A stretch of DNA of 64,000 nt from Candidatus Zhuqueibacterota bacterium (GTDB lineage Bacteria; Zhuqueibacterota; Zhuqueibacteria; Residuimicrobiales; Oceaniaggregativiventaceae): assembly GCA_014728115.1 (NCBI GenBank), contig WJME01000001.1, forward strand, positions 1 through 64,000, given 5' to 3'. A program made the position numbers and the translations under genes. Of this stretch, positions 1 to 64,000 are shown in pieces. Each line of letters starts with the position of its first letter. Position 1 is the first letter of the stretch. The notes beneath the pieces are model-generated. The model was not told the origin of the DNA. It ran no database searches and saw only the letters and a program-made list of their open reading frames with translations.

Positions 1-128
1 CCACCGATAACAGCCCCGCTCGCTCCTCCCACAGCGGCACCTTTTTGTTTGTTACTCATTCCAGCACAATACATTCCAAAAACTAAAAAAGATCCAACAA
101 GTAACAGGGCAATCATTCGTTTCATCAT
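1..128 (-). CDS. Glycine-zipper envelope (lipo)protein, N-terminal part only
   Basis: The first 42 codons of a gene that runs off the left edge. The start ATG at 128 has an AAGGAG ribosome site nine bases upstream, and a second ATG follows directly. The reading shows a short basic N-terminus, a hydrophobic signal segment and then Cys (FGMYCAG), followed by a Gly/Ala-rich start of a glycine zipper (AAVGGASGAVIGG). This layout is typical of outer-membrane lipoproteins with a glycine-zipper segment, often followed by an OmpA-like peptidoglycan-binding domain. The OmpA domain would lie outside the window and is not seen. The lipobox (G-M-Y-C) is poor, so lipidation is uncertain. Confidence 0.6.
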   Translation of the reverse strand, partial: MMKRMIALLLVGSFLVFGMYCAGMSNKQKGAAVGGASGAVIG

Positions 129-229
129 CTTTTTTTTCTCCTTAAAGTGGTCATTCACCGTATCTATTGACCTCGTTTTATAAATAAAACGAAGAATTTG
201 CATCATCCATTTCCACCGGATAATCTTTC

Positions 230-258
230 TTGTATTAATGAATTGCATTTAATATAAT
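230..258 (+). promoter_or_regulatory. Sigma-70-type promoter of the acyl-CoA ligase gene
   Basis: TTGTAT (230-235), a 17-base spacer and TATAAT (253-258). Transcription would begin near 265. That leaves a normal leader for the ATG at 299 but almost none for the ATG at 275, so the promoter helps decide the start codon of the gene. Confidence 0.6.
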
Positions 259-298
259 ATACAAGACATTCATTATGAATAATATCCGGAAGAAAGAA

Positions 299-1993
299 AT
301 GCTTGATCGACTCGAAAATTTAACGTTGTTTAGTGTTTTAGAATCAAGTGCTGAGCATTTTGCAGAAAAACCCGCTCTTTCATTGATCGATACCCATCCA
401 ATGACCTATGCTGAATTAAGAGCACAGGTTCAGCAGTTGTCATTGTTTTTATACGATCAAGGGATAATCCACGGTGACCGGGTTGCATTGTTAAGTGAAA
501 ATAAACCCAATTGGGTGATAGCCTATCTGGCAATCGTGACCATGGGTGCTGTGGCCGTTCCCATCTTACCCGATTTCCATGCCAGCGAAGTGCAGCATAT
601 CCTGAGGCATAGCCGGAGTAAAGCGATCTTTATAAGCGAACGGCTATATGATAAACTGGAGGAAGGGCACTTTGATGATCTTGATATCTTTCTCATAGAC
701 GATTTTAGTGTGGTTCCTTCCCAAATAAGCAAAGATCGTCTGTCAGACATGATCAAGAGTGGCGAAATCGAATTGACCAAGATCAAACAAGCAGCACTGA
801 AACTCAGCGGCCGTATTCCTTCCAAGGTACAGGAACAAGATCTTGCCTCGATCATATATACCTCCGGCACCACCGGCCACTCAAAAGGGGTCATGTTGAC
901 GCATAAAAATATTGTCTTTGATGCCATAGCCACATTGGATATCCAAACAGTTACCTCCACGGATCGATTGCTTTCAATATTGCCTCTTTCTCACACATAT
1001 GAAAATACCATCGGTATGATGATACCCCTGATATGCGGAGCAGCGATTTACTATATCGAAAAACCCCCGACTGCGCGGGTATTGATTCCTGCCATGGAAA
1101 AAATCAAGCCCACGATGATGCTTACGGTTCCTTTGATCATTGAAAAAATCTTCAAAACACGCATTTTACCCCAGTTGACAAAAAATAAATTGATGCGTTC
1201 CCTTTATCGTTTACCCCCTATGAGAAAACAGTTACACCGGCTTGCAGGAAAAAAGCTCTATAAACTTTTCGGCGGACACCTCCACTTTTTTGGCATTGGA
1301 GGTGCGTCGCTCTCACCCGAAGTTGAACGTTTTCTACGTGAAGCCAATTTTCCCTATGCCATTGGGTATGGACTCACAGAAACATCTCCCCTTATCGCCG
1401 GAACAAGTCCGGATAAAACCCGTTTTCGTTCCACAGGGCCTGCTCTGCCTAAAATCGAATTGAAAATTGTCCCACAAAATGCAGGTCAAAAGGATGGTGA
1501 AATATGGGTGCGGGGAGAGAATGTCATGAAAGGATATTTTAAAGATCCGGAAAGAACCCAAGAGGTGATCACCTCAGACGGATGGTTAAAAACAGGAGAT
1601 TTGGGCGAACTGGACAAGGATGGCTATCTGTATATTAAAGGCCGTTTGAAAAATATGCTTCTCGGGCCCAGCGGTGAGAATATTTATCCCGAGCAAATCG
1701 AATCTGTTTTAAATGAATCCGATCATGTTCTAGAATCACTTGTTTTTCAACAGGAAGGAAGATTGGTCGCAAGAATCCATTTGAATTATGAACGGCTCGA
1801 TGAAGAATTTCATATCAATAAATTGAGCGATGCCCAATATGAAAAAAAGATAAGGGAACTTTTGGACTCTATTCGTCAGCAAACCAATGAAAGGTTGTCG
1901 ACGTTTTCGAGATTACAGCGTATGATTGAACAGCCAGAACCTTTTGAAAAAACACCTACACAAAAAATAAAACGATATCTCTATATTAATTGA
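299..1993 (+). CDS. Long-chain fatty acid-CoA ligase (AMP-forming), copy 1
   Basis: 564 residues. Activates a fatty (or related carboxylic) acid with ATP to an acyl-adenylate and then acyl-CoA, probably at the inner face of the membrane. The ANL-superfamily signatures are visible: phosphate loop YTSGTTGHSKG near residue 185, the GYGLTETSP motif near 356, TGDLGELD, and GRLKNMLLGPSGENIYP near 448. The LGPSGENIYP form is typical of FadD15-like long-chain ligases. ATG 299 was chosen over ATG 275 because GGAAGAAAG precedes it, the promoter at 230-258 fits it, and the second ligase of this window (25590-27221) starts at the equivalent position (MLxxL). The DUF362 gene follows at once, so the two may be cotranscribed. 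The exact acyl substrate cannot be read from the sequence. Confidence 0.9.
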   Translation: MLDRLENLTLFSVLESSAEHFAEKPALSLIDTHPMTYAELRAQVQQLSLFLYDQGIIHGDRVALLSENKPNWVIAYLAIVTMGAVAVPILPDFHASEVQHILRHSRSKAIFISERLYDKLEEGHFDDLDIFLIDDFSVVPSQISKDRLSDMIKSGEIELTKIKQAALKLSGRIPSKVQEQDLASIIYTSGTTGHSKGVMLTHKNIVFDAIATLDIQTVTSTDRLLSILPLSHTYENTIGMMIPLICGAAIYYIEKPPTARVLIPAMEKIKPTMMLTVPLIIEKIFKTRILPQLTKNKLMRSLYRLPPMRKQLHRLAGKKLYKLFGGHLHFFGIGGASLSPEVERFLREANFPYAIGYGLTETSPLIAGTSPDKTRFRSTGPALPKIELKIVPQNAGQKDGEIWVRGENVMKGYFKDPERTQEVITSDGWLKTGDLGELDKDGYLYIKGRLKNMLLGPSGENIYPEQIESVLNESDHVLESLVFQQEGRLVARIHLNYERLDEEFHINKLSDAQYEKKIRELLDSIRQQTNERLSTFSRLQRMIEQPEPFEKTPTQKIKRYLYIN

Positions 1994-2002
1994 GTGCATG
2001 AC

Positions 2003-3172
2003 ATGCAAAAAAATTCTGTGTCTCGACGCCGCTTTATAAAAACTGCAGGGTCTGTGACCGGCATGGTCTTGGGACATCCCGGCTTGTGGGCTCAACAAAA
2101 CGAGAATACGCCCAAAACCAATATTCAAGATGCGATGGGGGTAAAACGCACAGCCCATTCATTGCCTGGGGCATTTCCAGGCCGAGTGATAGAAACACAC
2201 CATCCCGAAGCAATGAGTGATAACGGCCTCCAGCCCGAACGAGTCGAAACTCTTTTCCATACAGGTCTGCAAACTCTATGCGGCCGCACTCTACAAGAAT
2301 GTTTTGATCTTTTCTTTACAGTCACTGATCAGGTTGGCATCAAGGTCAATCCGGTGGGAGCAGGTCTGATCAGTACGCGCATCGGATTGGTTGAAGCGAT
2401 AATTGACTGGTTAACAAGCTGCGGATTACCGCGCCACCAGATTACGATTTGGGATCGCTTTGATTACATGCTTAAAGATGCAGGATTTACCCCCGAACGC
2501 TTTCCGGGCATCCGAATTGCGGGTTTGCAGACAATGGACGAAGCAGCCATGCAGGACAAATCAGGTAACCCACAGCGTTGGCAAAACAGCAAAGGCCAGC
2601 ATGTGAGTCATGACCAATTTGACCAGCACGTTTTCTATTGGGCTGACGTACAAGCCCCACAGGATGACAATTATCTCAATCAACACGTATTTAACAACAA
2701 ATTCTCTTATTTTGGCAAACTGCTTACCCAAGAGCTGACAAAAATAATCAATGTTCCGGTCTTTAAAAATACAGGAAACGGGATTTCAATGGCCACCAAA
2801 AATCTGGGGTACGGTTCAATATGCAATACCGGTCGACTGCATCGTCCTCTCTTTTTTAATGTCTGCACAGAAGTACTGGCCTTTCCGGTATTACGGGATA
2901 AGCTGGTCTTGAATATTACCGATGGTTTGCGTGCTCAATATGATGGGGGCCCGGGCCCCGCAGCACAATTTACCACTTTTTACAACCGTCTCTTTTTTGC
3001 CACCGATCCCTTTGCTCTCGATCGAATTTGTCATGATCTCCTGGTGACAATGCGTAAAGAAAAAGGAATCGATGTCAATGAACATCCCCGCTTTACTCAA
3101 TACCTGAGGTATGCTGAAGAGTTGGGATTGGGTATTGTGAACCCGGGTAAAACTGAACATATCAGAGTGTAA
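2003..3172 (+). CDS. Tat-exported DUF362 family protein
   Basis: 389 residues. Starts with a twin-arginine signal (SRRRFIK at residues 7-13, then a hydrophobic stretch), so a folded, probably cofactor-bearing protein is exported. The remainder resembles the DUF362 family: a GIKVNPVGAG-like segment after the signal and a late FFATDPFALDRICHDLL segment (the 'DPVALD' motif of the family). Several scattered Cys are present but no ferredoxin-type CxxCxxC cluster. The start was set at ATG 2003, because the GTG at 1994 would abut the stop of the ligase and adds nothing. A single base separates it from the next gene (3174), so the pair is very likely translated together. The function of exported DUF362 proteins is not established. 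A redox or metal role is only an inference. Confidence 0.75.
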   Translation: MQKNSVSRRRFIKTAGSVTGMVLGHPGLWAQQNENTPKTNIQDAMGVKRTAHSLPGAFPGRVIETHHPEAMSDNGLQPERVETLFHTGLQTLCGRTLQECFDLFFTVTDQVGIKVNPVGAGLISTRIGLVEAIIDWLTSCGLPRHQITIWDRFDYMLKDAGFTPERFPGIRIAGLQTMDEAAMQDKSGNPQRWQNSKGQHVSHDQFDQHVFYWADVQAPQDDNYLNQHVFNNKFSYFGKLLTQELTKIINVPVFKNTGNGISMATKNLGYGSICNTGRLHRPLFFNVCTEVLAFPVLRDKLVLNITDGLRAQYDGGPGPAAQFTTFYNRLFFATDPFALDRICHDLLVTMRKEKGIDVNEHPRFTQYLRYAEELGLGIVNPGKTEHIRV

Positions 3173-3173
3173 A

Positions 3174-3986
3174 ATGATCGTAATCCTTCTTTTGACTCTC
3201 TTTTCAACTGCAGATCTTTATCTGCCAGAGTGGCAATCACTGGAAATGCATGTTTACTTTAAGGACAACCTGTACGGTTATATAAACGGTGGTGCAGAAT
3301 TATTCAAAGAATTTGGCTTTAACCGTCTGTCCGTGCAACACTTCAAAATCGATTCTTCAGAAATTGCAGTTAACCTTTATGAGATGAGCACCGACACATC
3401 AGCCCTGGGTATCTATCTGGCCAAATGTGGCACAGAAAATCCCTGGCCTGACATCAATATGCGGCATACCGTCAATCCTTATCAGGTTACCGCATTAATG
3501 GATAACTATTTTATACAAATTGATAATTTTTCCGGTAACTCTAGATCCCTGGATGAGATATATGAACTTTTGGAAAAACTGGACAAACAGACAACGACTC
3601 AAATAGATCCGTTTTTTCTGCCAGAATCATTTAGGATTGCGAATAGCGAGCGGCTGATACGGGGACCTTTTGCCCTGCAGCCGCTCTATACGTTTGGACA
3701 GGGTGATATCTTTAATTTAAATGGAGAAATTTTTGCACAATATGCGCGTTACAAAAAAGATACAAAGGAATGGGCTCTATTAGTCATTCCATATCCCGAT
3801 GAACAAGACGCCCAAAAGGCTTTTGCAAATGTCTGCGCGAACCTGGATCCATATCATACTGTGATCAACCATACAACAAACACTCTGATATTCAAGGACT
3901 ATAAAAATAAATTCGGGAAAATAGAGCTGCGAAAAGAGCAATTGTTCATCCAATTTGGGTTGCCTGAACTCCCACAGCAAGACTGA
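3174..3986 (+). CDS. DUF6599-like exported protein
   Basis: 270 residues with a hydrophobic N-terminal signal (MIVILLLTLFSTAD). Early on it has a W...NLYGYINGGAELFKEFGF region followed by an EIAVNLYEMSTDTSALGIY region. This matches my memory of the DUF6599 family (a 'NLY.YINGGAE' core and a 'MG...AFGIY' segment), whose function is unknown. No catalytic motif can be recognised. It sits one base behind the Tat-exported DUF362 gene and probably acts with it in the periplasm. A strong hairpin (3997-4020) closes the unit. The family assignment rests on motif recall, not on a search. Confidence 0.6.
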   Translation: MIVILLLTLFSTADLYLPEWQSLEMHVYFKDNLYGYINGGAELFKEFGFNRLSVQHFKIDSSEIAVNLYEMSTDTSALGIYLAKCGTENPWPDINMRHTVNPYQVTALMDNYFIQIDNFSGNSRSLDEIYELLEKLDKQTTTQIDPFFLPESFRIANSERLIRGPFALQPLYTFGQGDIFNLNGEIFAQYARYKKDTKEWALLVIPYPDEQDAQKAFANVCANLDPYHTVINHTTNTLIFKDYKNKFGKIELRKEQLFIQFGLPELPQQD

Positions 3987-3996
3987 ATATCAAAAT

Positions 3997-4020
3997 ACCA
4001 GCTTATTTTAGTAAGCTGGT
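3997..4020. terminator. Hairpin between convergent genes, probable terminator
   Basis: ACCAGCTTA (3997-4005) and TAAGCTGGT (4012-4020) form a perfect 9-bp stem around a 6-base loop between the convergent genes ending at 3986 and 4003. On the minus strand the stem is followed by ATTTTG. The arm contains the stop codon and last codons of the HEAT gene. The T-tract is short, so efficiency is uncertain. Confidence 0.6.
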
Positions 4021-4980
4021 GATTATATCCACTGCTCTGTCATCATCACTTTGCCCGATCCAAAAAATGGCTTTTTTTCGGATACTGATATTTGGGTGTT
4101 CCCGGGCGATTTTTTGTAACCTGGGCAGCGCTCGATCCGGATCCAATTGTGACAAGGCAAAAACCGCATGTTTTTGCAACTCTGTTTCCGGATCTTGAAA
4201 CGCCGTCTCTTCCAATAGATCTCCCACATTCTCTGTAGCTTGCACTCCAAGCCAGAATAATGCTTTTTTACGAATCGATTTTTCCGGGGCCTTTCTGGCC
4301 AGCAAAATCAATTCCTGCGTCGCTCGATCACTATCCATCAAATGCAGGGCAAATACGACTTTTTCCTTAACGTCTTGACTGTAATTCGTGTTCAGTGTGT
4401 TGAGCAATACATCCACCCCTTCTGGCATGTTCTGTACACCCACCCAGAATACAGCCTCTTTTGCAAGAGAATCGGGATATTTTTCAATAATACCAGCAAG
4501 GAACTCCAAGGATTGTTTAGATCCGGGATGAACCCCCACTGCAGTGACCAAATCTTTACGCAGCTCTTTGTCTTTAGTTTTATTAAAATTAGAAATCAGA
4601 TGATCGAGGCTTGGTGCCATATCAACTTTTCCGAGCCAATAAACCGTGTTTTCGGGTTCTATGCGAGAATGGCTATCGGCAATCGTCATTTTAAAAAGTT
4701 CACCTTGTTTGTCGATTTTAAATACAAAAAATGTATACTGTTTGGCTTGCCCTTCCTCCAGATCCAAAAGATTAAAGATAGTGAGCTTTTCAGCACTGGA
4801 GTGGTGCTGAGAATTGGATTTTTCTATCGCATAAATAATTGTCCCTGCTCCATCCATTTGTGACAATGCTTGCTGCCATCGTTCACTAAAGGAAAGATGG
4901 GCATCGTTGATTGAAATGGCATTTTGTGCTGTACAAAATGAATATACAAAAAAAAGTATAGACAAGATTCGAGTTTTCAT
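4003..4980 (-). CDS. Exported HEAT-repeat protein, short paralogue
   Basis: 325 residues: signal peptide (MKTRILSILFFVYSFCTAQ), about 110 residues of unclear fold, then HEAT/PBS-lyase-type repeats of about 31-33 residues to the end. The repeats alternate between an 'FWxG' type (AVFWVGV, ALFWLGV, AIFWIGQ) and an 'FAL' type (VVFALHL, AVFALSQ). The last repeat (IRKKAIFWIGQSDDDRAVD) is almost the same as that of the upstream paralogue, which suggests a local duplication. The start ATG 4980 has GAGGT seven bases upstream; an in-frame TTG at 5001 would overlap the upstream gene. Last gene of the sigma/anti-sigma operon. HEAT proteins are scaffolds, and here the role is probably envelope protein binding under control of the ECF sigma factor (inference). 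Confidence 0.85.
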   Translation of the reverse strand: MKTRILSILFFVYSFCTAQNAISINDAHLSFSERWQQALSQMDGAGTIIYAIEKSNSQHHSSAEKLTIFNLLDLEEGQAKQYTFFVFKIDKQGELFKMTIADSHSRIEPENTVYWLGKVDMAPSLDHLISNFNKTKDKELRKDLVTAVGVHPGSKQSLEFLAGIIEKYPDSLAKEAVFWVGVQNMPEGVDVLLNTLNTNYSQDVKEKVVFALHLMDSDRATQELILLARKAPEKSIRKKALFWLGVQATENVGDLLEETAFQDPETELQKHAVFALSQLDPDRALPRLQKIAREHPNISIRKKAIFWIGQSDDDRAVDIITSLLK

Positions 4981-4990
4981 TATTCGGACC

Positions 4991-6496
4991 TCAATTTTCA
5001 ATTTGCGAGAGGATCTCTTCTATGGCTTGAACCGCGCGCTCGTCATCACTTTGACCCAGCCAAAAAACAGCTTTTTTCCGGATCGACAAATTGGGATGAT
5101 TTTTTGAGATATCGATTAAGGCGTCCACGGCCAGATCACTTTCTGCTTGCGCCAAAGCAAACAGTGCTTTTTGTTGAATCGATTCAAACGGATCATTCAA
5201 TGCAATATCGGTCAATTCAGAAACGATTTGTTCGCTATCAGCCATCTGCCCTAGCCAAAATACGGCTTTTTCTCTGATCTCCTGATTCGGATGCGTTCTG
5301 GCAATTTCGAGTAATTGTGCATGCACCTCGATATCCAATTGCGTCAAATTAAATACGGCATGCTCCTGGACTTCCGGATTGGGATCATTAAATATGAAAT
5401 CCAATAACTGATCTGCCCACTCTTTTAAAGATCCATTTTTTTGTGTTAACCAAAAAATGGATTTTTTGCGCAATGCGACCTTTTCATGGGTGCGGGCAAT
5501 TTGTAAAAGGAGCTCCCGTGACTGCGGAGCGTTGTATTCGCTCAAAGCAAAAATTGCTCGTTCCTGGATGTTTTGTGAGGGATCATTCAACGCAATGTCC
5601 CTCAAGAGCGAAAAAATCTCAAGCGTAGGCTCTTTTTGAGACAACCAAAATAGTGCCATATTTCTCGATTCCTCCGACTGTCCGTTCTTCGCCAAATCGA
5701 TTAGAAAATCTGTACTGGCTTTGCCAGACATCTGTGCGATGGAAAAGATGACCTTTTTTTGTATTTCCGGTTCAGATTCTGTTAATGCCAGATCTTTCAA
5801 GGTCAATAGACTTTGGTCACCTCCCATTTGCCCGAGCCAAAAGATGGCTTGTAAGCGCACCTGAGTATCGGCATCATGCTTGGCGATGTCGGTCAATTTT
5901 GCCCGGGCTTTAGGGGTATCAAAGGTTCCGATCACATATACAATCTTTTCTTTAATTCTTGGGGCGGGATTTTTTTCATAAAGCCTGAGCAAAGCATCTA
6001 GCGATTCCTCGCCACCACGGGCTTGCAAGGCCTGAATGGCAGCCTCCATGATTTGCTCTTCTTCACTTTCCTTAGCATCTGGAGCCAGGGCAGGAAACTC
6101 GGTATACCCTTTTGCACCAAGCTCATTGGAAAGCTGTATCAGATTCGTGCGAGCATCATCAAACCATTTACTGTCAGGGTAATCTTGCAAAAATTTTTCA
6201 TAGGATTCAAAGGCCGCTTTTAATTTTTTCTCTTGTTCTCCCAGAGTGCCTTGTTGTGCCAGTAGTTGTGCGGTTTTTTCGAGCGCAAAAGAGTGCCAAA
6301 AAAGCGCATCATCGGCCCAGCGGCTATTTGGATAGGTTTCCATGACCTTTCGCATATTTACGAGAGCCTCGCTATAACGCTCATCGAGAATAAATTGATA
6401 GGCTTTTTTGTACGCGTCATCATCTTTGTCCGGATTTGCAGCTATACAAATCGTGGCCAATATAAACATAAAAAGCATGAACAGTTTGGATTTCAT
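4991..6496 (-). CDS. Exported TPR/HEAT-repeat protein, long paralogue
   Basis: 501 residues: signal peptide (MKSKLFMLFMFILATICIA), a TPR-like region near residues 25-120 resembling YbgF/BamD proteins (two 'YP.S.W.DDA' motifs, YPNSRWADDA and YPDSKWFDDA), then about ten HEAT repeats from roughly residue 180 to the end. The repeats alternate strictly between FWLGQ-type and F(A/S/N)(L/I)xx-type units, giving a super-repeat of two. AGGAG precedes the start, and the stop of the anti-sigma gene lies nine bases upstream. The TPR-like front end points to a periplasmic assembly or cell-wall role. The position behind an ECF/anti-sigma pair suggests it is either the main output or a sensor of that pathway; which one is unknown. 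Confidence 0.87.
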   Translation of the reverse strand: MKSKLFMLFMFILATICIAANPDKDDDAYKKAYQFILDERYSEALVNMRKVMETYPNSRWADDALFWHSFALEKTAQLLAQQGTLGEQEKKLKAAFESYEKFLQDYPDSKWFDDARTNLIQLSNELGAKGYTEFPALAPDAKESEEEQIMEAAIQALQARGGEESLDALLRLYEKNPAPRIKEKIVYVIGTFDTPKARAKLTDIAKHDADTQVRLQAIFWLGQMGGDQSLLTLKDLALTESEPEIQKKVIFSIAQMSGKASTDFLIDLAKNGQSEESRNMALFWLSQKEPTLEIFSLLRDIALNDPSQNIQERAIFALSEYNAPQSRELLLQIARTHEKVALRKKSIFWLTQKNGSLKEWADQLLDFIFNDPNPEVQEHAVFNLTQLDIEVHAQLLEIARTHPNQEIREKAVFWLGQMADSEQIVSELTDIALNDPFESIQQKALFALAQAESDLAVDALIDISKNHPNLSIRKKAVFWLGQSDDERAVQAIEEILSQIEN

Positions 6497-6505
6497 GACG
6501 GACTC

Positions 6506-7291
6506 CTATGACTCTTTTTGCAGAGACGGTTTGTTCAAAACCATTTTTTCGATATTAATTTTAAACAACAGTTCCTTATTTTCAACACTGGACCGAATCA
6601 ACTCGACACTTTCCTTATCCAGCCTGGAATCCTGGTTGGCAATTTGCATCATAACCAGGTCCAGATCATCAACAAGATTCATAACACGGTCTTGAGAATC
6701 AATTTTTTGGCGAAGTTGTTTAGACTCTCCCAACAGGGCACTGGACAATTTTTGATGTTGCTGAAAATCAATTTCCAACACTTCATTGTCTTCAAGATTT
6801 ACCAAAGACATCAAAATTACTTTTGAACGATTGAGGTAATTGTAAATTTGAGCATTGATCGAACTCTTAACCTCATCGACCTTTACCGATTCTGAAGAGA
6901 GAATCGGTTCCTCCTCGATGCGAAACGGTCTGAAAAACAGAACCGTGGCAAGAAAAAGCACAAACGTCACAGCGATGGCAACAGCAGCCATCCGGAGATT
7001 CAGATCAGGGATTTGCCAATGGATTTTTCTTTTTTCAATGACCCATTGGGTAGAGGAGGTTGACGACAGTTTCTTTTCGAGGCGTTTCCAATATTGCTGC
7101 CAGTATTCTGAGGAAAGATCTGGTCGGGAAAGGCGGGAAGCCTCATCCAGAGCTGTACATAATTGCGAATATCCCTCTTTACATCGAGCACAGTTTGTCA
7201 CATGCTTGTCAAATTGTTCCTTATAATAAGGTTGGATCTCTTTATAATAAGCTTCGAGGAACATTTTTTCATATTCACGACATGATTTCAT
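6506..7291 (-). CDS. Membrane-bound zinc-finger anti-sigma factor
   Basis: 261 residues. The N-terminal zinc-binding anti-sigma domain has His30-x3-Cys34-x2-Cys37 plus an early Cys4 (MKSCREYEKM), the ZAS/zf-HC2 layout. A single membrane span (about residues 100-122, AVAIAVTFVLFLATVLFF) separates it from a periplasmic helical C-terminal half that could sense stress. It should bind and hold the sigma factor encoded just upstream. The start ATG 7291 has GGAGG seven bases upstream, and its ATG overlaps the sigma stop as ATGA, a typical coupling for partner proteins. A longer reading from 7321 is possible but has no ribosome site. No site-1 protease gene is nearby. Confidence 0.88.
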   Translation of the reverse strand: MKSCREYEKMFLEAYYKEIQPYYKEQFDKHVTNCARCKEGYSQLCTALDEASRLSRPDLSSEYWQQYWKRLEKKLSSTSSTQWVIEKRKIHWQIPDLNLRMAAVAIAVTFVLFLATVLFFRPFRIEEEPILSSESVKVDEVKSSINAQIYNYLNRSKVILMSLVNLEDNEVLEIDFQQHQKLSSALLGESKQLRQKIDSQDRVMNLVDDLDLVMMQIANQDSRLDKESVELIRSSVENKELLFKINIEKMVLNKPSLQKES

Positions 7292-7869
7292 CTCGCGTCC
7301 TCCATGATTTGCCCAACACAATTCGCAAGCAAAGGTCGTAATTTTTTCGCAGCCCTGAACAGCAGACTTTTGACAGTACCCTCTGCAATAGACAATGTTT
7401 GCGCGATTTCGTATAGGCTATAGTCCTGGTAATGACGCAATACAAACACAGCTCTTTCCCGTGCGGATAGCTTTTTCAAGGCCTTTTGGATATGATGACG
7501 AATCAGTGATTCGTCTGTGGCAGTATCCGGCCGATGTGTTGATCCACTATCTATGGAATCGATGTTCTGATCCTCGGCATCGAGCCAAAATCTCAAAATA
7601 CGATTTATTCGCTTGCGTTTCTTGTCCAGGAATGCATTAACGGCAATGCGGTACAGCCAACCCTCGATATCCTGGTTATCACGGAGCTGGTGTGCAGATC
7701 GAAAAACTTTGATAAACACGTCTTGTGACAGATCCTCGGCGTCATGGTGATTGCCTGTCAGATCAAAACACATGAAATAGAGACGCTTTTGATAACGTTC
7801 AACGAACAGACGAAAAGCGTCGGTGTTTTTACGTTTGATTTGTTCAACGATCTGAGCGTCGATAGCCAC
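7288..7869 (-). CDS. ECF (RpoE-like) RNA polymerase sigma factor
   Basis: 193 residues from GTG 7869 (198 from ATG 7884). Sigma region 2 is clear (DAFRLFVERYQKRLYFMCF, then DAEDLSQDVFIKVFR for -10 recognition), and region 4 carries LSARERAVFVLRHYQDYSLYEIA and a helix-turn-helix (IAEGTVKSLLFRAAKKL). Regions 1 and 3 are absent, as in ECF factors. GTG 7869 is preferred because AGGAG lies six bases before it, while ATG 7884 has no ribosome site and would sit only a few bases behind the expected start point of the promoter at 7896-7923. First gene of the operon with anti-sigma factor and two HEAT-repeat proteins. Confidence 0.92.
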   Translation of the reverse strand: MAIDAQIVEQIKRKNTDAFRLFVERYQKRLYFMCFDLTGNHHDAEDLSQDVFIKVFRSAHQLRDNQDIEGWLYRIAVNAFLDKKRKRINRILRFWLDAEDQNIDSIDSGSTHRPDTATDESLIRHHIQKALKKLSARERAVFVLRHYQDYSLYEIAQTLSIAEGTVKSLLFRAAKKLRPLLANCVGQIMEDAR

Positions 7870-7895
7870 CTTTTTCTCCTGCATTTGTCATATAA

Positions 7896-7923
7896 GACGA
7901 GGTTTTCTTCAAAAAGGTTTACA
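7896..7923 (-). promoter_or_regulatory. Candidate ECF-type autoregulated promoter
   Basis: On the minus strand TGTAAAC (7923-7917), a 17-base spacer and CGTC (7899-7896). This is the shape of known ECF promoters (TGTAAC/TGAAAC with CGTC or CGTA at -10). It lies directly before the sigma gene and fits positive autoregulation. Start would fall near 7888. The match is by eye. Confidence 0.45.
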
Positions 7924-8025
7924 CAAAACATTAAAATAAAAAATTCGAGTTGATTTAAAAAATATAAATGCTGACATTTCGGACTGAAAACAAGCACAAT
8001 CACTCATCATATCACAGGCCAGCAA

Positions 8026-8598
8026 ATGAATTTTGACTTCATTCAATGGGTTGTTATTCCGGTAATGATCTTTTTGGCAAGGATACTCGATGTTACATTG
8101 GGTACGATTCGCATCATTTTTGTTTCAAAAGGATTACGAGTTTGGGCGCCTTTACTTGGTTTCTTTGAAGTGTTGATCTGGATTTTGACCATCAGTCAGA
8201 TTATGCAGAATCTGACCAACCCGATAAACTATTTAGCCTATGCCGGCGGATTCGCTACAGGTAATTTTGTAGGCATTTGGGTGGAAAATAAACTTGCCAT
8301 GGGAATGGCGCTGATTCGAATCATCACAGTTAAGGATTCCGAGGCGCTGGTTGAATTTTTAAGAGGCAAAGATTTTATGGTCACGGTAGTCGATGCAGAA
8401 GGTGCCAGAGGAATGGTCAAAGTCATCTTTACGGTTGTAAAACGAAAAAACATAAAAAAAGCAGTCGAATATATCCGCCAGTTCAATCCGAACGCCTTTT
8501 ACACCATTGAAGAAGTAGGATATGTGAATTCTCCTATACTCACGGCGGGTTCGAATCGAAAAAGAAGCTGGTTTTCTTTTAGCCTAAAACGCAAGTAA
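8026..8598 (+). CDS. DUF2179/UPF0316 membrane protein
   Basis: 190 residues. The N-terminal half has three hydrophobic spans ([37 protein letters not shown] and [20 protein letters not shown]). The C-terminal half is a soluble alpha/beta domain ([22 protein letters not shown]... [14 protein letters not shown]), which is the DUF5698 plus DUF2179 layout of the UPF0316 family. DUF2179 domains in YitT-type proteins are thought to bind small ligands or nucleotides; the family has no proven function. It is divergent from the ECF operon and convergent with ablB, so it probably stands alone. The ribosome site is weak. Confidence 0.85.
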
Positions 8599-8652
8599 CA
8601 TCAGGCACAGGCCCGCTCCATTCTGTTCGGTATTTCCGCATCCCCGAGGTTT

Positions 8653-9489
8653 TTATGTAACCAGTAGCCGGTACCAAACATTCATACTCTCAATAGTTCC
8701 TGAGATCTGCGTATTATTGACAAGAGTGCCGGCATGCGCATAGCCTGCTTTGGCAAAAGTGATATTCATACCCGCCGAAACCGCCCTGGCAATCGTATAA
8801 AGAACATAAAAATCTTGATCTCGTAATTTCTCTTCCATCGTTTTGAGGAGATAGAGCGCTAGACCATGTCCCCGAAACTCTGGGTGAGTGGCAAAATCAG
8901 TCATTTCCGCATTGCCCAGTTCTTGCTCGGTTTCTGCTGAAGACGCGGCAACGAGTCGGTTGTCTGCAAAGGCTCCATAGTATCGCACATGGGTTTGCAT
9001 CGTATCATATAAGTATTCGACATTGTGAATGGGAAAGGGATATGTTTTAAACACGACGCTGTATAATGCTGCCAGATCTTCAAGGTCGTCTTTACCTAAT
9101 GCACGAAATTCAAATTCAGTGGCAGGCAGCACTGCGGACTTTTTTTGCTCACAGATTGACAGAATTTGATCGATTTTTTCTTTTTCATCTTTGTCAAGTT
9201 TTGACCGTGCCGGATCGAGATAAAGAGCGAGAAAGCAGCCCGCCGTTTTGCCCGAGAAAAATCCAGGGATTTTTGCTTCCAGGATATACCCTGCATCGAT
9301 AAAGACATCTGTTTTCGATTCCGGCACTTTGATAAAGATTTTACTATATCCCTTTTGCTTAGCCATTTTTTCCAGGCATTCGATCAGCTCAACAGGAGAA
9401 TCTTGTTCCGAATATTTCATCAAATAAATTCTGTTGCTTTCCTTGCCATGTTGTATAAGTGAATTTCCACAGGTTTCAATTTTATCCAA
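8653..9489 (-). CDS. ablB: Putative beta-lysine N6-acetyltransferase
   Basis: 278 residues. AblB acetylates beta-lysine, made by lysine 2,3-aminomutase, to N6-acetyl-beta-lysine, an osmolyte. The C-terminal half is a GNAT domain (FEFRALGKDDLEDLAALYSV, then ATHPEFRGHGLALYLLKTM as the acetyl-CoA loop, then AKAGYAHAGTLVNN), and the N-terminal half is the AblB-specific domain. The identification is strengthened by ablA two genes upstream. The start is TTG 9489, two bases behind the symporter stop, with AAAGGG upstream; no ATG gives a full-length domain. Last gene of the ablA-symporter-ablB unit. Confidence 0.88.
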   Translation of the reverse strand: MDKIETCGNSLIQHGKESNRIYLMKYSEQDSPVELIECLEKMAKQKGYSKIFIKVPESKTDVFIDAGYILEAKIPGFFSGKTAGCFLALYLDPARSKLDKDEKEKIDQILSICEQKKSAVLPATEFEFRALGKDDLEDLAALYSVVFKTYPFPIHNVEYLYDTMQTHVRYYGAFADNRLVAASSAETEQELGNAEMTDFATHPEFRGHGLALYLLKTMEEKLRDQDFYVLYTIARAVSAGMNITFAKAGYAHAGTLVNNTQISGTIESMNVWYRLLVT

Positions 9490-9491
9490 AA

Positions 9492-10901
9492 TTAACCCTT
9501 TCTATCTTGCCATATACTTGTAAAAACAAAAACGATCAAAGAGATTAAAATGCCATAAAAACTCGCATCGAGTCCAAAAGGCAAAGAGAAATCCATAAAT
9601 ATCATGATCAGAGTCGTGGTTCCTCCGACCATCATTGCATAAAAAGCCGCACTGGGATGGCTTTTTTTCCAAAAATAGGCTCCCAAAGTCGGAACGAACA
9701 ATCCTGCTACCATAAATGAATAGGCATGAAGAATAATTTCCAGCACGGTCTGAAACGAATAAGCGATCAGGAATGTAAGAGCTCCGATGACCAGGGTAAT
9801 GGCCTGTGACACGAGCATAAGCGTTTTCTGCGAGGGCTTTGTTAAAACATATCGTTCCAGGATATCGTTGACAAAATTTCCCGAAGAGGCGATCAGGCAA
9901 CTATCGGCAGTAGACATGATTGCAGAAAAATATGCGGCAATGACAATGCCTGTTATTCCGATGGGCAAACTGCTTTTCAAAAGCATGGGCAAACCCATTT
10001 CTGCATCGACTTCAGGAAAAAGCACACGGGATACCATTCCCAGAAACACACCGAGAAAAGCAATGACAGGATACTCAAAAATACCGGCAATAAACCATGC
10101 TTTTTTTGCTTCTTTTTCATTGCGTGTCGCATAGACTCTTTGATAGAGCGTCATGGCAATAAACCAGATCGGCACAATAGTGACGAACCAGTTCACGAAT
10201 TGCGACCAATGGAGATTGTCAAGTCTAAAAAATTCCGGTGCGAGTTCGGCTTTCAGCATGGCCATTCCGCCGACATTTGCCAGAGCAAATGGAATCGCCA
10301 CCAAAAGCCCGGATAACAGGATGATCCACTGCACAGTATCCGTATAGATCACCGCTTTTATGCCTCCCAAAACCGTATAGCCGATAATGACAATGGTCAT
10401 CACAATAAGCGCCATATTCAGCGGATCATATTGAGGGGGTAGATTGGCAAAAACGGTTCCCGCTGCGAGTTTCGCGCCCGCAAGGATTTGACCGCCTGTA
10501 AATCCCAAATATCCAATGCCTGAAATAATGGCTGCCATCAAGGCAACTCGATTACCATATCTATAGCGAAGGAAATCAGGAAAAGTGATCATGCCATGCT
10601 CGCGATCGAGCTTTTTAATTTTCGGAATCATAAAAACAGCAGAGAGCCAGGCACCCACCAGGCCTGTGAACAGCAACCAGCTACCAGACAATCCCATCAC
10701 AAATCCCAGGCCGCCCAACCCGATAGAGAACCCGCCTCCCACATCAGTCGCGACAATGGACAAGCCAATATGATGAGATTTAATCGAACGACCCCCCACA
10801 TAATAATCTTCGCGATCGGTATTTTTTCGAAAAAAGTAAACACCGACCATCACGACAAGCAATAAATAGATAAAAAAGATAACAAAATCGACCAAAGTCA
10901 T
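9492..10901 (-). CDS. Sodium/solute symporter (SSS family)
   Basis: 469 residues with about 13 hydrophobic spans. The N-terminus has the SSS pattern: a first span ([19 protein letters not shown]), then [31 protein letters not shown], with the Ser/Thr-rich sodium-site region later ([24 protein letters not shown]). It would import an organic solute with Na+. Lying between lysine 2,3-aminomutase and beta-lysine acetyltransferase, it may import a precursor (lysine) or recover the osmolyte; this is inferred from position only. Start ATG 10901 was chosen because it lies ten bases after the ablA stop; the longer frame to 10955 reads through the repeat at the end of ablA. Confidence 0.88.
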
Positions 10902-10911
10902 ATCAGATCCA

Positions 10912-12261
10912 TCAACTATCGTTATATTTACCGTTTCCGTTTCCGTTTCCGTCACCGTTGCGTCTTCCCAGACGTTCGTTGCTATCGGGAATCAGCGAAA
11001 TGATTTCTTCATCGTCAGATAAGAGTTGGGCAATTCCCACTGCCTTTTCTTCTCCGGCATCTTCGAGTTTCAGGTGTAATTGACAATCTCTACAATTACG
11101 GTCGCAAAAGACCTGTTCATAAGAATCAGGCTCCTTGTAGGTCGTAATCACTCCCTCATAATTTCTTAACACCACTTTATTCGTTGACCATGAAATGAGA
11201 TAATTGGGCATGACAGGAATTTTACCTCCTCCTCCCGGTGCATCGATCACATAAGTAGGTACGGAAAATCCGCTAGTATGGCCGATAAGGCTTTCGATGA
11301 TTTCAATACCCTTTCCGACAGGTGTGCGAAAATGAGAAAGGCCCTCGGACAAATCGCATTGATAAAGATAATAAGGTCGCACCCGGTTTTGCACCAGCTT
11401 GTGCACAAGACTTTTCATGATGCGGGGACAATCATTCACCCCGGCCAACAATACACTTTGGTTACCAAGAGGAATCCCTGCATCGGCAAGCCGGGCCAGT
11501 GCCTGGCGAGATGAAGCCGTGATTTCTCTGGGATGGTTAAAATGTGTATTCACCCAAATCGGATGATATTTTTTCAGCACAGAAACCAGATTGTCCGTGA
11601 TTCTATATGGAAGCACCACAGGAACACGGCTGCCGATACGGATCACTTCTAAATGTTTGATTGACTGCAACTCGGAAAGCAACCAGTCAAGATAACTATC
11701 TGACAAAAGAAAAGGATCGCCGCCGGACAATAGAACATCTCTCACTTGTGGGGTTTGTTTGATATAATCGATCCCTTTACTGATCTCTTTTTTATTGGGA
11801 ATCCGGTCAACATCCCCTACTTTGCGCTTACGGGTACAGTGGCGGCAATACATCGAACACATATTGCTTACATGGAACAGAACACGATCAGGATATCTGT
11901 GGGTGATGTTGGGCACGGGACTGTCCTTGTCCTCAGCCAGGGGATCACTCATCTCATAGGGCTGAACTTCCAGTTCGGCTGAATTGGGAACACTCTGTTT
12001 ATAGACCGGATCATTCAAATAGTCGTTTTTATCGATCAGTGAGAGATAATAGGGAGTCACTGATAGCGGAAATTTTTGCACCGTTGTCTCGAGTTGTTTT
12101 TTCTGCTCTGCTTCTATTTCAATCCCTAATAGTCTTTCCATAGTATCAATATCACGAATAGCATGCTTTAATTGCCAGCGCCAATCTTTCCAATTGGCTA
12201 AAACCACACTCGAATCTATACGCTCAGCAATTCTTTGCTGTTTTTCATTAAAAATAGCCAT
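10912..12261 (-). CDS. ablA: Lysine 2,3-aminomutase (radical SAM)
   Basis: 449 residues. Converts L-lysine to L-beta-lysine with SAM, a [4Fe-4S] cluster and PLP. The radical SAM motif is CSMYCRHC (Cys-x3-Cys-x2-Cys) near residue 134, followed by TRKRKVGD as in KamA/AblA, then [12 protein letters not shown], and the PLP region with a Gly-rich [11 protein letters not shown] late Cys cluster (CDRNCRDC) matches the zinc-binding C-terminus. AGGAG precedes the ATG. The downstream symporter and AblB make an osmolyte role more likely than lysine fermentation. The C-terminus ends in a short (Gly-Asn)n tract encoded by a hexanucleotide repeat. Confidence 0.94.
10931..10960. repeat. Hexanucleotide repeat in the end of ablA
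   Basis: Five units of CCGTTT and close variants (three perfect, then CCGTCA and CCGTTG). On the coding strand this gives GGAAAC units and a Gly-Asn/Gly-Asp tail at the AblA C-terminus. A short coding tandem repeat like this can expand or contract without a frameshift. Confidence 0.8.
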
Positions 12262-12466
12262 AAATACTCCTAGAAATAATAATTTATCATAAACAGATCA
12301 AAGGGGCAAATTTGGGAACAATGGGGAAAAATCTGTTTTTTATATAATTAAGGGGATTTAGCTGTATGTTTATAAAATACAATATTCTGGGACAAATGCA
12401 AATGGTTTTCCGATTTTTTTATATATTATAAGAGAAAAGGGGGGAAATGTTCCAAAGCAAAGACAA
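12262..12466. other. AT-rich intergenic stretch, probably ablA leader
   Basis: About 200 AT-rich bases upstream of ablA with several G-runs on the plus strand. I see no protein-coding capacity and no clear regulatory fold. Weak promoter-like pieces exist on the minus strand (for example TTGTCC near 12390), but none is convincing. Confidence 0.4.
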
Positions 12467-12486
12467 GGGCATGAGCGATCATGCCC
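12467..12486 (-). terminator. Hairpin terminator of the FN3/TPR lipoprotein gene
   Basis: GGGCATG (12467-12473), a 6-base loop and CATGCCC (12480-12486) form a perfect 7-bp GC-rich stem just behind the stop codon on the minus strand. It is followed there by a T-rich stretch (TTGTCTTTGCTTT). Confidence 0.6.
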
Positions 12487-12492
12487 CATATG

Positions 12493-13404
12493 TCAAATCA
12501 TCGACTTGAGTTTCTCGATCCATATCAACAACGCAGTGGTATAATCATTATATTGGATATCATCAACGACCCATGAGGTTGGATCATTGGCATCCAGTCC
12601 ATTATCAGGCGCAATACGGTTAATAAACATTTGAGCTTGTTCAAGATTCTGTCTGAAAAAATAAGCTTCTGCGAGGGCTACTGAAACATCCCTGAAATCG
12701 ATGCTTGAATCATGAGAAAAGACGAAATCGGCTTGCTCGGATAAAACGTTGGTCAAATCATCAATCGCTCCGCTGTAATCTTTCAGGGCAAGCCTAACAA
12801 AGCCCCTGCCTGCATGCGCTTCAGTGAATAGAGTTCGGGCTGAAACAGCCAGATCGAAATAATGAATCGACTTTTGCATGGAATCTTGTGCAGCATAGCT
12901 CCAACCCAAACCATTATAGGCATCAGACAAAAATGCCGATGTTTGACGGGAGGTAATATCCAGAAAAATAGCAATGGCCTCTGCGGTTTGTCCGGATTCA
13001 TAGAGACTCCACGCAAAAGGCACCATTTCCGCCAGAGTGCGGGTGGTTGTAAATTGCAATTCTTCCGAGACCAGCGTGCCACTAGAGTTTTTGCTTTCCA
13101 CCTGGTAATAATACGTGGTGTTTGAATTGAGTCCGAACAGGCGTACGGAATGTAACGTCGATTCTTGTTCCCGTTTCGAATCAAGAGTGTAATCATTGCT
13201 CGACGTACCATATCGAACCTCTCCGGTCGTGGGTGTATTCGTTTCCCAGGTAATATCGGCAAAAGACACTTGCACATTTGTAGCGGTGGGTGCAACAATG
13301 AATTCAGGTTTGGGCAGAGGTGGATCTCCGGGATCTGTACTGTCTCCGCACCCACTCATCATCCCAAAGGCTATAGCCAGTGTCATGATCCATAAATGTC
13401 GCAT
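12493..13404 (-). CDS. FN3/TPR lipoprotein
   Basis: 303 residues. A lipoprotein signal with lipobox MMSGC places it in the envelope. Residues about 35-125 form a fibronectin type III-like domain (ITWETNTPTTGEVRYGTSSNDY ... LNSNTTYYYQVES), a version also seen in the large protein upstream. The rest is made of tetratricopeptide-like helices (YNGLGWSYAAQDSMQKSIHYFDLA; GRGFVRLALKDYSGAIDDL). It lies 12 bases behind the giant secreted protein and probably belongs to the same transcript. It may help to present or anchor that protein; this is inferred from position and the shared FN3 type only. Confidence 0.85.
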   Translation of the reverse strand: MRHLWIMTLAIAFGMMSGCGDSTDPGDPPLPKPEFIVAPTATNVQVSFADITWETNTPTTGEVRYGTSSNDYTLDSKREQESTLHSVRLFGLNSNTTYYYQVESKNSSGTLVSEELQFTTTRTLAEMVPFAWSLYESGQTAEAIAIFLDITSRQTSAFLSDAYNGLGWSYAAQDSMQKSIHYFDLAVSARTLFTEAHAGRGFVRLALKDYSGAIDDLTNVLSEQADFVFSHDSSIDFRDVSVALAEAYFFRQNLEQAQMFINRIAPDNGLDANDPTSWVVDDIQYNDYTTALLIWIEKLKSMI

Positions 13405-13416
13405 AATTGGTGTCCT

Positions 13417-16400
13417 TTATTGCAAAACGATAATTTTTTGGGTATATATATTGTTTTTCACTTTCAAGCGTGCAAAATACAATCCTGTAGGAACCCGGCG
13501 ATCGCGGTTATCCTTCCCGCTCCACTGGATATGATGGAGACCTGCTCCTTTTTTACCCTGCACGAGCATCTTTACCGGATGGCCGAGAATATTAAAAATC
13601 GCCAATTCGATCTCATTCTCTTTGGGCAGATGAACCGTCAACAAGGTATATTCCATGGAAGGAGAAAAGGGATTGGGATAATTTTGCAGCAAAACGAGTT
13701 CGCTGGCGAGATCCAATGCTTTACCTTCTATGACCCGAATATCAGCACCTCTCTCTATTTGTGCCGTAATACCCCCCCCCTGGCGCCGGGTTTCGAGATC
13801 CTCCCAGTTGCCATTGTTCTTGATCTGAAACAGATATTCCTTTCCTGATTCAAGATTTGCTTGAGAAAGAGTATATTCAAGTTCTATGGGCTCATCGAAT
13901 CTGAGTCCAACAGGTCCTAATCGATATTGATCGACGTTGTTTACAAGGGTGTCGGGTTCTTTGGACAGGGTTAAAAATGTTTGTTTGGAAAGGCTAAAAG
14001 AGTTTACCGATAATTTCAGGCGGTGATCAGGTGATTCCATTTCTCCACCGGTATTCGCCAAAAACAGCTGGGCAGAGAGTGTTCGGGCACTGTTTCCGGA
14101 TTGACCGGCCAGGTCAGTACCACTGGCATGAATATCCAATGTACCACTCTGACTCAATTCATATTCAGCTTTATAGAGCGGCGATTCGGCATCCATACTC
14201 AGAATCGCCAGGGAAACACCATTTACCAAAAGTGTTGGGTTTTTGCTCAACTCTTCAGAGGGCACAATAAAAATATCCATATATTTGGTGAAAACCGGAT
14301 GCTGATGGATGCCAATCGTAAAGACCGGTCCGCTCACATCCGGCGACCGGGTCTGAAAACTCCACACATAGTCATCTTCGGGACTTTTATCGAGGGCACC
14401 ATTTCTGTTACCATCGAGTCCTTTGCCTGCCTCATTTGTAATGACCGATCGCAGGCGAACGGTAATGATATCGTTAGGTAACAAATCCTTGAAAGGTCTG
14501 AAAATCATTTGTTTTTGATCTGTCTGATAAACAATATCGCCTGATATTAGGCCTTGTTGCTCGCTGGTTACAATGACATTATCGGGTATTAAGGAATCGG
14601 AGATGACTCGCTGGTCGAATCTCACTATGATCTCGAGCGCATCTTTAAAGTAGCTAATATTCTCGCTGCCTGGCTCTGGTTTTACACTGACCACTTGCAG
14701 AGGAGCAGATTGAAAATCGGGCGTAGCGTCAAAATAGAGGTGTGTGATGCGATTACTGCTACCGCTGATGGCGTCGATCCAGATAATGTCAATCGATCCC
14801 GGCTGTGCCTGTTTGGGCAGCTCGGGAAAATCGGTATCCATACTGCTCTGTGATAAATTGATTGCAGGTGACCAATTGTTATTTCTAAATAACGTCATAA
14901 ACGCTTCACCTTGTTCAGCCACGCTCTTTTTTAATTTTGGTTCCGTATGATCGGCATTCGGAAATTTTGCAATCAATTTGCCGCTCGCCCCAACAGACAT
15001 ATCGTCTCTATATACAAGATACAAGGTATTCAGCGTATCCGCCGCAATATTGGGATAGTTGACATTGCTCTCTCTGGCCGAGGTTGCTGGCATGGGGCGT
15101 GTCCATTCATCGGCCAGATACTTTGTATGCATGATCCGGATATCCCCGGGAGTAAAATTGTCTGAATAAACTACATGAGCCACATCTTTATGATCGATGA
15201 CAAAAGAGGCAAGCCCTTCATATAGCACACCACTTTTGCTTACATTAGAGGGATCACTCCATTCGATCCCATCCTGGCTTGTAATGACAAATGCATCACG
15301 ATTACTTTTTTCAAAATCCCCATCAACATAAACGACATAAATCTCGTCCTTTGATGTCAGGTCTATCGTTGGCACAAAACAGCGATGCTGGGTAGATTGG
15401 CTGACAACCATATCGGTGGCCCAATTTTGCCCCCCATCATCAGAGGAAGAATAGTAAACGTCTCCGATATTAGAATCACCTTGAATGGCACTATTCCATA
15501 CAATGTGCGGATTATCTTTGCTATCAATGGCGACAGCGGCATAAAGCCGGTCATACCGGTCGGCAAGAGTACTGATTACTGTGGGAGTAGACCATGTTTG
15601 ACCTTTATCATCAGAGCGACTATAATAAATCGCAAATTTTGCATCAGAAGTGATTTGTGCATGCCAGGCGACATGGAGGCGGCCTTGTGAATCAATATCA
15701 GCACCAGGCATGCCAGAATAATATAGAGTGTCATCGAGTCTTGTGGGGTCTGTCCATGTCTGGCCATCATCATCGGAAACCGTGACATAAATATATCGCC
15801 GTTCTCCTACCAGGTCATGATAAAATAGATATAGAGTTCCCTCGTTATCTCTTACCATATTGCGTCCCTGATAACCATACGAATGTGTCTGTTGAACATT
15901 GGCAACAGCATTGACACGCATAGACTGGGTGCGAAAGGTAAAATCAACAGAATATCTCGGCCCATTGTTCTGATTGTCACTGGATCCTATACGATAATGA
16001 TAAAGCATATCCGATTCGAGATTATCAAGCACCACTTCGTGGTGTGTTTTCAGCTCATTGTCCTGTACAGTGTTACCATACTCTGGAGTCAACCCATATT
16101 CCACAATACTGGTTGCAAATTCATCTGTTTCCCATGTTATGGTGACGGATTGACCTGTAGGGAGAGACTCGTAAGGACCCCAAACAATTTGCGGGGCTCG
16201 AATATCTTTTATTTCGGATTCGACACGATAGGAAAACAGAGTTTCGTCATCATAGGTGGTCGGTACAAAAAGAATTTCCGCAGTTTGGTCATCCATGGCC
16301 AGAGACACATTTCCGTATCTCTCTTCATCCAGAGAAATGGACGAGTAATGAACAGAATCTCCAATGGATAGAATCTGAGGATTTAAAATGGCATCGTTAC

Positions 16401-17646
16401 TAATTTGAAAATGTAACGCCGCAGTACTGTCTCTTGATGAAAATTTGATATATGAAACGGCATATCTTTCCTGGTCCACGACCTGCTCGTCCACGGGGTA
16501 TATTTGATGATGGTTTAATGTCTGGGGACGAATATTGAGATTGAGCTCCGAATATCCCCAATAGCCGTTATTGAGTTCCGGTGCATCAAGATAGTTGGCC
16601 AAACAAAAATTATCAAAAATTTGCTCCACAGAAAGTTCAATGGATCGTTTTTGCAGTGCGGCTTTAACGCCTTCAATAGAGTTTTTGGGTTCTTTGACAA
16701 TATCTCCTATCAATTCCGGGCCAAATTTTTCTCCAAGGTAATACGTCCAAAGCGCGACTTTTTCATAATCCACCAGATCATCACCATAATAATCCCCAAA
16801 AAGAACAAGGGAACGATCAGGATTTCTAAAATAACGACTGGGATACCTCAAGCCATACCCGCAGAGAAAAGAAGCATATTCGGAAGCTCCTTCATTTACC
16901 CACAATCCTCCGGAAGACTCGTTTGAATCCTGTCCATAGTGAATAAGATGCTGAAATTCATGAGCCACCACAGATAAAACCTGATCACTGTACGGACGAG
17001 CCGGATCGCAATCGATATAAATCAAATCTTTTTGATTGCTAAAATCGACATTTCTTTGATCTGTGGAACTAAAGTAACCGGCAATATAGGATCCCCCGCT
17101 ATTTTCAGAATAGCCATCTTTGATGTCGTATATTAAAATATATACATAGCCATCCTTTGTTTTGTTGGGGGTCTTGCCATAGACCCCTTCGAGAATAGAA
17201 CGGATTCCCCGATTCGGATCCAAAGATCCTTCAGGAGTCTGCAATTCGAATGCCCTGTACACGCGATCCACATCATCTTGTGTTACAGAACCATTCAAAT
17301 ACTTTACTCGCTCGACAAAAATATATAAACTGTCTCCCTTGTACCGGCATTCTGCCTGCAGGGTATCTCGTTTGTACTCGACAAAATTGCTGACATAAAA
17401 TGGGGCGACATCGCCTACCTCAAATTGAGTACGCGGCAAGGTTTTCGAAAGGGTTGCAGGCAATTGTGGTGATTGGCGTCGTGTGTTCTCTATGATTCGA
17501 TCTTGATTGACAAAATCATGCACATATCCACACTCCACGTCTGACCAGTCAACCCACGGAGCCGGTAAAGGTCCATTTTCTTTAGCAAAAGTCAAGGTTG
17601 AAAAGGCGAAAAGCAAAAACAATTTTAAAACGAATTTTCTGTCCAT
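13417..17646 (-). CDS. Giant secreted metalloprotease/sialidase-like multidomain protein with type IX-style sorting tail
   Basis: 1409 residues. A signal peptide is followed by a metallopeptidase region with HEFQHLIHYG (HExxH) near residue 230 and a downstream WVNEGASEYAS segment supplying the third ligand, reminiscent of M30 hyicolysin-type or related gluzincins. An FN3 domain (about 485-570) follows, then BNR/sialidase-like repeats (about 600-880; SDDDGQTWTDP, SDDKGQTWSTP, SDDGGQNWATD), an SbsA-like Ig region (about 985-1100), and a final sorting tail with NYPNPFSP near 1322. The tail resembles type IX C-terminal domains, so export to the surface is likely. The BNR part need not be an enzyme. 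A nine-G tract lies just ahead of the tail (13772-13780). Confidence 0.88.
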   Translation of the reverse strand: MDRKFVLKLFLLFAFSTLTFAKENGPLPAPWVDWSDVECGYVHDFVNQDRIIENTRRQSPQLPATLSKTLPRTQFEVGDVAPFYVSNFVEYKRDTLQAECRYKGDSLYIFVERVKYLNGSVTQDDVDRVYRAFELQTPEGSLDPNRGIRSILEGVYGKTPNKTKDGYVYILIYDIKDGYSENSGGSYIAGYFSSTDQRNVDFSNQKDLIYIDCDPARPYSDQVLSVVAHEFQHLIHYGQDSNESSGGLWVNEGASEYASFLCGYGLRYPSRYFRNPDRSLVLFGDYYGDDLVDYEKVALWTYYLGEKFGPELIGDIVKEPKNSIEGVKAALQKRSIELSVEQIFDNFCLANYLDAPELNNGYWGYSELNLNIRPQTLNHHQIYPVDEQVVDQERYAVSYIKFSSRDSTAALHFQISNDAILNPQILSIGDSVHYSSISLDEERYGNVSLAMDDQTAEILFVPTTYDDETLFSYRVESEIKDIRAPQIVWGPYESLPTGQSVTITWETDEFATSIVEYGLTPEYGNTVQDNELKTHHEVVLDNLESDMLYHYRIGSSDNQNNGPRYSVDFTFRTQSMRVNAVANVQQTHSYGYQGRNMVRDNEGTLYLFYHDLVGERRYIYVTVSDDDGQTWTDPTRLDDTLYYSGMPGADIDSQGRLHVAWHAQITSDAKFAIYYSRSDDKGQTWSTPTVISTLADRYDRLYAAVAIDSKDNPHIVWNSAIQGDSNIGDVYYSSSDDGGQNWATDMVVSQSTQHRCFVPTIDLTSKDEIYVVYVDGDFEKSNRDAFVITSQDGIEWSDPSNVSKSGVLYEGLASFVIDHKDVAHVVYSDNFTPGDIRIMHTKYLADEWTRPMPATSARESNVNYPNIAADTLNTLYLVYRDDMSVGASGKLIAKFPNADHTEPKLKKSVAEQGEAFMTLFRNNNWSPAINLSQSSMDTDFPELPKQAQPGSIDIIWIDAISGSSNRITHLYFDATPDFQSAPLQVVSVKPEPGSENISYFKDALEIIVRFDQRVISDSLIPDNVIVTSEQQGLISGDIVYQTDQKQMIFRPFKDLLPNDIITVRLRSVITNEAGKGLDGNRNGALDKSPEDDYVWSFQTRSPDVSGPVFTIGIHQHPVFTKYMDIFIVPSEELSKNPTLLVNGVSLAILSMDAESPLYKAEYELSQSGTLDIHASGTDLAGQSGNSARTLSAQLFLANTGGEMESPDHRLKLSVNSFSLSKQTFLTLSKEPDTLVNNVDQYRLGPVGLRFDEPIELEYTLSQANLESGKEYLFQIKNNGNWEDLETRRQGGGITAQIERGADIRVIEGKALDLASELVLLQNYPNPFSPSMEYTLLTVHLPKENEIELAIFNILGHPVKMLVQGKKGAGLHHIQWSGKDNRDRRVPTGLYFARLKVKNNIYTQKIIVLQ
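13772..13780. repeat. Nine-base C/G homopolymer inside the giant secreted protein gene
   Basis: Nine consecutive C on the plus strand (G on the coding strand), encoding part of RRQGGG near residue 1289. A one-base slip would put the sorting tail out of frame. Such tracts are known contingency loci in other bacteria; variation is not shown here. Confidence 0.75.
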
Positions 17647-17678
17647 AATTCACCCACAGTCTAGTGTGTTGTTGGGAA

Positions 17679-17706
17679 AATATAACATTTTACATAAAAA
17701 AATCAA
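17679..17706 (-). promoter_or_regulatory. Candidate promoter of the giant secreted protein gene
   Basis: On the minus strand TTGATT (17706-17701), a 16-base spacer and TATATT (17684-17679), about 33 bases upstream of the ATG at 17646. A GTGGGTG stretch between them could act as ribosome site. Confidence 0.4.
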
Positions 17707-17745
17707 AGCCTTTAACACGAAATGTTAATATATGCCTCTTTAAAG

Positions 17746-17774
17746 TTGAATGAGAGATAAATATATTGTATACT
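17746..17774 (+). promoter_or_regulatory. Sigma-70-type promoter of the aldolase gene
   Basis: TTGAAT (17746-17751), a 17-base spacer and TATACT (17769-17774), about 60 bases ahead of the aldolase ATG. Good match to the other promoters in the window. Confidence 0.6.
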
Positions 17775-17836
17775 CTTTTTTGTGCGAGTTTGTTCTGACA
17801 AATGTTTTAATTGCTGTTTAACAAAAGGAGTTCATA

Positions 17837-18475
17837 ATGCATTCCATTCTAGAGCAGATAAAGTCGATGGGAGTCGTTCCTGTTATAGCCATCCATAAAG
17901 CCGGGGATGCCGCCCCCCTTGCCGATGCCTTGATCAATGGGGGACTTGCCTGTGCCGAAATCACATTCCGAACCGATGCTGCTGCGGATGCCATAAAAGC
18001 GATGGCTCAACACAGGGAAATCGTGCTCGGAGCAGGGACGGTCTTGACAGTCGACCAGGTCAAACAAGCGGTGGACAATGGAGCACAGTTTATTGTTTCG
18101 CCCGGATTCGATCATAAAGTCGTAAGCTATTGTATCGATAAAAAAATTCCGGTCACACCCGGGGTGGCAACCCCGACAGATATCGCACAGGCCCTTGAGT
18201 ATCCTCTCGATGTGGTAAAATTTTTTCCAGCTGAGGCTTTTGGCGGCTTGTCGACTCTAAAAGCAATTTCAGCCCCCTTTGGCAGACTGAGATTCATTCC
18301 TACCGGAGGCATCAATGCAAACAATCTAAAGAATTACTTGGAATTTAATAAAGTCATTGCGTGTGGCGGTAGCTGGATGGTCAAGGCAGATCTTGTCAAT
18401 TCAGGACAATTTCAAAAAATTGAACACCTCGTCCAACAAGCTGTTCAACTGGTAAAGGAGACAAGAGGTGAATAA
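17837..18475 (+). CDS. eda: KDPG/KHG aldolase
   Basis: 212 residues, normal family length. Class I aldolase that cleaves 2-keto-3-deoxy-6-phosphogluconate (or 4-hydroxy-2-oxoglutarate) to pyruvate plus an aldehyde. Visible marks are Glu41 in AEITFRT, the glycine-rich GAGTVL and SPGF phosphate-binding segments, the Schiff-base lysine Lys128 in VVKFFPAE, and IPTGGI. AGGAG lies eight bases before ATG. No sugar-acid dehydratase or kinase gene is adjacent, so whether it serves an Entner-Doudoroff route or uronate breakdown cannot be told. It is followed by recQ with its own promoter. Confidence 0.95.
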   Translation: MHSILEQIKSMGVVPVIAIHKAGDAAPLADALINGGLACAEITFRTDAAADAIKAMAQHREIVLGAGTVLTVDQVKQAVDNGAQFIVSPGFDHKVVSYCIDKKIPVTPGVATPTDIAQALEYPLDVVKFFPAEAFGGLSTLKAISAPFGRLRFIPTGGINANNLKNYLEFNKVIACGGSWMVKADLVNSGQFQKIEHLVQQAVQLVKETRGE

Positions 18476-18517
18476 TCGCAACATTTAAAATAAAACTCGA
18501 ATTTAATATTATTTTTG

Positions 18518-18546
18518 TTGACTTTTACAGAGCATATTCTTATACT
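18518..18546 (+). promoter_or_regulatory. Promoter of recQ
   Basis: TTGACT (18518-18523), 17-base spacer, TATACT (18541-18546). It ends only 13 bases before the recQ ATG, so the mRNA would have a leader of about seven bases or fewer and no room for a ribosome site. Confidence 0.65.
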
Positions 18547-18559
18547 TGCATAAAAAAGC

Positions 18560-20641
18560 ATGGCACCTAATCCCCAAAAAGCACTCACAAGATATTTTGG
18601 GTTTACTGCGTTTCGAGAAGGTCAGCTACAGGCAATAGAGTCCGCTTTGCAAAAAAAAGATACCCTTGTGGTCATGCCGACAGGAACGGGCAAATCCCTC
18701 TGTTATCAATTGCCGGCCTTGATGCTTTCCGGTCTGACCTTGGTGGTTTCTCCCCTTATCGCATTGATGAAAGATCAAGTGGATTTCCTGCAATCCGTCA
18801 AAATTTCGGCAACATTTATCAACAGCTCGATACCGCAGACCGAGCAAAATAAACGTCTCGCAAGGGTACTGGATGGTCAATGCAAAATTCTCTATGTGGC
18901 ACCCGAACGATTTCGTATTGAGGGATTTCGTGAAATATTGCAAAAGCTCGATGTATCCTTGTTTGCCATCGACGAAGCCCATTGTATCTCGCTTTGGGGA
19001 CACGATTTCCGGCCAGACTATCTGAGATTAAATGAAGTGATTACAGATCTGAATCACCCTCCGACCCTGGCACTCACCGCAACCGCTACCAAACATGTTC
19101 AGCAAGACATTATTAAACGACTGAATCTCAGAAATCCAACCCAAATCGTAACAGGGTTTAATCGTCCCAATCTGACCTTCCGAGTGTATCAGGCTTATGG
19201 TGATGAAAGCAAACAAGATGTTTTAAGACGGCTGGTTTTGCCCCGCATTGGCAGTGCCATTGTCTATGTGGGAACACGTCGTCAGGCGGAACAAGTGGCG
19301 TTCTTTATTGCTCAGGAGTTGCGCATCAAGGCAGAAAGATACCATGCTGGTCTGCCGGAAAATGAGAGAACCCTGATCCAAAACCGCTTTATGAACAATG
19401 AAATTCAAGTCATTGTTTCAACCAATGCGTTCGGTATGGGGGTCGACAAACCGGATGTACGACTGGTTTTACATTATTCATTGCCGGGGAGCCTGGAAGC
19501 TTATTATCAGGAATCGGGACGCGCGGGTAGAGATGGCAAAAGATCCGGTTGTATTCTCTTGTATGATCCGACAGACTGTGGACTCTATGAATGGTTTATT
19601 GAAAATGATTCACCGGATTACCAGGATCTGCAGGCGATCTATGACCGGCTGAACGATATGGCACATCAGGGTCGGGCACGCTTTTCTGTTCAACGATTAT
19701 GTGATATGCTGGCGATAAATGATATCCAGGTCAGGGTGGGTTTACGATATCTGGAAAGTGCCGAAGCGATCGAAAATTTAACTGTAAACTATAAAGAACT
19801 TGGTCTGCAAATACGCAAGCTCGATCCCCGGAAATTAGAGCGCGTCGTCAAACTCATTGCTGAAAGACGACACCATAAATATGCAATGCTGGATCAGATG
19901 GTCAATTATGCCGAGACGTTACAATGCCGCAGAAAAACTCTGTTGGATTATTTCGGTGATCGCTCTGACCCCAAAGCGATCAAGTGCTGTGATAATTGCG
20001 ACCCGAAAACCCCTACTCGTCAAAATCACAGAGCCAGCATCGAATTTATCATCGTGGATGCCATCACACGACATCATATGCGTATCGGTGTTGAGAAACT
20101 CGCCAAAATCCTCAAAGGCTCGACTCAGGACGCAATCGTTCAACATGGTCATATGAGTAATCCCTATTATGAATTTCTCAAGGATTGGAACCTGCAGGAT
20201 ATCATTGCATGCATCATAAAACTGTTAAAAGCCGGTTACCTTGAACGCATCCGCATGAATTCTTTTCGCGTCCTGGATATTACCGAAAAAGGGGCCCAAT
20301 TGCTAAAGGGGGCACGCTTTCGATTTCAGCCCAAAAAGCAAAAACCCAAAGTGGCCTCATTCTTTATCACATTGAATTTATTCAAGCAAGGTCTTGATAT
20401 ACATGAAATCGCAGAAAACCGCAATCTCAAACCAGGGACCATCTATACGCATCTGGCCCTGGCTATTGAAACCGGGCATCTGGACCTGAACCAAGTCATT
20501 TCTTCGGCACGCGAAAAAGTGATTCGAAAAGCAATTTCAGAGAGCGAAACCAGTGCTCTCGCAGATATTAAGGACATCCTGCCACCAGATGTTGACTATG
20601 GTGAGATCAAATGTGTCGTGGCAGATATGAATAGGTCATAA
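18560..20641 (+). CDS. recQ: ATP-dependent DNA helicase RecQ
   Basis: 693 residues. 3'-5' helicase of the RecF-type recombination and replication-repair route. Domains in order: helicase core 1 with Walker A MPTGTGKS (about 39-46) and DEAH box (about 137); core 2 with GFNRPNL and ESGRAGRDGK; zinc-binding domain with four Cys (CRRK...KCCDNC, about 455-480); RQC winged helix (about 495-590); and a C-terminal HTH_40-like domain (FKQGLDIHEIAENRNLKPGTIYTHL) in place of HRDC. Codon ATG 18560 is the only start giving an intact N-terminus although there is no ribosome site; the promoter lies right in front, suggesting a nearly leaderless mRNA. Confidence 0.95.
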   Translation: MAPNPQKALTRYFGFTAFREGQLQAIESALQKKDTLVVMPTGTGKSLCYQLPALMLSGLTLVVSPLIALMKDQVDFLQSVKISATFINSSIPQTEQNKRLARVLDGQCKILYVAPERFRIEGFREILQKLDVSLFAIDEAHCISLWGHDFRPDYLRLNEVITDLNHPPTLALTATATKHVQQDIIKRLNLRNPTQIVTGFNRPNLTFRVYQAYGDESKQDVLRRLVLPRIGSAIVYVGTRRQAEQVAFFIAQELRIKAERYHAGLPENERTLIQNRFMNNEIQVIVSTNAFGMGVDKPDVRLVLHYSLPGSLEAYYQESGRAGRDGKRSGCILLYDPTDCGLYEWFIENDSPDYQDLQAIYDRLNDMAHQGRARFSVQRLCDMLAINDIQVRVGLRYLESAEAIENLTVNYKELGLQIRKLDPRKLERVVKLIAERRHHKYAMLDQMVNYAETLQCRRKTLLDYFGDRSDPKAIKCCDNCDPKTPTRQNHRASIEFIIVDAITRHHMRIGVEKLAKILKGSTQDAIVQHGHMSNPYYEFLKDWNLQDIIACIIKLLKAGYLERIRMNSFRVLDITEKGAQLLKGARFRFQPKKQKPKVASFFITLNLFKQGLDIHEIAENRNLKPGTIYTHLALAIETGHLDLNQVISSAREKVIRKAISESETSALADIKDILPPDVDYGEIKCVVADMNRS

Positions 20642-20647
20642 GCACCG

Positions 20648-21862
20648 TCAGCGTGACCGCGAGTATTCACCTGCATTTTTTTCAACCTGCCGAAACACAC
20701 GGATAAAATTACCTCCCCAAATTTTTTCCACCTCTTTTTCTGAATAGCCGCGCTCTAAAAGTTCTTGGGTAATGTTTTTCATTTCACTCACATCATTACA
20801 CCCCTGTACGCCACCGCCCCCATCAAAATCGGTCCCAATCCCCACATGATCGATGCCAACCACATTCACAATGTGATCGATATGATCGACAACATCCGAC
20901 ACCGTGGCCAGTGTTTTGGGAAATTTGTCGTTTAAATCTTCCCACTCGAGATAAGCTTTTTGTTTGGCCACTTTATCGAGTTTGTCAAAATTGTTATATT
21001 TGTCTTTAAATGCTTGTATTGCAGAATCCCGCTCTGCCGTTGATTTGATTGTTTTGACATAATCGCTGAGTATACACATTTGTATCACCCCGCCATTGGC
21101 GGCAAGAGCTCTGAGCATGTCATCATCGAGATTACGCGGATGATCACAAATCGCCCGACTGCAAGAGTGCGACGCGATGACGGGAGCATTCGTCTCCTTC
21201 AGGACATCGTAAAACGCTTTATCTGAACTATGGGAGACATCGATGATCATCCCCAAACGATTCATTTCGTGTATGACCTGCCGACCAAAATCACTTAATC
21301 CCTGATGTTCAGGGCCTTTCGGATCCGTCGAAGAGTCACAAATTTCGTTGTTCTTTGTGTGGCAAAGAGTAAGATATCTGGCACCCAGATCATAAAAGGT
21401 CTCTAACAAAGTTAAATCCCTACCCAACGGATAGCCGTTTTCGATACCAATGTAAACCGCTCTTTTCCCGGTTTTCTCTATACGATAACCATCCTGACTG
21501 GAAAGCGCGAGCTCGGCCTGGTGTGAATTCAACATCAATGCTGTGTCAATATCTGCAAAGATTTCCAAAGCACTCTTTTTTGCTTCGAAATGGCCCTTTT
21601 CTGTGCGAGGACCTTGCCCTAAAAAAACAGCAAAAAATGCCGCATCCAGCCCCCCTTTTTTCATGCGGGGAAAATCCAGTCTTCCGCCCCCCTGCTCCCG
21701 ATCATTCATTTTTCCGATATCAAACCCCTCTCGATTCAATCGCAAGGGCGTATCTACATGGGTATCTATGGTCAGGATCCTTTCATGTATTTCATCTAAA
21801 CTAGATTGTGAGCATGCACTACCCAGCATGAGTATCACCCACATAATCTTGGCTCTTTTCAT
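20648..21862 (-). CDS. Membrane dipeptidase, M19 family lipoprotein
   Basis: 404 residues. Lipoprotein signal with lipobox LGSAC; the enzyme acts on the outside, hydrolysing dipeptides (including D-residue dipeptides in relatives). Zinc-site motifs of the M19/renal dipeptidase family are visible: TIDTHVD (HxD), GIENGYPLG with the bridging Glu, IIDVSHSS and IASHSCSRA histidines, and VGIGTDFDGGGG near the C-terminus. AAGGAG precedes the ATG and a promoter lies at 21882-21910. Convergent with recQ (six bases apart) without a clear terminator. A role in peptidoglycan or peptide scavenging is likely but not specific. Confidence 0.93.
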   Translation of the reverse strand: MKRAKIMWVILMLGSACSQSSLDEIHERILTIDTHVDTPLRLNREGFDIGKMNDREQGGGRLDFPRMKKGGLDAAFFAVFLGQGPRTEKGHFEAKKSALEIFADIDTALMLNSHQAELALSSQDGYRIEKTGKRAVYIGIENGYPLGRDLTLLETFYDLGARYLTLCHTKNNEICDSSTDPKGPEHQGLSDFGRQVIHEMNRLGMIIDVSHSSDKAFYDVLKETNAPVIASHSCSRAICDHPRNLDDDMLRALAANGGVIQMCILSDYVKTIKSTAERDSAIQAFKDKYNNFDKLDKVAKQKAYLEWEDLNDKFPKTLATVSDVVDHIDHIVNVVGIDHVGIGTDFDGGGGVQGCNDVSEMKNITQELLERGYSEKEVEKIWGGNFIRVFRQVEKNAGEYSRSR

Positions 21863-21881
21863 CTCTACTCCTTACCAAGGC

Positions 21882-21910
21882 ATTTTAAGTCATATGGAAA
21901 AGTATGGCAA
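21882..21910 (-). promoter_or_regulatory. Promoter of the dipeptidase gene
   Basis: On the minus strand TTGCCA (21910-21905), 17-base spacer, TAAAAT (21887-21882), 20 bases ahead of the start codon with AAGGAG between. Confidence 0.5.
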
Positions 21911-22029
21911 AAATTTACTTTAAATATTGTAAATAAACCATTAAGTTAAAAAATATTTACAAAAATACAAGATACTCTTCATAGCACGAGTATCAGGGTT
22001 ACGATTGATTGATTAAACATCCAGACATC

Positions 22030-23043
22030 ATGGCCAGTAGAGAGCTTGTTCGCAATATCATTGCAGGAAATTCCTCTGACAGAGTGGGCTTGTGGTTAGG
22101 AGACCCTTTGCCCGACACTCTTGAGATTTATCTGACTTTTTTCAAACAACCGAATCAGGAAGAGTGGAGAAAATCACTTTCCGATGATCTGCGCTGGTTA
22201 ATGGCTGAGCGGTTTCCACCCTATTTCGGACCCGATCCTGGGGAGGCACCCTATTTTCCCGGTATCGATAAATCTAAAGTCCATGCGAACCAGGGACCTC
22301 TCGCACAGTGTGAGCATGCAGAGCAATTGGAAGAGTATCCATGGCCGGATCCCTCAAAGATCAGGCTGGACAGCGTTCTCCAGGCGCTGAGACAGACAGG
22401 TCCGTATTACAGGGCCAGCGGATTCTGGTCACCTTTTTTCCACCACATGATGGATTTATTCGGAATGGAAACATTTTTAATCAAGCTCTATACGCATCCT
22501 CAAGTGGTGGAAGCGGCCATGCAAAAAGTTTGTCAGTTCTACTATGATATCAACGAGCAGCTTTTTATTGCCGGCCGAGGACTGATCGATGGATTTTTCT
22601 TTGGCAACGACTTTGGCACACAGCGAGATATTTTAATCAATCCCAATCTTTTCGATCAGTTTGTCATGCCCTGGATACGAATTTTTGCCGATCAGGCTCA
22701 TCGACATGGACTGCAAATTATATTACATTCCTGTGGATCTGTTTACAAAGTCATTGATCGGTTTATCGATGCCGGCATCGACTGTTTGCATCCTATCCAG
22801 GCCAAAGCATACAGGATGGAAGCCAAAACATTGGCTCAATTCAGGGAAAAGATTTCCTTTATGGGGGGTGTCGACACCCAGGAACTCCTGGTGCAAGGAA
22901 CACCTCAAGAAGTAAAGAAATCGGTTCATCAACTCATTGATAGATTGGGGCCACGATTAATCGTGAGCCCAAGTCATGAAGCACTGTTACCCAATGTCCC
23001 CCCGAAAAATGTTCAGGCAATGGTGGATGCTGTTTTTGACTAG
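22030..23043 (+). CDS. Uroporphyrinogen decarboxylase-like (URO-D/MtaA superfamily) protein
   Basis: 337 residues with the URO-D superfamily barrel: SGFWSPFFHHMMDLFGMETF early, then DGFFFGNDFGTQRDILINP, a LHSCGSV motif, CLHPIQAKAYRM, and FMGGVDTQELL. True haem-pathway HemE has a conserved N-terminal arginine/aspartate motif that I do not see. The layout is closer to the methyltransferase-like branch (MtaA/CmuA) and to the many uncharacterised members, often linked to corrinoid or demethylation chemistry. The usual third zinc ligand region reads SHEALLP instead of a Cys. ATG 22030 is taken; a TTG at 22009 is an alternative. No corrinoid protein gene is nearby. The substrate is unknown. Confidence 0.82.
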   Translation: MASRELVRNIIAGNSSDRVGLWLGDPLPDTLEIYLTFFKQPNQEEWRKSLSDDLRWLMAERFPPYFGPDPGEAPYFPGIDKSKVHANQGPLAQCEHAEQLEEYPWPDPSKIRLDSVLQALRQTGPYYRASGFWSPFFHHMMDLFGMETFLIKLYTHPQVVEAAMQKVCQFYYDINEQLFIAGRGLIDGFFFGNDFGTQRDILINPNLFDQFVMPWIRIFADQAHRHGLQIILHSCGSVYKVIDRFIDAGIDCLHPIQAKAYRMEAKTLAQFREKISFMGGVDTQELLVQGTPQEVKKSVHQLIDRLGPRLIVSPSHEALLPNVPPKNVQAMVDAVFD

Positions 23044-23126
23044 GGAACATTAGCAGATTGTATCTGTAAAATCACATGTGTAATTTCGGAGAATTCAAAG
23101 CAAAAAACACGGAAACGGAGAGTATT

Positions 23127-23429
23127 GTGAAAATTACTATCCATGCCAGCGCACAAGATGAATTTACAAGACAAAGTAAAGAAAATGGTTCCAGGCCGTC
23201 TTTTCGAATCAATATTATCGGCTATGGTTGAGGCGCACCCAAGTTGGGCCTGGTGCAGGCTGAAAACACTGATGATAAAGACCATTATTTAAGTAAAGAA
23301 AATGTAAAATTGATTTGGGATGATCGTATTGAAAAGCTGGAAAAAATGTATGGCTCGCTGTCCATAGAGCATATAGATACCTTTTGGCATAAAGGTTTTT
23401 ATCTCCGCTTTCATCACGACTGTTGTTGA
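23127..23429 (+). CDS. HesB/IscA-like selenoprotein (in-frame UGA = selenocysteine 35)
   Basis: 100 residues if the UGA at 23229-23231 is read as selenocysteine. Start GTG 23127 has CGGAG six bases before it. The frame is open from GTG to the TGA at 23427-23429 except for this one UGA. Before it: MKITIHASAQDEF ... FRINIIGYG; after it: GAPKLGLVQAENTDD, an acidic helix, and a final FHHDCC. This is the HesB/IscA-like fold, where a Cys after the glycines and two Cys at the C-terminus bind Fe-S or Fe. Sec35, Cys99 and Cys100 stand close to Cys35, Cys99 and Cys101 of E. coli IscA. HesB-like selenoproteins are a known bacterial family. A SECIS-like hairpin follows the UGA. Overlaps the convergent GIY-YIG gene by 16 bases. 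A decayed gene is the alternative. Confidence 0.8.
23232..23264 (+). promoter_or_regulatory. Bacterial SECIS-like hairpin directly after the UGA
   Basis: Stem GCCT (23248-23251) with AGGC (23257-23260), extended by a G-T pair (23247/23261) and, across a G-G mismatch, TT with AA (23244-23245/23263-23264). The apical loop is GGTGC (23252-23256). The loop starts 21 bases after the UGA and its first two bases are G, as in the described bacterial SECIS pattern (loop about 16-37 bases from UGA, G among the first two loop bases). E. coli fdhF has a GGUCU loop at similar distance. A competing stem GCACC/GGTGC (23235-23239/23252-23256) is also possible. Confidence 0.6.
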
Positions 23430-23770
23430 TTTTGGGTTAGCAATGAGTTGAATATATTTTCCGCCTTGACATCAACACGCCAGCTGTATTGATTGATCCT
23501 GTCGGCTACAAAGTCGGACAAAGAATCCGGGGTCTGTATCAATTTTTGTTTGGTACAATGATCGAGACTTTTGATTGCCCGCTCTAGGGCAAGAGCAGGC
23601 CCCTTTTCGGAAACAGAGCATTGCCAGCACGCTCCGAGTTTTACGGGTTTAAAACTCGCTGTATACTTTACCTTTCCGGCCAAATGCTTGGAAAAACGCT
23701 GTTTTGGATTGTTGGTATATCCTGTATAAAAACTTCCATTTGTACATACAAGAATGTATACCCATACCAT
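23414..23770 (-). CDS. GIY-YIG nuclease-superfamily protein (UPF0213-like)
   Basis: 118 residues. Single GIY-YIG domain: VYILVCTNGSFYTGYT supplies the two-strand motif, NPKQRFSKHLAGKVKYT the arginine/histidine segment, and ALALERAIKSL the catalytic-type glutamate. The first half matches the short UPF0213/YhbQ-type proteins of about 80-100 residues; the C-terminal 40 residues are extra. Members have weak nuclease activity at most and no settled role. The ATG overlaps the stop of the YgiQ gene by one base (TAATG), so the two are translationally coupled. Its end overlaps the selenoprotein gene on the other strand. Confidence 0.85.
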   Translation of the reverse strand: MVWVYILVCTNGSFYTGYTNNPKQRFSKHLAGKVKYTASFKPVKLGACWQCSVSEKGPALALERAIKSLDHCTKQKLIQTPDSLSDFVADRINQYSWRVDVKAENIFNSLLTQNQQQS

Positions 23771-25476
23771 TACTTTTTTCTCTTTCTTTTTCCACGATTG
23801 AAAAATATCTGATGCTGACGTCGACGGGCTTTTGCATCTCTTTTGACAATATATTCCTTTTGAGTTATTGGATCCTTACCGGTAAAATAAATGACCGATG
23901 AGAGCGTCATGGGAAGCGGTATAAATGCCTGAACCTGATGAGGAACAAAACCAAATCCTTTGAGAATTTCTTTTTTCATCTCGTGCATATCTCGATCATC
24001 GCTTCCCGGGTGACAAGACATCAGATAGGGAAGTGGATATTGTTCTTTGCCCAGTTCTTTGGTCAACTCTCTGAACATTTTTACAAATGCCTGCAAAGGC
24101 ACAAGGGGTTTCTTGCGCATCGCAGTCAGGACTCTTTTACTCGTATGCTCTGGGGCGATTTTAAGTTGTCCGCTAATATGCCGGGTCAATAACCTCTTGA
24201 GCAAATTCCGGGAGTCCGGTTCTTCCATCAACAAATCATATCGTAAACCAGACCCGACGGTAACGCGCTTTACACCAGGTACATTCTGCGCAAGATCAAG
24301 CAAATCCAGCCAGGACGTGCTATTTGTTTCAAGATGGCGACATCGTGAAGGATAGATACAACTGATCCGGTGACAGACATCAGGATTGAGACATTTGGCG
24401 CCATACATATTTGCTGAAGGTCCGCCGATATCTGAAATATGTCCTTTGAATTCTTTGAGATTTGTAATTTTGGCGACTTCGCGTAAAACAGAAGCTTTGC
24501 TGCGACTGGTGATGCGTTTTCCCTGATGAAGAGATAACGAACAAAAACTGCAGCCCGACATACATCCTCTGTGTGCAGTTATGGAATGTTTGATCATTTC
24601 AAAAGCCGGAATGGGTTCCTTATAACTCGGATGTGGTTCGCGTCGAAAGGGCAACTCGTAAATTTCATCCAGTTCTTTTTCTGAAACAAAAACAGGAGGA
24701 TTTTGCACCCACCAGCGGGAGTTTAGAGACATGCAGAGAGTCTTGTCCTGATTTTTATAAAAGAGGCGATATAACCGGAGAAACGAGTCTCGCTCTTTCA
24801 AGATATCTTCTTCAGGAGGCAGCTCTATCCCCTCATCGGGTTGGAGATTGTGAATGCAAACCGTGCCGGGAATATCCCCAATGCTCTGGTTATGATTGAA
24901 CCGGTGAGCGAGCTCTACAATGGCTTTTTCTCCCATGCCATAAACCAAACTATCGGCACGAGCATCCAGTAAGATCGATCTGCGTACTCGGTCGTCCCAG
25001 AAATCATAATGTGGCATACGTCGCATAGAGGCCTCGATCCCGCCGAGAACCAGAGGCACATCATTGTACATTTGTTTGACCAGATTGCAATAAACCAAAA
25101 CAGCGCGATCGGGTTTTTTACCCGCCTTGCCACCGGGTACGTAAGGATCGTCACTTCGAAAGCGTTTAAAGGCTGTATAGCGGGCAATCATAGAATCCAC
25201 ATTTCCACTGCTGATGGCAAAAAACAGACGAGGCTTACCGAGTCTGGCAATGGAGCCGGGATCCCGCCAGTCCGGCATATCGATGATTCCTATGCGAAAA
25301 CCGTGCGCTTGCAAAACACGGGCAATGATGGCAGTGCCAAAAGCAGGATGATCGACATATGCATCCCCACTGATCAAAATAATGTCAGGCTGGTCCCAGC
25401 CCAGGGCATGCATTTCAGATTTACTGACAGGGATAAAAGACAATGACGAAATGATCCTGGATTTAGGGTCAATCAT
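23770..25476 (-). CDS. YgiQ family radical SAM protein
   Basis: 568 residues. N-terminal domain resembling the cobalamin-binding fold of this class (DIILISGDAYVDHPAFGTAIIARVL), GGIEASMRRMPHYDFWDD as in YgiQ, then the radical SAM core with CMSGCSFC (Cys-x3-Cys-x2-Cys) near residue 310, an IAPEHTSKRVL segment, and a C-terminal region with a late basic, Arg/Lys-rich end (RRQHQIFFNRGKRKRKK). E. coli YgiQ is somewhat longer. The reaction is unknown for the family. ATG 25476 lacks a clear ribosome site. Followed by the coupled GIY-YIG gene. Confidence 0.92.
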   Translation of the reverse strand: MIDPKSRIISSLSFIPVSKSEMHALGWDQPDIILISGDAYVDHPAFGTAIIARVLQAHGFRIGIIDMPDWRDPGSIARLGKPRLFFAISSGNVDSMIARYTAFKRFRSDDPYVPGGKAGKKPDRAVLVYCNLVKQMYNDVPLVLGGIEASMRRMPHYDFWDDRVRRSILLDARADSLVYGMGEKAIVELAHRFNHNQSIGDIPGTVCIHNLQPDEGIELPPEEDILKERDSFLRLYRLFYKNQDKTLCMSLNSRWWVQNPPVFVSEKELDEIYELPFRREPHPSYKEPIPAFEMIKHSITAHRGCMSGCSFCSLSLHQGKRITSRSKASVLREVAKITNLKEFKGHISDIGGPSANMYGAKCLNPDVCHRISCIYPSRCRHLETNSTSWLDLLDLAQNVPGVKRVTVGSGLRYDLLMEEPDSRNLLKRLLTRHISGQLKIAPEHTSKRVLTAMRKKPLVPLQAFVKMFRELTKELGKEQYPLPYLMSCHPGSDDRDMHEMKKEILKGFGFVPHQVQAFIPLPMTLSSVIYFTGKDPITQKEYIVKRDAKARRRQHQIFFNRGKRKRKK

Positions 25477-25524
25477 TTATTGTATTGATTAACGAAAAAA
25501 ATCGAATCGGGGTTCCCCAAAACA

Positions 25525-25555
25525 CCAGAGCCCGTGCTGTATCACGGGCTCCTGG
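25525..25555 (-). terminator. Rho-independent terminator of the second acyl-CoA ligase gene
   Basis: CCAG + AGCCCGTG (25525-25536), loop CTGTAT, CACGGGCT (25543-25550), one bulged C, then CTGG (25552-25555). A 12-bp stem with one bulge, followed on the minus strand by GTTTTGGGG. It lies between the ligase gene and the YgiQ gene, both on the minus strand. Confidence 0.75.
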
Positions 25556-25589
25556 ACAACCGAACAGGGTGTTTTTGATGAGCTGTAAC

Positions 25590-27221
25590 CTAGCGCCCCA
25601 TCGTATACATATATCGTTTGATTTTTTTGGTTGGTGTTTTTTCAAATTCTTCAGGAACCAATTCGATCTGTGTTATTGAAATAAAGGAAGCTGTTTCCTG
25701 GTTGAGGGCTTTGCGATTCTCTTCCATCTTTTCTACGAGCTGTGACTCGGTCAAGTCATCGGCGTCTACGGTGTCATAATCCGGGTAGACCAGGGCCACG
25801 AGTTTGCCATTGCGGTCGACGATGAGCGATTCCTGAACAAAAGGCATATTATTGAGCTGTGCTTCGACCTCTTCGGGATAAATATTTTGCCCTGAAGGCC
25901 CGAGGAGCATGTTTTTACTTCGCCCGCGGATATAGATAAAGCCTTCGTTATCGATCACGCCGAGATCGCCGGTACGCAACCAACCATCCTCATCGATGGC
26001 TTCTGATGTTGCCTGTTCATTTTTATAATACCCTTCCATGATGTTCTCGCCGCGGACGACAATTTCCCCTACCGTGTTTTGCGGATCCTCTGAATCAATT
26101 TTAACCTCCAATGTATCCACACTCTTGCCGACAGAGCCCTCTTTGAGTTCTGCCCAGCCACTGTAGCTGATCAGGGGGCCACATTCTGTCATTCCATATC
26201 CGACGGTATAGGGGAATTTCAGGTCGCGTAAAAAGGACTCAACCTCTTTATTGAGAGCAGCTCCTCCAATCACAATCTCATGAAAATTATTACCAAACAC
26301 ATCCATGAGCTTTGCACGGACTTTATTTTTAACAACCTTGTCTAGTCCGGGCAAGGACAGCATCATTCGGGTCACCGGTTTATTCAAAGCTGGCTTGATC
26401 TGCTTGCGATAAATTTTTTCGATGATCAGGGGAACCGATAATATCAGTCTTGGTCTTACGGTTTGAAACGCCTGAACAATAATTTTAGGCGAAGGGATTT
26501 TGCTTAAAAAGGTTATATGACAACCAAGGGTAAAGGGAAAGAGGAACTCAAAAGCGCATCCATAAGAATGAGCCAGAGGCATGAATGAAACCAGACTGTC
26601 TCCGGCTTTTAGAGGCATGTTTTTTTGTGCAAACATGACATTTGCAGCAAGGCTGTTATGAGCCAGCATGACACCTTTAGAAAAGCCGGTTGTACCGGAG
26701 GTGTATACAATCGCGGCCAACTCATCATTGGCAACTTTAGGCAAACGGAACTCTGTCTTTTCTATCTTGGATAGCTTGTCCGGGATTTTTATTTCTTTCT
26801 TTTTAGGCTTGTAATGGATAGAAAAATCAAAAAGTGACAAAATTACATCCAGATGAGACATCCGGTCGTCATCGAGGTTTTCATAGAGGGCATCAGCGAC
26901 AAAAAACATCCTCGAGTCGGAATGATTGATAATATGATGGACTTCTTCTGATTTAAAATCGGGTAAAATGGGAACGATGACAGCGCCATAGGAAACCGTG
27001 GCCAGGTAGACAATCGCCCAATTGACAGAATTTTTGCCCAATAAAGCAATCTTGTCGCCAGGGTTGATTTCATTGGCCTCATAAAGTCGATGTAACCAGA
27101 GTATTTTCCTGCCAACCTCCTCATAATTGATACTCGATTCGGTATAATTGGAAAATGCAGGCAGCTGCCAATTGTCAATAATACTTGATTCAAAAAGGTT
27201 TACCAAATTTTCTTTCAACAT
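25590..27221 (-). CDS. Long-chain fatty acid-CoA ligase (AMP-forming), copy 2
   Basis: 543 residues, a paralogue of the ligase at 299-1993 with the same motifs in the same order: YTSGTTGFSKGVMLAH near 172, VGYGMTECGP near 335, RTGDLGVIDNEG, GRSKNMLLGPSGQNIYP near 432. Both end in a similar KTPT(K/Q)KIKRY segment with the catalytic C-terminal lysine region. AGGAG lies before ATG 27221, and promoter 27276-27304 is in front. Two such enzymes suggest different acyl chain preferences or uptake versus turnover roles; the sequence does not say which. A hexapeptide acyltransferase gene lies just upstream on the same strand. Confidence 0.92.
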   Translation of the reverse strand: MLKENLVNLFESSIIDNWQLPAFSNYTESSINYEEVGRKILWLHRLYEANEINPGDKIALLGKNSVNWAIVYLATVSYGAVIVPILPDFKSEEVHHIINHSDSRMFFVADALYENLDDDRMSHLDVILSLFDFSIHYKPKKKEIKIPDKLSKIEKTEFRLPKVANDELAAIVYTSGTTGFSKGVMLAHNSLAANVMFAQKNMPLKAGDSLVSFMPLAHSYGCAFEFLFPFTLGCHITFLSKIPSPKIIVQAFQTVRPRLILSVPLIIEKIYRKQIKPALNKPVTRMMLSLPGLDKVVKNKVRAKLMDVFGNNFHEIVIGGAALNKEVESFLRDLKFPYTVGYGMTECGPLISYSGWAELKEGSVGKSVDTLEVKIDSEDPQNTVGEIVVRGENIMEGYYKNEQATSEAIDEDGWLRTGDLGVIDNEGFIYIRGRSKNMLLGPSGQNIYPEEVEAQLNNMPFVQESLIVDRNGKLVALVYPDYDTVDADDLTESQLVEKMEENRKALNQETASFISITQIELVPEEFEKTPTKKIKRYMYTMGR

Positions 27222-27275
27222 GCCACTTATCTCCTTTGCATATTTCAGACAAGTAGGATTTGTGCGAATAGATTC

Positions 27276-27304
27276 AGTATAGATATTACATGAATGAAAT
27301 GCAA
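27276..27304 (-). promoter_or_regulatory. Promoter of the second acyl-CoA ligase gene
   Basis: On the minus strand TTGCAT (27304-27299), 17-base spacer, TATACT (27281-27276). It lies just behind the stop of the upstream acyltransferase gene, giving a leader of about 50 bases with AGGAG. Confidence 0.6.
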
Positions 27305-27307
27305 TAT

Positions 27308-27883
27308 CTATTTTATTCTTGAATCTTTGTGAGAGGGGTCGTATGTTCCTTTATTAGTAGCCATAGCGTGATAATCGCGATACAAATAACCCGGTGAGGT
27401 ACTTGTCGTGATAACGCTGCCTAAAGCGATTTTACTGTCCCTGGCAATTTCTACTCCTGCACCAATGAGAGAATTTGCGCCGACCATAGCTTTTGCCCTG
27501 ATAATAATCTTGCCCAGCTTGACCCGCGACCATGTGATGTCATGGGTTAACAATGTAACATTTTCTCCAATAATGACCTCATCTTCTATTTCGATCAAAT
27601 CAGGAAACCAGGGATCTATTTTGAATCCGAAAGAGATACCGACATTATTGCCCACTCGCACACCCATCATCCGAAGCATCCAAACCTGCAATTTGCAAGG
27701 CGGAAGATTAGAAATGAACCCGCGCACAAGATACTTGAATATAACGCTGGGAAAATACTTCCAGTTTATAATGGGATTGGAGGCAAATGCATAAGGTAAT
27801 TTCATATAAAGTCGATCAGAGTGTTTTAATGACTTTTTTTCATTTAATATTTGCCGTTTATAGTCCCGCAGAGCTTTTGACAT
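27308..27883 (-). CDS. Left-handed beta-helix (hexapeptide) acyltransferase
   Basis: 191 residues. The second half is built of hexapeptide repeats with V/I every sixth residue (VRVGNNVGISFGFKIDP, EIEDEVIIGENVTLLTHD, GKIIIRAKAMVGANSLIGAGVEIARDSKIALGSVITTS), as in maltose/galactoside/serine O-acetyltransferases; the LLTHD histidine sits where the catalytic His is in that group. The N-terminal 70 residues are basic and aromatic and may touch the membrane. The acceptor is unknown. Start ATG 27883 has GGAG five bases before it. It is divergent from the DUF2961 gene. Confidence 0.85.
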   Translation of the reverse strand: MSKALRDYKRQILNEKKSLKHSDRLYMKLPYAFASNPIINWKYFPSVIFKYLVRGFISNLPPCKLQVWMLRMMGVRVGNNVGISFGFKIDPWFPDLIEIEDEVIIGENVTLLTHDITWSRVKLGKIIIRAKAMVGANSLIGAGVEIARDSKIALGSVITTSTSPGYLYRDYHAMATNKGTYDPSHKDSRIK

Positions 27884-27986
27884 GGTTCTCCATTTTGAAA
27901 AAGTGACCAAGTATAGATACGCAAATTTATTGAAAATTCAAATCATTTTCCCCTTTGGGTTGCGATACTCACAAACGGAGGTAAAA

Positions 27987-29129
27987 ATGCAAAAAATAAT
28001 GGGTCTAACGATGTTGCTGGGATTTGTCATTGTCTGTTTCGCTCAGGATTCTCAGTTCAGTGGACTAGTGGTTGGAATGGACAATCTGTCTCGGTTATCG
28101 CATGCAAAAAGCAGATCTACAAGTCCGGAAAATTTTACAGGTGAAAAAGGTAAAGGGGGCATGGCCACCGAGGGTACCGGTGCAGAAGCGGCGAGAGAAC
28201 TGGGCCAGGGATGGAAAGTCTCTCCTTCCATCTCTATTAAGGGAGGAGAAACATTTACACTAGCAGATATCAAAGGACCGGGTGCGATTCAACAGATCTG
28301 GATGACTCCTACAGGTCACTGGCGGTATTCTATATTGCGCTTTTACTGGGATGGTGAAACTGAACCCTCTGTGGAAGTACCAGTCGGTGATTTTTTTGCA
28401 TGCGGTTGGGGCGAATATGCTCAAGTCTCTTCGATGGCGGTCTGTGTCAATCCGGGCAGTGCATTCAACTGTTACTGGCCAATGCCTTTTCGTAAATCAT
28501 GCAAAATCACTATGGAAAATCTCGATGAAAAAGATATGCGACTCTATTATCAGATCAATTATGCACTGAATGAGGTGCCTGAAGATGCTGCCTATTTCCA
28601 CGCTCAATTCAAAAGAGTTAATCCCCTTCCTTATAAATCGGTATATACCATTCTGGAAGGTGTCAAAGGATGGGGCCACTATGTGGGCACCTATATGACC
28701 TGGGGGGTGAATAATAATGGCTGGTGGGGTGAAGGTGAGATAAAATTCTTTCTCGACGGAGATAAAGAATTTCCCACGATATGCGGTACCGGCGTAGAAG
28801 ATTATTTTTGCGGTTCTTATGGATTTGAAAATAAAAAAACGAACCAATATCAGGAATTCACCACACCTTATGCGGGAATGCCCCAGGTCATTCGTCCCGA
28901 TGGTATGTATAACAGTCAACAACGGTTCGGATTATATCGCTGGCATATTACCGACCCCATTCGCTTTGAAAAAGATCTCCGGGTAACCATCCAAGCTTTG
29001 GGGTGGCGTAGTGGAGGAAGATATCTTCCTCTGCAGGACGATATTGGATCGGTCGCCTATTGGTACCAAACAGAACCTCATGCACCTTTTCCTCCATTGC
29101 CGGACAAAGATTATTTGGAAGTTCGATAA
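27987..29129 (+). CDS. DUF2961 (GH172-type) secreted glycoside hydrolase
   Basis: 380 residues. Signal peptide MQKIMGLTMLLGFVIVCFAQ, then the DUF2961 jelly-roll core: GPGAIQQIWMT, RFYWDGETEPSVEVPVGDFF, FNCYWPMPF, then EGEIKFFLDGDKEFPTICGTGVEDYFCGSYGF and QRFGLYRWHITDPIRFEKDLRVTIQ. Characterised members (GH172) act on difructose dianhydride I, fructofuranosides or D-arabinan, with two catalytic Glu; the E in CGTGVEDYF and E in W(G/W)EGEIKF are the likely ones. Start ATG 27987 has GGAGGT five bases upstream, and the longer frame from 27882 is non-coding leader. No other polysaccharide-utilisation genes adjoin, so the substrate is open. Confidence 0.88.
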   Translation: MQKIMGLTMLLGFVIVCFAQDSQFSGLVVGMDNLSRLSHAKSRSTSPENFTGEKGKGGMATEGTGAEAARELGQGWKVSPSISIKGGETFTLADIKGPGAIQQIWMTPTGHWRYSILRFYWDGETEPSVEVPVGDFFACGWGEYAQVSSMAVCVNPGSAFNCYWPMPFRKSCKITMENLDEKDMRLYYQINYALNEVPEDAAYFHAQFKRVNPLPYKSVYTILEGVKGWGHYVGTYMTWGVNNNGWWGEGEIKFFLDGDKEFPTICGTGVEDYFCGSYGFENKKTNQYQEFTTPYAGMPQVIRPDGMYNSQQRFGLYRWHITDPIRFEKDLRVTIQALGWRSGGRYLPLQDDIGSVAYWYQTEPHAPFPPLPDKDYLEVR

Positions 29130-29256
29130 TCCATAGTCATAACGTAGTTGAGAATTCTTGGAATACTGATTTCCAATAATCCATTAAGATAAAGACAACA
29201 TCTCTGTTAAACAGGCAGAGTAGATTTTCGTGTTGAATCCAATTCCGGAGGTCGTT

Positions 29257-30144
29257 ATGGATAGTGTTTCCCAGGTATTGACAAAGATTCAAGATGTTAT
29301 GACAACCAGACTCTTTACGATCAACGAAACACCGATCTCTATAGCATCCGTATTTGTCTTTGTTCTTGTGCTCTCTGCCTTTGTTATCTTTGCCAAATTC
29401 TTGTCAAAGAGTGTTTTGCATCGAATCTTTGTTCGTACAAAAATGGAAATTGGCACACAATACACTTTGCGACGAATGACCGAATACCTGATTATGGTGA
29501 TCGGTGCTATTGTCGCTTTTCAAGTGCTGGGGATCGATCTAAGTGGGCTGGCAGTCATTTTTGGGTTGTTGTCTGTGGGGATTGGATTTGGACTTCAAAA
29601 TATAACCTCTAACTTTATTTCAGGTTTGATACTACTTTTTGAACAACCAATCAAAGTAGGTGACCGCGTCACTGTAGGTGATACCGAAGGGGATGTGATG
29701 GAAATCAATATGCGCTCTACGACGGTGCGCTCTTTGAATAATATTTCCATCATTATTCCCAATTCTGAATTCATTGCTTCTCAAGTCATCAACTGGTCGC
29801 ACAGCGATAAAAAAGTCAGACTGGATATCGATGTGGGGGTATCCTATAATTCTAATTTGGATCATGTTCTTCAAGCCCTCAAACAAGTCGCAAATGAAAA
29901 TCCCGAGGTATTGGCAATCCCGGAACCTGAGGTTCATCTGCGAGAATTTGGGGACTCTTCATGGAATATGCGGTTGCGCATCTGGATCGAAAATCCCAAA
30001 AGACACCCCTATGTAAGATCGGCAATCAACTGTGCCATTGTTCGCATATTCCGGAAAAAAAATATCGAAATACCTTTTCCTCAAAGGGATTTGCACATGC
30101 GGTCTCCGCTTCCGTTGCCTTTAAGTAAAGAGCAAGTATCCTGA
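29257..30144 (+). CDS. Small-conductance mechanosensitive channel (MscS family)
   Basis: 295 residues. Three hydrophobic spans (VFVFVLVLSAFVIFAKF; EYLIMVIGAIVAFQVLG; LSGLAVIFGLLSVGIGFGLQN), the last being the pore-lining helix with the Gly/Ala pattern, followed by FISGLILLFEQPIKVGDRVTVGDTEGDVMEI (beta domain), IIPNSEFIASQVINWSH and an alpha/beta C-terminal cage domain. Slightly longer at the N-terminus than E. coli MscS only by loop. ATG 29257 has GGAGGT a few bases upstream. Gated by membrane tension to release solutes on hypo-osmotic shock. A small membrane protein gene follows 37 bases downstream. Confidence 0.93.
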   Translation: MDSVSQVLTKIQDVMTTRLFTINETPISIASVFVFVLVLSAFVIFAKFLSKSVLHRIFVRTKMEIGTQYTLRRMTEYLIMVIGAIVAFQVLGIDLSGLAVIFGLLSVGIGFGLQNITSNFISGLILLFEQPIKVGDRVTVGDTEGDVMEINMRSTTVRSLNNISIIIPNSEFIASQVINWSHSDKKVRLDIDVGVSYNSNLDHVLQALKQVANENPEVLAIPEPEVHLREFGDSSWNMRLRIWIENPKRHPYVRSAINCAIVRIFRKKNIEIPFPQRDLHMRSPLPLPLSKEQVS

Positions 30145-30181
30145 TTGCCTAAATTACTTTTTAACCTTGAATGAGGATTGT

Positions 30182-30547
30182 ATGCAACGTCATGTCTTTG
30201 TCGTCGCTATTTTGCTTTTTGCCCTTGGCATACTGGGGTATGCTTTGACCGGAGCCGAAAGCCTTACGGCATTGATCCCTTCTGCTTTTGGACTTTTCTT
30301 TTTCTTGCTTGCATTATGGGCGCGTCATCCCGACGCTTACAAGAAAGCAATGGTCACGGCATCATCACTCGGTTTCATCGGATTTCTGGCCACGATAAGA
30401 GGCTTACCCTCTTTGATTCGTTTGGTTCAGGGACAGCCTGTGGACAGACCCGCAGCCGCAGTTTCCCAAACCCTTATGGCATTGATTTGTTTTGTGTTTT
30501 TCGTGGTATCATTTAAATCATTTGTCGATGCATCCAAGACAAGATAG
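30182..30547 (+). CDS. Small four-span membrane protein, function unknown
   Basis: 121 residues with four hydrophobic spans (VFVVAILLFALGILGYAL; ALIPSAFGLFFFLLALWA; AMVTASSLGFIGFLATI; LMALICFVFFVVSFKSF) joined by short loops. I recognise no functional motif. ATG 30182 has GAGGA upstream; the TTG at 30167 is less likely. It probably shares a transcript with mscS. It ends before a strong intergenic hairpin. Confidence 0.75.
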   Translation: MQRHVFVVAILLFALGILGYALTGAESLTALIPSAFGLFFFLLALWARHPDAYKKAMVTASSLGFIGFLATIRGLPSLIRLVQGQPVDRPAAAVSQTLMALICFVFFVVSFKSFVDASKTR

Positions 30548-30580
30548 ACTCACTTTATCGATGCGATAGGCATTCATTCA

Positions 30581-30610
30581 ATTGCCATTGTCAATGGTGA
30601 CAAGGGCAAT
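30581..30610. repeat. Strong 13-bp intergenic hairpin between convergent genes
   Basis: Arms 30581-30593 and 30598-30610 pair at 12 of 13 positions (one A-G mismatch) around an ATGG loop. A second small palindrome, GTGAATTCAC, follows at 30616-30625. It sits between convergent genes ending at 30547 and 30646. No U-tract follows on either strand, so it may terminate poorly or stabilise mRNA ends. Confidence 0.6.
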
Positions 30611-30645
30611 TCACCGTGAATTCACCTAAAGATTCCCGGCAATGA

Positions 30646-31182
30646 TCAAGGAGCGGATTCCAAAATTCGTTTCAGGTTTTGTAATCCTCTTTTCATATCA
30701 TTCGACAATGCGTCTTCGATTACCAAACCAAAATAGCGCTCAGTCGGATAGTCAAGGGTTCCCTCAACCAACCAATTCACGCGTGTCGTCATAGAATCTT
30801 GTGCTCTCAGATCCCAGATGACGCTGGATTCCATTTCACGAGGCTCTGTGAATTTCAACTCGGATTCGATTCTTTCGCCCGGAACAGTCTCGACGATCAT
30901 CAATTGACCCGTACCAACCTGTTCACCTTGCCAGGACCAGACAGCCCCTAACCCTTGTGCATTGCCACTTGTTCGAGTCGTTGCATCGGGATCTTCTTCG
31001 ATCCAGGGGTCCCAATTGCGTCGAAGGTTAAAGTTTGTCAGAACATCATAGACACGTTCCACATTTGCTTTAATCGTCACAGAATGTTCGACTCGGTAAG
31101 AGTCGGGCAGAAATTGAGCGATGAGAAAAAAAAGAACGACCAAGCCCAAAAGCCCAACCAGAATCCACTTGAAGGCTTTCAT
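30646..31182 (-). CDS. Membrane-anchored SRPBCC (polyketide cyclase-like) protein
   Basis: 178 residues. One N-terminal membrane span (KWILVGLLGLVVLFFLIAQFLP), then a START/SRPBCC-type domain: HSVTIKANVERVYDVLTNFNLRRNWDPWIEED is the classic opening, WSWQGEQVGTGQLMIVETVPGERIESELKFTEP the middle, and a final long helix (IEDALSNDMKRGLQNLKRILE). These domains bind hydrophobic ligands; the specific ligand is unknown. ATG 31182 follows GAGGTGAAT; the GTG two codons earlier is part of that ribosome site. It is a monocistronic gene convergent with the four-span protein. Confidence 0.85.
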   Translation of the reverse strand: MKAFKWILVGLLGLVVLFFLIAQFLPDSYRVEHSVTIKANVERVYDVLTNFNLRRNWDPWIEEDPDATTRTSGNAQGLGAVWSWQGEQVGTGQLMIVETVPGERIESELKFTEPREMESSVIWDLRAQDSMTTRVNWLVEGTLDYPTERYFGLVIEDALSNDMKRGLQNLKRILESAP

Positions 31183-31372
31183 ATTCACCTCTCTGGTTAC
31201 TGATGAAAAAAATACCGGGAATCTCTATATATCAATTAAAATTATTTGGGTTTTTTGAATCGATTGGTTTTCTCATTCATCTTAATAATACATGAATGCA
31301 AAAGAAAGTGCAACCCTAAAGTAAACTCTTTTGCCAAGATAGACAATTTTGCGTAATACGGAGACGAATGAT

Positions 31373-31744
31373 ATGGAATTACAGGTAACCTTTCCGGGTG
31401 AACTGCAGGTGGATGCAAACTATGGCCCCTTTACCATTGCCACAAATCAGAACGGGACAGCACCACCCCCATTTGCATTATTTTTGGCTTCAATTGGCAC
31501 CTGTGCGGGGATCTATGTGTTAGCATTTTGCAAGCAAAGAGGGCTGGATACTACAGGCATGAAAATCTCTCAAAAGATGGACGTCAATCCGGCCAACCAG
31601 ATGATCGAAAATATCACACTGGATATCAAACTCCCAGTCGGATTTCCGGAAAAATATAAAGAGGCAATCATCCGTTCTGCAGATCGATGTGCGGTGAAAC
31701 AGCACATGGTTGAACCGCCCCAATTCAAAATTCTGACATCATGA
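31373..31744 (+). CDS. OsmC/Ohr-like peroxidase-fold protein
   Basis: 123 residues. OsmC-family layout: MELQVTFPGELQVDANYGPFTI, then the helix with the first redox cysteine (ALFLASIGTCAGIYVLAFCKQRG) and the second segment DRCAVKQHM near the end. YhfA-like members share this pattern. OsmC/Ohr proteins reduce organic hydroperoxides through two Cys, but for the YhfA branch the role is unproven. ATG 31373 has GGAGACG upstream. No partner gene; an inverted repeat at 31752-31781 follows. Confidence 0.87.
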   Translation: MELQVTFPGELQVDANYGPFTIATNQNGTAPPPFALFLASIGTCAGIYVLAFCKQRGLDTTGMKISQKMDVNPANQMIENITLDIKLPVGFPEKYKEAIIRSADRCAVKQHMVEPPQFKILTS

Positions 31745-31751
31745 GAGAATA

Positions 31752-31781
31752 ATCCCGGGCAGAAAACTTTGAGCCCGGGAT
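31752..31781. terminator. Perfect 9-bp inverted repeat between convergent genes, likely bidirectional terminator
   Basis: ATCCCGGGC (31752-31760) and GCCCGGGAT (31773-31781) around a 12-base loop. It lies between the OsmC-like gene (+) and the tail-fibre-like gene (-). Very GC-rich stem, but no long T-tract on either side. Confidence 0.55.
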
Positions 31782-31791
31782 CCTGCTCACT

Positions 31792-33147
31792 CTATTCATC
31801 TGACATTCTTAACAGCGACAACTCTTCTCGTAGCTGATCGATTTCAGTTTTAAGCTCAATGATATAGAGGGATTGAGTTTCCACGGTTTCCCAGATTTGA
31901 TTGATCAGAGATCCTACTGAAGATTTGCCTTCCCGATTCCATTCTTCTCTGCCGATAATCGTCGGAAGGTGGCGTTCATTTTCAACAAATTCGGCCATTT
32001 CTTCCAGGGAGAGCATTGCATAGTCCCCATGTCTGTACTGGTCTTCAGGACGGACGCGACCATCAAAATATTTATCAAACACATAATCAGTTATTTGAAC
32101 ATTATCATCATAAACAGCCTGGGCGTTAAGGGTTCCACTGCCTTTCAATCCCCCTGATGCATTTCCTACCAGCATCCCTCCATTCTCTATATATGCATTT
32201 CCCACACAGTGAAAAGCCTCGCCAAAGGTACTACCCGCCGTATTTATGGCAAGATATGCATTTGTTGCTCCGCCCGATCCGTCCATGCCGACGATAAGGT
32301 TATTGACAAACCGGCTGGCGGTACCCTGAGCGACAATCCCTCCATTTGTATAGAGTCGTGAGTCACTAGCCTCGTATCCTGTGGGATATGAAGGAGTGGC
32401 AGAGAGGGCTATATAATTAACATCGTTGGTTAAGGCGATGCGAGCACCATTATTCCCCTTGAGCTCAAGAGTTGACTCTCCGCTTGCGAACAAGCCAAAC
32501 CATGTATTGCCATAATCATTTCTAAATGTTAATCCATCATCTGCAAATAGCCGGTCATAAGTAAAATTACTCAAATATCCTACTTTGGTCTGACCCTGGC
32601 CTGCACTTTTAACAGCAATACTGGCAGATCCACCTGATTCATCGGTCCAGCCTAAACTGAGGGGTGACGAGGTACTCCCATTGCCTGCAATAGAGTTGTC
32701 AGTGGTTACATTTGTACTGGGCAGGGTGACTGTATTTCCCCCCGATATAGACAATTGATCTCCGCTGATCGATAGGGTCTGGTTATCATTATCTGCCGGC
32801 AAAGTGACGGAATTGCCATTGCTGATCGACAGAGTCCTACCCTGAAGTCCCAGAGTCTGGTTATCGCTGTCACCATCCCAGATGTCATTGCTCAACGAAC
32901 GAATCACAACGTCTCCGTCAGTCTGACGAACGAGCACGCTGTTGTCCCCACTCGCACCATTTCCCAGGGTACCGGAAAACCGGATCGTTCCCTCGGTGTT
33001 AAAATCTCGTATCAATGTTTGTGTTCCCATGCCAATTTTGCCGCTTTCCTCCACAAGCATAAGAACATCGTTTGCAGTGTTTTTTACGGTTAGCTGTGCC
33101 CAGCTATTCAGAAAAGTTGCAATAATCACGACAAAAGCGAAGCGCAT
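31792..33147 (-). CDS. Exported tail-fibre-like repeat protein
   Basis: 451 residues. Signal peptide (MRFAFVVIIATFLNSWA), then a beta-rich Gly/Ser/Asn region with near-repeats SDNQTLGLQGRTLSISNGN and NQTLSISGDQLSISGGN (about 95-140), a long low-complexity middle, and a C-terminal domain DYVFDKYF ... MLSLEEMAEFVENERHLPTI ... NQIWETVETQSLYIIELKTEI ending in a coiled coil. The C-terminus resembles the 'DYVF ... ENxHLPGI ... LY(I/V)IEL' end of many Bacteroidota cell-surface proteins and of phage tail fibres with a chaperone-like trimerisation tail. A surface adhesin or fibre is likely. GGGAGGT precedes the ATG. No other phage genes are nearby. Confidence 0.75.
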   Translation of the reverse strand: MRFAFVVIIATFLNSWAQLTVKNTANDVLMLVEESGKIGMGTQTLIRDFNTEGTIRFSGTLGNGASGDNSVLVRQTDGDVVIRSLSNDIWDGDSDNQTLGLQGRTLSISNGNSVTLPADNDNQTLSISGDQLSISGGNTVTLPSTNVTTDNSIAGNGSTSSPLSLGWTDESGGSASIAVKSAGQGQTKVGYLSNFTYDRLFADDGLTFRNDYGNTWFGLFASGESTLELKGNNGARIALTNDVNYIALSATPSYPTGYEASDSRLYTNGGIVAQGTASRFVNNLIVGMDGSGGATNAYLAINTAGSTFGEAFHCVGNAYIENGGMLVGNASGGLKGSGTLNAQAVYDDNVQITDYVFDKYFDGRVRPEDQYRHGDYAMLSLEEMAEFVENERHLPTIIGREEWNREGKSSVGSLINQIWETVETQSLYIIELKTEIDQLREELSLLRMSDE

Positions 33148-33306
33148 TAGTGACCTCCCTGTAAAAAAAGTATGACAAGACCTGGCGAGAAACAGATTAA
33201 CGATTTAAACCCAAGGCCATGTAAATTAATTGCTTGAGGCATTGGAGACAGAAGCCGTAAATGGCTATCAAAGCAAAATGCAAATATTTTGCCAGAACAA
33301 GTACGC

Positions 33307-34011
33307 TTAATTGCTCAGAATATCGAGATGGCGGACATGGGGCATTGCGATCATTGCCAAATCCTGCATCAAATCGATTCGAGTGCGTTCTAACCTGCGG
33401 AATTTATGAGAGGGTAGGTCTGGGTGAGGAACAAAGGGCTGTAGGACGTATCGTTTCGCCCCTTCGTATAAAAGATGCATCCGTTTTACTTCATCAAAAG
33501 AGTGTACAGAGGAAATGATCGTCGTTCTGAATTCATAGTCTTTTGCATTGCGCTTTAGCAGCGTTATCGATTCTAGAATTCGTGACGTATTTTTATAGCC
33601 CGTGAGAGTTTTGTATCCCTCCAGCGAGCATTTTAGATCCATCGCGATATAATCAACACGATCGAGACTGCGTTCCAATACGTCGGGGGAAGATCCGTTC
33701 GTGTCGAGTTTAACATAAAATCCAAACCGCCTCAGAAAAGAGACCAATTCCAAAAGTCCGGGATGCAGAGTGGGTTCGCCCCCTGTAATAGTCACTGCAG
33801 AAACCCAGTTCTCTTTAAAAGATTGACAGATCTTTTCCAGTCGATTCCACTCTATACCCTGTTTTCGGTTTTTCATCAGAGAGACATTATGACAAAACCC
33901 GCAGCTGAAATTACAGCCGGACACAAAAAAAAGCGCGGACAAATGCCCGCGACAATCGATCATAGACGGCTGTTTTTGGAATGCATAGACCGGTGAGTAA
34001 CGGGCTAGCAA
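33307..34011 (-). CDS. nrdG: Anaerobic ribonucleotide reductase activating protein (radical SAM)
   Basis: 234 residues. Radical SAM activase of the longer NrdG type: CNFSCGFC (Cys-x3-Cys-x2-Cys) near residue 33, TITGGEPTLHPGL, KLDTNGSSP and a YIAMDLKCSL segment. It would use SAM to form the glycyl radical on NrdD encoded upstream. The start is TTG 34011: AGGAGG lies five bases before it, overlapping the stop of the redoxin gene, and no ATG gives the full N-terminus. Last gene of nrdD-redoxin-nrdG, with nine bases between the last two. Confidence 0.9.
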   Translation of the reverse strand: MLARYSPVYAFQKQPSMIDCRGHLSALFFVSGCNFSCGFCHNVSLMKNRKQGIEWNRLEKICQSFKENWVSAVTITGGEPTLHPGLLELVSFLRRFGFYVKLDTNGSSPDVLERSLDRVDYIAMDLKCSLEGYKTLTGYKNTSRILESITLLKRNAKDYEFRTTIISSVHSFDEVKRMHLLYEGAKRYVLQPFVPHPDLPSHKFRRLERTRIDLMQDLAMIAMPHVRHLDILSN

Positions 34012-34020
34012 AAGAGCCTC

Positions 34021-34416
34021 CTAAGATGTTAAAAAGGATCTGGCCTTGTCGAACAATCGTTCGATTTGGTCCGGGGCTATGACCCCATTTCCGGATCCCG
34101 TATAATCGGTTTGCATGCCCAAATAATTTGCCAGCATCGAACAATCGGAAAGGTTGGCATCGGGATCCTGGGGAATCATATACTCTTGATTTTGTTCAGA
34201 ATCCCAAATTCCAAAGAGAAAGCCGGGAATCCGTTGAGGATTCATGCATTCTGTTTGAGCAAAGCGAACCAATCCTTCGATGGTCTCGACGTCATGGTAT
34301 ACTTTGTTAAAAAGCTCTCCCTTTTTTTTGACAAGCCTGTCTATGCGCCGGTTGAGTAATTTACATTTCTCACAATTCTCTTTACCAAAGACATGTATTC
34401 TGATGGATTTGCTCAT
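34021..34416 (-). CDS. Glutaredoxin/thioredoxin-like redoxin of the nrdD operon
   Basis: 131 residues. Begins IRIHVFGKENCEKCKLLNRRIDRL, a thioredoxin-fold start with a CxxC redox pair (CEKC), then DVETIEGLVRFAQ and RIPGFLFG (the cis-Pro segment). The C-terminal 40 residues are specific to this protein. Wedged between nrdD and nrdG, it probably supplies electrons to the reductase, taking the part that formate plays for E. coli NrdD. Start ATG 34416; a GTG two codons earlier is possible. It is a local reductant by inference, not by family definition. Confidence 0.78.
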   Translation of the reverse strand: MSKSIRIHVFGKENCEKCKLLNRRIDRLVKKKGELFNKVYHDVETIEGLVRFAQTECMNPQRIPGFLFGIWDSEQNQEYMIPQDPDANLSDCSMLANYLGMQTDYTGSGNGVIAPDQIERLFDKARSFLTS

Positions 34417-34438
34417 ATTCACTATCCCAACGAATCAT

Positions 34439-37189
34439 TCAAGAAACAGCTGCATATTCCGACTCGATTGCTGTTTCGTTTTCCAGTTCAGTATTGATAT
34501 CATCAGCTGTTTCGACACGATACCGGCCTTGTTTGCGGGCAAGTAATTCCCCGTAGCGTTTTGAGCGGTTCCAGTTTTCAATTTTACTAAAATAACCGAC
34601 AACGCGTGCCTCCCCATACACCTGATCGGATCCGCATTTCAGGCAATGTTCATACAATCCCCGCATCTGATGTTCGCACCGGGTACAATAGGTGAACTCT
34701 GGCGAAATTGTCAACTGGGCACTTTGGGTACGATAAAACGTGTCTCTGACCAGACTAAAGATACTCTCTGCAGACGGTTTTTCTTCTCCGACAAAGGCAT
34801 GCGTAATTGCACCGGATTCAATAAGGCTATGATATTTCGCCTGTTCCCGAATGCGTTCCACCAGAGTGACATTGGCATCAGCAGCCAGGTGAATAGAATT
34901 TGTATAATAGACCGAGTCGTTTTCCTGGCTTCCTTTAACCACAGAAGCAGCTTCTTTGGGAAAATAGATCAGGTCCGTCTTTGCCAGCCTTCGGGCTGCG
35001 CTTTCAGCAGGCGACTCTTCCAACGTGAATTTCAGAGAATGTTTTTCTGAAAGTTGGCGTGCACGCAAATACATATGTGCGACGATGCGTAATCCCATTT
35101 CTTGCGCTTTGTCTGATTCATGAAGCTCATTGTTCGTAATAAAACGGACAGCATCGTTCAGACCGATCAAGCCTAAAATATAAGTGGCACTATTCAGATC
35201 GACATAGGGTTTTCCATCACAAGCAGATTGGCCAATCTGATAGAGCGGACGCCCTGGTTCAGACATCATGATGCGAATTTTTTCACGCTTTTGTAAATGG
35301 GCTTCAACACAAATGTCCATTGCCCGGTCTATTTCAGTCAGCAATCCATCAAGAGTTTTTTCGCCAGCTCGGGCAGCTCTGAATGCAGCCTGTGGAATAT
35401 TGATCGTCACATTTTGGAATCCACAAAACCGCATCGATTCGGGATGGGTCAACATCCGGTTGTCCTGGATCGTCGTACGTAACCGGCAACAAGCAGAGAG
35501 CGTTACTTCATCACGATCAAAGATAAAATAGGTAGAGCCATTTTTGCTGGCAAGGTCACACGCGCTATGCAGAATCTTTAGTTGTTCCGGGTCCTGAAAA
35601 GACTCTTCATTGATATGAAAATCGCATTTGGGAAATTCGAATACGCGACCGGTCTTGTCACCCTCTTCCCATACTTTTAAAAGGGCTGTCGCGAAATTGC
35701 GAGCCTCGGTCATATAATCCAAATAAGTAAGGATCTTTTCTCCCCGGCGCTGCAGATCGGCTTTGATATCGGGATCATAATAGAATCCTTTTTGAGGATC
35801 CCAGCATTCTCGTAAAACCACCCGGGAAACTCCATCCTTGACGTGGTGGAGCTCCATGAGAGGGTTGCCTGCAGCATCGGTTTTATCAAGCAACACCTCC
35901 TCGAGTTTTACGGCATTCATTTTGTCTGCTCCTTTTGGCAAGAGCATATATGCGCCGCCCGGACCGATTGCCGGAACATTTTTGAGATAAGAGGGCACAC
36001 CAGTATGTAAATTAAAATCGAGAAAGAGTGTCTGTCCTCCTCGTGAAAAGGCATTTTGTGACCCATTAAAGATCAACTCCTGAGCGATCTGTTTGAGTTC
36101 TTTTTTGTTCATCCCAACAAGCAGGGGGGCGTAAAAGACATTGATATAGGCAATTCCCAGTGCTCCGGCATAATTTGCTTGCATGGTCGCCAGAAAAGTG
36201 TTCAAGTGCCCTGTTAACACAGAGGCTGTTTTCGCGGGTCTGGATTGCGTATTGAGATTGAGCAATCTTTGCAAGCCATATTTTTTGACATATTCTACCG
36301 AGTGTGATGAACAATAAACCCTGTGCGGATAGCCCAGATCATGAAGATGGATCATCCCGGTATCATGTGCTCTCTTGACCTCGGCTGAAAAAATCGTATC
36401 CAATGCCCACTGTTTTAACACCAGCTCTGCAATACCCAGGTTCACGGCTTCGGGATTATTGTTCACGATGTTGCTGTTCTCGGTCGATTTTGTGTTCATC
36501 AACGCTTCGATATAGGATTTGGCGATTCCATAGATACTGAAATCACGCAGTTGTTCCTTGTATCCTCTTGATGCGAGTTCATTATTGACAACTTCGCGGA
36601 TCAGGGTTGTGCTGATCGTACGAACATTGCTCAAAATAATTTGATTCTCTACTGCTTTGGCAACATTGATGGCTTCTTCCAGGGCCAGATCTGTTTCTTC
36701 GATCAGCTGCTGCACGATTCGACTCTTGTCCCACATATGGGTGAGATTTTTACTTGCAGACTCTACTAACAATAGATGAGCATCTGTGGGATCATCGACG
36801 CTTCCATTGCCTGAACTGCGAACGCGAATGCGTTGCCTGGCCATTTCTCGCTGTTTTCGATAGCGCTTATAAGTGGCAACAACGATTGGATAATTCGCTT
36901 CTGCAAGACAAATTTCAACCAGGTCCTGTACATCTTCGATTTTGGGTATGATTGAACCTTTTTCATCCGGGGCTGCAAAATAAACACTGTTGGGATCCGA
37001 AAGCTGTTCAATGACTCGTTCTGATATTTTCAGGGCTGCATCTGGTTCGTATTTTTCACCTGTCGAGCGCTCTACCGCTTGAAAAGCTTTTTGAATTGCG
37101 CGATGGATTTTTTCGAACCGAAAAGGCACAAGCGCGCCACCTCGCTTCAGGAAACCATCAAAGGAATGGTGGATCCCCTCTTTCGGCAT
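34439..37189 (-). CDS. nrdD: Anaerobic ribonucleoside-triphosphate reductase
   Basis: 916 residues. Makes deoxyribonucleotides without oxygen. An N-terminal ATP-cone (about 15-105; VPFRFEKIHRAIQKAF) gives allosteric control. The glycyl-radical barrel follows (YCSSHSVEYVKKYGL, SGGQTLFLDFNLHTG-like middle), a four-Cys zinc site (CTRCEHQ ... HCLKCG, about 830-850) and the radical loop RVVGY near 865. ATG 37189 has AGGAGGATCAC directly before it; the longer frame to 37276 is leader. Operon order nrdD, redoxin, nrdG. Upstream lie a promoter and a CAACA-n5-TGTTG palindrome. The 30-residue tail after the radical site is unusual but simple in composition. Confidence 0.95.
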   Translation of the reverse strand: MPKEGIHHSFDGFLKRGGALVPFRFEKIHRAIQKAFQAVERSTGEKYEPDAALKISERVIEQLSDPNSVYFAAPDEKGSIIPKIEDVQDLVEICLAEANYPIVVATYKRYRKQREMARQRIRVRSSGNGSVDDPTDAHLLLVESASKNLTHMWDKSRIVQQLIEETDLALEEAINVAKAVENQIILSNVRTISTTLIREVVNNELASRGYKEQLRDFSIYGIAKSYIEALMNTKSTENSNIVNNNPEAVNLGIAELVLKQWALDTIFSAEVKRAHDTGMIHLHDLGYPHRVYCSSHSVEYVKKYGLQRLLNLNTQSRPAKTASVLTGHLNTFLATMQANYAGALGIAYINVFYAPLLVGMNKKELKQIAQELIFNGSQNAFSRGGQTLFLDFNLHTGVPSYLKNVPAIGPGGAYMLLPKGADKMNAVKLEEVLLDKTDAAGNPLMELHHVKDGVSRVVLRECWDPQKGFYYDPDIKADLQRRGEKILTYLDYMTEARNFATALLKVWEEGDKTGRVFEFPKCDFHINEESFQDPEQLKILHSACDLASKNGSTYFIFDRDEVTLSACCRLRTTIQDNRMLTHPESMRFCGFQNVTINIPQAAFRAARAGEKTLDGLLTEIDRAMDICVEAHLQKREKIRIMMSEPGRPLYQIGQSACDGKPYVDLNSATYILGLIGLNDAVRFITNNELHESDKAQEMGLRIVAHMYLRARQLSEKHSLKFTLEESPAESAARRLAKTDLIYFPKEAASVVKGSQENDSVYYTNSIHLAADANVTLVERIREQAKYHSLIESGAITHAFVGEEKPSAESIFSLVRDTFYRTQSAQLTISPEFTYCTRCEHQMRGLYEHCLKCGSDQVYGEARVVGYFSKIENWNRSKRYGELLARKQGRYRVETADDINTELENETAIESEYAAVS

Positions 37190-37256
37190 GTGATCCTCCT
37201 TACTGGCAAGAGATGTGATTTTATTCTTGTTTGTCCCCTGGTGAGTTGACACATAC

Positions 37257-37296
37257 AATATATAAGATTTTTGCACAAAGGCAACACTAAATGTTG
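37257..37296 (-). promoter_or_regulatory. nrdD promoter with overlapping palindromic operator candidate
   Basis: On the minus strand TTGCCT (37284-37279), a 16-base spacer and TATATT (37262-37257). The palindrome CAACA-CTAAA-TGTTG (37282-37296) overlaps the -35 box and is placed like a repressor site. NrdR boxes also are short AT-centred palindromes in nrd promoters, but the match to the NrdR consensus is loose. Confidence 0.4.
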
Positions 37297-37366
37297 TATT
37301 TTTGATATTTTTTGGGTAGAGATATCAGAGGAGAACGATTCAAATAGGGAGTGAAGCAAAAGATGA

Positions 37367-37404
37367 AATTTTTTCGGGGTAATCTAGATTACCCCGAAAA
37401 AATT
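37367..37404. terminator. Perfect 38-base palindrome, strong terminator
   Basis: The whole stretch equals its own reverse complement, centred on CTAG at 37384-37387: A/T runs of six, CGGGG and TAAT on each arm. It reads as GC stem with U-tract in either direction. It overlaps the stop codon of the glycosyltransferase gene (37403-37405) and shields the nrdD promoter from its transcription. Confidence 0.85.
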
Positions 37405-38974
37405 ATTGATTGGCATTGATTGTTTGTCTTCTGATAAGGGCCCGCAAACGCATATGGTCTTTGGCATTGTCATTCACATCGATTGTCTGCTGGTCAATCA
37501 TATGGTCTGTGCCCCCTGCATGTCGCACCACCTTGTATATGGGATCCCACACACGCCCAATTCGGTATTGTTCGGCGACTTTGTTTACCAGTTCATAATC
37601 TTCGCCGTAATTCCGCGAATAAGGCGAGTCGTTCATTCCAAACCACCCCATTTCGGCCAAAACCTTTATTTTGATCGAGCGTGGGGCTCCCGCACCCCCA
37701 ATTCGCAACAGATTATTTCTTCCATTTTCTTCGGTCCATTCATCATGAGTTACCACGAATGGTTTTCCTTCGACCAAAACCGGAGTGACGCTTCCATCGG
37801 CTTGTTTCTCGAATACCTGATAAGAGCCAATCACCATACCGATTTTTTCGTCCTTTTCATAAACCTCGAGTATTTTCTCTACGGCATCATCAAACAATAA
37901 ATCATCTGAATCCAATTGCATATAATATTTAGAGTTTGAACTGGCCAAAGCATCATTAAAACAAAGTCCCAGATTATTCATGTCATGCACGATGAGGCGC
38001 ACGGCAGGTTTATTATCATCATGCTTGTCCCCTTTTAGCATATATCGTTTTACCTCTGCAACAGTAGGATCATCCTGTCCGCCATTGCAGACCACCACAC
38101 ATTCAATATTCTGTATGGTTTGTGCCTGAACAGATTCTATGGCCGCGCCGATAAATTCAGGTCGATTGAATACCGGAATCACGACCGAAGCAATGGTCTT
38201 GAATGAATTTTCTTCTTCCTGAGAATATTCAACCGTATGATAGTTTTGTCCTGGCGCCAGATAAGCATTGATTCGCTTGAGATGTTCGGTACATATCGTT
38301 TCCAGTTCTTGTGCGATTTCTTTTCCTGCCTTTAGATAAGCAAATACATCCAAACTTTGAGGTGCAGCATAAACAAAATAAGGCGTCCCGTTAAAACGGT
38401 TGGAAATGTGCAATACCTTTTCATTCTCAAAAGCCTTTAGACGCAGATCATACATTGGATTGTATTTATAATCTGTATCGCAGTAATCTATTCGTTCCAA
38501 AAATGACCGGCGGAATAACAGGCAATAGCCCATATCCCAGGATTCGGTCAGTCGGCCCTTGTGAAATTCCAAAAGTTTTCGTTCTTTTAGCTGGTCCTGG
38601 TCAATCATATCATAATCGCTATAGACCAATTCCGCATGTTTATCTTTTTCCATTAGAATTTGGTAAAAAGCCGACGCGGATTGTTTGAATTCGATAACAT
38701 TATTCTCATTATTGCAGATCAGAATAACATCACCCGTGGTTTTTACGAGTGCCGCATTGAGAGCTTTGGACCGGTTTTCCATCGATGTTGAGACAGCAGT
38801 GTACCCGCGTTTTTCTGCTTCATCCAGAGCTTCTTTCCAATCTCCATAGATAACAACGTTATAATTCTTTTTGTACTGTTTGTCTATAGAATCAAAAGTA
38901 AGGTAAAGGCGCTCTAATTTGTAAGCAGAATTTTGATTTGCCTGTAAAACAAATGAAACTTTAACGTCAGACAT
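37403..38974 (-). CDS. Family 2 glycosyltransferase, two-domain
   Basis: 523 residues. A C-terminal GT-A domain (about 270-500): ASVVIPVFNRPEFIGAAIESVQAQT, NLGLCFNDALASSNSKYYMQLDSDDLLF with the DxD-type metal motif DSDD, and GEDYELVNKVAEQYR as acceptor-side acidic motif. The first 260 residues also start like a GT-A fold (VSFVLQANQNSAYKLERLYLTFDSI ... NRSKALNAALVKTTGDVILICNNENN) but lack a DxD, so this half may be a degenerate copy. Start ATG 38974 fits AAGGA and the promoter at 39016-39044. No polysaccharide locus surrounds it; donor and acceptor unknown. Confidence 0.85.
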   Translation of the reverse strand: MSDVKVSFVLQANQNSAYKLERLYLTFDSIDKQYKKNYNVVIYGDWKEALDEAEKRGYTAVSTSMENRSKALNAALVKTTGDVILICNNENNVIEFKQSASAFYQILMEKDKHAELVYSDYDMIDQDQLKERKLLEFHKGRLTESWDMGYCLLFRRSFLERIDYCDTDYKYNPMYDLRLKAFENEKVLHISNRFNGTPYFVYAAPQSLDVFAYLKAGKEIAQELETICTEHLKRINAYLAPGQNYHTVEYSQEEENSFKTIASVVIPVFNRPEFIGAAIESVQAQTIQNIECVVVCNGGQDDPTVAEVKRYMLKGDKHDDNKPAVRLIVHDMNNLGLCFNDALASSNSKYYMQLDSDDLLFDDAVEKILEVYEKDEKIGMVIGSYQVFEKQADGSVTPVLVEGKPFVVTHDEWTEENGRNNLLRIGGAGAPRSIKIKVLAEMGWFGMNDSPYSRNYGEDYELVNKVAEQYRIGRVWDPIYKVVRHAGGTDHMIDQQTIDVNDNAKDHMRLRALIRRQTINANQ

Positions 38975-39015
38975 GCCAAAGGTTCCTTTCTTTAGGGTAA
39001 GTTTATATTGCATCG

Positions 39016-39044
39016 AATATAGAAAAAATAGGGCAAAGGATCAA
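39016..39044 (-). promoter_or_regulatory. Promoter of the glycosyltransferase gene
   Basis: On the minus strand TTGATC (39044-39039), 17-base spacer, TATATT (39021-39016). Start near 39009, which excludes translation from 39013 and supports ATG 38974. Confidence 0.55.
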
Positions 39045-39113
39045 TGATTACTATACAGTGCCGACACATTTTCCTCTGGAACATCCCTATTAGGCAAAAC
39101 GTTTCACAAGAGC

Positions 39114-39142
39114 TTGTCATTGCAAAAAAAAATGACTATATT
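39114..39142 (+). promoter_or_regulatory. Promoter of hflK-hflC
   Basis: TTGTCA (39114-39119), 17-base spacer, TATATT (39137-39142), followed by GGAGG and the GTG start of hflK at 39181. Confidence 0.6.
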
Positions 39143-39180
39143 TAAAAAATTATCCTATTGCTAAAAAAGTTGGAGGATTT

Positions 39181-40167
39181 GTGCAAAAAAGAATCATCAA
39201 TATTGGCGGAGAACAGGTAGAGGTACCGGACATCAAAGGTCCTGTCGTGCTTTATGCTGTAGGCGCTCTTTTGCTCATTATCATCCTCGTGAGTTCTTTT
39301 TATACTGTAGAAGCCGATGAAGTAGGTGTGATACAGCGATTTGGTGCCTATGTCCGCACCACTGAACCCGGGTTACATTTAAAACTCCCCTGGGGAATCG
39401 AAGAGGTGACAAAGGTCAAGGTTCAAAGAGTCTTTAAGCAAGAATTCGGCTTTCGCACTGTCCGTGCCGGCATTCGTACAGAATATTCTGAGCGGGACTA
39501 TTCCTCGGAATCGCTGATGCTTACCGGTGATTTAAATGCGGCTCTGGTGGAATGGATTGTACAATTCCGAATCAAAGATCCCAGAGCCTATCTATTTAAC
39601 GTAAGAGACGTCGAAGGCACACTCCGCGATCTCTCGGAATCTGTGATGCGACAAGTGGTTGGCGATCATAGTGTCGACGAAGTGATCATTTTGGATCGTA
39701 AAAGTATCGCTACCGAGGCAAACGAAAAAATGCAAGAGTTGCTCAATGAATACGAAACAGGGATCGATATCGTAACCGTTAACCTGCAGGATGTAAACCC
39801 ACCCAAACCTGTCCAGCCGGCATTTAATGAAGTAAACGAAGCCAGACAGGAAAAAGAACGCACAGTAAACGAAGCTTGGAAAGCCTACAATAACGCGATT
39901 CCAAAAGCCAGAGGCGAGGCCGAACGCTTGTTATTGGAAGCCGAGGGTTACGCCACAAACCGGATCAACCGGGCCCAGGGAGATGCGGATCGATTTATCG
40001 CACTCTATAATGAATACCGAAACGCAAAAGACGTCACACGACGCCGCATGTATATCGAAACCATGCAAGAAATTCTGCCCCGTATCGATCAAAAGGTGAT
40101 CATCGATGAAGAGTTGCAGTCATTTTTGCCTCTTCTGCAGTTAAAAGGAAAGGAGGCAACCAGATGA
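39181..40167 (+). CDS. hflK: FtsH protease modulator HflK
   Basis: 328 residues. One N-terminal membrane span (VVLYAVGALLLIIILVSSFYTV), then the SPFH/band-7 domain (VGVIQRFGAYVRTTEPGLHLKLPWGIEEV; LTGDLNAALVEWIVQFRIKDPRAYLFN) and a long helix with EAERLLLEAEGYATNRINRAQGDADRF. HflK and HflC form a ring in the membrane that holds FtsH and limits its access to membrane proteins. Start GTG 39181 with GGAGG six bases before. The stop overlaps the hflC start (ATGA). The Gly-rich N-terminus of E. coli HflK is missing, as in many non-proteobacteria. Confidence 0.94.
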   Translation: MQKRIINIGGEQVEVPDIKGPVVLYAVGALLLIIILVSSFYTVEADEVGVIQRFGAYVRTTEPGLHLKLPWGIEEVTKVKVQRVFKQEFGFRTVRAGIRTEYSERDYSSESLMLTGDLNAALVEWIVQFRIKDPRAYLFNVRDVEGTLRDLSESVMRQVVGDHSVDEVIILDRKSIATEANEKMQELLNEYETGIDIVTVNLQDVNPPKPVQPAFNEVNEARQEKERTVNEAWKAYNNAIPKARGEAERLLLEAEGYATNRINRAQGDADRFIALYNEYRNAKDVTRRRMYIETMQEILPRIDQKVIIDEELQSFLPLLQLKGKEATR

Positions 40168-41111
40168 ATCAGCAATCCCGGTTATGGCTCTATATCATCG
40201 GAATAGTGATCATTGTTTTTCTGGTCGGTGGAATTGTTTATACCGTCGATGAAACCGAACAGGTGATCATTACACAATTTGGTGAACCTATCGGCGGCCC
40301 CATTACCAAAGCAGGTCTGAATTTCAAGTTACCCTTTATCCAAAAAGTCAACACATTTGAAAAACGAATAATGCAGTGGGATGGGGACGCAAATCAGATT
40401 CCGACTTCGGATAAAAAATATATCCTGGTGGATACTTTTTCACGTTGGAAAATTACCGATCCGTTAAAATTTTACCAATCAGTGCATAACGAACGCAATG
40501 CACAAAGCCGGTTGGACGATATTATCGATGGAATCACTCGTGATTTTATCACTGAAAACCCATTGATCGAAATCGTGAGAAACTCGAATCGGGAACTGAC
40601 CGTGGCCAACGAAGAAATGAGTGATGTTTTGCTGTTGGAGGCCGATTCGTTGAAAATCGAAAAGGGACGGCATGAAATCACTCGCATGATCCTGGAACGA
40701 GTAAGAGAACTCACCCCTCAATACGGAATCGAAGTTCTGGATATCCGTATCAAGCAGGTAAATTACATCCAGGAAGTTCAGGAAAAGGTCTTTGACCGGA
40801 TGATTTCAGAACGGACGAGAATTGCAGAACTATACCGCTCCGAGGGTCAGGGCTCAAAAGCAGAGATTGAAGGACAGCGGGACCGTGAGTTGCAGCGTAT
40901 TCGATCCGAAGCTTATAAAAGAGCACAACAAATTCAAGGTGAGGCAGATGCCGAGGCAACAAACATCTATGCAAATGCCTATTCACGCGATCCCGAGTTT
41001 TATTCCTTTTTGCAGACTATGGAATCCTACAAAAACACCATAGACAGTACAAGTACTCTTATTCTGGGTACAGAATCTGAATATCTCAAATTTTTAAAGA
41101 ATATACGTTAG
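40164..41111 (+). CDS. hflC: FtsH protease modulator HflC
   Basis: 315 residues. N-terminal membrane span (LWLYIIGIVIIVFLVGGIVYTV), SPFH domain (ETEQVIITQFGEPIGGPITKAGLNFKLPFIQ; KYILVDTFSRWKITDPLKFYQSV), and a helical C-terminus with RSEGQGSKAEIEGQRDRELQRIRSEAYK and the end FYSFLQTMESYK typical of HflC. Translated together with hflK through a 4-base overlap. The terminator at 41117-41143 ends the unit. Confidence 0.95.
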   Translation: MNQQSRLWLYIIGIVIIVFLVGGIVYTVDETEQVIITQFGEPIGGPITKAGLNFKLPFIQKVNTFEKRIMQWDGDANQIPTSDKKYILVDTFSRWKITDPLKFYQSVHNERNAQSRLDDIIDGITRDFITENPLIEIVRNSNRELTVANEEMSDVLLLEADSLKIEKGRHEITRMILERVRELTPQYGIEVLDIRIKQVNYIQEVQEKVFDRMISERTRIAELYRSEGQGSKAEIEGQRDRELQRIRSEAYKRAQQIQGEADAEATNIYANAYSRDPEFYSFLQTMESYKNTIDSTSTLILGTESEYLKFLKNIR

Positions 41112-41116
41112 ATTAT

Positions 41117-41143
41117 AAAGGCTCCCTTTTTAAGGGAGCCTTT
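41117..41143. terminator. Bidirectional rho-independent terminator
   Basis: AAAGGCTCCCTT (41117-41128) and AAGGGAGCCTTT (41132-41143) form a 12-bp stem around TTTT-type loop bases. It lies between convergent hflC and the flavoprotein gene, with A/T runs on both sides, so it can serve both. Confidence 0.85.
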
Positions 41144-41144
41144 G

Positions 41145-43139
41145 TTATTCAGAGTTGCTTTTTTCAAATATTTCGCCGCGCAGAAAGGCTCCCCAAACAT
41201 TTTCAAACCACGATTCCTCTTTTGGAAGCGGGCGACGTTCTCGCCAGCTGGAGTGATAGCGACCGGATTGATCCACCACTGTTTCCAATACCTTGTCCCG
41301 CAACGATGTTTCTTCTTGTTTATAGCGCCATTCATCGCCCAAGCTTTCCAAAACGGGTTGTCCCTGTGAATCCATAACCATATAACTGCCGCGACTTCCG
41401 CCTCCTGATTCCAGATATTCGCGAATCGCATCCAGATAGGCTGCATGGGCAATTACGAGATGTCGATTCTGAAGATAGTAAGGAATCTCCTGGCGATCAG
41501 AGATCACTTGTTGTTTAAACGCAGAAATCTGATCATAAGCCGATTCTAAAGCGCGAGTCACATCTTCGAGCTTGCGGATGTGTGAGCCATAATTGGTCAT
41601 GCGCTCTTGAAACTCTGAGCGATATTTTTCGAGGCGCATCGATCCTTTTCCAGAAAGCCCAGCATCGATAATAGACATCAAGGTCTCGATCTGTTTTAAG
41701 GCGACTTTGTGAAATTCGGCGCTATCCATTTCTTGTGAGGGACGGTGCGCAATATGTTGTGCAGCACGTAGTGAACCCACCTGTCCAGAATTGAGAGCCG
41801 ATCCTCCGGGTCGGTAGACTCCATGACTTCCGTTCACTTCGCCGATAGGGTAAAGATGTTGAATATTGGATTCCCACCACATGTTTCCGGCCAGACCACC
41901 ATTATTATGTTGCGCACAGACCGCAACTTCGAGCGGCTCTGTATGGATATCGATACCATTTTTGTCATACAGTTCGATCGCCAAAGGATTCATTTTTTCC
42001 AATCGTTCAATAGGAGTGCCAAAAAGGGCCTCTGAATTTTTCAGGTAATGATAGGCTTCGGGTTGTAAATCCTCAAAGACGAATTTTCCGAGGCGTGAAT
42101 CTCCCTGTGGATTGCTGCGAAAGTCCATATAAACACGCCGTCCCTTGACCACTGTCTCCATATAAACCAGAACATCGATCAGGGATGATCCGTAATTTGG
42201 TATTTTGCGGGGATCAAACGGCCATTGATAACCCTTGAGAAATATATCTGTTGCCAGAACAGACATGGTGGGAAAATAGTCATTCAAAAACTCTCGTTCA
42301 TCATTTCCCTCTTGATCTGTGCTGATATAGCGGGGAATGACTTGCTGATAGGTGCCTGATACATTCCAGCGGAATTTGGTAGACGAGAGTCCGTATTGGG
42401 ATTCCGTGAGATTGCGGGCCTTGGCACCTACTTCCAATGCTAACCCTATCGCTCCGATATGAACGACAGGATACACAGAGGTTTTATAAATTCCACCCGG
42501 ACCACCCACACCAAACACGACATTCTCTGCCTGAAAAATCTTTAATCCATAATTGGATTGATGCAGTTGTTTTTTATCTATGGCAATGACGCCAATGCAG
42601 CGATTACCCTTCTTAAGCAAGGCAACGACATCATGTTCATCAAAGATAGGGATATCTTTTTCACTCACAGCTCTATATAAACATTCAAACATTTGACTCG
42701 AAGTCCAGGGCCCTGCAGATGTCGCCCGCTGTCTGGGATCATGGTCGGTTTTATATCCCACAAACCCACCCAGGCTATTGTGTGGAAATTTTACCCCAAG
42801 CTGGACGAGATGAAAAAATTCCTGTGCTGACATGGTCGCTTCGATCAAGGCAAGGTCCCCATGCATGCCTCCCCCATCGAATAAGGACTTTGCCATATCA
42901 TAGGGAGCATCGGGCTCTTTTCCGCTTACAGACAATTTATAATAGGTTTGCTTGTCAGAACCCGTATTGTTGGAGGTTCCCCCTCCGATTTTTTCAGTGA
43001 TAATGGCAATGTCTCTATGATCGTACTGATAAAGATGTTCAGCACAATTGAGTGAAGCGGCACCACTCCCGACAAGTACGGTGTCGAGTTTGTATAAAGG
43101 AAATTCTATATCATTGATTCGAATTTTATCTTGATGCAT
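41145..43139 (-). CDS. FAD-dependent oxidoreductase (fumarate reductase/succinate dehydrogenase flavoprotein superfamily)
   Basis: 664 residues. The dinucleotide-binding motif VGSGAASLNCAEHLYQY is near residues 22-38, IITEKIGGGTSNNTGSDKQTYYK is the FAD-contact segment of this superfamily, then VFGVGGPGGIYKTSVYP, and a late GEVNGSHGVYRPGGSALNSGQVGSLRAAQHIA, which is the C-terminal FAD loop of the fumarate reductase fold. The helical C-terminal domain of SdhA/FrdA type follows. No b-subunit or cytochrome gene is adjacent, so it is not respiratory fumarate reductase. Its SDR partner follows upstream on the same strand (20 bases), and the divergent sugar-kinase operon suggests a substrate among sugars, sugar acids or cyclitols. 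AGGAG precedes ATG. Confidence 0.85.
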   Translation of the reverse strand: MHQDKIRINDIEFPLYKLDTVLVGSGAASLNCAEHLYQYDHRDIAIITEKIGGGTSNNTGSDKQTYYKLSVSGKEPDAPYDMAKSLFDGGGMHGDLALIEATMSAQEFFHLVQLGVKFPHNSLGGFVGYKTDHDPRQRATSAGPWTSSQMFECLYRAVSEKDIPIFDEHDVVALLKKGNRCIGVIAIDKKQLHQSNYGLKIFQAENVVFGVGGPGGIYKTSVYPVVHIGAIGLALEVGAKARNLTESQYGLSSTKFRWNVSGTYQQVIPRYISTDQEGNDEREFLNDYFPTMSVLATDIFLKGYQWPFDPRKIPNYGSSLIDVLVYMETVVKGRRVYMDFRSNPQGDSRLGKFVFEDLQPEAYHYLKNSEALFGTPIERLEKMNPLAIELYDKNGIDIHTEPLEVAVCAQHNNGGLAGNMWWESNIQHLYPIGEVNGSHGVYRPGGSALNSGQVGSLRAAQHIAHRPSQEMDSAEFHKVALKQIETLMSIIDAGLSGKGSMRLEKYRSEFQERMTNYGSHIRKLEDVTRALESAYDQISAFKQQVISDRQEIPYYLQNRHLVIAHAAYLDAIREYLESGGGSRGSYMVMDSQGQPVLESLGDEWRYKQEETSLRDKVLETVVDQSGRYHSSWRERRPLPKEESWFENVWGAFLRGEIFEKSNSE

Positions 43140-43159
43140 ATTTTTTCTCCTGATCTGAT

Positions 43160-43933
43160 TTATAATCGGGGTATATGAAACCCTCCATCCACATCGATGA
43201 CCTGACCTGTTGAATAGGGCAAGTATCCTTTAGCGATGGCAGCCACAGCTTTGGCAATATCTTTAGGATATCCCCATCGTTTGATGGGCAACAGACCTTC
43301 CTCGATCAGCCGATCATATTTTTCCTTGACCACACTGGTCATATCTGTGGCAATAATGCCGGGTCGAATTTCATATACCAGAATACCATACTCTGCCAGC
43401 CGGTCGGCATAAAGCTTTGTCATCATACTGATCCCTGCTTTCGATACACAATATTCTCCTCTTGCCGGCGATGACGCATATGAAGAAAGTGATCCTGTAT
43501 TCACAATATAAAAAGAACGCTCGGAATATTCTTTTTTCTGTTCAATCATCCAATTCGCGACCTCTTGGGTTAAAAAATAGGGCCCTTTAAGGTTGATATT
43601 CATGACACGATCATAGCTTTCTTCTGTCGCTTGTAAAATATCGGTGCGTACTTTGGGGGCAACCCCTGCATTATTTACCAACATATCGATACGTCCGAAC
43701 ACATTTTTAAGCTCTTTGATGATTGCGTCGCGACCGTCTGCTCTAGCGATATCCGCCTGAATGTAAATCGTATGAGCACCCTTTTCTTGTAATTCTTTCA
43801 AGGCTTCCTGAACGGATTGATCTGCAAGGACATCGTCGATAGCAATATCATATCCGATATCCGCCAATTCGCGGGCAATCCCGAATCCAATTCCCCTGGC
43901 TCCTCCGGTTACTAGTGCTACAGGTTTGTTCAT
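43160..43933 (-). CDS. SDR family oxidoreductase (3-ketoacyl-ACP reductase-like), copy 1
   Basis: 257 residues, usual SDR length. TGGARGIGFGIA is the NAD(P) loop, NNAG (NNAGVAPK) the core, Ser in TGSLSSYASSP and YCVSKAG the Tyr-x3-Lys of the active site, and a final YSTGQVIDVDGG. The acidic residue after the second strand (IDDVLAD) favours NAD over NADP. Annotated often as FabG, but the context is the flavoprotein and sugar genes, so a sugar or polyol dehydrogenase is more likely (inference). ATG 43933 has AGGAG; promoter at 43965-43993. Confidence 0.87.
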   Translation of the reverse strand: MNKPVALVTGGARGIGFGIARELADIGYDIAIDDVLADQSVQEALKELQEKGAHTIYIQADIARADGRDAIIKELKNVFGRIDMLVNNAGVAPKVRTDILQATEESYDRVMNINLKGPYFLTQEVANWMIEQKKEYSERSFYIVNTGSLSSYASSPARGEYCVSKAGISMMTKLYADRLAEYGILVYEIRPGIIATDMTSVVKEKYDRLIEEGLLPIKRWGYPKDIAKAVAAIAKGYLPYSTGQVIDVDGGFHIPRL

Positions 43934-43964
43934 TATACACTCCTTGATATTCAACTTTAGATTG

Positions 43965-43993
43965 AATATAATGTCCATGGCCAAGTCTTGCAA
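43965..43993 (-). promoter_or_regulatory. Promoter of the SDR-flavoprotein operon in the divergent region
   Basis: On the minus strand TTGCAA (43993-43988), 17-base spacer, TATATT (43970-43965). The 150-base divergent space up to 44088 should also hold the opposite promoter, which I could not place with confidence. Confidence 0.55.
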
Positions 43994-44087
43994 GGACTTT
44001 TCATTTATATCGTATTGTAATTTGCTTTTTCGATTTTTTTTTCTATCTTTTATCGGATTGATCTTTTCACCCTCAAGAGCAGGTAAA

Positions 44088-45485
44088 ATGACAAGCACTC
44101 CATTAGATGTTTCAGACTTTATTGAAAATATTCAGTTCAACTTTGGGGGTATTTTTGCACCAGAGCGGGATATTTTCATTTCCCGCGCCCCGGCTCGACT
44201 GGATGTCATGGGAGGAATAGCTGACTATTCCGGGTCATTGGTATTAGAGATGCCACTCGAGGAAGCAACTCTGGTGGGTATGCAAAAGCGTCGTGATCGC
44301 AGAATACTCGTACGTTCTCTGCACGCCTTGGGAGATGATATACCCAATCTTGCAGAATTTCATCTCGATTCTTTTTATCAAGGGCGGGAATTGATCTCTC
44401 TTTTTCGTCTGGGACAAGTTTTAAAATCCAAAGTGTCACTGCGCTGGGCCGCCTATGTGATTGGACTCTTTGCTGTCCTTTTAAAGGAAAAAAGGGTCGA
44501 ATCTTTCGAGTACGGTGCAAACATCGGCATTTCAACCCGTATTCCTTTGGGTGCAGGAATCAGTTCTTCCGCAGCCTTGGAAGTTGCTACGTTACGAGCA
44601 CTGGATAAAACATTTGAGATCGGCCTTGATCCCCTGGAAATTCCCCGCCTCTGTCAAATCGCAGAAAATCGGGTTGTCGGGGCACCCTGCGGAATCATGG
44701 ACCAGATGACCAGTGCTTTCGGCCGCAAAGACCATCTGCTGGCCTTGCGGTGTCAGCCGAGTGAGGTGATCAGCAATATTGCCATTCCCCATCGTATCGA
44801 TTTTGTGGGCATCAACTCGAATGTGCGTCACTCTGTGGGCGGAACCCAATATCGGGATACACGAGCCGCGACATTTATGGGACGTAAGGTTCTTTTTCGT
44901 AAAATGGCTGAAAAGGGGCTGGATCTCCCCCAAAATAATTATCTGTGCAACATCCATGCTAAATTATGGCAAGATGAATTGCGAAAGTTGGTCCCTGCTC
45001 GGATAAAAGGTCAGGAGTTCGTTGAACTTTATGAAGCACATGAAGACTTTACAGAGATACGGTTGGAAAAATCATATCCTCTCAAAAAACGCACCGACCA
45101 CCCCATTATGGAAAATTTTCGCACCACAGAATTTATGCAGCTTTTGGAATCTCCCTCTCTGGATCAGGATACGCTTGTCAAGGCCGGCTCGCTCATGTAT
45201 GATTCCCATACCAGCTATAGTAAAAATGCCGGACTGGGCTCAAAAGAAACAGATCTTATTGTACAATATGCCCAAGAGCTTGGCCCAGATAACGGTATAT
45301 ATGGAGCCAAGATCACTGGGGGCGGAAGTGGCGGAACCGTGGTCCTGATGACGAGCAATGAAAATGAGCAAATAAAAAATATTCTTTCCAGATATAAGGA
45401 CGCCACAGGCCTGGTTCCTGATCTTTTTATGGGCTCTTCTGAAGGGGCTGTGCACACACCCATTCAAAAAATTCAGTTCGGATGA
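44088..45485 (+). CDS. GHMP sugar kinase, L-arabinokinase/galactokinase-like
   Basis: 465 residues. GHMP kinase motifs: SRAPARLDVMGGIADYSGS near 25-45 (motif 1), PLGAGISSSAALEVATL near 150 (ATP loop), and GAKITGGGSGGTVVLM near 410 (motif 3). The 'RLDVMGGIADYSGSLVL' form and VENxxVGAPCGIMDQMTS and IRHSVGG segments are those I recall from plant L-arabinokinase rather than GalK, which reads 'NxxGEHTDY'. It would phosphorylate a sugar at C1. The longer frame from 43926 crosses the divergent promoter region; ATG 44088 with a weak AGG was chosen. First gene of the operon with phosphatase, SDR and nucleotidyltransferase. Confidence 0.85.
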   Translation: MTSTPLDVSDFIENIQFNFGGIFAPERDIFISRAPARLDVMGGIADYSGSLVLEMPLEEATLVGMQKRRDRRILVRSLHALGDDIPNLAEFHLDSFYQGRELISLFRLGQVLKSKVSLRWAAYVIGLFAVLLKEKRVESFEYGANIGISTRIPLGAGISSSAALEVATLRALDKTFEIGLDPLEIPRLCQIAENRVVGAPCGIMDQMTSAFGRKDHLLALRCQPSEVISNIAIPHRIDFVGINSNVRHSVGGTQYRDTRAATFMGRKVLFRKMAEKGLDLPQNNYLCNIHAKLWQDELRKLVPARIKGQEFVELYEAHEDFTEIRLEKSYPLKKRTDHPIMENFRTTEFMQLLESPSLDQDTLVKAGSLMYDSHTSYSKNAGLGSKETDLIVQYAQELGPDNGIYGAKITGGGSGGTVVLMTSNENEQIKNILSRYKDATGLVPDLFMGSSEGAVHTPIQKIQFG

Positions 45486-45491
45486 TTGCGC

Positions 45492-46508
45492 ATGGACTCT
45501 GACTTTTTAACCCGGGCTCTTGGCCAGCTGAAAAAAATTCACCTGGCCATGCAAAAAGTGATCATTCAACATGCAAGATCCCGGGATTTGCAGGAACTGT
45601 CAAATGTCTCCAGACATACCGATTCTGATACCATTTATGCAATCGATGAAAGCTGTGAAGAGATACTATTGTCTTATTGTCACGAGTGGGGTAGACAGGA
45701 ATGTTTTATATTGGTTGCAGAGGGAATCGGAGAAACGGGTTCCATTGTCTTTCCCAATGAATGCAATGCATCGGATGCTGACTTTATCCTTATCGTCGAT
45801 CCCATCGATGGAACGCGGGGCATAATGTATGATAAGCGCAGCGCATGGATTCTCTCGGGAATTGCTCCCAACCACGGTAAAAAGACTGTTCTGGCGGATA
45901 TTCAGTTAGCCATCCAAACAGAAGTTCCGCTTTCCAAACAATATCTGGCCGATATGCTCTTTGCGATAAAGGGACGAGGATGTAAAGCCGAACGTTTGAA
46001 TCTATTCAATAAAGAACAATACGATTTTTACCCCCGTCCGAGTCAGGCAAAAACCTTAAAGCATGGATTTGCCATGCTTACGAAATTTTTTCCAGGCCGA
46101 AAACAAATCACAGCAGCTATCGAAGAAGAATTGCTGGCACGCCTGGGATTGCTCGAGGACCAAGAGTCCACCTATGTATTCGACGACCAATACATTTCCA
46201 CCGGAGGACAATTTTACGAACTGGCAATGGGACACGACCGGTTCAGCGGTGATTTTAGAGCACATCTCATGTCCGCACCTGGCCTGCGCGGTAAACCCCC
46301 CGGTATGGCCGCCCACCCCTATGATCTGTGTACTGAACTGGTGGCCAGGGAAGCAGGTGTGATCATTACAGACTTGTCCGGGAATCCTTTGAATGCTCCG
46401 CTGGATGTCACGAGCAATGTTTCCTGGCTTGCATATGCCAATGCAGATCTCAAAAAGAGTATCGAGCCTGTCCTGATGGATTTGCTAAACGAATATCATA
46501 TCCTTTAA
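45492..46508 (+). CDS. Inositol monophosphatase-family (FIG superfamily) phosphatase
   Basis: 338 residues. Metal-dependent phosphatase core: acidic site in FILVAEGIGETG near 85, DPIDGTRGIMYDKRSAW near 112-128 (DPxDGT), and a late VAREAGVIITDLSGNPLNAP region corresponding to the 'AG..tD..G' end. A 40-residue insertion relative to SuhB carries a Cys/His-poor loop. It would remove a phosphate from a sugar or cyclitol phosphate. It begins six bases after the kinase stop. ATG 45492 chosen over TTG 45486. Phosphatase next to kinase means they probably act on different carbons or on different intermediates. Confidence 0.8.
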   Translation: MDSDFLTRALGQLKKIHLAMQKVIIQHARSRDLQELSNVSRHTDSDTIYAIDESCEEILLSYCHEWGRQECFILVAEGIGETGSIVFPNECNASDADFILIVDPIDGTRGIMYDKRSAWILSGIAPNHGKKTVLADIQLAIQTEVPLSKQYLADMLFAIKGRGCKAERLNLFNKEQYDFYPRPSQAKTLKHGFAMLTKFFPGRKQITAAIEEELLARLGLLEDQESTYVFDDQYISTGGQFYELAMGHDRFSGDFRAHLMSAPGLRGKPPGMAAHPYDLCTELVAREAGVIITDLSGNPLNAPLDVTSNVSWLAYANADLKKSIEPVLMDLLNEYHIL

Positions 46509-46536
46509 TTACATGATATATGAGGAGAAATATCAC

Positions 46537-47298
46537 TTGCAAACCAGTTTAAACGGTAAATATACATTGGTTACAGGGGCCTCGCGTGGGATTGGCAGGA
46601 GTATCGCAAAAGAATTTGCTCGCGCAGGAGCACGTGTCGCTCTGCACTATCATCAAAATAAAAATGCTGCTTTAAACCTTCAAAACGAAATAGGAGATGA
46701 ACATCCTCTGGTTCAGGCGGATTTGAGCGATTCCAAAGCAATCGAGAAAGGGGTAAATGACCTTGCACAGGTCTTTCCACGCATAGATGTGCTGGTCAAT
46801 AATGCAGGTGTTTTTTGGGAAAAAGAAATCAATCAACACAGTTATAAGGATTGGCAACAAAAATGGAACCAAACCATTCAGACCAACCTTATGGGACCCG
46901 TTAATCTGACCTTTTTGATCTCTGCCCTCATGAAGAAACAGGGTGGCGGTAAAATAATCAATGTAACTTCAAGGGGGGCATTTCGGGGTGAACCCAAAGC
47001 CCCGGACTATGGTGCGAGCAAGGCCGCGCTCAACTCTTTTAGTCAGTCCATGGCTCTGGCACTGGCAAAGGACAATATATTTGTATACGCAGTGGCCCCC
47101 GGATGGGTGGAGACAGATATGGCAAAAAGCTTACTCGACAGCGATCAGGCCCAAAGTATCATATCCCAAAGTCCACTTGATCGTATTGCATCACCCGAAG
47201 AAATTGCCAGAACGATCTTGTTTCTTGCTGCAGATCAAACAGAGTATCTTACCGGGTGTATCATAGATATCAACGGGGCAAGCTATCTTCGCAGCTGA
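46537..47298 (+). CDS. SDR family oxidoreductase, copy 2
   Basis: 253 residues from TTG 46537, 261 from ATG 46513. TTG is preferred because GAGGAG lies nine bases before it and the typical SDR opening (LNGKYTLVTGASRGIG) follows at once; ATG 46513 has no ribosome site. NNAG (NNAGVFWE), Ser in NVTSRGAFRG, and YGASKAA with the catalytic Tyr-x3-Lys are visible; ARVALHYHQN after strand two suggests NADP use. Ends YLTGCIIDINGA. Same operon as the kinase and phosphatase. Distinct from the copy at 43160-43933. Confidence 0.87.
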   Translation: MQTSLNGKYTLVTGASRGIGRSIAKEFARAGARVALHYHQNKNAALNLQNEIGDEHPLVQADLSDSKAIEKGVNDLAQVFPRIDVLVNNAGVFWEKEINQHSYKDWQQKWNQTIQTNLMGPVNLTFLISALMKKQGGGKIINVTSRGAFRGEPKAPDYGASKAALNSFSQSMALALAKDNIFVYAVAPGWVETDMAKSLLDSDQAQSIISQSPLDRIASPEEIARTILFLAADQTEYLTGCIIDINGASYLRS

Positions 47299-47381
47299 AC
47301 AAAAACTCGCATGTATGATTCAAAGATGCCCCGGCTCTTGTAAAACGCGTGGAATATCATTAAACAGGTAAACATTGAATT

Positions 47382-48332
47382 ATGGTAAAAAAAGCAATTA
47401 TTACGGCTGCTGGCAAAGGCACTCGTTTATATCCGGGTACCAATGCCGTGCAAAAAGAACTCTTTCCGCTTGTCGATCTTGATGGTATTGCCAAGCCCAC
47501 GATCCAAATCATTGCCGAACAGGCGCTCACAGCCGGTATCCAAGAAATCGCCATTGTGGTTCAACCCGGAGAAGAGTCGGCTTTTCAGAGCCATTTTCAG
47601 GGACTCTCGGAACGTTCCAAACCATCTTTTGCAAACAAACGCTGGGGACTAAAGCAATCCGATATGCTAGACCGTTTGAAACACTGCATCACGTATATCC
47701 ATCAAAACCGGCAGGAAGGATATGGACATGCTGTGCATTGCGCCAAAGAATGGGTCGGAGACGAACCCGTTCTCTTGATGTTGGGAGATCATGTCTATAT
47801 CTCACATCTAGAATCTTCCTGCGTGCATCAGCTCATATCCGGTTTTGAGCGATACCAGCAATCTATCTATGCGGTCAAGCGCACGCCTGCTGACCGGATT
47901 TATTTATTCGGCACGGTAACAGGCAGTCTAGTTGACAAAGATCCTGCGGCTTATCAACTCTCTAAAATTGTCGAAAAACCCGATGTGACCTATGCCAGGC
48001 AACATTTAGAGACACCCGGATTACCCGAGGGCTGGTACTTGACCTTTTTTGGGATGCACGTATTAACCCCTATGATTTTTACGATTCTCACAGAGCATAT
48101 CAAAAAAAATATACGTGACAAAGGAGAGATTCAATTGACCACAGCTCAGGCTGAACTCTGTGATCGGGAAGGGGCTGTGGGCCTGGAAATTAAAGGAGAT
48201 CGGCTCGATATGGGCACTCCTCTAGGCTATCTGGAAACCATGTTCACACTGGCTTTGCAGGGCGCCTTTTCCCATGATATCCAGTCCATGTTTCAGCACA
48301 CAAAAAAACCAGGTCTGACTCGGCAGCATTAA
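47382..48332 (+). CDS. Sugar nucleotidyltransferase, GalU-like
   Basis: 316 residues. Nucleotidyltransferase signature KKAIITAAGKGTRLYPGTNAVQKELFPLVD at the N-terminus (the GxGxR-like loop and the Lys of KELFP), IQEIAIVVQPG, EGYGHAVHCAKEW and LLMLGDHVYIS with the metal Asp. It resembles UTP-glucose-1-phosphate uridylyltransferases but with changes (GKGTRLYP and GDHVY), so the nucleotide and sugar are open. It would activate the sugar 1-phosphate made by the GHMP kinase two genes upstream. The gap of 83 bases to the SDR holds no visible signal, so it probably stays in the operon. Confidence 0.85.
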   Translation: MVKKAIITAAGKGTRLYPGTNAVQKELFPLVDLDGIAKPTIQIIAEQALTAGIQEIAIVVQPGEESAFQSHFQGLSERSKPSFANKRWGLKQSDMLDRLKHCITYIHQNRQEGYGHAVHCAKEWVGDEPVLLMLGDHVYISHLESSCVHQLISGFERYQQSIYAVKRTPADRIYLFGTVTGSLVDKDPAAYQLSKIVEKPDVTYARQHLETPGLPEGWYLTFFGMHVLTPMIFTILTEHIKKNIRDKGEIQLTTAQAELCDREGAVGLEIKGDRLDMGTPLGYLETMFTLALQGAFSHDIQSMFQHTKKPGLTRQH

Positions 48333-48383
48333 CGTTGCATTTGAAATCAAAATCCGTTAGATTCCTAAAACAGGATTGCCATT

Positions 48384-49019
48384 ATGATCAACTTTTTACT
48401 CATCATCGTGCTTTGTTATCTGGTAGGTTCTTTCCCAACCAGCATTGTTACGGGTCGATTACTGCGCGGTATCGATATCCGGGAACATGGATCAGGAAAT
48501 GCCGGAGGAACCAATGTTTTTAGAGTACTGGGATGGAAACCAGGATTGTTTGTCATGCTCTTTGATGCGTTCAAGGGATTTGCCGCGACTTTTTGGCTCT
48601 CCCGGCTGGCTTTTGGAACGATCTCATTGACGAACGAAAGCATAATGTTGCTTTGTGGTACAGCAGCGATTATCGGCCATATTTGGACCATTTTTGCTCG
48701 TTTTAAGGGAGGTAAAGGAGTGGGAACAGCTGCCGGTATGCTGGTTGCGCTATATCCGTTGGCGTTGCTTATCTGTTTGGGCATCTTTTTCATCGTTTTT
48801 CTAACGACCCGCATCGTTTCTGTCGGTTCCATGTCAGCCGCAATCGCATTACCCATTGTTCTTACACTTTTTCGCACCGTGTTTGATAAACCGGTAAGCA
48901 ATGTTCTCTATATTTTTAGTTTTTTCGCTACCGCACTTATTCTCTTTACCCACAGGTCAAATATAAAACGACTCTTGAACGGTACTGAAAACCGTTTCGG
49001 AAAATCAAAAAACGCATGA
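48384..49019 (+). CDS. plsY: Glycerol-3-phosphate acyltransferase PlsY
   Basis: 211 residues with about five membrane spans. Transfers an acyl group from acyl-phosphate to glycerol-3-phosphate, the first step of phospholipid synthesis. PlsY motifs: LVGSFPTSIVTGR with the Ser-Phe-Pro, HGSGNAGGTNVFRVLG, GHIWTIFARFKGGKGVGTAAG with the Lys-Gly-Gly-Lys-Gly, and a TRIVSVGSM segment. AGGA lies upstream. The stop overlaps the rnz start as ATGA. Confidence 0.95.
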   Translation: MINFLLIIVLCYLVGSFPTSIVTGRLLRGIDIREHGSGNAGGTNVFRVLGWKPGLFVMLFDAFKGFAATFWLSRLAFGTISLTNESIMLLCGTAAIIGHIWTIFARFKGGKGVGTAAGMLVALYPLALLICLGIFFIVFLTTRIVSVGSMSAAIALPIVLTLFRTVFDKPVSNVLYIFSFFATALILFTHRSNIKRLLNGTENRFGKSKNA

Positions 49020-49951
49020 ATGATCAGGTCTATATTCACTTTTTGGGAACAGGGGCTTCAGTTCCTTCACTGAAAAGAGGCTTACCTGCTGCGGTGATAA
49101 TGAAAGATCAAACCGGTATTTTGCTGGATTGTGGTGAAGGTACACAATTAAAGCTCTTACAGGCGGGAATCTCTGCTGCAAAAATTCGTTATATTGTTTT
49201 ATCTCATTTACACGGGGATCATCTATTCGGGTTGCCCGGATTTCTAACCTCGCAACAGATGTTTCAACGTATCCATCCGCTTACCCTTTATGCCCCTGTC
49301 GGCATCAGGTCATTTATGGATTGCCTTATGCAAATAACCGGATTTAACCCCACCTTCCCCTTTGAACTCGTAGAACTGCCTGCAGACGAATCCGGCTCTT
49401 TGAACTTTAACCAATTTGACATTTCATATCGACCACTCGATCATAAAAGCCCCTGTCTCGGCTATCATTTCAAAGAACATAACAAACCCGGTAAATTTGA
49501 TGCTGAACGCGCAGAGCAACTGGGAATTCCACACGGTCCTGAACGATCACGTCTGCATAACGGAGAGGCTGTTGAACTTGAGGATGGGCGAATAATAGAA
49601 CCTGAGCAGGTTGTAGAATCGCCGATACCTGGCAGAACCATAAGCTATTGTACAGATACGCGGCCATGTGACGCGACTGTGGAATTGGCACGAGGCAGTC
49701 AGATTTTGATACATGATGCGACATTTACTGAAATGCATAAAGATCGCGCGTTTCCAACCGGCCACAGCACAGCAGTACAAGCTGCGATGATAGCCAAAAA
49801 CGCAAATGTGGAAAAATTGTATCTATGGCACCTGAGTATGAGACTCGATAAACAGGGTGAGGAACAGAGTCTGAGCGAAGCCCGGTCAGTTTTTCCTGAA
49901 TCCTTTATTGCTCAGGACTTGGATTCAATATGTCTCAATCGACCTCAATGA
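49016..49951 (+). CDS. rnz: Ribonuclease Z
   Basis: 311 residues, normal for bacterial RNase Z. Removes 3' trailers from tRNA precursors. The metallo-beta-lactamase site is seen in LSHLHGDHLFGLPG (HxHxDH), with IHDATF and the later GHSTAVQAAMIA histidine, and a LYLWHLSMR segment near the end. Translated by coupling to plsY (4-base overlap). The C-terminus overlaps the EamA gene. Confidence 0.94.
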   Translation: MNDQVYIHFLGTGASVPSLKRGLPAAVIMKDQTGILLDCGEGTQLKLLQAGISAAKIRYIVLSHLHGDHLFGLPGFLTSQQMFQRIHPLTLYAPVGIRSFMDCLMQITGFNPTFPFELVELPADESGSLNFNQFDISYRPLDHKSPCLGYHFKEHNKPGKFDAERAEQLGIPHGPERSRLHNGEAVELEDGRIIEPEQVVESPIPGRTISYCTDTRPCDATVELARGSQILIHDATFTEMHKDRAFPTGHSTAVQAAMIAKNANVEKLYLWHLSMRLDKQGEEQSLSEARSVFPESFIAQDLDSICLNRPQ

Positions 49952-50811
49952 CCAAACTCTTTTTATTCCTGTTCTTTGGCCTGATCGGGATCTCCTTTGC
50001 CTCTGTATTGATCAAACTCTGTGCAGCGCCGGCGCTCACCATTGCATTTTATCGTTTGTTTATCGCAACTATCTTTTATACACTATTGGCAAAGCTCAAG
50101 CGTCCCACTCTAGAGACCCGCCCTCTAAAGAGCAAAATGCTTTTGTCCGGACTCTTTCTCGCTCTCCACTTTATCACCTGGATCACTTCACTTCAATATA
50201 CTTCAGTCATCAGCTCGGTCGTGCTCGTTCAAAGCTCACCCCTTTTTACCGCGATTGCGAGTGCTTTGATTTTAAAAGAGTTACCTGCCCGAAAAACAAT
50301 GATCGGGCTCGGATTTGGAATTATTGGCATGGTGGGGATGGCTTTGATCGATCTCAATCAAACCGGCTCCAACCTGATGGGAAATGGTCTGGCTCTGGCA
50401 GGAGCCATATTTGCCGCAGCCTATCTCACCATCGGACGCTCCATTCGAGCACATATGGATACCATAAACTATGTAAAATGGGTCTATGGCTCGGCAGCGG
50501 GTTGTGTATTCGTCACAAGTCTTTTTACATCCACATCCCTAACCGGTTTTACACCTCACACGTGGCTTATATTAATGGCAATTGCAATAGGCCCACAAAT
50601 TGTGGGTCATACCAGCCTGAATTATGCCTTGAAACATTTGACTGCAGTAACCGTTTCACTCTTTACCCTTGCAGAGCCTTTGGGTGCTTCGCTGCTGGCG
50701 TTTTTTTTGCTGGGAGAACGACCTTCGCTCTTGAAAATTGTTTTTGGAGTGATTATTTTATATGGGATTGCTCTGGCAATACTCGGAGAAAAAAGGAATA
50801 TAGAACAATAG
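49930..50811 (+). CDS. EamA/DMT-family transporter
   Basis: 293 residues with about ten spans in two EamA halves: SFASVLIKLCAAPALTIAFYRL opens the first and VSLFTLAEPLGASLLAFFLLGERPS closes the second (the AEPLxAxxxAxxxLGE motif). The substrate could be an amino acid, nucleoside or other metabolite. Two starts are possible: ATG 49930, used here, with GGAT upstream, or ATG 49948, which overlaps the rnz stop as ATGA like the other coupled genes nearby. Last gene of the plsY-rnz-EamA run. Confidence 0.88.
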   Translation: MSQSTSMTKLFLFLFFGLIGISFASVLIKLCAAPALTIAFYRLFIATIFYTLLAKLKRPTLETRPLKSKMLLSGLFLALHFITWITSLQYTSVISSVVLVQSSPLFTAIASALILKELPARKTMIGLGFGIIGMVGMALIDLNQTGSNLMGNGLALAGAIFAAAYLTIGRSIRAHMDTINYVKWVYGSAAGCVFVTSLFTSTSLTGFTPHTWLILMAIAIGPQIVGHTSLNYALKHLTAVTVSLFTLAEPLGASLLAFFLLGERPSLLKIVFGVIILYGIALAILGEKRNIEQ

Positions 50812-50866
50812 AAACTGTTTATTAAATAGCGGCAAACATTTTTACAAAACCCTGGTCGCATGCATT

Positions 50867-52861
50867 ATGACAAAACCAAAAAACAAATTGTATCCGTTGC
50901 ATATCGTATATGCGGGTGATTCCAATTGGGAATTGATACAAAAGACGTTCACGCCCATAAAACCCTGGCATTTGTCTCGGTTAGACGATAAATCGAGTCA
51001 TCATCCCAATATTACCGATCCGATCATTGTGATTTCAGATCAGGATCACCAGAGATATCCCGATTGGTTGAACGATTATGATATTCCGTCGCAACTAATG
51101 GTAGCTGAAATCGTTCTTGTTTCTCAAGCTCAAACCGCACCCTATAACTTTGAGCAACACACCGATTACCTGTCCCCCCCATTTTCAAGCTGGCAACTTT
51201 TGCAGTCGGTACACCGGCTCATGTCGATCATATACATGGAACGACAGGTCGATCAATTACAAACACAGCAACAACATCATACCAAAGAACTTTCTGAGCT
51301 GAATCAAATCGGTGTTGCGCTCTCTTCAGAGAGAGATCAGGACGTTTTGTTGGAGATGATACTTACAAAAGCCCGGGAAATCACTGCTGCCGATGCAGGA
51401 AGTCTTTACCTGATTGAAAAGAACCAGGAGGTTCCAGAGAATCCCAAAGAGTTTTGGGCGGATAAGCAACTCCGTTTCAAATTGGCTCACAATGATTCAA
51501 TCGCCGCCAGCTATCGAGAGTTTGTAATGCCTGTGCAAAAAAAAAGTATGGCAGGCTATACGGCCTTAACCGGCAAGCCGTTGAATATTCCAGATGCATA
51601 TACCATAGATCCAAATCAGGAATTTCAGCACAACCGAAGCTTTGATGAAAAAATGGGTTACCGAACACAATCTGTCTTGTGTCTGCCTATGAAAAGTCAT
51701 CGCGGCGATATTATTGGCGTGCTACAATTAATAAACCGAAAAAAAAGCCAGGCACCATTGCCGCTGGATCCTGAAGAAATCCAAAATAAAGTGATTCCGT
51801 TTGATACCAGATGTGTAGAACTTGCTTCGTCCCTGGCAGGACAAGCAGCTGTAAGTATTGAAAATATGCAGCTCTATGAGGAAATTAAGGGACTGTTTGA
51901 AGGATTTATCCTTGCATCGGTACACGCAATCGAGCAGAGAGATCCAACCACTTCGGGACATTCTCAAAGAGTAGCAGAATATACGTTGGGCTTGGCTGCT
52001 CAGGTCGACCGCCTGGATACAGGCATGTTCAAGACCTTCCGCTTTAGCCGCGATGACTTTCAACAGATTAAATATGCAGCTCTGTTGCATGATTTTGGTA
52101 AAATAGGGGTTCGGGAAAATATCCTGGTAAAAGCGAAAAAACTTCACCCGGAACAATTGGATGCCATTAAATTCAGATTTGAATATATTAAAAAAGATTT
52201 GGAACTCCTCTATTCCAAGAAAAAATTCAAATCATTGCAATCCAACGGAAAACCTTCTGATCAATTTGTACAAAAGCTCGAGCAGGAAATGAGTGAAAAG
52301 CTGGATGAAATCGACACCTATTTTTCATTCATCAAAGAGGCAAACGAGCCGAGGGTATTGGTCGAAGGGGGATATGAAATGCTGCACAAAATTGCTCAAT
52401 GGAATTTTCCGGAAAATGGATTAACCAAATCTCTTTTGACAAACGATGAAGTCAACTTGCTTTCGATTGCAAAGGGAAGCCTGAGCGAAAAGGAGCGGGA
52501 GGAAATAGAATCTCATGTGACGCATACCTACAATTTTCTCAAACGTATTCCCTGGTCTTCGAACTTGAAACGCGTTCCGGAAATTGCCTATGCTCATCAT
52601 GAAAAACTGGATGGCCAGGGCTATCCCCGCAAGCTGGACAGCAAAGAAATCCCGCTTCCCTCTAAAATGATGACGATAGCAGATATCTATGATGCGCTCA
52701 CCGCGTGGGATCGACCCTATAAAAAAGCTGTCCCTATAGAAAAAGCACTGGATATCCTGGCTATGGAAGTCAAAGAAGGCAAGATCGATCCCGACTTGTT
52801 TAATATTTTCCTGGATGCAGAAATATTCAGAATTGTCAAGCGTCCAGACCACCTGGATTAA
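50867..52861 (+). CDS. GAF-HD-GYP domain signalling protein
   Basis: 664 residues. An N-terminal degenerate region (about 1-130) might be a receiver remnant. A GAF domain spans about 145-330 (ELNQIGVALSSERDQDVLLEMILTKA; SVLCLPMKSHRGDIIGVLQLIN). An HD-GYP phosphodiesterase-like domain spans about 345-650: TSGHSQRVAEYTLGLA, LLHDFGKIGVRENIL (HD), HHEKLDGQGYP for the GYP motif (Gln-Gly-Tyr-Pro), and IADIYDALTAWDRPYKKA. It carries an unusual 100-residue coiled insertion (about 425-530) between the HD and GYP parts. It would hydrolyse cyclic di-GMP. No diguanylate cyclase gene is adjacent. Confidence 0.87.
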   Translation: MTKPKNKLYPLHIVYAGDSNWELIQKTFTPIKPWHLSRLDDKSSHHPNITDPIIVISDQDHQRYPDWLNDYDIPSQLMVAEIVLVSQAQTAPYNFEQHTDYLSPPFSSWQLLQSVHRLMSIIYMERQVDQLQTQQQHHTKELSELNQIGVALSSERDQDVLLEMILTKAREITAADAGSLYLIEKNQEVPENPKEFWADKQLRFKLAHNDSIAASYREFVMPVQKKSMAGYTALTGKPLNIPDAYTIDPNQEFQHNRSFDEKMGYRTQSVLCLPMKSHRGDIIGVLQLINRKKSQAPLPLDPEEIQNKVIPFDTRCVELASSLAGQAAVSIENMQLYEEIKGLFEGFILASVHAIEQRDPTTSGHSQRVAEYTLGLAAQVDRLDTGMFKTFRFSRDDFQQIKYAALLHDFGKIGVRENILVKAKKLHPEQLDAIKFRFEYIKKDLELLYSKKKFKSLQSNGKPSDQFVQKLEQEMSEKLDEIDTYFSFIKEANEPRVLVEGGYEMLHKIAQWNFPENGLTKSLLTNDEVNLLSIAKGSLSEKEREEIESHVTHTYNFLKRIPWSSNLKRVPEIAYAHHEKLDGQGYPRKLDSKEIPLPSKMMTIADIYDALTAWDRPYKKAVPIEKALDILAMEVKEGKIDPDLFNIFLDAEIFRIVKRPDHLD

Positions 52862-52873
52862 AAGGAGATCTTT

Positions 52874-53287
52874 ATGAAATTCCATACCGACTATTTATGG
52901 TTTAATACGGATAAACACCGAGAATACATCAATATCACAGGTAAAGTAGAACAGGCAGTACAAAAAAGCGGTGTCCAGGAGGGAATGGTTCTGATATCAG
53001 CCATGCACATCACTGCAGCTGTTTATGTAAACGATGCAGAATCAGGTCTCATTCAGGATATCGAAGAATGGTTACAAAAATTGGCTCCTGAAGGCCCCGA
53101 CTATCATCATCATCGTACCGGGGAAGATAATGGTGATGCACATTTGAAAAGCTTGTTAATGCATCACCAGGTTATCTTGCCCATTACGAAAGGCAAACTC
53201 GACCTGGGCCCATGGCAACAAGTCTATTATGCAGAATTTGACGGTCAGCGTCGAAAGCGGGCAATTATTAAAGTCATGGGTGAATAA
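52874..53287 (+). CDS. YjbQ/UPF0047 family protein
   Basis: 137 residues. Conserved family motifs: [14 protein letters not shown] (the His-Thr-Ala segment), [40 protein letters not shown]. Relatives include the so-called secondary thiamine phosphate synthase; the physiological role is unsettled. AAGGAG is placed well before the ATG, 12 bases behind the HD-GYP gene, so the two are cotranscribed. It is convergent with the sigma-54 activator gene without a terminator-like hairpin. Confidence 0.9.
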
Positions 53288-53312
53288 CTCGTTGATCTAA
53301 AGTCAAATCACA

Positions 53313-54668
53313 TTAATCGATTGCCAAATCCTTCATCTTGCGATACAAAGTAGCTTCACCGATATCCAACTCTTTGGCAGTCTTTCCCCGATGATAATCG
53401 TTTTCTTTGAGTACCTTTAATATAAAAGATTTTTCAAACTCTTCCACTGCCGATTTTAAATTGGATGCCTGGCCAGGAATCGGGGTGGAAGAGGATCCTC
53501 GCCGTAAATCAGAAGGCAGCGAGTCAAAAGTCAGATGATCACTTTCGGCAAAAATCATAAGGCGTTCGATCAGATTTTCCAATTCTCGTACTTGACCTTT
53601 ATAAATACGTTTCACCAGTAAATCCATCAGACGTGGATCAACGCCCTTGACCGAGCGGTTCATTTGTTTATTATACTTTCGTATAAAGTGTTGCACCAGC
53701 AATGGAATATCTTCTCTTCTTTCACTCAACGGCGGAAGATAAATCTCTATGACAGCCAGGCGATAGTAGAGATCTTCTCTAAACGTCCCTTTGGTGATCT
53801 CTTGTAACAAATCACGGTGCGTTGCAGCAATGATTCGCACATTGACCTGTTGCTTTTCTGTCGCGCCAACGGGCAATACTTGTTGGGTCTCCAAGACCCT
53901 CAATAATTTTGACTGTGAAGCCAATGAGAGCTCCCCAATTTCGTCAAGAAAGAGAGTCCCACGGTGGGCATGCGTGATTAATCCCTTTTTATCTGCAACA
54001 GCACCGGTAAATGATCCCTTTTTATGCCCAAATAATTCGCTCTCAAATAACGTCTCTGTGAGTGCAGCACAATTCAAGGCAACAAAAGGACCGCGTTTTC
54101 GTGAACTGTGATAATGAATCGATTTGGACACCAGCTCTTTTCCGGTCCCACTGGCTCCTGTAATGAGCACGTGGCTATCACTCTCGGAAATTTTGCTAAT
54201 GGTAGCACACAATTGTTGTATCGATTCGCTATTGCCGACAATATTGGTAAAATCATATTGTGAATGAATCTCTTGACGCAAAGCCATGTTTTCCAACATC
54301 AGTTCTCTGTTGGCAATGAGCTTGTCGATTTTTTGGATCACCTGATCGAAAGGTAACGGCTTGATGATATAGTCAACAGCACCTTTTCGTAGAGAAGAAA
54401 TGGCTGTCTCCAACGACGCATTCTCAGTCGTCATGATAAACGATGCGCGAGCATCCATTTCAATAGCTGCCTGAAGCACCTTCAAGCCATCCATATCCGG
54501 AGGGTTGATTTCAATTATGGCAACATCCAATATCTTGTTTTTCAACCGCTCAATAGCCTGCACATCATCTGAGGCTTGCCAGCATTCGAACCCCTTTAAC
54601 GCCAATAAATGACAAAATTTTTGTCTCACTGCATCGTTTGTATCTGCAACAAGTATTGTAGCGGGCAT
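53313..54668 (-). CDS. NtrC-type sigma-54 activator with degenerate receiver domain
   Basis: 451 residues. The receiver domain (1-120) has Glu53 (AIIEINPPDMDG) where the phosphorylated Asp should be, and its acidic pocket reads ADTND with one Asp lost; the conserved Thr and Lys (KPLPFD) remain. The AAA+ domain follows: GASGTGKELVSKSIHYHS (Walker A), GHKKGSFTGAVADKKG (GAFTGA variant GSFTGA), FLDEIGELS. The C-terminal Fis-type helix-turn-helix is GKTAKELDIGEATLYRKM. It would drive sigma-54 promoters, probably without phosphorylation. No histidine kinase is adjacent. A hairpin (54676-54706) covers the AGGGGA ribosome site. Confidence 0.92.
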   Translation of the reverse strand: MPATILVADTNDAVRQKFCHLLALKGFECWQASDDVQAIERLKNKILDVAIIEINPPDMDGLKVLQAAIEMDARASFIMTTENASLETAISSLRKGAVDYIIKPLPFDQVIQKIDKLIANRELMLENMALRQEIHSQYDFTNIVGNSESIQQLCATISKISESDSHVLITGASGTGKELVSKSIHYHSSRKRGPFVALNCAALTETLFESELFGHKKGSFTGAVADKKGLITHAHRGTLFLDEIGELSLASQSKLLRVLETQQVLPVGATEKQQVNVRIIAATHRDLLQEITKGTFREDLYYRLAVIEIYLPPLSERREDIPLLVQHFIRKYNKQMNRSVKGVDPRLMDLLVKRIYKGQVRELENLIERLMIFAESDHLTFDSLPSDLRRGSSSTPIPGQASNLKSAVEEFEKSFILKVLKENDYHRGKTAKELDIGEATLYRKMKDLAID

Positions 54669-54675
54669 TCAAATA

Positions 54676-54706
54676 ATTCCCCTGAGCTATTCCATTAATG
54701 GGGAAT
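54676..54706 (-). promoter_or_regulatory. Hairpin sequestering the ribosome site of the sigma-54 activator
   Basis: Read on the minus strand, ATTCCCC (54706-54700), 17 bases, then GGGGAAT (54682-54676), and the ATG at 54668. The second arm contains the only Shine-Dalgarno-like sequence of the gene (AGGGGA). If it folds, translation is blocked; it could also be an operator. A TTGATT-17-TACTTT promoter lies just upstream. Confidence 0.5.
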
Positions 54707-54863
54707 AAAGTAATAAAATAATAGGTGGAAATCAATTAAAACTCTGTTTTGTTCTTTTACAAGCAAACCCAAAGCGGATTTTTAAAATTGACTATGGGGA
54801 AAAAATGTTGTAAGTTAAACTCTGTACTTTTTATTCTTATTCACTGTAAACAAGGAACAGATT

Positions 54864-56492
54864 ATGACACTCGAACTAAAAAAACTGGCATCTTTTCAAG
54901 GGCGAAAAGGTCCGCTTTTGCTGATTATAATGGATGGTATTGGATTGTCTGAAGCCAATGATGGGAACGCAGTATATCTCGCTAAAACCCCCACGATCGA
55001 TAGTTTGTTAAAAAGCGATCTTTATACGACCCTCAAAGCTCATGGCCCAGCTGTAGGTCTGCCCAGTGAGGGAGATATGGGAAACAGTGAAGTGGGTCAT
55101 AATGCAATCGGTGCCGGAAGGGTGTTTGCACAAGGAGCAAAATTGGTAGACCTCTCTATCGAATCCGGGAAAATTTTTGAATCTGATGCCTGGTTAGAGG
55201 TTGTTAATAGAGGACTTGCTGGAAATACAGTCCACTTTTTGGGCCTCCTCTCTGACGGCAATGTACACTCTAATATAAAACATTTGTATGCAATGGTCAA
55301 CAAATGTGCCGAACTCGGTATAAAGCGTGTCCGTATTCATACCCTATTGGATGGAAGGGATGTGGGCGAACGATCTGCGCTTGAATATTTAAAACCCACT
55401 GAAGAATTATTGGACAAATTATCGACAGAAAAAAATCTGGATTATCGTATCGCCTCTGGTGGAGGCAGGATGGTGACCACGATGGATCGCTATAACGCAG
55501 ACTGGAGCATCGTGGAACGCGGTTGGAATGCGCATGTACGCGGAGTGGCCAGACATTTTGAATCTGCCTCCCAGGCCGTAGAAACCTTTTATGATGAAAA
55601 TCCAAAAAGTACGGACCAATACCTGGATTCCTTTGTGGTGGTCGATAATCATGATCAACCTGTAGGTAAAATCAGTGATGAGGATGCTGTTGTAAATTTT
55701 AATTTCAGAGGCGACAGAGCGATTGAAATATCGAGAGCATTTACCGAAAAGGAATTCTCTGAATTCGATCGCAAAGATTTTCCCAATGTCTTTTATGTGG
55801 GCATGATGGAATATGACGGAGACTTGCATATCCCGGCAAATTATTTGGTATCGCCTCCAGAGATCGATCATACGATCTCGCAATATTTATGTGCACAAAA
55901 AATCACTTCGTTCGCGATATCAGAAACGCAAAAATTCGGACATGTGACCTATTTTTGGAATGGCAATAAAAGTGGATATATCAACAAGGATCTCGAAGAT
56001 TATATTGAAATTCCTTCTGATAAAATTGAATTCGACAAAAAACCAAAAATGAAGGCAATGGAAATTAAAGATAAATCTATTAAACTGTGCAAGTCCGGCA
56101 AATATCGATTTGGTCGACTCAATTTTGCGAACGGAGATATGGTCGGTCACACGGGTATCATGGATGCCGCCATTGAAGCTGTGGAAACCGTCGATCAATG
56201 TGTAAAAGAACTGCTGGATACGGTTAAAGAATTACATGGTATTGCAGTGGTCACTTCTGATCATGGAAACGCTGATGTCATGTTTACCGAAAAAAATGGC
56301 AAAAAAAGCGTAAAAACCGCGCACACCTTGAGCCCGGTACCTTTTGTGATCTATGATCCGAATTACGCCGGTGAATATGAAATGGCTGATATAAAGGAAC
56401 CCGGACTTGCAAATATAGCTGCAACCTTGTTGAATCTGCTAGGATTTGAAAAGCCCGAGGCATATAACGATTCTTTAATAACGTTTAAATAG
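54864..56492 (+). CDS. gpmI: 2,3-bisphosphoglycerate-independent phosphoglycerate mutase
   Basis: 542 residues. Interconverts 3- and 2-phosphoglycerate in glycolysis using two Mn2+ and a phosphoserine. IIMDGIGLSE gives the first metal Asp, GNSEVGH the catalytic Ser75, LLDGRDVGERSALEYL and GRMVTTMDRYNADW the substrate domain, and NFANGDMVGHTG plus TSDHGNADVM the second metal set. AAGGAACAG precedes the ATG. First gene of a run (ApgM-like, archease, RtcB, PLD) with gaps of 14 to 49 bases. Confidence 0.95.
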   Translation: MTLELKKLASFQGRKGPLLLIIMDGIGLSEANDGNAVYLAKTPTIDSLLKSDLYTTLKAHGPAVGLPSEGDMGNSEVGHNAIGAGRVFAQGAKLVDLSIESGKIFESDAWLEVVNRGLAGNTVHFLGLLSDGNVHSNIKHLYAMVNKCAELGIKRVRIHTLLDGRDVGERSALEYLKPTEELLDKLSTEKNLDYRIASGGGRMVTTMDRYNADWSIVERGWNAHVRGVARHFESASQAVETFYDENPKSTDQYLDSFVVVDNHDQPVGKISDEDAVVNFNFRGDRAIEISRAFTEKEFSEFDRKDFPNVFYVGMMEYDGDLHIPANYLVSPPEIDHTISQYLCAQKITSFAISETQKFGHVTYFWNGNKSGYINKDLEDYIEIPSDKIEFDKKPKMKAMEIKDKSIKLCKSGKYRFGRLNFANGDMVGHTGIMDAAIEAVETVDQCVKELLDTVKELHGIAVVTSDHGNADVMFTEKNGKKSVKTAHTLSPVPFVIYDPNYAGEYEMADIKEPGLANIAATLLNLLGFEKPEAYNDSLITFK

Positions 56493-56541
56493 ACAAACGG
56501 GAGGCTCCTCCCCCCTGAATCTAACTTGTAGCGGATTAAAA

Positions 56542-57291
56542 ATGCTAAAGCTCGACTCTCTCTTGGAAGCCAATGAGAATAAAATTGTTCTGGTAATACT
56601 GCATGGATTAGGGGGAATCCAGTCAGGACCAAATATGCTGACAGAATTACAACAAGCTCACACTCCAAATATGGACGCCCTGGCAAGAAAATCAACATGT
56701 GGATTATTTGATTCTGTGCAACCCGGCATTGCCACGACTGAAAAATCCGCATTAAATGCCTTATTTAGCCTCGAACCAAATACGAATGACGCTGAAATGG
56801 CGGTTATGGATCAGCTAAAACTGAAAGCACTTGCACTCTGTTCCAAATCCAGGCACCTTGATTTTTTTCAGCAAAAGTTTTACGCTCGAGGTCCATTTGA
56901 AAATATCAGTGAAATGGGGCAGGTCTATAACCAGGAATATTCTCATTATGATTTTTTCCTGATATCATGGCAGGTTTGTGATGAACAAACAAAACCTGAT
57001 CAATATTATGAAAAAATCAAAGAAATTGAAAAATTCGATCAATTCGTTCCCGTCCTCATGGCCAAAGAGCCGTATGTACTTTGTATCACAAGTGATAGAT
57101 CCATTCCGACAGCGATGTGCAAGCCCTCGATGCACCCTAATCCGGTCATGATCCATGCTAAATCTTGTCGATATGATGGCGTACAAAGCTTTGATGAAAT
57201 TGCTTGCATGCAGGGAGGCCTGGGGCGGCTCTTATCCTCAAACTTGTTACCGCTTTTGCTCGGGCATGCAGAGCGGTTAAAATTTGTTTAA
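56542..57291 (+). CDS. Shortened ApgM-like protein, probable pseudoenzyme
   Basis: 249 residues. The start (KIVLVILHGLGG ... AHTPNMDALARKSTCGLFD) and the end (HPNPVMIHAKSCRYDGVQSFDEIACMQGGLGR ... LLPLLLGHAERLKF) match the archaeal-type cofactor-independent phosphoglycerate mutase ApgM. The family is usually about 400 residues, so roughly a third is missing from the middle. Catalytic positions are changed: the metal Asp of 'DGLGG' is His, the Ser loop 'PGSGPA' reads TTEKSA, and 'TGDHSTP' reads TSDRSIP. The frame itself is intact, arguing against a recent pseudogene. Lying 49 bases behind gpmI it may have been repurposed, for example as a binding or regulatory protein. Confidence 0.7.
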   Translation: MLKLDSLLEANENKIVLVILHGLGGIQSGPNMLTELQQAHTPNMDALARKSTCGLFDSVQPGIATTEKSALNALFSLEPNTNDAEMAVMDQLKLKALALCSKSRHLDFFQQKFYARGPFENISEMGQVYNQEYSHYDFFLISWQVCDEQTKPDQYYEKIKEIEKFDQFVPVLMAKEPYVLCITSDRSIPTAMCKPSMHPNPVMIHAKSCRYDGVQSFDEIACMQGGLGRLLSSNLLPLLLGHAERLKFV

Positions 57292-57327
57292 CAAACTGAA
57301 CACTAGAACTGTTTTGTTTTCAAAGAT

Positions 57328-57747
57328 ATGCTAAAAATAGAACGAATCGATCACACTGCAGATGAAGGCGTCATTGTTCAGGCAGATACTCTGGAAGATC
57401 TGTTCAAAGCGATGGCTCATGAAATGTTTCGTATCATTTGTCCGGATGATGATTCTATACACGAGCGAGAAGAGCATTCGCTCTCTGTCGAAGGTGAGGA
57501 TCATGCTGAATTACTGGTCAACTGGTTATCGGAATTGAACTTTTTGTTTCAAACAGAACAAATTTTGTTAGCGGAAACAACTTCACTCACCTTGAATGAC
57601 CATAGATTACATGCCAAAATCAGTGCAGACCGTTACGATCCCGACCGGCACATGCTTGCAACAGAAATCAAAGCGGTTACATATCATCATCTTTTTGTTG
57701 AAAAACAGAAATCGGGATGGAAGGCACAAGTTATTTTTGACATATAG
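57328..57747 (+). CDS. Archease (RtcB activator)
   Basis: 139 residues. Archease speeds guanylylation of the RNA ligase RtcB. Motifs: IDHTADEGVIVQADTLEDLFKAMAHEMF at the N-terminus (His-Thr-Ala-Asp), LLVNWLSELNFLF, and the late RYDPDRHMLATEIKAVTYHHLFV segment with the metal-binding Asp and His. It lies 14 bases ahead of rtcB, the usual pairing. Confidence 0.93.
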   Translation: MLKIERIDHTADEGVIVQADTLEDLFKAMAHEMFRIICPDDDSIHEREEHSLSVEGEDHAELLVNWLSELNFLFQTEQILLAETTSLTLNDHRLHAKISADRYDPDRHMLATEIKAVTYHHLFVEKQKSGWKAQVIFDI

Positions 57748-57761
57748 AGGAAGTGATTTTT

Positions 57762-59195
57762 ATGACAAAGCAAAATTTGACTAAAATAAATGATTTTATC
57801 TGGGAAATTCCGAAACAAGGCAAAATGAATGTTCCGGCGAGAATATATGCGTCTGAGCGCATGCTGGACTCTATTTTTCAGGATCAGGCCCCTCAGCAGG
57901 CCATGAATGTGGCTTGCTTACCAGGAATCGTCAATTTTTCATTTGCCATGCCCGATATTCATTGGGGATATGGATTTCCAATTGGCGGAGTTGCTGGTTT
58001 TGATATTGATGATGGGGTTGTTTCACCAGGAGGGGTGGGCTATGATATCAACTGTGGCGTTCGGTTGCTGAAAACCACCGCTAAAATGAATGATATCAAA
58101 AAACACCTAAATCCATTGGTCAAAGAACTCTACCAAACAATTCCCAGTGGAGTGGGCAGTAAGGGTCCCCTAAAACTTTCTGCACAAGAGGAAAAGAATG
58201 TACTCACTATGGGTGCAGCCTGGGCCATTAAAAATGGATATGGGTTTGAAAAAGATCTGGATAAAATAGAAGAAAATGGAACCGCCGCAAAAGCGGACCC
58301 TGACCTGATAAGTGACCATGCGCTGCAACGAGGACGAGCTCAATTGGGAACCTTGGGATCAGGAAATCACTTTGTGGAAATCGGAGCTGTGAGAGAAATA
58401 TTTGATGAAAAAGCGGCACAGGTTCTTGGGCTGGAAAAAGATCAGGTCACATTGATTATTCATACCGGCTCAAGAGGATTTGGGCATCAAGTATGCGAAG
58501 ATTATATTAAAATTATGCAACGAGCCAGCAGCAAGTACGGGATCGATCTTCCTGACCGCCAATTATGTTGTGCTCCCATACAATCCAAAGAGGGACAAGA
58601 TTATTTGGCAGCCATGAATTGTGCCATCAACTTTTCATTCGGCAACAGGCAAATGATTACCCATTGGGCCAGACAAGCATTTCAAAAAGTTTTAGGCTCC
58701 TCTGTACACCTGGATGTAGTCTATGAAGTGGCACACAATATCGCTAAAATAGAAGAACATCATGTTAATGGTGAAAAACGACAAATCTGTGTCCATAGAA
58801 AAGGTGCTACCCGCGCTTTCGGACCTAATCATTCACAAATTCCCGAGGATTATAAATCTATTGGTCAACCGGTTTTGATCCCCGGTGATATGGGGCGCTA
58901 TTCCTATGTTCTTGTGGGAACACAAGAAGCCATGAATGAAACATTTGGCTCGACCTGCCATGGCGCCGGACGTAAGATGAGTCGCAAACAAGCCAAAAAG
59001 ACTGCCCATGGCCGTTCAATTGAAAAAGAGTTGCTTGCAAAAGGAATCGTCAGTATGGCGTCTAGCCGCGCAACCATGAATGAAGAAATTCCGGAAGCCT
59101 ATAAAGATGTTTCCGAGGTCGTTGATTCGGTTCATTCGGCAGGAATTTCCAAAAAAGTGGCAAAACTGGTTCCCCTGGGGGTCATTAAAGGTTAA
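57762..59195 (+). CDS. rtcB: RNA-splicing ligase RtcB
   Basis: 477 residues. Joins 2',3'-cyclic phosphate (or 3'-phosphate) and 5'-OH RNA ends with GTP and Mn2+. Signature segments: PDIHWGYGFPIGGVAGFD, GGVGYDINCGVRLL with the metal Cys, GSGNHFVEIG, HTGSRGFGHQV, and STCHGAGRKMSR with the guanylylated His. ATG 57762 has AGGAAG upstream; the GTG at 57753 is not needed. Together with archease it makes a working RNA repair or tRNA splicing pair. Regulation by an RtcR-type activator is not visible here. Confidence 0.95.
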   Translation: MTKQNLTKINDFIWEIPKQGKMNVPARIYASERMLDSIFQDQAPQQAMNVACLPGIVNFSFAMPDIHWGYGFPIGGVAGFDIDDGVVSPGGVGYDINCGVRLLKTTAKMNDIKKHLNPLVKELYQTIPSGVGSKGPLKLSAQEEKNVLTMGAAWAIKNGYGFEKDLDKIEENGTAAKADPDLISDHALQRGRAQLGTLGSGNHFVEIGAVREIFDEKAAQVLGLEKDQVTLIIHTGSRGFGHQVCEDYIKIMQRASSKYGIDLPDRQLCCAPIQSKEGQDYLAAMNCAINFSFGNRQMITHWARQAFQKVLGSSVHLDVVYEVAHNIAKIEEHHVNGEKRQICVHRKGATRAFGPNHSQIPEDYKSIGQPVLIPGDMGRYSYVLVGTQEAMNETFGSTCHGAGRKMSRKQAKKTAHGRSIEKELLAKGIVSMASSRATMNEEIPEAYKDVSEVVDSVHSAGISKKVAKLVPLGVIKG

Positions 59196-59222
59196 TCTCG
59201 TTTAAAAGGAGTCTTTTCGTTC

Positions 59223-60449
59223 ATGAAGTACAAACTCAAGACGATGCTCGTAGCCCTGATTCTTGCTTTTTCGCTTTATGCCCAGGAATCAAAACTCATC
59301 GAGCTTGTAGAAAGCATCCCTTCCGAAACCGAACTCGATATGCCAGACATCCGGAACACCCAGGATGTCATGCTGGAGATGATCAACCAGGCCGACAGAT
59401 ATATAGATATTGAAACATTTTATATCAGCGAAAAGCCTGAATCCATGCTTTCTCCCATACTCTCTGCCTTGACAGCGGCTGCTGAAAGAGAGGTAAAAAT
59501 TCGTATCATCTCGGATGCTGTTTTTTATGAAAAATACCCGGAAACGCTGGATGCCCTAAATAAAAAAGCAAATATCGAGGTCCGCATCATAGATTTCAAT
59601 GAAATCGCCGGTGGCGTCATGCACGCCAAGTACTTTGTCGTGGATCGGCGTTATCTCTTTTTAGGAAGTCAGAATTGGGACTGGCGGTCCCTGGAACACA
59701 TCCATGAGCTCGGGGTACGAGTTCATGATCATGTGCTGAGTTTGGCTTTTACGAGGCTGTTCAATATGGATTGGAAGCTGGCTCAGCAACCAAAAAAACA
59801 ACCTGTACTAGAAAAAAACCTCACACTAACACCTATCGAACTGCTCGATAAAGACCGAACAGTTAAGGTTCTTCCCCTGTTTACTCCTGAAAATTTAATG
59901 CCCTATTCCAATCTATGGACGGAAAAACACTTGCTGGATCTGATACAGTATGCCAAAGAATTTATCTCTCTTCAGCTATTGACCTATTCGCCAACCACAA
60001 AATCCGGTAGTTTTTACCCCCCCTTTCATCAGGCATTGATCGATGCAGCAGGTCGCGGGGTAAAGGTAAGACTCTTGATCTCTGATTGGAGCAAGCGCAA
60101 GCCCATGATAGACTATCTCAAAAATCTGGCAATGATTGAAAACATTGAGATCAGATTATCGACGATTCCCGAATCGTCCAAGGGACACATTCCCTATGCA
60201 CGCGTAGATCATTGCAAGTATATGGTCGTTGATAATGAGAGATTCTGGATCGGAAGTGCAAACTGGAGCCACAGCTATTTTCACCAGTCGCGTAATGCAG
60301 GATTGTTGGTTATCGATGCGCTTACCAGTCGTAATGTTGAAGCTTTTTTCCTAAATGCCTGGCAAAGCCCTTATGCTTATCCTGTGGATCCCAAAACCGA
60401 CTATGTTCCCCCCATAATAGGTGAGAAAACCCATCAGGAAAGTCACTAA
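59223..60449 (+). CDS. Exported phospholipase D-like (HKD) protein
   Basis: 408 residues. Signal peptide (MKYKLKTMLVALILAFSLYAQ). Two HKD motifs: HAKYFVVDRRYLFLGSQNW near 134 and HCKYMVVDNERFWIGSANW near 330, both complete, so one active site is formed from two halves. Family members are phospholipases, phosphatidylserine/cardiolipin synthases or nucleases; the secreted form with this GSQNW/GSANW type could be any of them. AAAGGAG precedes the ATG. It lies 27 bases behind rtcB, but a periplasmic protein is unlikely to act on the same RNA directly. Confidence 0.88.
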   Translation: MKYKLKTMLVALILAFSLYAQESKLIELVESIPSETELDMPDIRNTQDVMLEMINQADRYIDIETFYISEKPESMLSPILSALTAAAEREVKIRIISDAVFYEKYPETLDALNKKANIEVRIIDFNEIAGGVMHAKYFVVDRRYLFLGSQNWDWRSLEHIHELGVRVHDHVLSLAFTRLFNMDWKLAQQPKKQPVLEKNLTLTPIELLDKDRTVKVLPLFTPENLMPYSNLWTEKHLLDLIQYAKEFISLQLLTYSPTTKSGSFYPPFHQALIDAAGRGVKVRLLISDWSKRKPMIDYLKNLAMIENIEIRLSTIPESSKGHIPYARVDHCKYMVVDNERFWIGSANWSHSYFHQSRNAGLLVIDALTSRNVEAFFLNAWQSPYAYPVDPKTDYVPPIIGEKTHQESH

Positions 60450-60486
60450 ATGTCGTTCATACCTGCCTGGTCAAAACAGCAACATG

Positions 60487-60918
60487 TCATGAGCCCTGGT
60501 CGTTCCCTTGATCCTGGTTATCAACTGTTAGATCGCTCTCTTGCGCCGGGGCATTTGCCTCTTCGGCTTGATGCAGAGTCTGAATTGACAGGGCATTGAT
60601 TTGTACGGGAAAATGTCCTTTTGCAGGGTCTGCGTTGGGCATTGATTGTAATTCTCCGGAGATAAAAACCGGATGATCTTTTTTCAGCGTACGCGTGCAT
60701 TCAATAGCCTGCTGAGCCCAAACAACGACACTGATTTGACACGCCTTTCTCTCCTCAGTCTCTTTGGTATCCGGCACTGTCTCGATAACGAAATTAGTGA
60801 CAGGTACCCCTCTCTTTGTATACCGAAGAGGGGGATCATGTGTCAATTTGCCGGCGATATAAACACGATTGAGCAATGGAAAAGCAAAAGATTTATCTTC
60901 GTGCGATTGTTCTGTCAC
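60487..60918 (-). CDS. ssb: Single-stranded DNA-binding protein
   Basis: 143 residues. OB-fold of the SSB family: LNRVYIAGKLTHDPPLRYTKRGVPVTNFVIET, then ISVVVWAQQAIECTRTLKKDHPVFISGELQS, and an acidic, Gln/Asn-rich C-terminal tail. The usual last residues DDDIPF are missing (ends DQGNDQGS), so partner binding through the tail is doubtful; a second, housekeeping SSB elsewhere is likely. Start GTG 60918 has AGGAG six bases before it and overlaps the NUDIX stop (GTGA). Confidence 0.88.
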   Translation of the reverse strand: MTEQSHEDKSFAFPLLNRVYIAGKLTHDPPLRYTKRGVPVTNFVIETVPDTKETEERKACQISVVVWAQQAIECTRTLKKDHPVFISGELQSMPNADPAKGHFPVQINALSIQTLHQAEEANAPAQESDLTVDNQDQGNDQGS

Positions 60919-61673
60919 GATGCTCTCCTAACGTAATCTTTATAAAAATGCAATGCTGCCAACGCAGAAGGGCTAATATGATTGATGTTTTCAACGGTCC
61001 AATCCTCAAGCTCATTAACGGCTAATGACCAAAGCTTGCTGAATTCGAATTTATCTTTGGAATTCTTTGCCTCGATCAAAATATCCCTTCGATTGATCTC
61101 ACAATTGGCCAGAAAAAGCAATTCGGGCTTGAATGTCTGCATGGTTTCGATCAGGCCCATACAGGTTAATTGACTGATTTCAAACGATAAGGCAAGCTCT
61201 TCATGTAACTCTCTGGATATGTCTGCAAAGGGATCTGGTATTTGATCACTCACAGGCAAATCAACATGTCCACCAGGGACATCCCAGTACCCCGGATATT
61301 CACCGACATGGACGCTATTTTGCATCATGAAAATATAGTCATCACTGCTGACAACGATAGCACTCACTCCAAGGGCCCGGCTGAGATACTCTTTTCCCCA
61401 TTTAAAAATGATATTCTCTGCATGGGCATGACTGTACAAAAGAGATTTATAATCAGTGATACTCAGTAAAAGATGCAATCCGTTTTTTCCGGCCCATCGA
61501 TCCAAACGCACCAGCTCGCCATTATATAGCCACTCTTTATCGAGTGTTTTCCAGTAACATTTCTGAGCCCGGTCCAACTCTGGAGGCAGATCTTGTTTTG
61601 TTTTAGACCATGAGATGGTCAAAGATTCTTTTTGCATTAAAGAACGCCACAAAACCCTATAGGGCAAACTCAA
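60915..61673 (-). CDS. NUDIX hydrolase-domain protein
   Basis: 252 residues. A NUDIX box in the second half: GYWDVPGGHVDLP, then a few extra residues, DISRELHEELALSFE (Arg-Glu-x2-Glu-Glu core). The first 90 residues are a separate alpha/beta region without a motif I know. It would hydrolyse a nucleoside diphosphate derivative; with the insertion in the box the substrate is not predictable. Start TTG 61673 is supported by GAAGGAG seven bases upstream inside the MGMT gene and by a 4-base overlap with the MGMT stop. Operon with MGMT and SSB points to DNA or nucleotide-pool maintenance. Confidence 0.85.
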   Translation of the reverse strand: MSLPYRVLWRSLMQKESLTISWSKTKQDLPPELDRAQKCYWKTLDKEWLYNGELVRLDRWAGKNGLHLLLSITDYKSLLYSHAHAENIIFKWGKEYLSRALGVSAIVVSSDDYIFMMQNSVHVGEYPGYWDVPGGHVDLPVSDQIPDPFADISRELHEELALSFEISQLTCMGLIETMQTFKPELLFLANCEINRRDILIEAKNSKDKFEFSKLWSLAVNELEDWTVENINHISPSALAALHFYKDYVRRAS

Positions 61674-62152
61674 ACGGATACTCCTTCTATTGATAGCAAG
61701 GCTCGTTTGATTTCTACTCCTGCACTATAGCCACCGAGTTTATGATCTGCAGCCACAACTCGATGACAAGGGATAATAATCGGTAAAGGATTCGCTCCAT
61801 TTGCCTGACCTATGGCTCTCTGAGATCCTGGCTTGCCTATTGAGCGTGCAATCTCACCATAGGATCTTGTCTGTCCATATGGTATTTTCCGCAAATAATC
61901 CCAAACTGTCCGTTGAAAAGGCGTTCCTGACCGGATATCCAGCGGAACATCAAAGTCAACCTCTTTGCCTTGAAAATAGTCATCTAGTTGATGATAAATC
62001 GAAACGTATTGGGTGCTAAACATATCATTTGTAGAATAGTCTAAAGTGTCGAGATCAAAATCTTTTTGAAGAAAAGATATTTCTGCAAGTCCTCGATCAC
62101 TCGCTTTGAGCAGAATGGGATACTCAAATCCTTGATAAAGACCCAAAACCAT
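61670..62152 (-). CDS. Methylated-DNA--protein-cysteine methyltransferase
   Basis: 160 residues. Repairs O6-alkylguanine by transferring the alkyl group to its own cysteine, seen in NPLPIIIPCHRVV (PCHRV). The preceding GTPFQRTVWDYLRKIPYGQTRSYGEIARSIGKPGSQRAIG is the DNA-binding helix-turn-helix with the arginine finger, and GGYSAGVEIKRALLSIE the end. Start ATG 62152 has GGAGGG just upstream and a 13-base gap to the NHL gene; the longer frame would overlap that gene. Coupled to the NUDIX gene. Confidence 0.94.
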   Translation of the reverse strand: MVLGLYQGFEYPILLKASDRGLAEISFLQKDFDLDTLDYSTNDMFSTQYVSIYHQLDDYFQGKEVDFDVPLDIRSGTPFQRTVWDYLRKIPYGQTRSYGEIARSIGKPGSQRAIGQANGANPLPIIIPCHRVVAADHKLGGYSAGVEIKRALLSIEGVSV

Positions 62153-62165
62153 TTTACCCTCCTTC

Positions 62166-63404
62166 TCAGGGCTTTTTATCATCATCAGGAAGGTCGGATT
62201 CGGAAACGGAATACTGGAATCTCCGGATGCGATTTTGGCCCGATTCGACAACATAGACGATATTTTCACTCACCATTATGCCTCTTGGATTTTCGAATTC
62301 AGTCACAGCGAGGCCTTTATCACCCAGGGGCAACAAATTTCCAGCATTTTGACCGGAATTATCAAATTTCGAGACCGATTTGGAAGCAGCATCTATGACA
62401 AACAGATTTCCATTTTCATCCAGGGCCAGGTCATAAGGAGTTTCGAATCGATTTAAATCCATAATATCATGTTGATACAGCACATATGCCGGTGACCAGG
62501 TACCTTGAAATAATTTTTGGACTCTAAAATTTCCGCCCAGTTGTGAAAAATAAAGATTTCCGTCCCGATCAGTTAATAAACTGTACGGATCATCAGCTGT
62601 TCCTGCACCTGACCCAAATGAAACCGGATTCTTGATATAAAGTCCCCGATGTTGAAATAACATCGTTCCATTGGTCGTCATGACAATGCGTTGTGGGATC
62701 AATTGAATTTGTATGATCTTGTCATGGGTCGATTCAGAAATATATACATCAAATTGTCCATAAGGACCAGCGGTTACTCCATTAAATTGAGATCCACTCT
62801 CCTGAGCAACATATACGGGATAGATCTGCTTTACATTTTGTATGGCATTCGCATCGTTGCTGTAATTTAGCTCTTGTGGCTGTAGGCTCGTATTTCCCTG
62901 CGCCACCTGCAAAGAATATTCGAAAATGGTCATGGTAACGGTTTCTTGGGATTCGGTATCATAAAAAGTTCCGCTTTCTGCCACCTTGTCTATAGCGATG
63001 CTGTTGAGATATTGATTCCATCCGTATAATGTGTCACTTTGATTGGTCATAAATAAATTCAGACGGCTGTCAATAGCAAGGTTCTGCGGATGAGAAATTT
63101 GTAGAGATCCCATACCATCGCGATTGACGATATCTCCTGCTTTGGTCAGGGAGAGAATACGGTTATTGCCTTTATCAGCGAGAAAAATCAATCCATCGGG
63201 ACCAATGATAATATCCTGAGGCTGATTCAGAGAATATCCCAAATGTTCAGAATTCCACACAGGAAAGAGCTCGATATAGCTGGTATCATTGGCACCAAAA
63301 GAGGTGGTCGTTATATTCGGCACGGGTAAAGGGAGCTTTTCCTGATCGCAAGCCAGGCTCACAAACAGAGCGAAAAAAAGCGCTGTGTATAAAATTTTTT
63401 TCAT
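62166..63404 (-). CDS. NHL-repeat lipoprotein (beta-propeller)
   Basis: 412 residues. Lipobox VSLACDQ makes it an envelope lipoprotein. NHL-type propeller blades are visible: LNQPQDIIIGPDGLIFLADKGNNRILSLTK, ISHPQNLAIDSRLNLFMTNQ, TPYDLALDENGNLFVIDAASKSVSKFD, and ENPRGIMVSENIVYVVESGQNRIRRF. Such propellers bind peptides, sugars or other ligands. It starts three bases after the PorV-like stop, with no clear ribosome site, so it is translated by coupling. Joined with the PorV-like protein, a part in surface protein display is possible (inference). Confidence 0.88.
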   Translation of the reverse strand: MKKILYTALFFALFVSLACDQEKLPLPVPNITTTSFGANDTSYIELFPVWNSEHLGYSLNQPQDIIIGPDGLIFLADKGNNRILSLTKAGDIVNRDGMGSLQISHPQNLAIDSRLNLFMTNQSDTLYGWNQYLNSIAIDKVAESGTFYDTESQETVTMTIFEYSLQVAQGNTSLQPQELNYSNDANAIQNVKQIYPVYVAQESGSQFNGVTAGPYGQFDVYISESTHDKIIQIQLIPQRIVMTTNGTMLFQHRGLYIKNPVSFGSGAGTADDPYSLLTDRDGNLYFSQLGGNFRVQKLFQGTWSPAYVLYQHDIMDLNRFETPYDLALDENGNLFVIDAASKSVSKFDNSGQNAGNLLPLGDKGLAVTEFENPRGIMVSENIVYVVESGQNRIRRFQYSVSESDLPDDDKKP

Positions 63405-63407
63405 CGG

Positions 63408-64000
63408 TTAAAACTCTAGTCCAAATGTAATTTGTTGAGTCATTGACAGGTGATTATAATCTGCATAAGAATAATCGAATTTTAAAGCCTTGCCATATAA
63501 ATGCATCTGAAAACCGGCACCAAAAGTCCACTTGTTCTCATCCATATTGGCCCGATAGCCGGTTCGCAGAAAGAGATGTCGACGATATTGATATTCCAGG
63601 CCCATCACAAAATTTTCCTGATCATCCATGGGGTGGTTCATTTGTGCTGAGGCCAGAAAAACATGTTGACGAAATTTAAAAACATCCATTGCAGCTCCCA
63701 TCGTAAAGATGGTTGGCGGCGAAAAAGCCTGATAACCGGCTTCCCGGGTACCGACCTGTTCACGCCGCTCATAAGTCCCCTCGGGTCGCAGATCTGTTCC
63801 AAAGTTGGTCATCGAAGCCGCAATTCGCAAGGTTTTATAGCCGGTCCAGTAGTAGGTACCAAAATCAACCAGGAAATTATCCATGATTATTCCGGCCATA
63901 TCTTCACGTACATATTTCAGGGTGCCCCCAAAGGAAAAACGATCCGTCATACGCACAGAAGCGGACAGTCCGGTGACCAGGTCATTATAACTAAAATATT
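63408..64000 (-). CDS. PorV/PorQ-like outer-membrane barrel protein, C-terminal part
   Basis: 197 codons with the N-terminus beyond the right edge; the open frame continues through 64000 (codons reading YFSYNDLVTGLSASVRMTDRFSFGG). The strand pattern 'RMTDRFSFGGTLKYVREDM', then MDNFLVDFGTYYWTGYKTLRIAASMTNFGTDLRPEG, and the repeated aromatic ends (RHLFLRTGYRANM, LKFDYSYADYNHLSMTQQITFGLEF) are those of the PorV/PorQ/UPF0164 family: a beta-barrel ending in Phe. PorV shuttles type IX cargo to the sorting machinery in Bacteroidota. Here it may serve proteins such as the giant secreted protein with the NYPNPF tail. Confidence 0.8.
   Translation of the reverse strand, partial: YFSYNDLVTGLSASVRMTDRFSFGGTLKYVREDMAGIIMDNFLVDFGTYYWTGYKTLRIAASMTNFGTDLRPEGTYERREQVGTREAGYQAFSPPTIFTMGAAMDVFKFRQHVFLASAQMNHPMDDQENFVMGLEYQYRRHLFLRTGYRANMDENKWTFGAGFQMHLYGKALKFDYSYADYNHLSMTQQITFGLEF

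Follow-up and report, generated by a model that had tools for sequence, protein, structure and literature searches.

A UGA-containing gene of a Candidatus Zhuqueibacterota bacterium that very probably encodes a selenoprotein with a predicted A-type carrier (IscA/HesB) fold

Does the UGA within a small reading frame of a Candidatus Zhuqueibacterota bacterium specify selenocysteine (Sec), or does it end a short peptide, mark a broken gene or stand for some other amino acid? The frame lies on the forward strand of a 64,000-nucleotide stretch of DNA, which was analysed as a whole and is called the window below. It runs from a GTG at 23127 to a TGA stop at 23427-23429 and, as the initial annotation had described, is uninterrupted from 23127 to 23426 except for a single UGA at codon 35 (23229-23231), giving a reading of 100 residues (...IIGYG-U-GAPKLGL...HHDCC). 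A probable ribosome-binding site, GGAGAG (23117-23122), stands directly 5′ of the GTG, which is therefore preferred as the start over an ATG at 23076. Judged from its sequence and those of its homologues, this is very probably a functional selenoprotein gene, in which UGA encodes Sec within a 100-residue protein of A-type carrier (IscA/HesB) fold. The original interpretation, a HesB/IscA-like protein whose Sec is hidden by a UGA, thus gains support from the conservation of the codon, the machinery in the assembly and the predicted fold.

Elsewhere in the genome that carries the window, UGA is an ordinary stop: among 48 non-overlapping ORFs of at least 150 codons in the window, 19 end in TGA. 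This count favours taking codon 35 as a true stop as well, so that a 34-residue peptide would be made and the downstream half would be either untranslated or a separate ORF, and a 61-codon ORF with a TTG start at 23244 does lie downstream of the UGA. The same count argues against a reassignment of UGA to another amino acid in the lineage, such as Trp or Gly. We found no point in favour of reassignment, and against it stand also a tRNA-Sec with a UCA anticodon (see below) and the fact that the UGA occupies the position of a Cys in A-type proteins; we give it practically no credence. We also inspected the other frames of the window that open when TGA is read through, judging by eye those that have at least 80 codons, contain one or two TGAs and overlap little with other ORFs; the frame of the HesB-like gene itself is absent from this list. 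No second selenoprotein was seen among them, as they consist of a gene with a short tail or leader, or of two genes in one frame.

The UGA is shared by relatives. A UGA-containing reading is present in 9 of 60 genomes (the window's own and 59 relatives), each time with exactly one TGA. When a profile built from nine readings was run against 82 genomes of the phylum, accepting E up to 0.001, 12 genomes gave matches. Ten of these, that of the window included, are strong (102–149 bits) and all ten contain exactly one TGA, while the two weak ones (G055 and G035, about 22 bits) are without a stop and look like ordinary IscA with a GGCSG motif, the G035 reading extending as far as CGCGSSF. A DNA pattern that permitted TGA, TGC or TGT at the codon and demanded a narrow DNA context matched eight loci in a collection of species genomes, every one of them with TGA; seven are taken to be phylum genomes already counted above. 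The eighth, the sole match unassigned to the phylum, is an Anaerolineales member of the branch (L054:1473-1775; DCVT01000031.1) and likewise carries the UGA. A version with Cys at this codon was found neither by the profile search of the 82 genomes nor by the pattern search of the species collection, whose narrow pattern may miss distant Cys forms. The pattern had no match in viral contigs, and a tblastn search of plasmids with the homologue from G063 gave none either.

We aligned eleven readings by codon (the window, L054, L055 to L061, L011 and L051), that is, the window and ten homologues, of which nine come from the same phylum and one from Anaerolineales. TGA falls in a single column in all eleven, and it is flanked by invariant residues on both sides (A9, G34, U35, G36, P38, L42, V43, W64, D65, Y75, G76, F95 and C100). 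Two close pairs show how these sequences change. Between L057 and L061, differences at codon positions 1, 2 and 3 number 2, 3 and 11 before the UGA and 4, 5 and 25 after it, with 8 of 12 changed codons synonymous before and 21 of 28 after; between L055 and L011 the corresponding differences are 3, 3 and 9 before and 2, 0 and 16 after, with 5 of 11 and 15 of 18 changed codons synonymous. In a more diverged pair, L056 and L060, synonymous changes are not in excess, nonsynonymous ones accounting for 16 of 24 and 36 of 47 changed codons. By the pattern of these substitutions, the half downstream of the UGA is under purifying selection in the two close pairs, and a shared UGA with coding signal on both sides is, on the alignment, far beyond chance.

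These results bear on two of the alternatives. One is a pseudogene: a nonsense mutation, or an error in sequencing, would have interrupted an IscA-like gene. This agrees with there being a single in-frame stop and with the presence in the same genome of another A-type carrier above the PF01521 cut-off. However, the same UGA recurs in ten other genomes with the protein conserved on both sides, the third-position bias continues after the UGA in the two close pairs, and intact Cys relatives without the UGA were sought and none was found, so we regard a pseudogene as highly improbable. The other is the true stop, against which stand the invariant residues on both sides, the purifying selection downstream in the two close pairs and a predicted fold that joins both halves in one domain (pLDDT 90); a true stop here is very unlikely. 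The initial annotation had proposed to look in relatives for disrupting changes on both sides of the UGA, and there are none, the relatives having kept both the UGA and the protein around it.

Reading the codon as Sec calls attention to the decoding machinery, which we searched for in the window's own assembly (G000; 6.96 Mb in 338 contigs, 98.24% complete and 5.16% contaminated). A tRNA-Sec is present on the minus strand of one contig (L001:1499-1594, G000:C50), with 71.6 bits for the Rfam model and a UCA anticodon according to ARAGORN, together with SelB (339.9 bits, with its winged-helix domains) and SelA (545.3 bits, 50–55% identical to the SelA of three members of the family). A genome devoid of sel genes, which had been named as a sign against the Sec reading, is thus not what the assembly contains. 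The expectation that the lineage has Sec machinery holds for tRNA-Sec, SelA and SelB but not for SelD, for which the assembly has no match over the cut-off despite the other three components. SelD passes its cut-off in 55 of the 60 genomes, the window's own being among the five misses, and SelA was found in 53 of 60, the window's own included. The best SelD match of the assembly (L023, 74 bits) was rejected as SelD, being below the SelD cut-off and having only AIR-synthase domains in Pfam.

The absence of SelD is likely to be a gap in the assembly. A homologue of the pyruvate-kinase-like neighbour of SelD in G001 lies within a long contig of the assembly (C279), and no gap is revealed there. 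GC content is 0.519 for the stretch with SelB and 0.488 for that with tRNA-Sec, compared to 0.436 for the window; since both values exceed that of the window and the assembly is 5.16% contaminated, the SelB or the tRNA-Sec contig could be foreign. In 12 stretches of relatives, SelB and the tRNA were not found next to SelA, and the only other selenoprotein family sought in the window's own genome, PF02662, gave no match. The SelD searches also returned a 754-residue protein (L071:4650-6911, minus strand of G001:C56) in which a class-V aminotransferase (NifS-like) domain is fused to a SelD-type AIR synthase. Many further SelD matches are open frames of about 730–812 residues without TGA, often beside a SelD with one TGA in the same genome. 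Two NifS-SelD fusions are reported in the prokaryote section of PMC4561486.

Bacterial SECIS elements are hairpins whose loop lies 16–37 nt after the UGA and has a G at its start. The window has a candidate of this kind at 23248-23260 on the forward strand (GCCUG-GUG-CAGGC), which starts 16 nt after the UGA, reaches its loop at 21 nt and has a local fold of -8.8 kcal/mol. The local energy in this first register is equalled by 2.2% of 2000 synonymous recodings of the window sequence, and for six relatives by 0.5–5.3% of theirs. The register is therefore good in 7 of 11 sequences and fails in L054, L055, L011 and L051, where 20–100% of recodings do as well. These four have a hairpin in a second register, noticed after the fact, whose loop lies 25–26 nt downstream of the UGA and has GG within it or at its start. 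An open search with 150 recodings for each sequence (loop of 3–14 nt placed 16–37 nt after the UGA, G among its first two bases, at least four pairs) finds a SECIS-like hairpin in all eleven, seven at 20–21 nt and four at 25–26 nt. All eleven surpass the mean stability of their own recodings, yet in each case between 9 and 30 of the 150 recodings do equally well (9 of 150 for the window).

Within folds of 60 nt, the hairpin of one or the other register is kept in 5 of 11 sequences (the window and L061; L054, L055 and L051). The five pairs of the first register are formed in 87.3% of the alignment cells, and one pair changes on both sides; covariation of this hairpin is not above that of shuffled alignments (59 of 500), and RNAalifold returned no consensus structure over the aligned sequences. 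The latter result is to be expected if the two registers are real. Taken as a putative SECIS element, the hairpin has soft to moderate support, any one of the sequences by itself counting as weak evidence. The passages at hand from PMC9312934, which lists the HesB-like family, state that, for some known genes, the putative SECIS elements depart from the model.

The position of the putative Sec within the protein can be judged by its predicted structure. An AlphaFold2 model made from nine alignment rows has a pLDDT of 90.1 and a pTM of 0.79, with the parts before and after the UGA in one domain. Compared to the PDB, the model matches eight chains at E up to 0.001, all of them IscA, SufA, AQ_1857 or HI1723, with a TM-score over the query of up to 0.70; the top matches are IscA (1r94, 5.9e-6), AQ_1857 and SufA (2d2a). 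In a sequence-profile alignment, the Sec position falls on the first Cys of HI1723 (E 0.0071) and on that of AQ_1857 (E 0.034), in agreement with the initial annotation, which had placed the UGA where the first ligand Cys of HesB/IscA proteins stands. The predicted fold is thus that of an A-type carrier (IscA/SufA), in which Sec would occupy the place of the first ligand Cys.

Assignment to a family is less direct. The best NCBIfam models are those of HesB-like selenoproteins, NF038090 and TIGR01911, each with about 25.6 bits, which does not reach their curated cut-offs of 85 and 66.35. When nine members of the branch were scanned against the two models, 6 matched TIGR01911 and 7 matched NF038090 at E up to 0.01, the best at 1.4e-5 and 5.9e-8 respectively, and Pfam Fe-S_biosyn is under its cut-off for the window protein (E 0.066). 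The proposed membership of the HesB-like selenoprotein family is therefore borne out by the best-scoring models and by the IscA/SufA fold, but not by the cut-offs, and because it scores so far below both of them we treat the window protein as a divergent relative rather than a certified member.

The ligand residues differ as well. A-type carriers have three, one Cys and a C-terminal CxC. All eleven aligned sequences end in Cys, and this residue (Cys 100 in the window, codon at 23424-23426) is the only invariant Cys besides Sec 35. The pair at 99 and 100 that the initial annotation saw as kept is present in only 4 of 11 sequences, that of the window included, and none has CxC, so the eleven share Sec and one terminal Cys instead of the three-ligand site. 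The motif at Sec is UGAP in the window and UGGP in the ten others.

Comparison to known HesB-like selenoproteins (TIGR01911, NF038090) was by way of the family models and the printed motif, and on that basis the window protein resembles them in its best-scoring models, in being a small single-domain protein and in having Sec within G-U-G-x-P. It is unlike them in the motif, as its UGAP does not fit UxGP, the form given for the HesB-like family in a table of PMC13188914; the ten others have UGGP. With the carriers IscA, SufA and ErpA (PF01521, TIGR00049) it shares the predicted fold and, as far as a weak profile match shows, the site of the first ligand Cys, here taken by Sec; it departs from them in that its branch has no CxC tail, ending in one Cys or CC, and in a Pfam score below the cut-off. 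A similar contrast is found within the phylum, where an ordinary IscA-type protein has GGCSG and CGCGSSF and the Sec branch a single terminal Cys or CC. The passages available from PMC11097638 describe a HesB-like selenoprotein of Methanococcus maripaludis that was identified through mutagenesis and 75Se labelling, and on their account this kind of selenoprotein is real in an archaeon. They add, as unpublished, that the disruption mutant still fixed nitrogen. That protein is likened to ours by description, and differs in its archaeal decoding.

The neighbours of the gene vary. In the window it is preceded by a URO-D gene (22009-23043, forward strand) and followed on the opposite strand by a GIY-YIG gene (23414-23770), whose last 16 bases overlap the selenoprotein frame. 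URO-D is upstream in both the window and L058 (54% identical). A hydrolase, of beta-lactamase fold by Pfam in L057, is upstream in L057 and L061 and about 4 kb upstream in L055, and a DeoC-type aldolase (Pfam) adjoins the gene in L060 and is separated from it by other ORFs in L056. No common partner, and thus no conserved operon, was found among nine loci, and as the neighbours differ among loci, gene context suggests no function.

Ordinary carriers of the same fold are sparse in these genomes. PF01521 is over its cut-off in 3 of 22 genomes of the order, and in two of the nine of those that have the Sec protein. Since the other seven have no ordinary A-type carrier over that cut-off, the Sec protein may be the only one of its fold in most genomes that carry it. 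In the window's own genome the PF01521 protein is L064:1501-1806 (G000:C124; 44 bits, over the cut-off). By eye, it reads AGNGHS at the motif of the first IscA Cys and retains a GCGCG tail.

How the gene and its product might work can be proposed from these parts. The ribosome would read the UGA at 23229-23231 as Sec using tRNA-Sec and SelB, with the short hairpin just 3′ of the codon perhaps assisting, and the product would then contain Sec. This Sec would replace the first ligand Cys of IscA, and the Cys-Gly-Cys tail would have been reduced to a single Cys at the C-terminus, in some cases to two. Together, Sec 35 and the terminal Cys may either bind a metal or Fe-S cluster where the two subunits of a dimer meet or form a selenenylsulphide redox pair. 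IscA holds its metal or cluster at the dimer interface, and by analogy this arrangement is slightly more likely for the window protein than the redox pair. A more far-reaching proposal is that the proteins form a separate Sec-dependent A-type branch in which a two-residue site of Sec 35 and the C-terminal Cys has replaced the three-Cys iron-sulphur site. The two residues would be a redox pair of selenol and thiol, or a selenolate site for a metal, and the protein would not be an Fe-S carrier; we offer this tentatively, as a possibility with the balance somewhat against it.

HesB-like proteins have been among the listed selenoprotein families since at least 2005 (table in PMC1088965), and a 2006 list gives 11 of them (as excerpted from PMC1794560). 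For KSB1, taken here to be the phylum of the window's assembly, a table in PMC5029168 lists two single-cell genomes, and the relevant passage of PMC9012183 reports genomes with selA, selB and selD and an absence of selC, citing selC-independent incorporation. Within the portions consulted of the literature on KSB1 selenoproteins, we found no mention of a HesB-like selenoprotein from this phylum. The tRNA-Sec in the present assembly bears on the selC absence stated in that passage of PMC9012183, unless the contig is foreign. As the window protein scores below the curated cut-offs of the annotation models, genes of this sort will probably be overlooked or halved in databases. The finding would extend the reach of a little-understood kind of selenoprotein, the HesB-like, to an uncultured phylum, where it appears as a divergent branch, and Sec with the terminal Cys, as a conserved pair, would provide a simple, testable functional hypothesis for the family.
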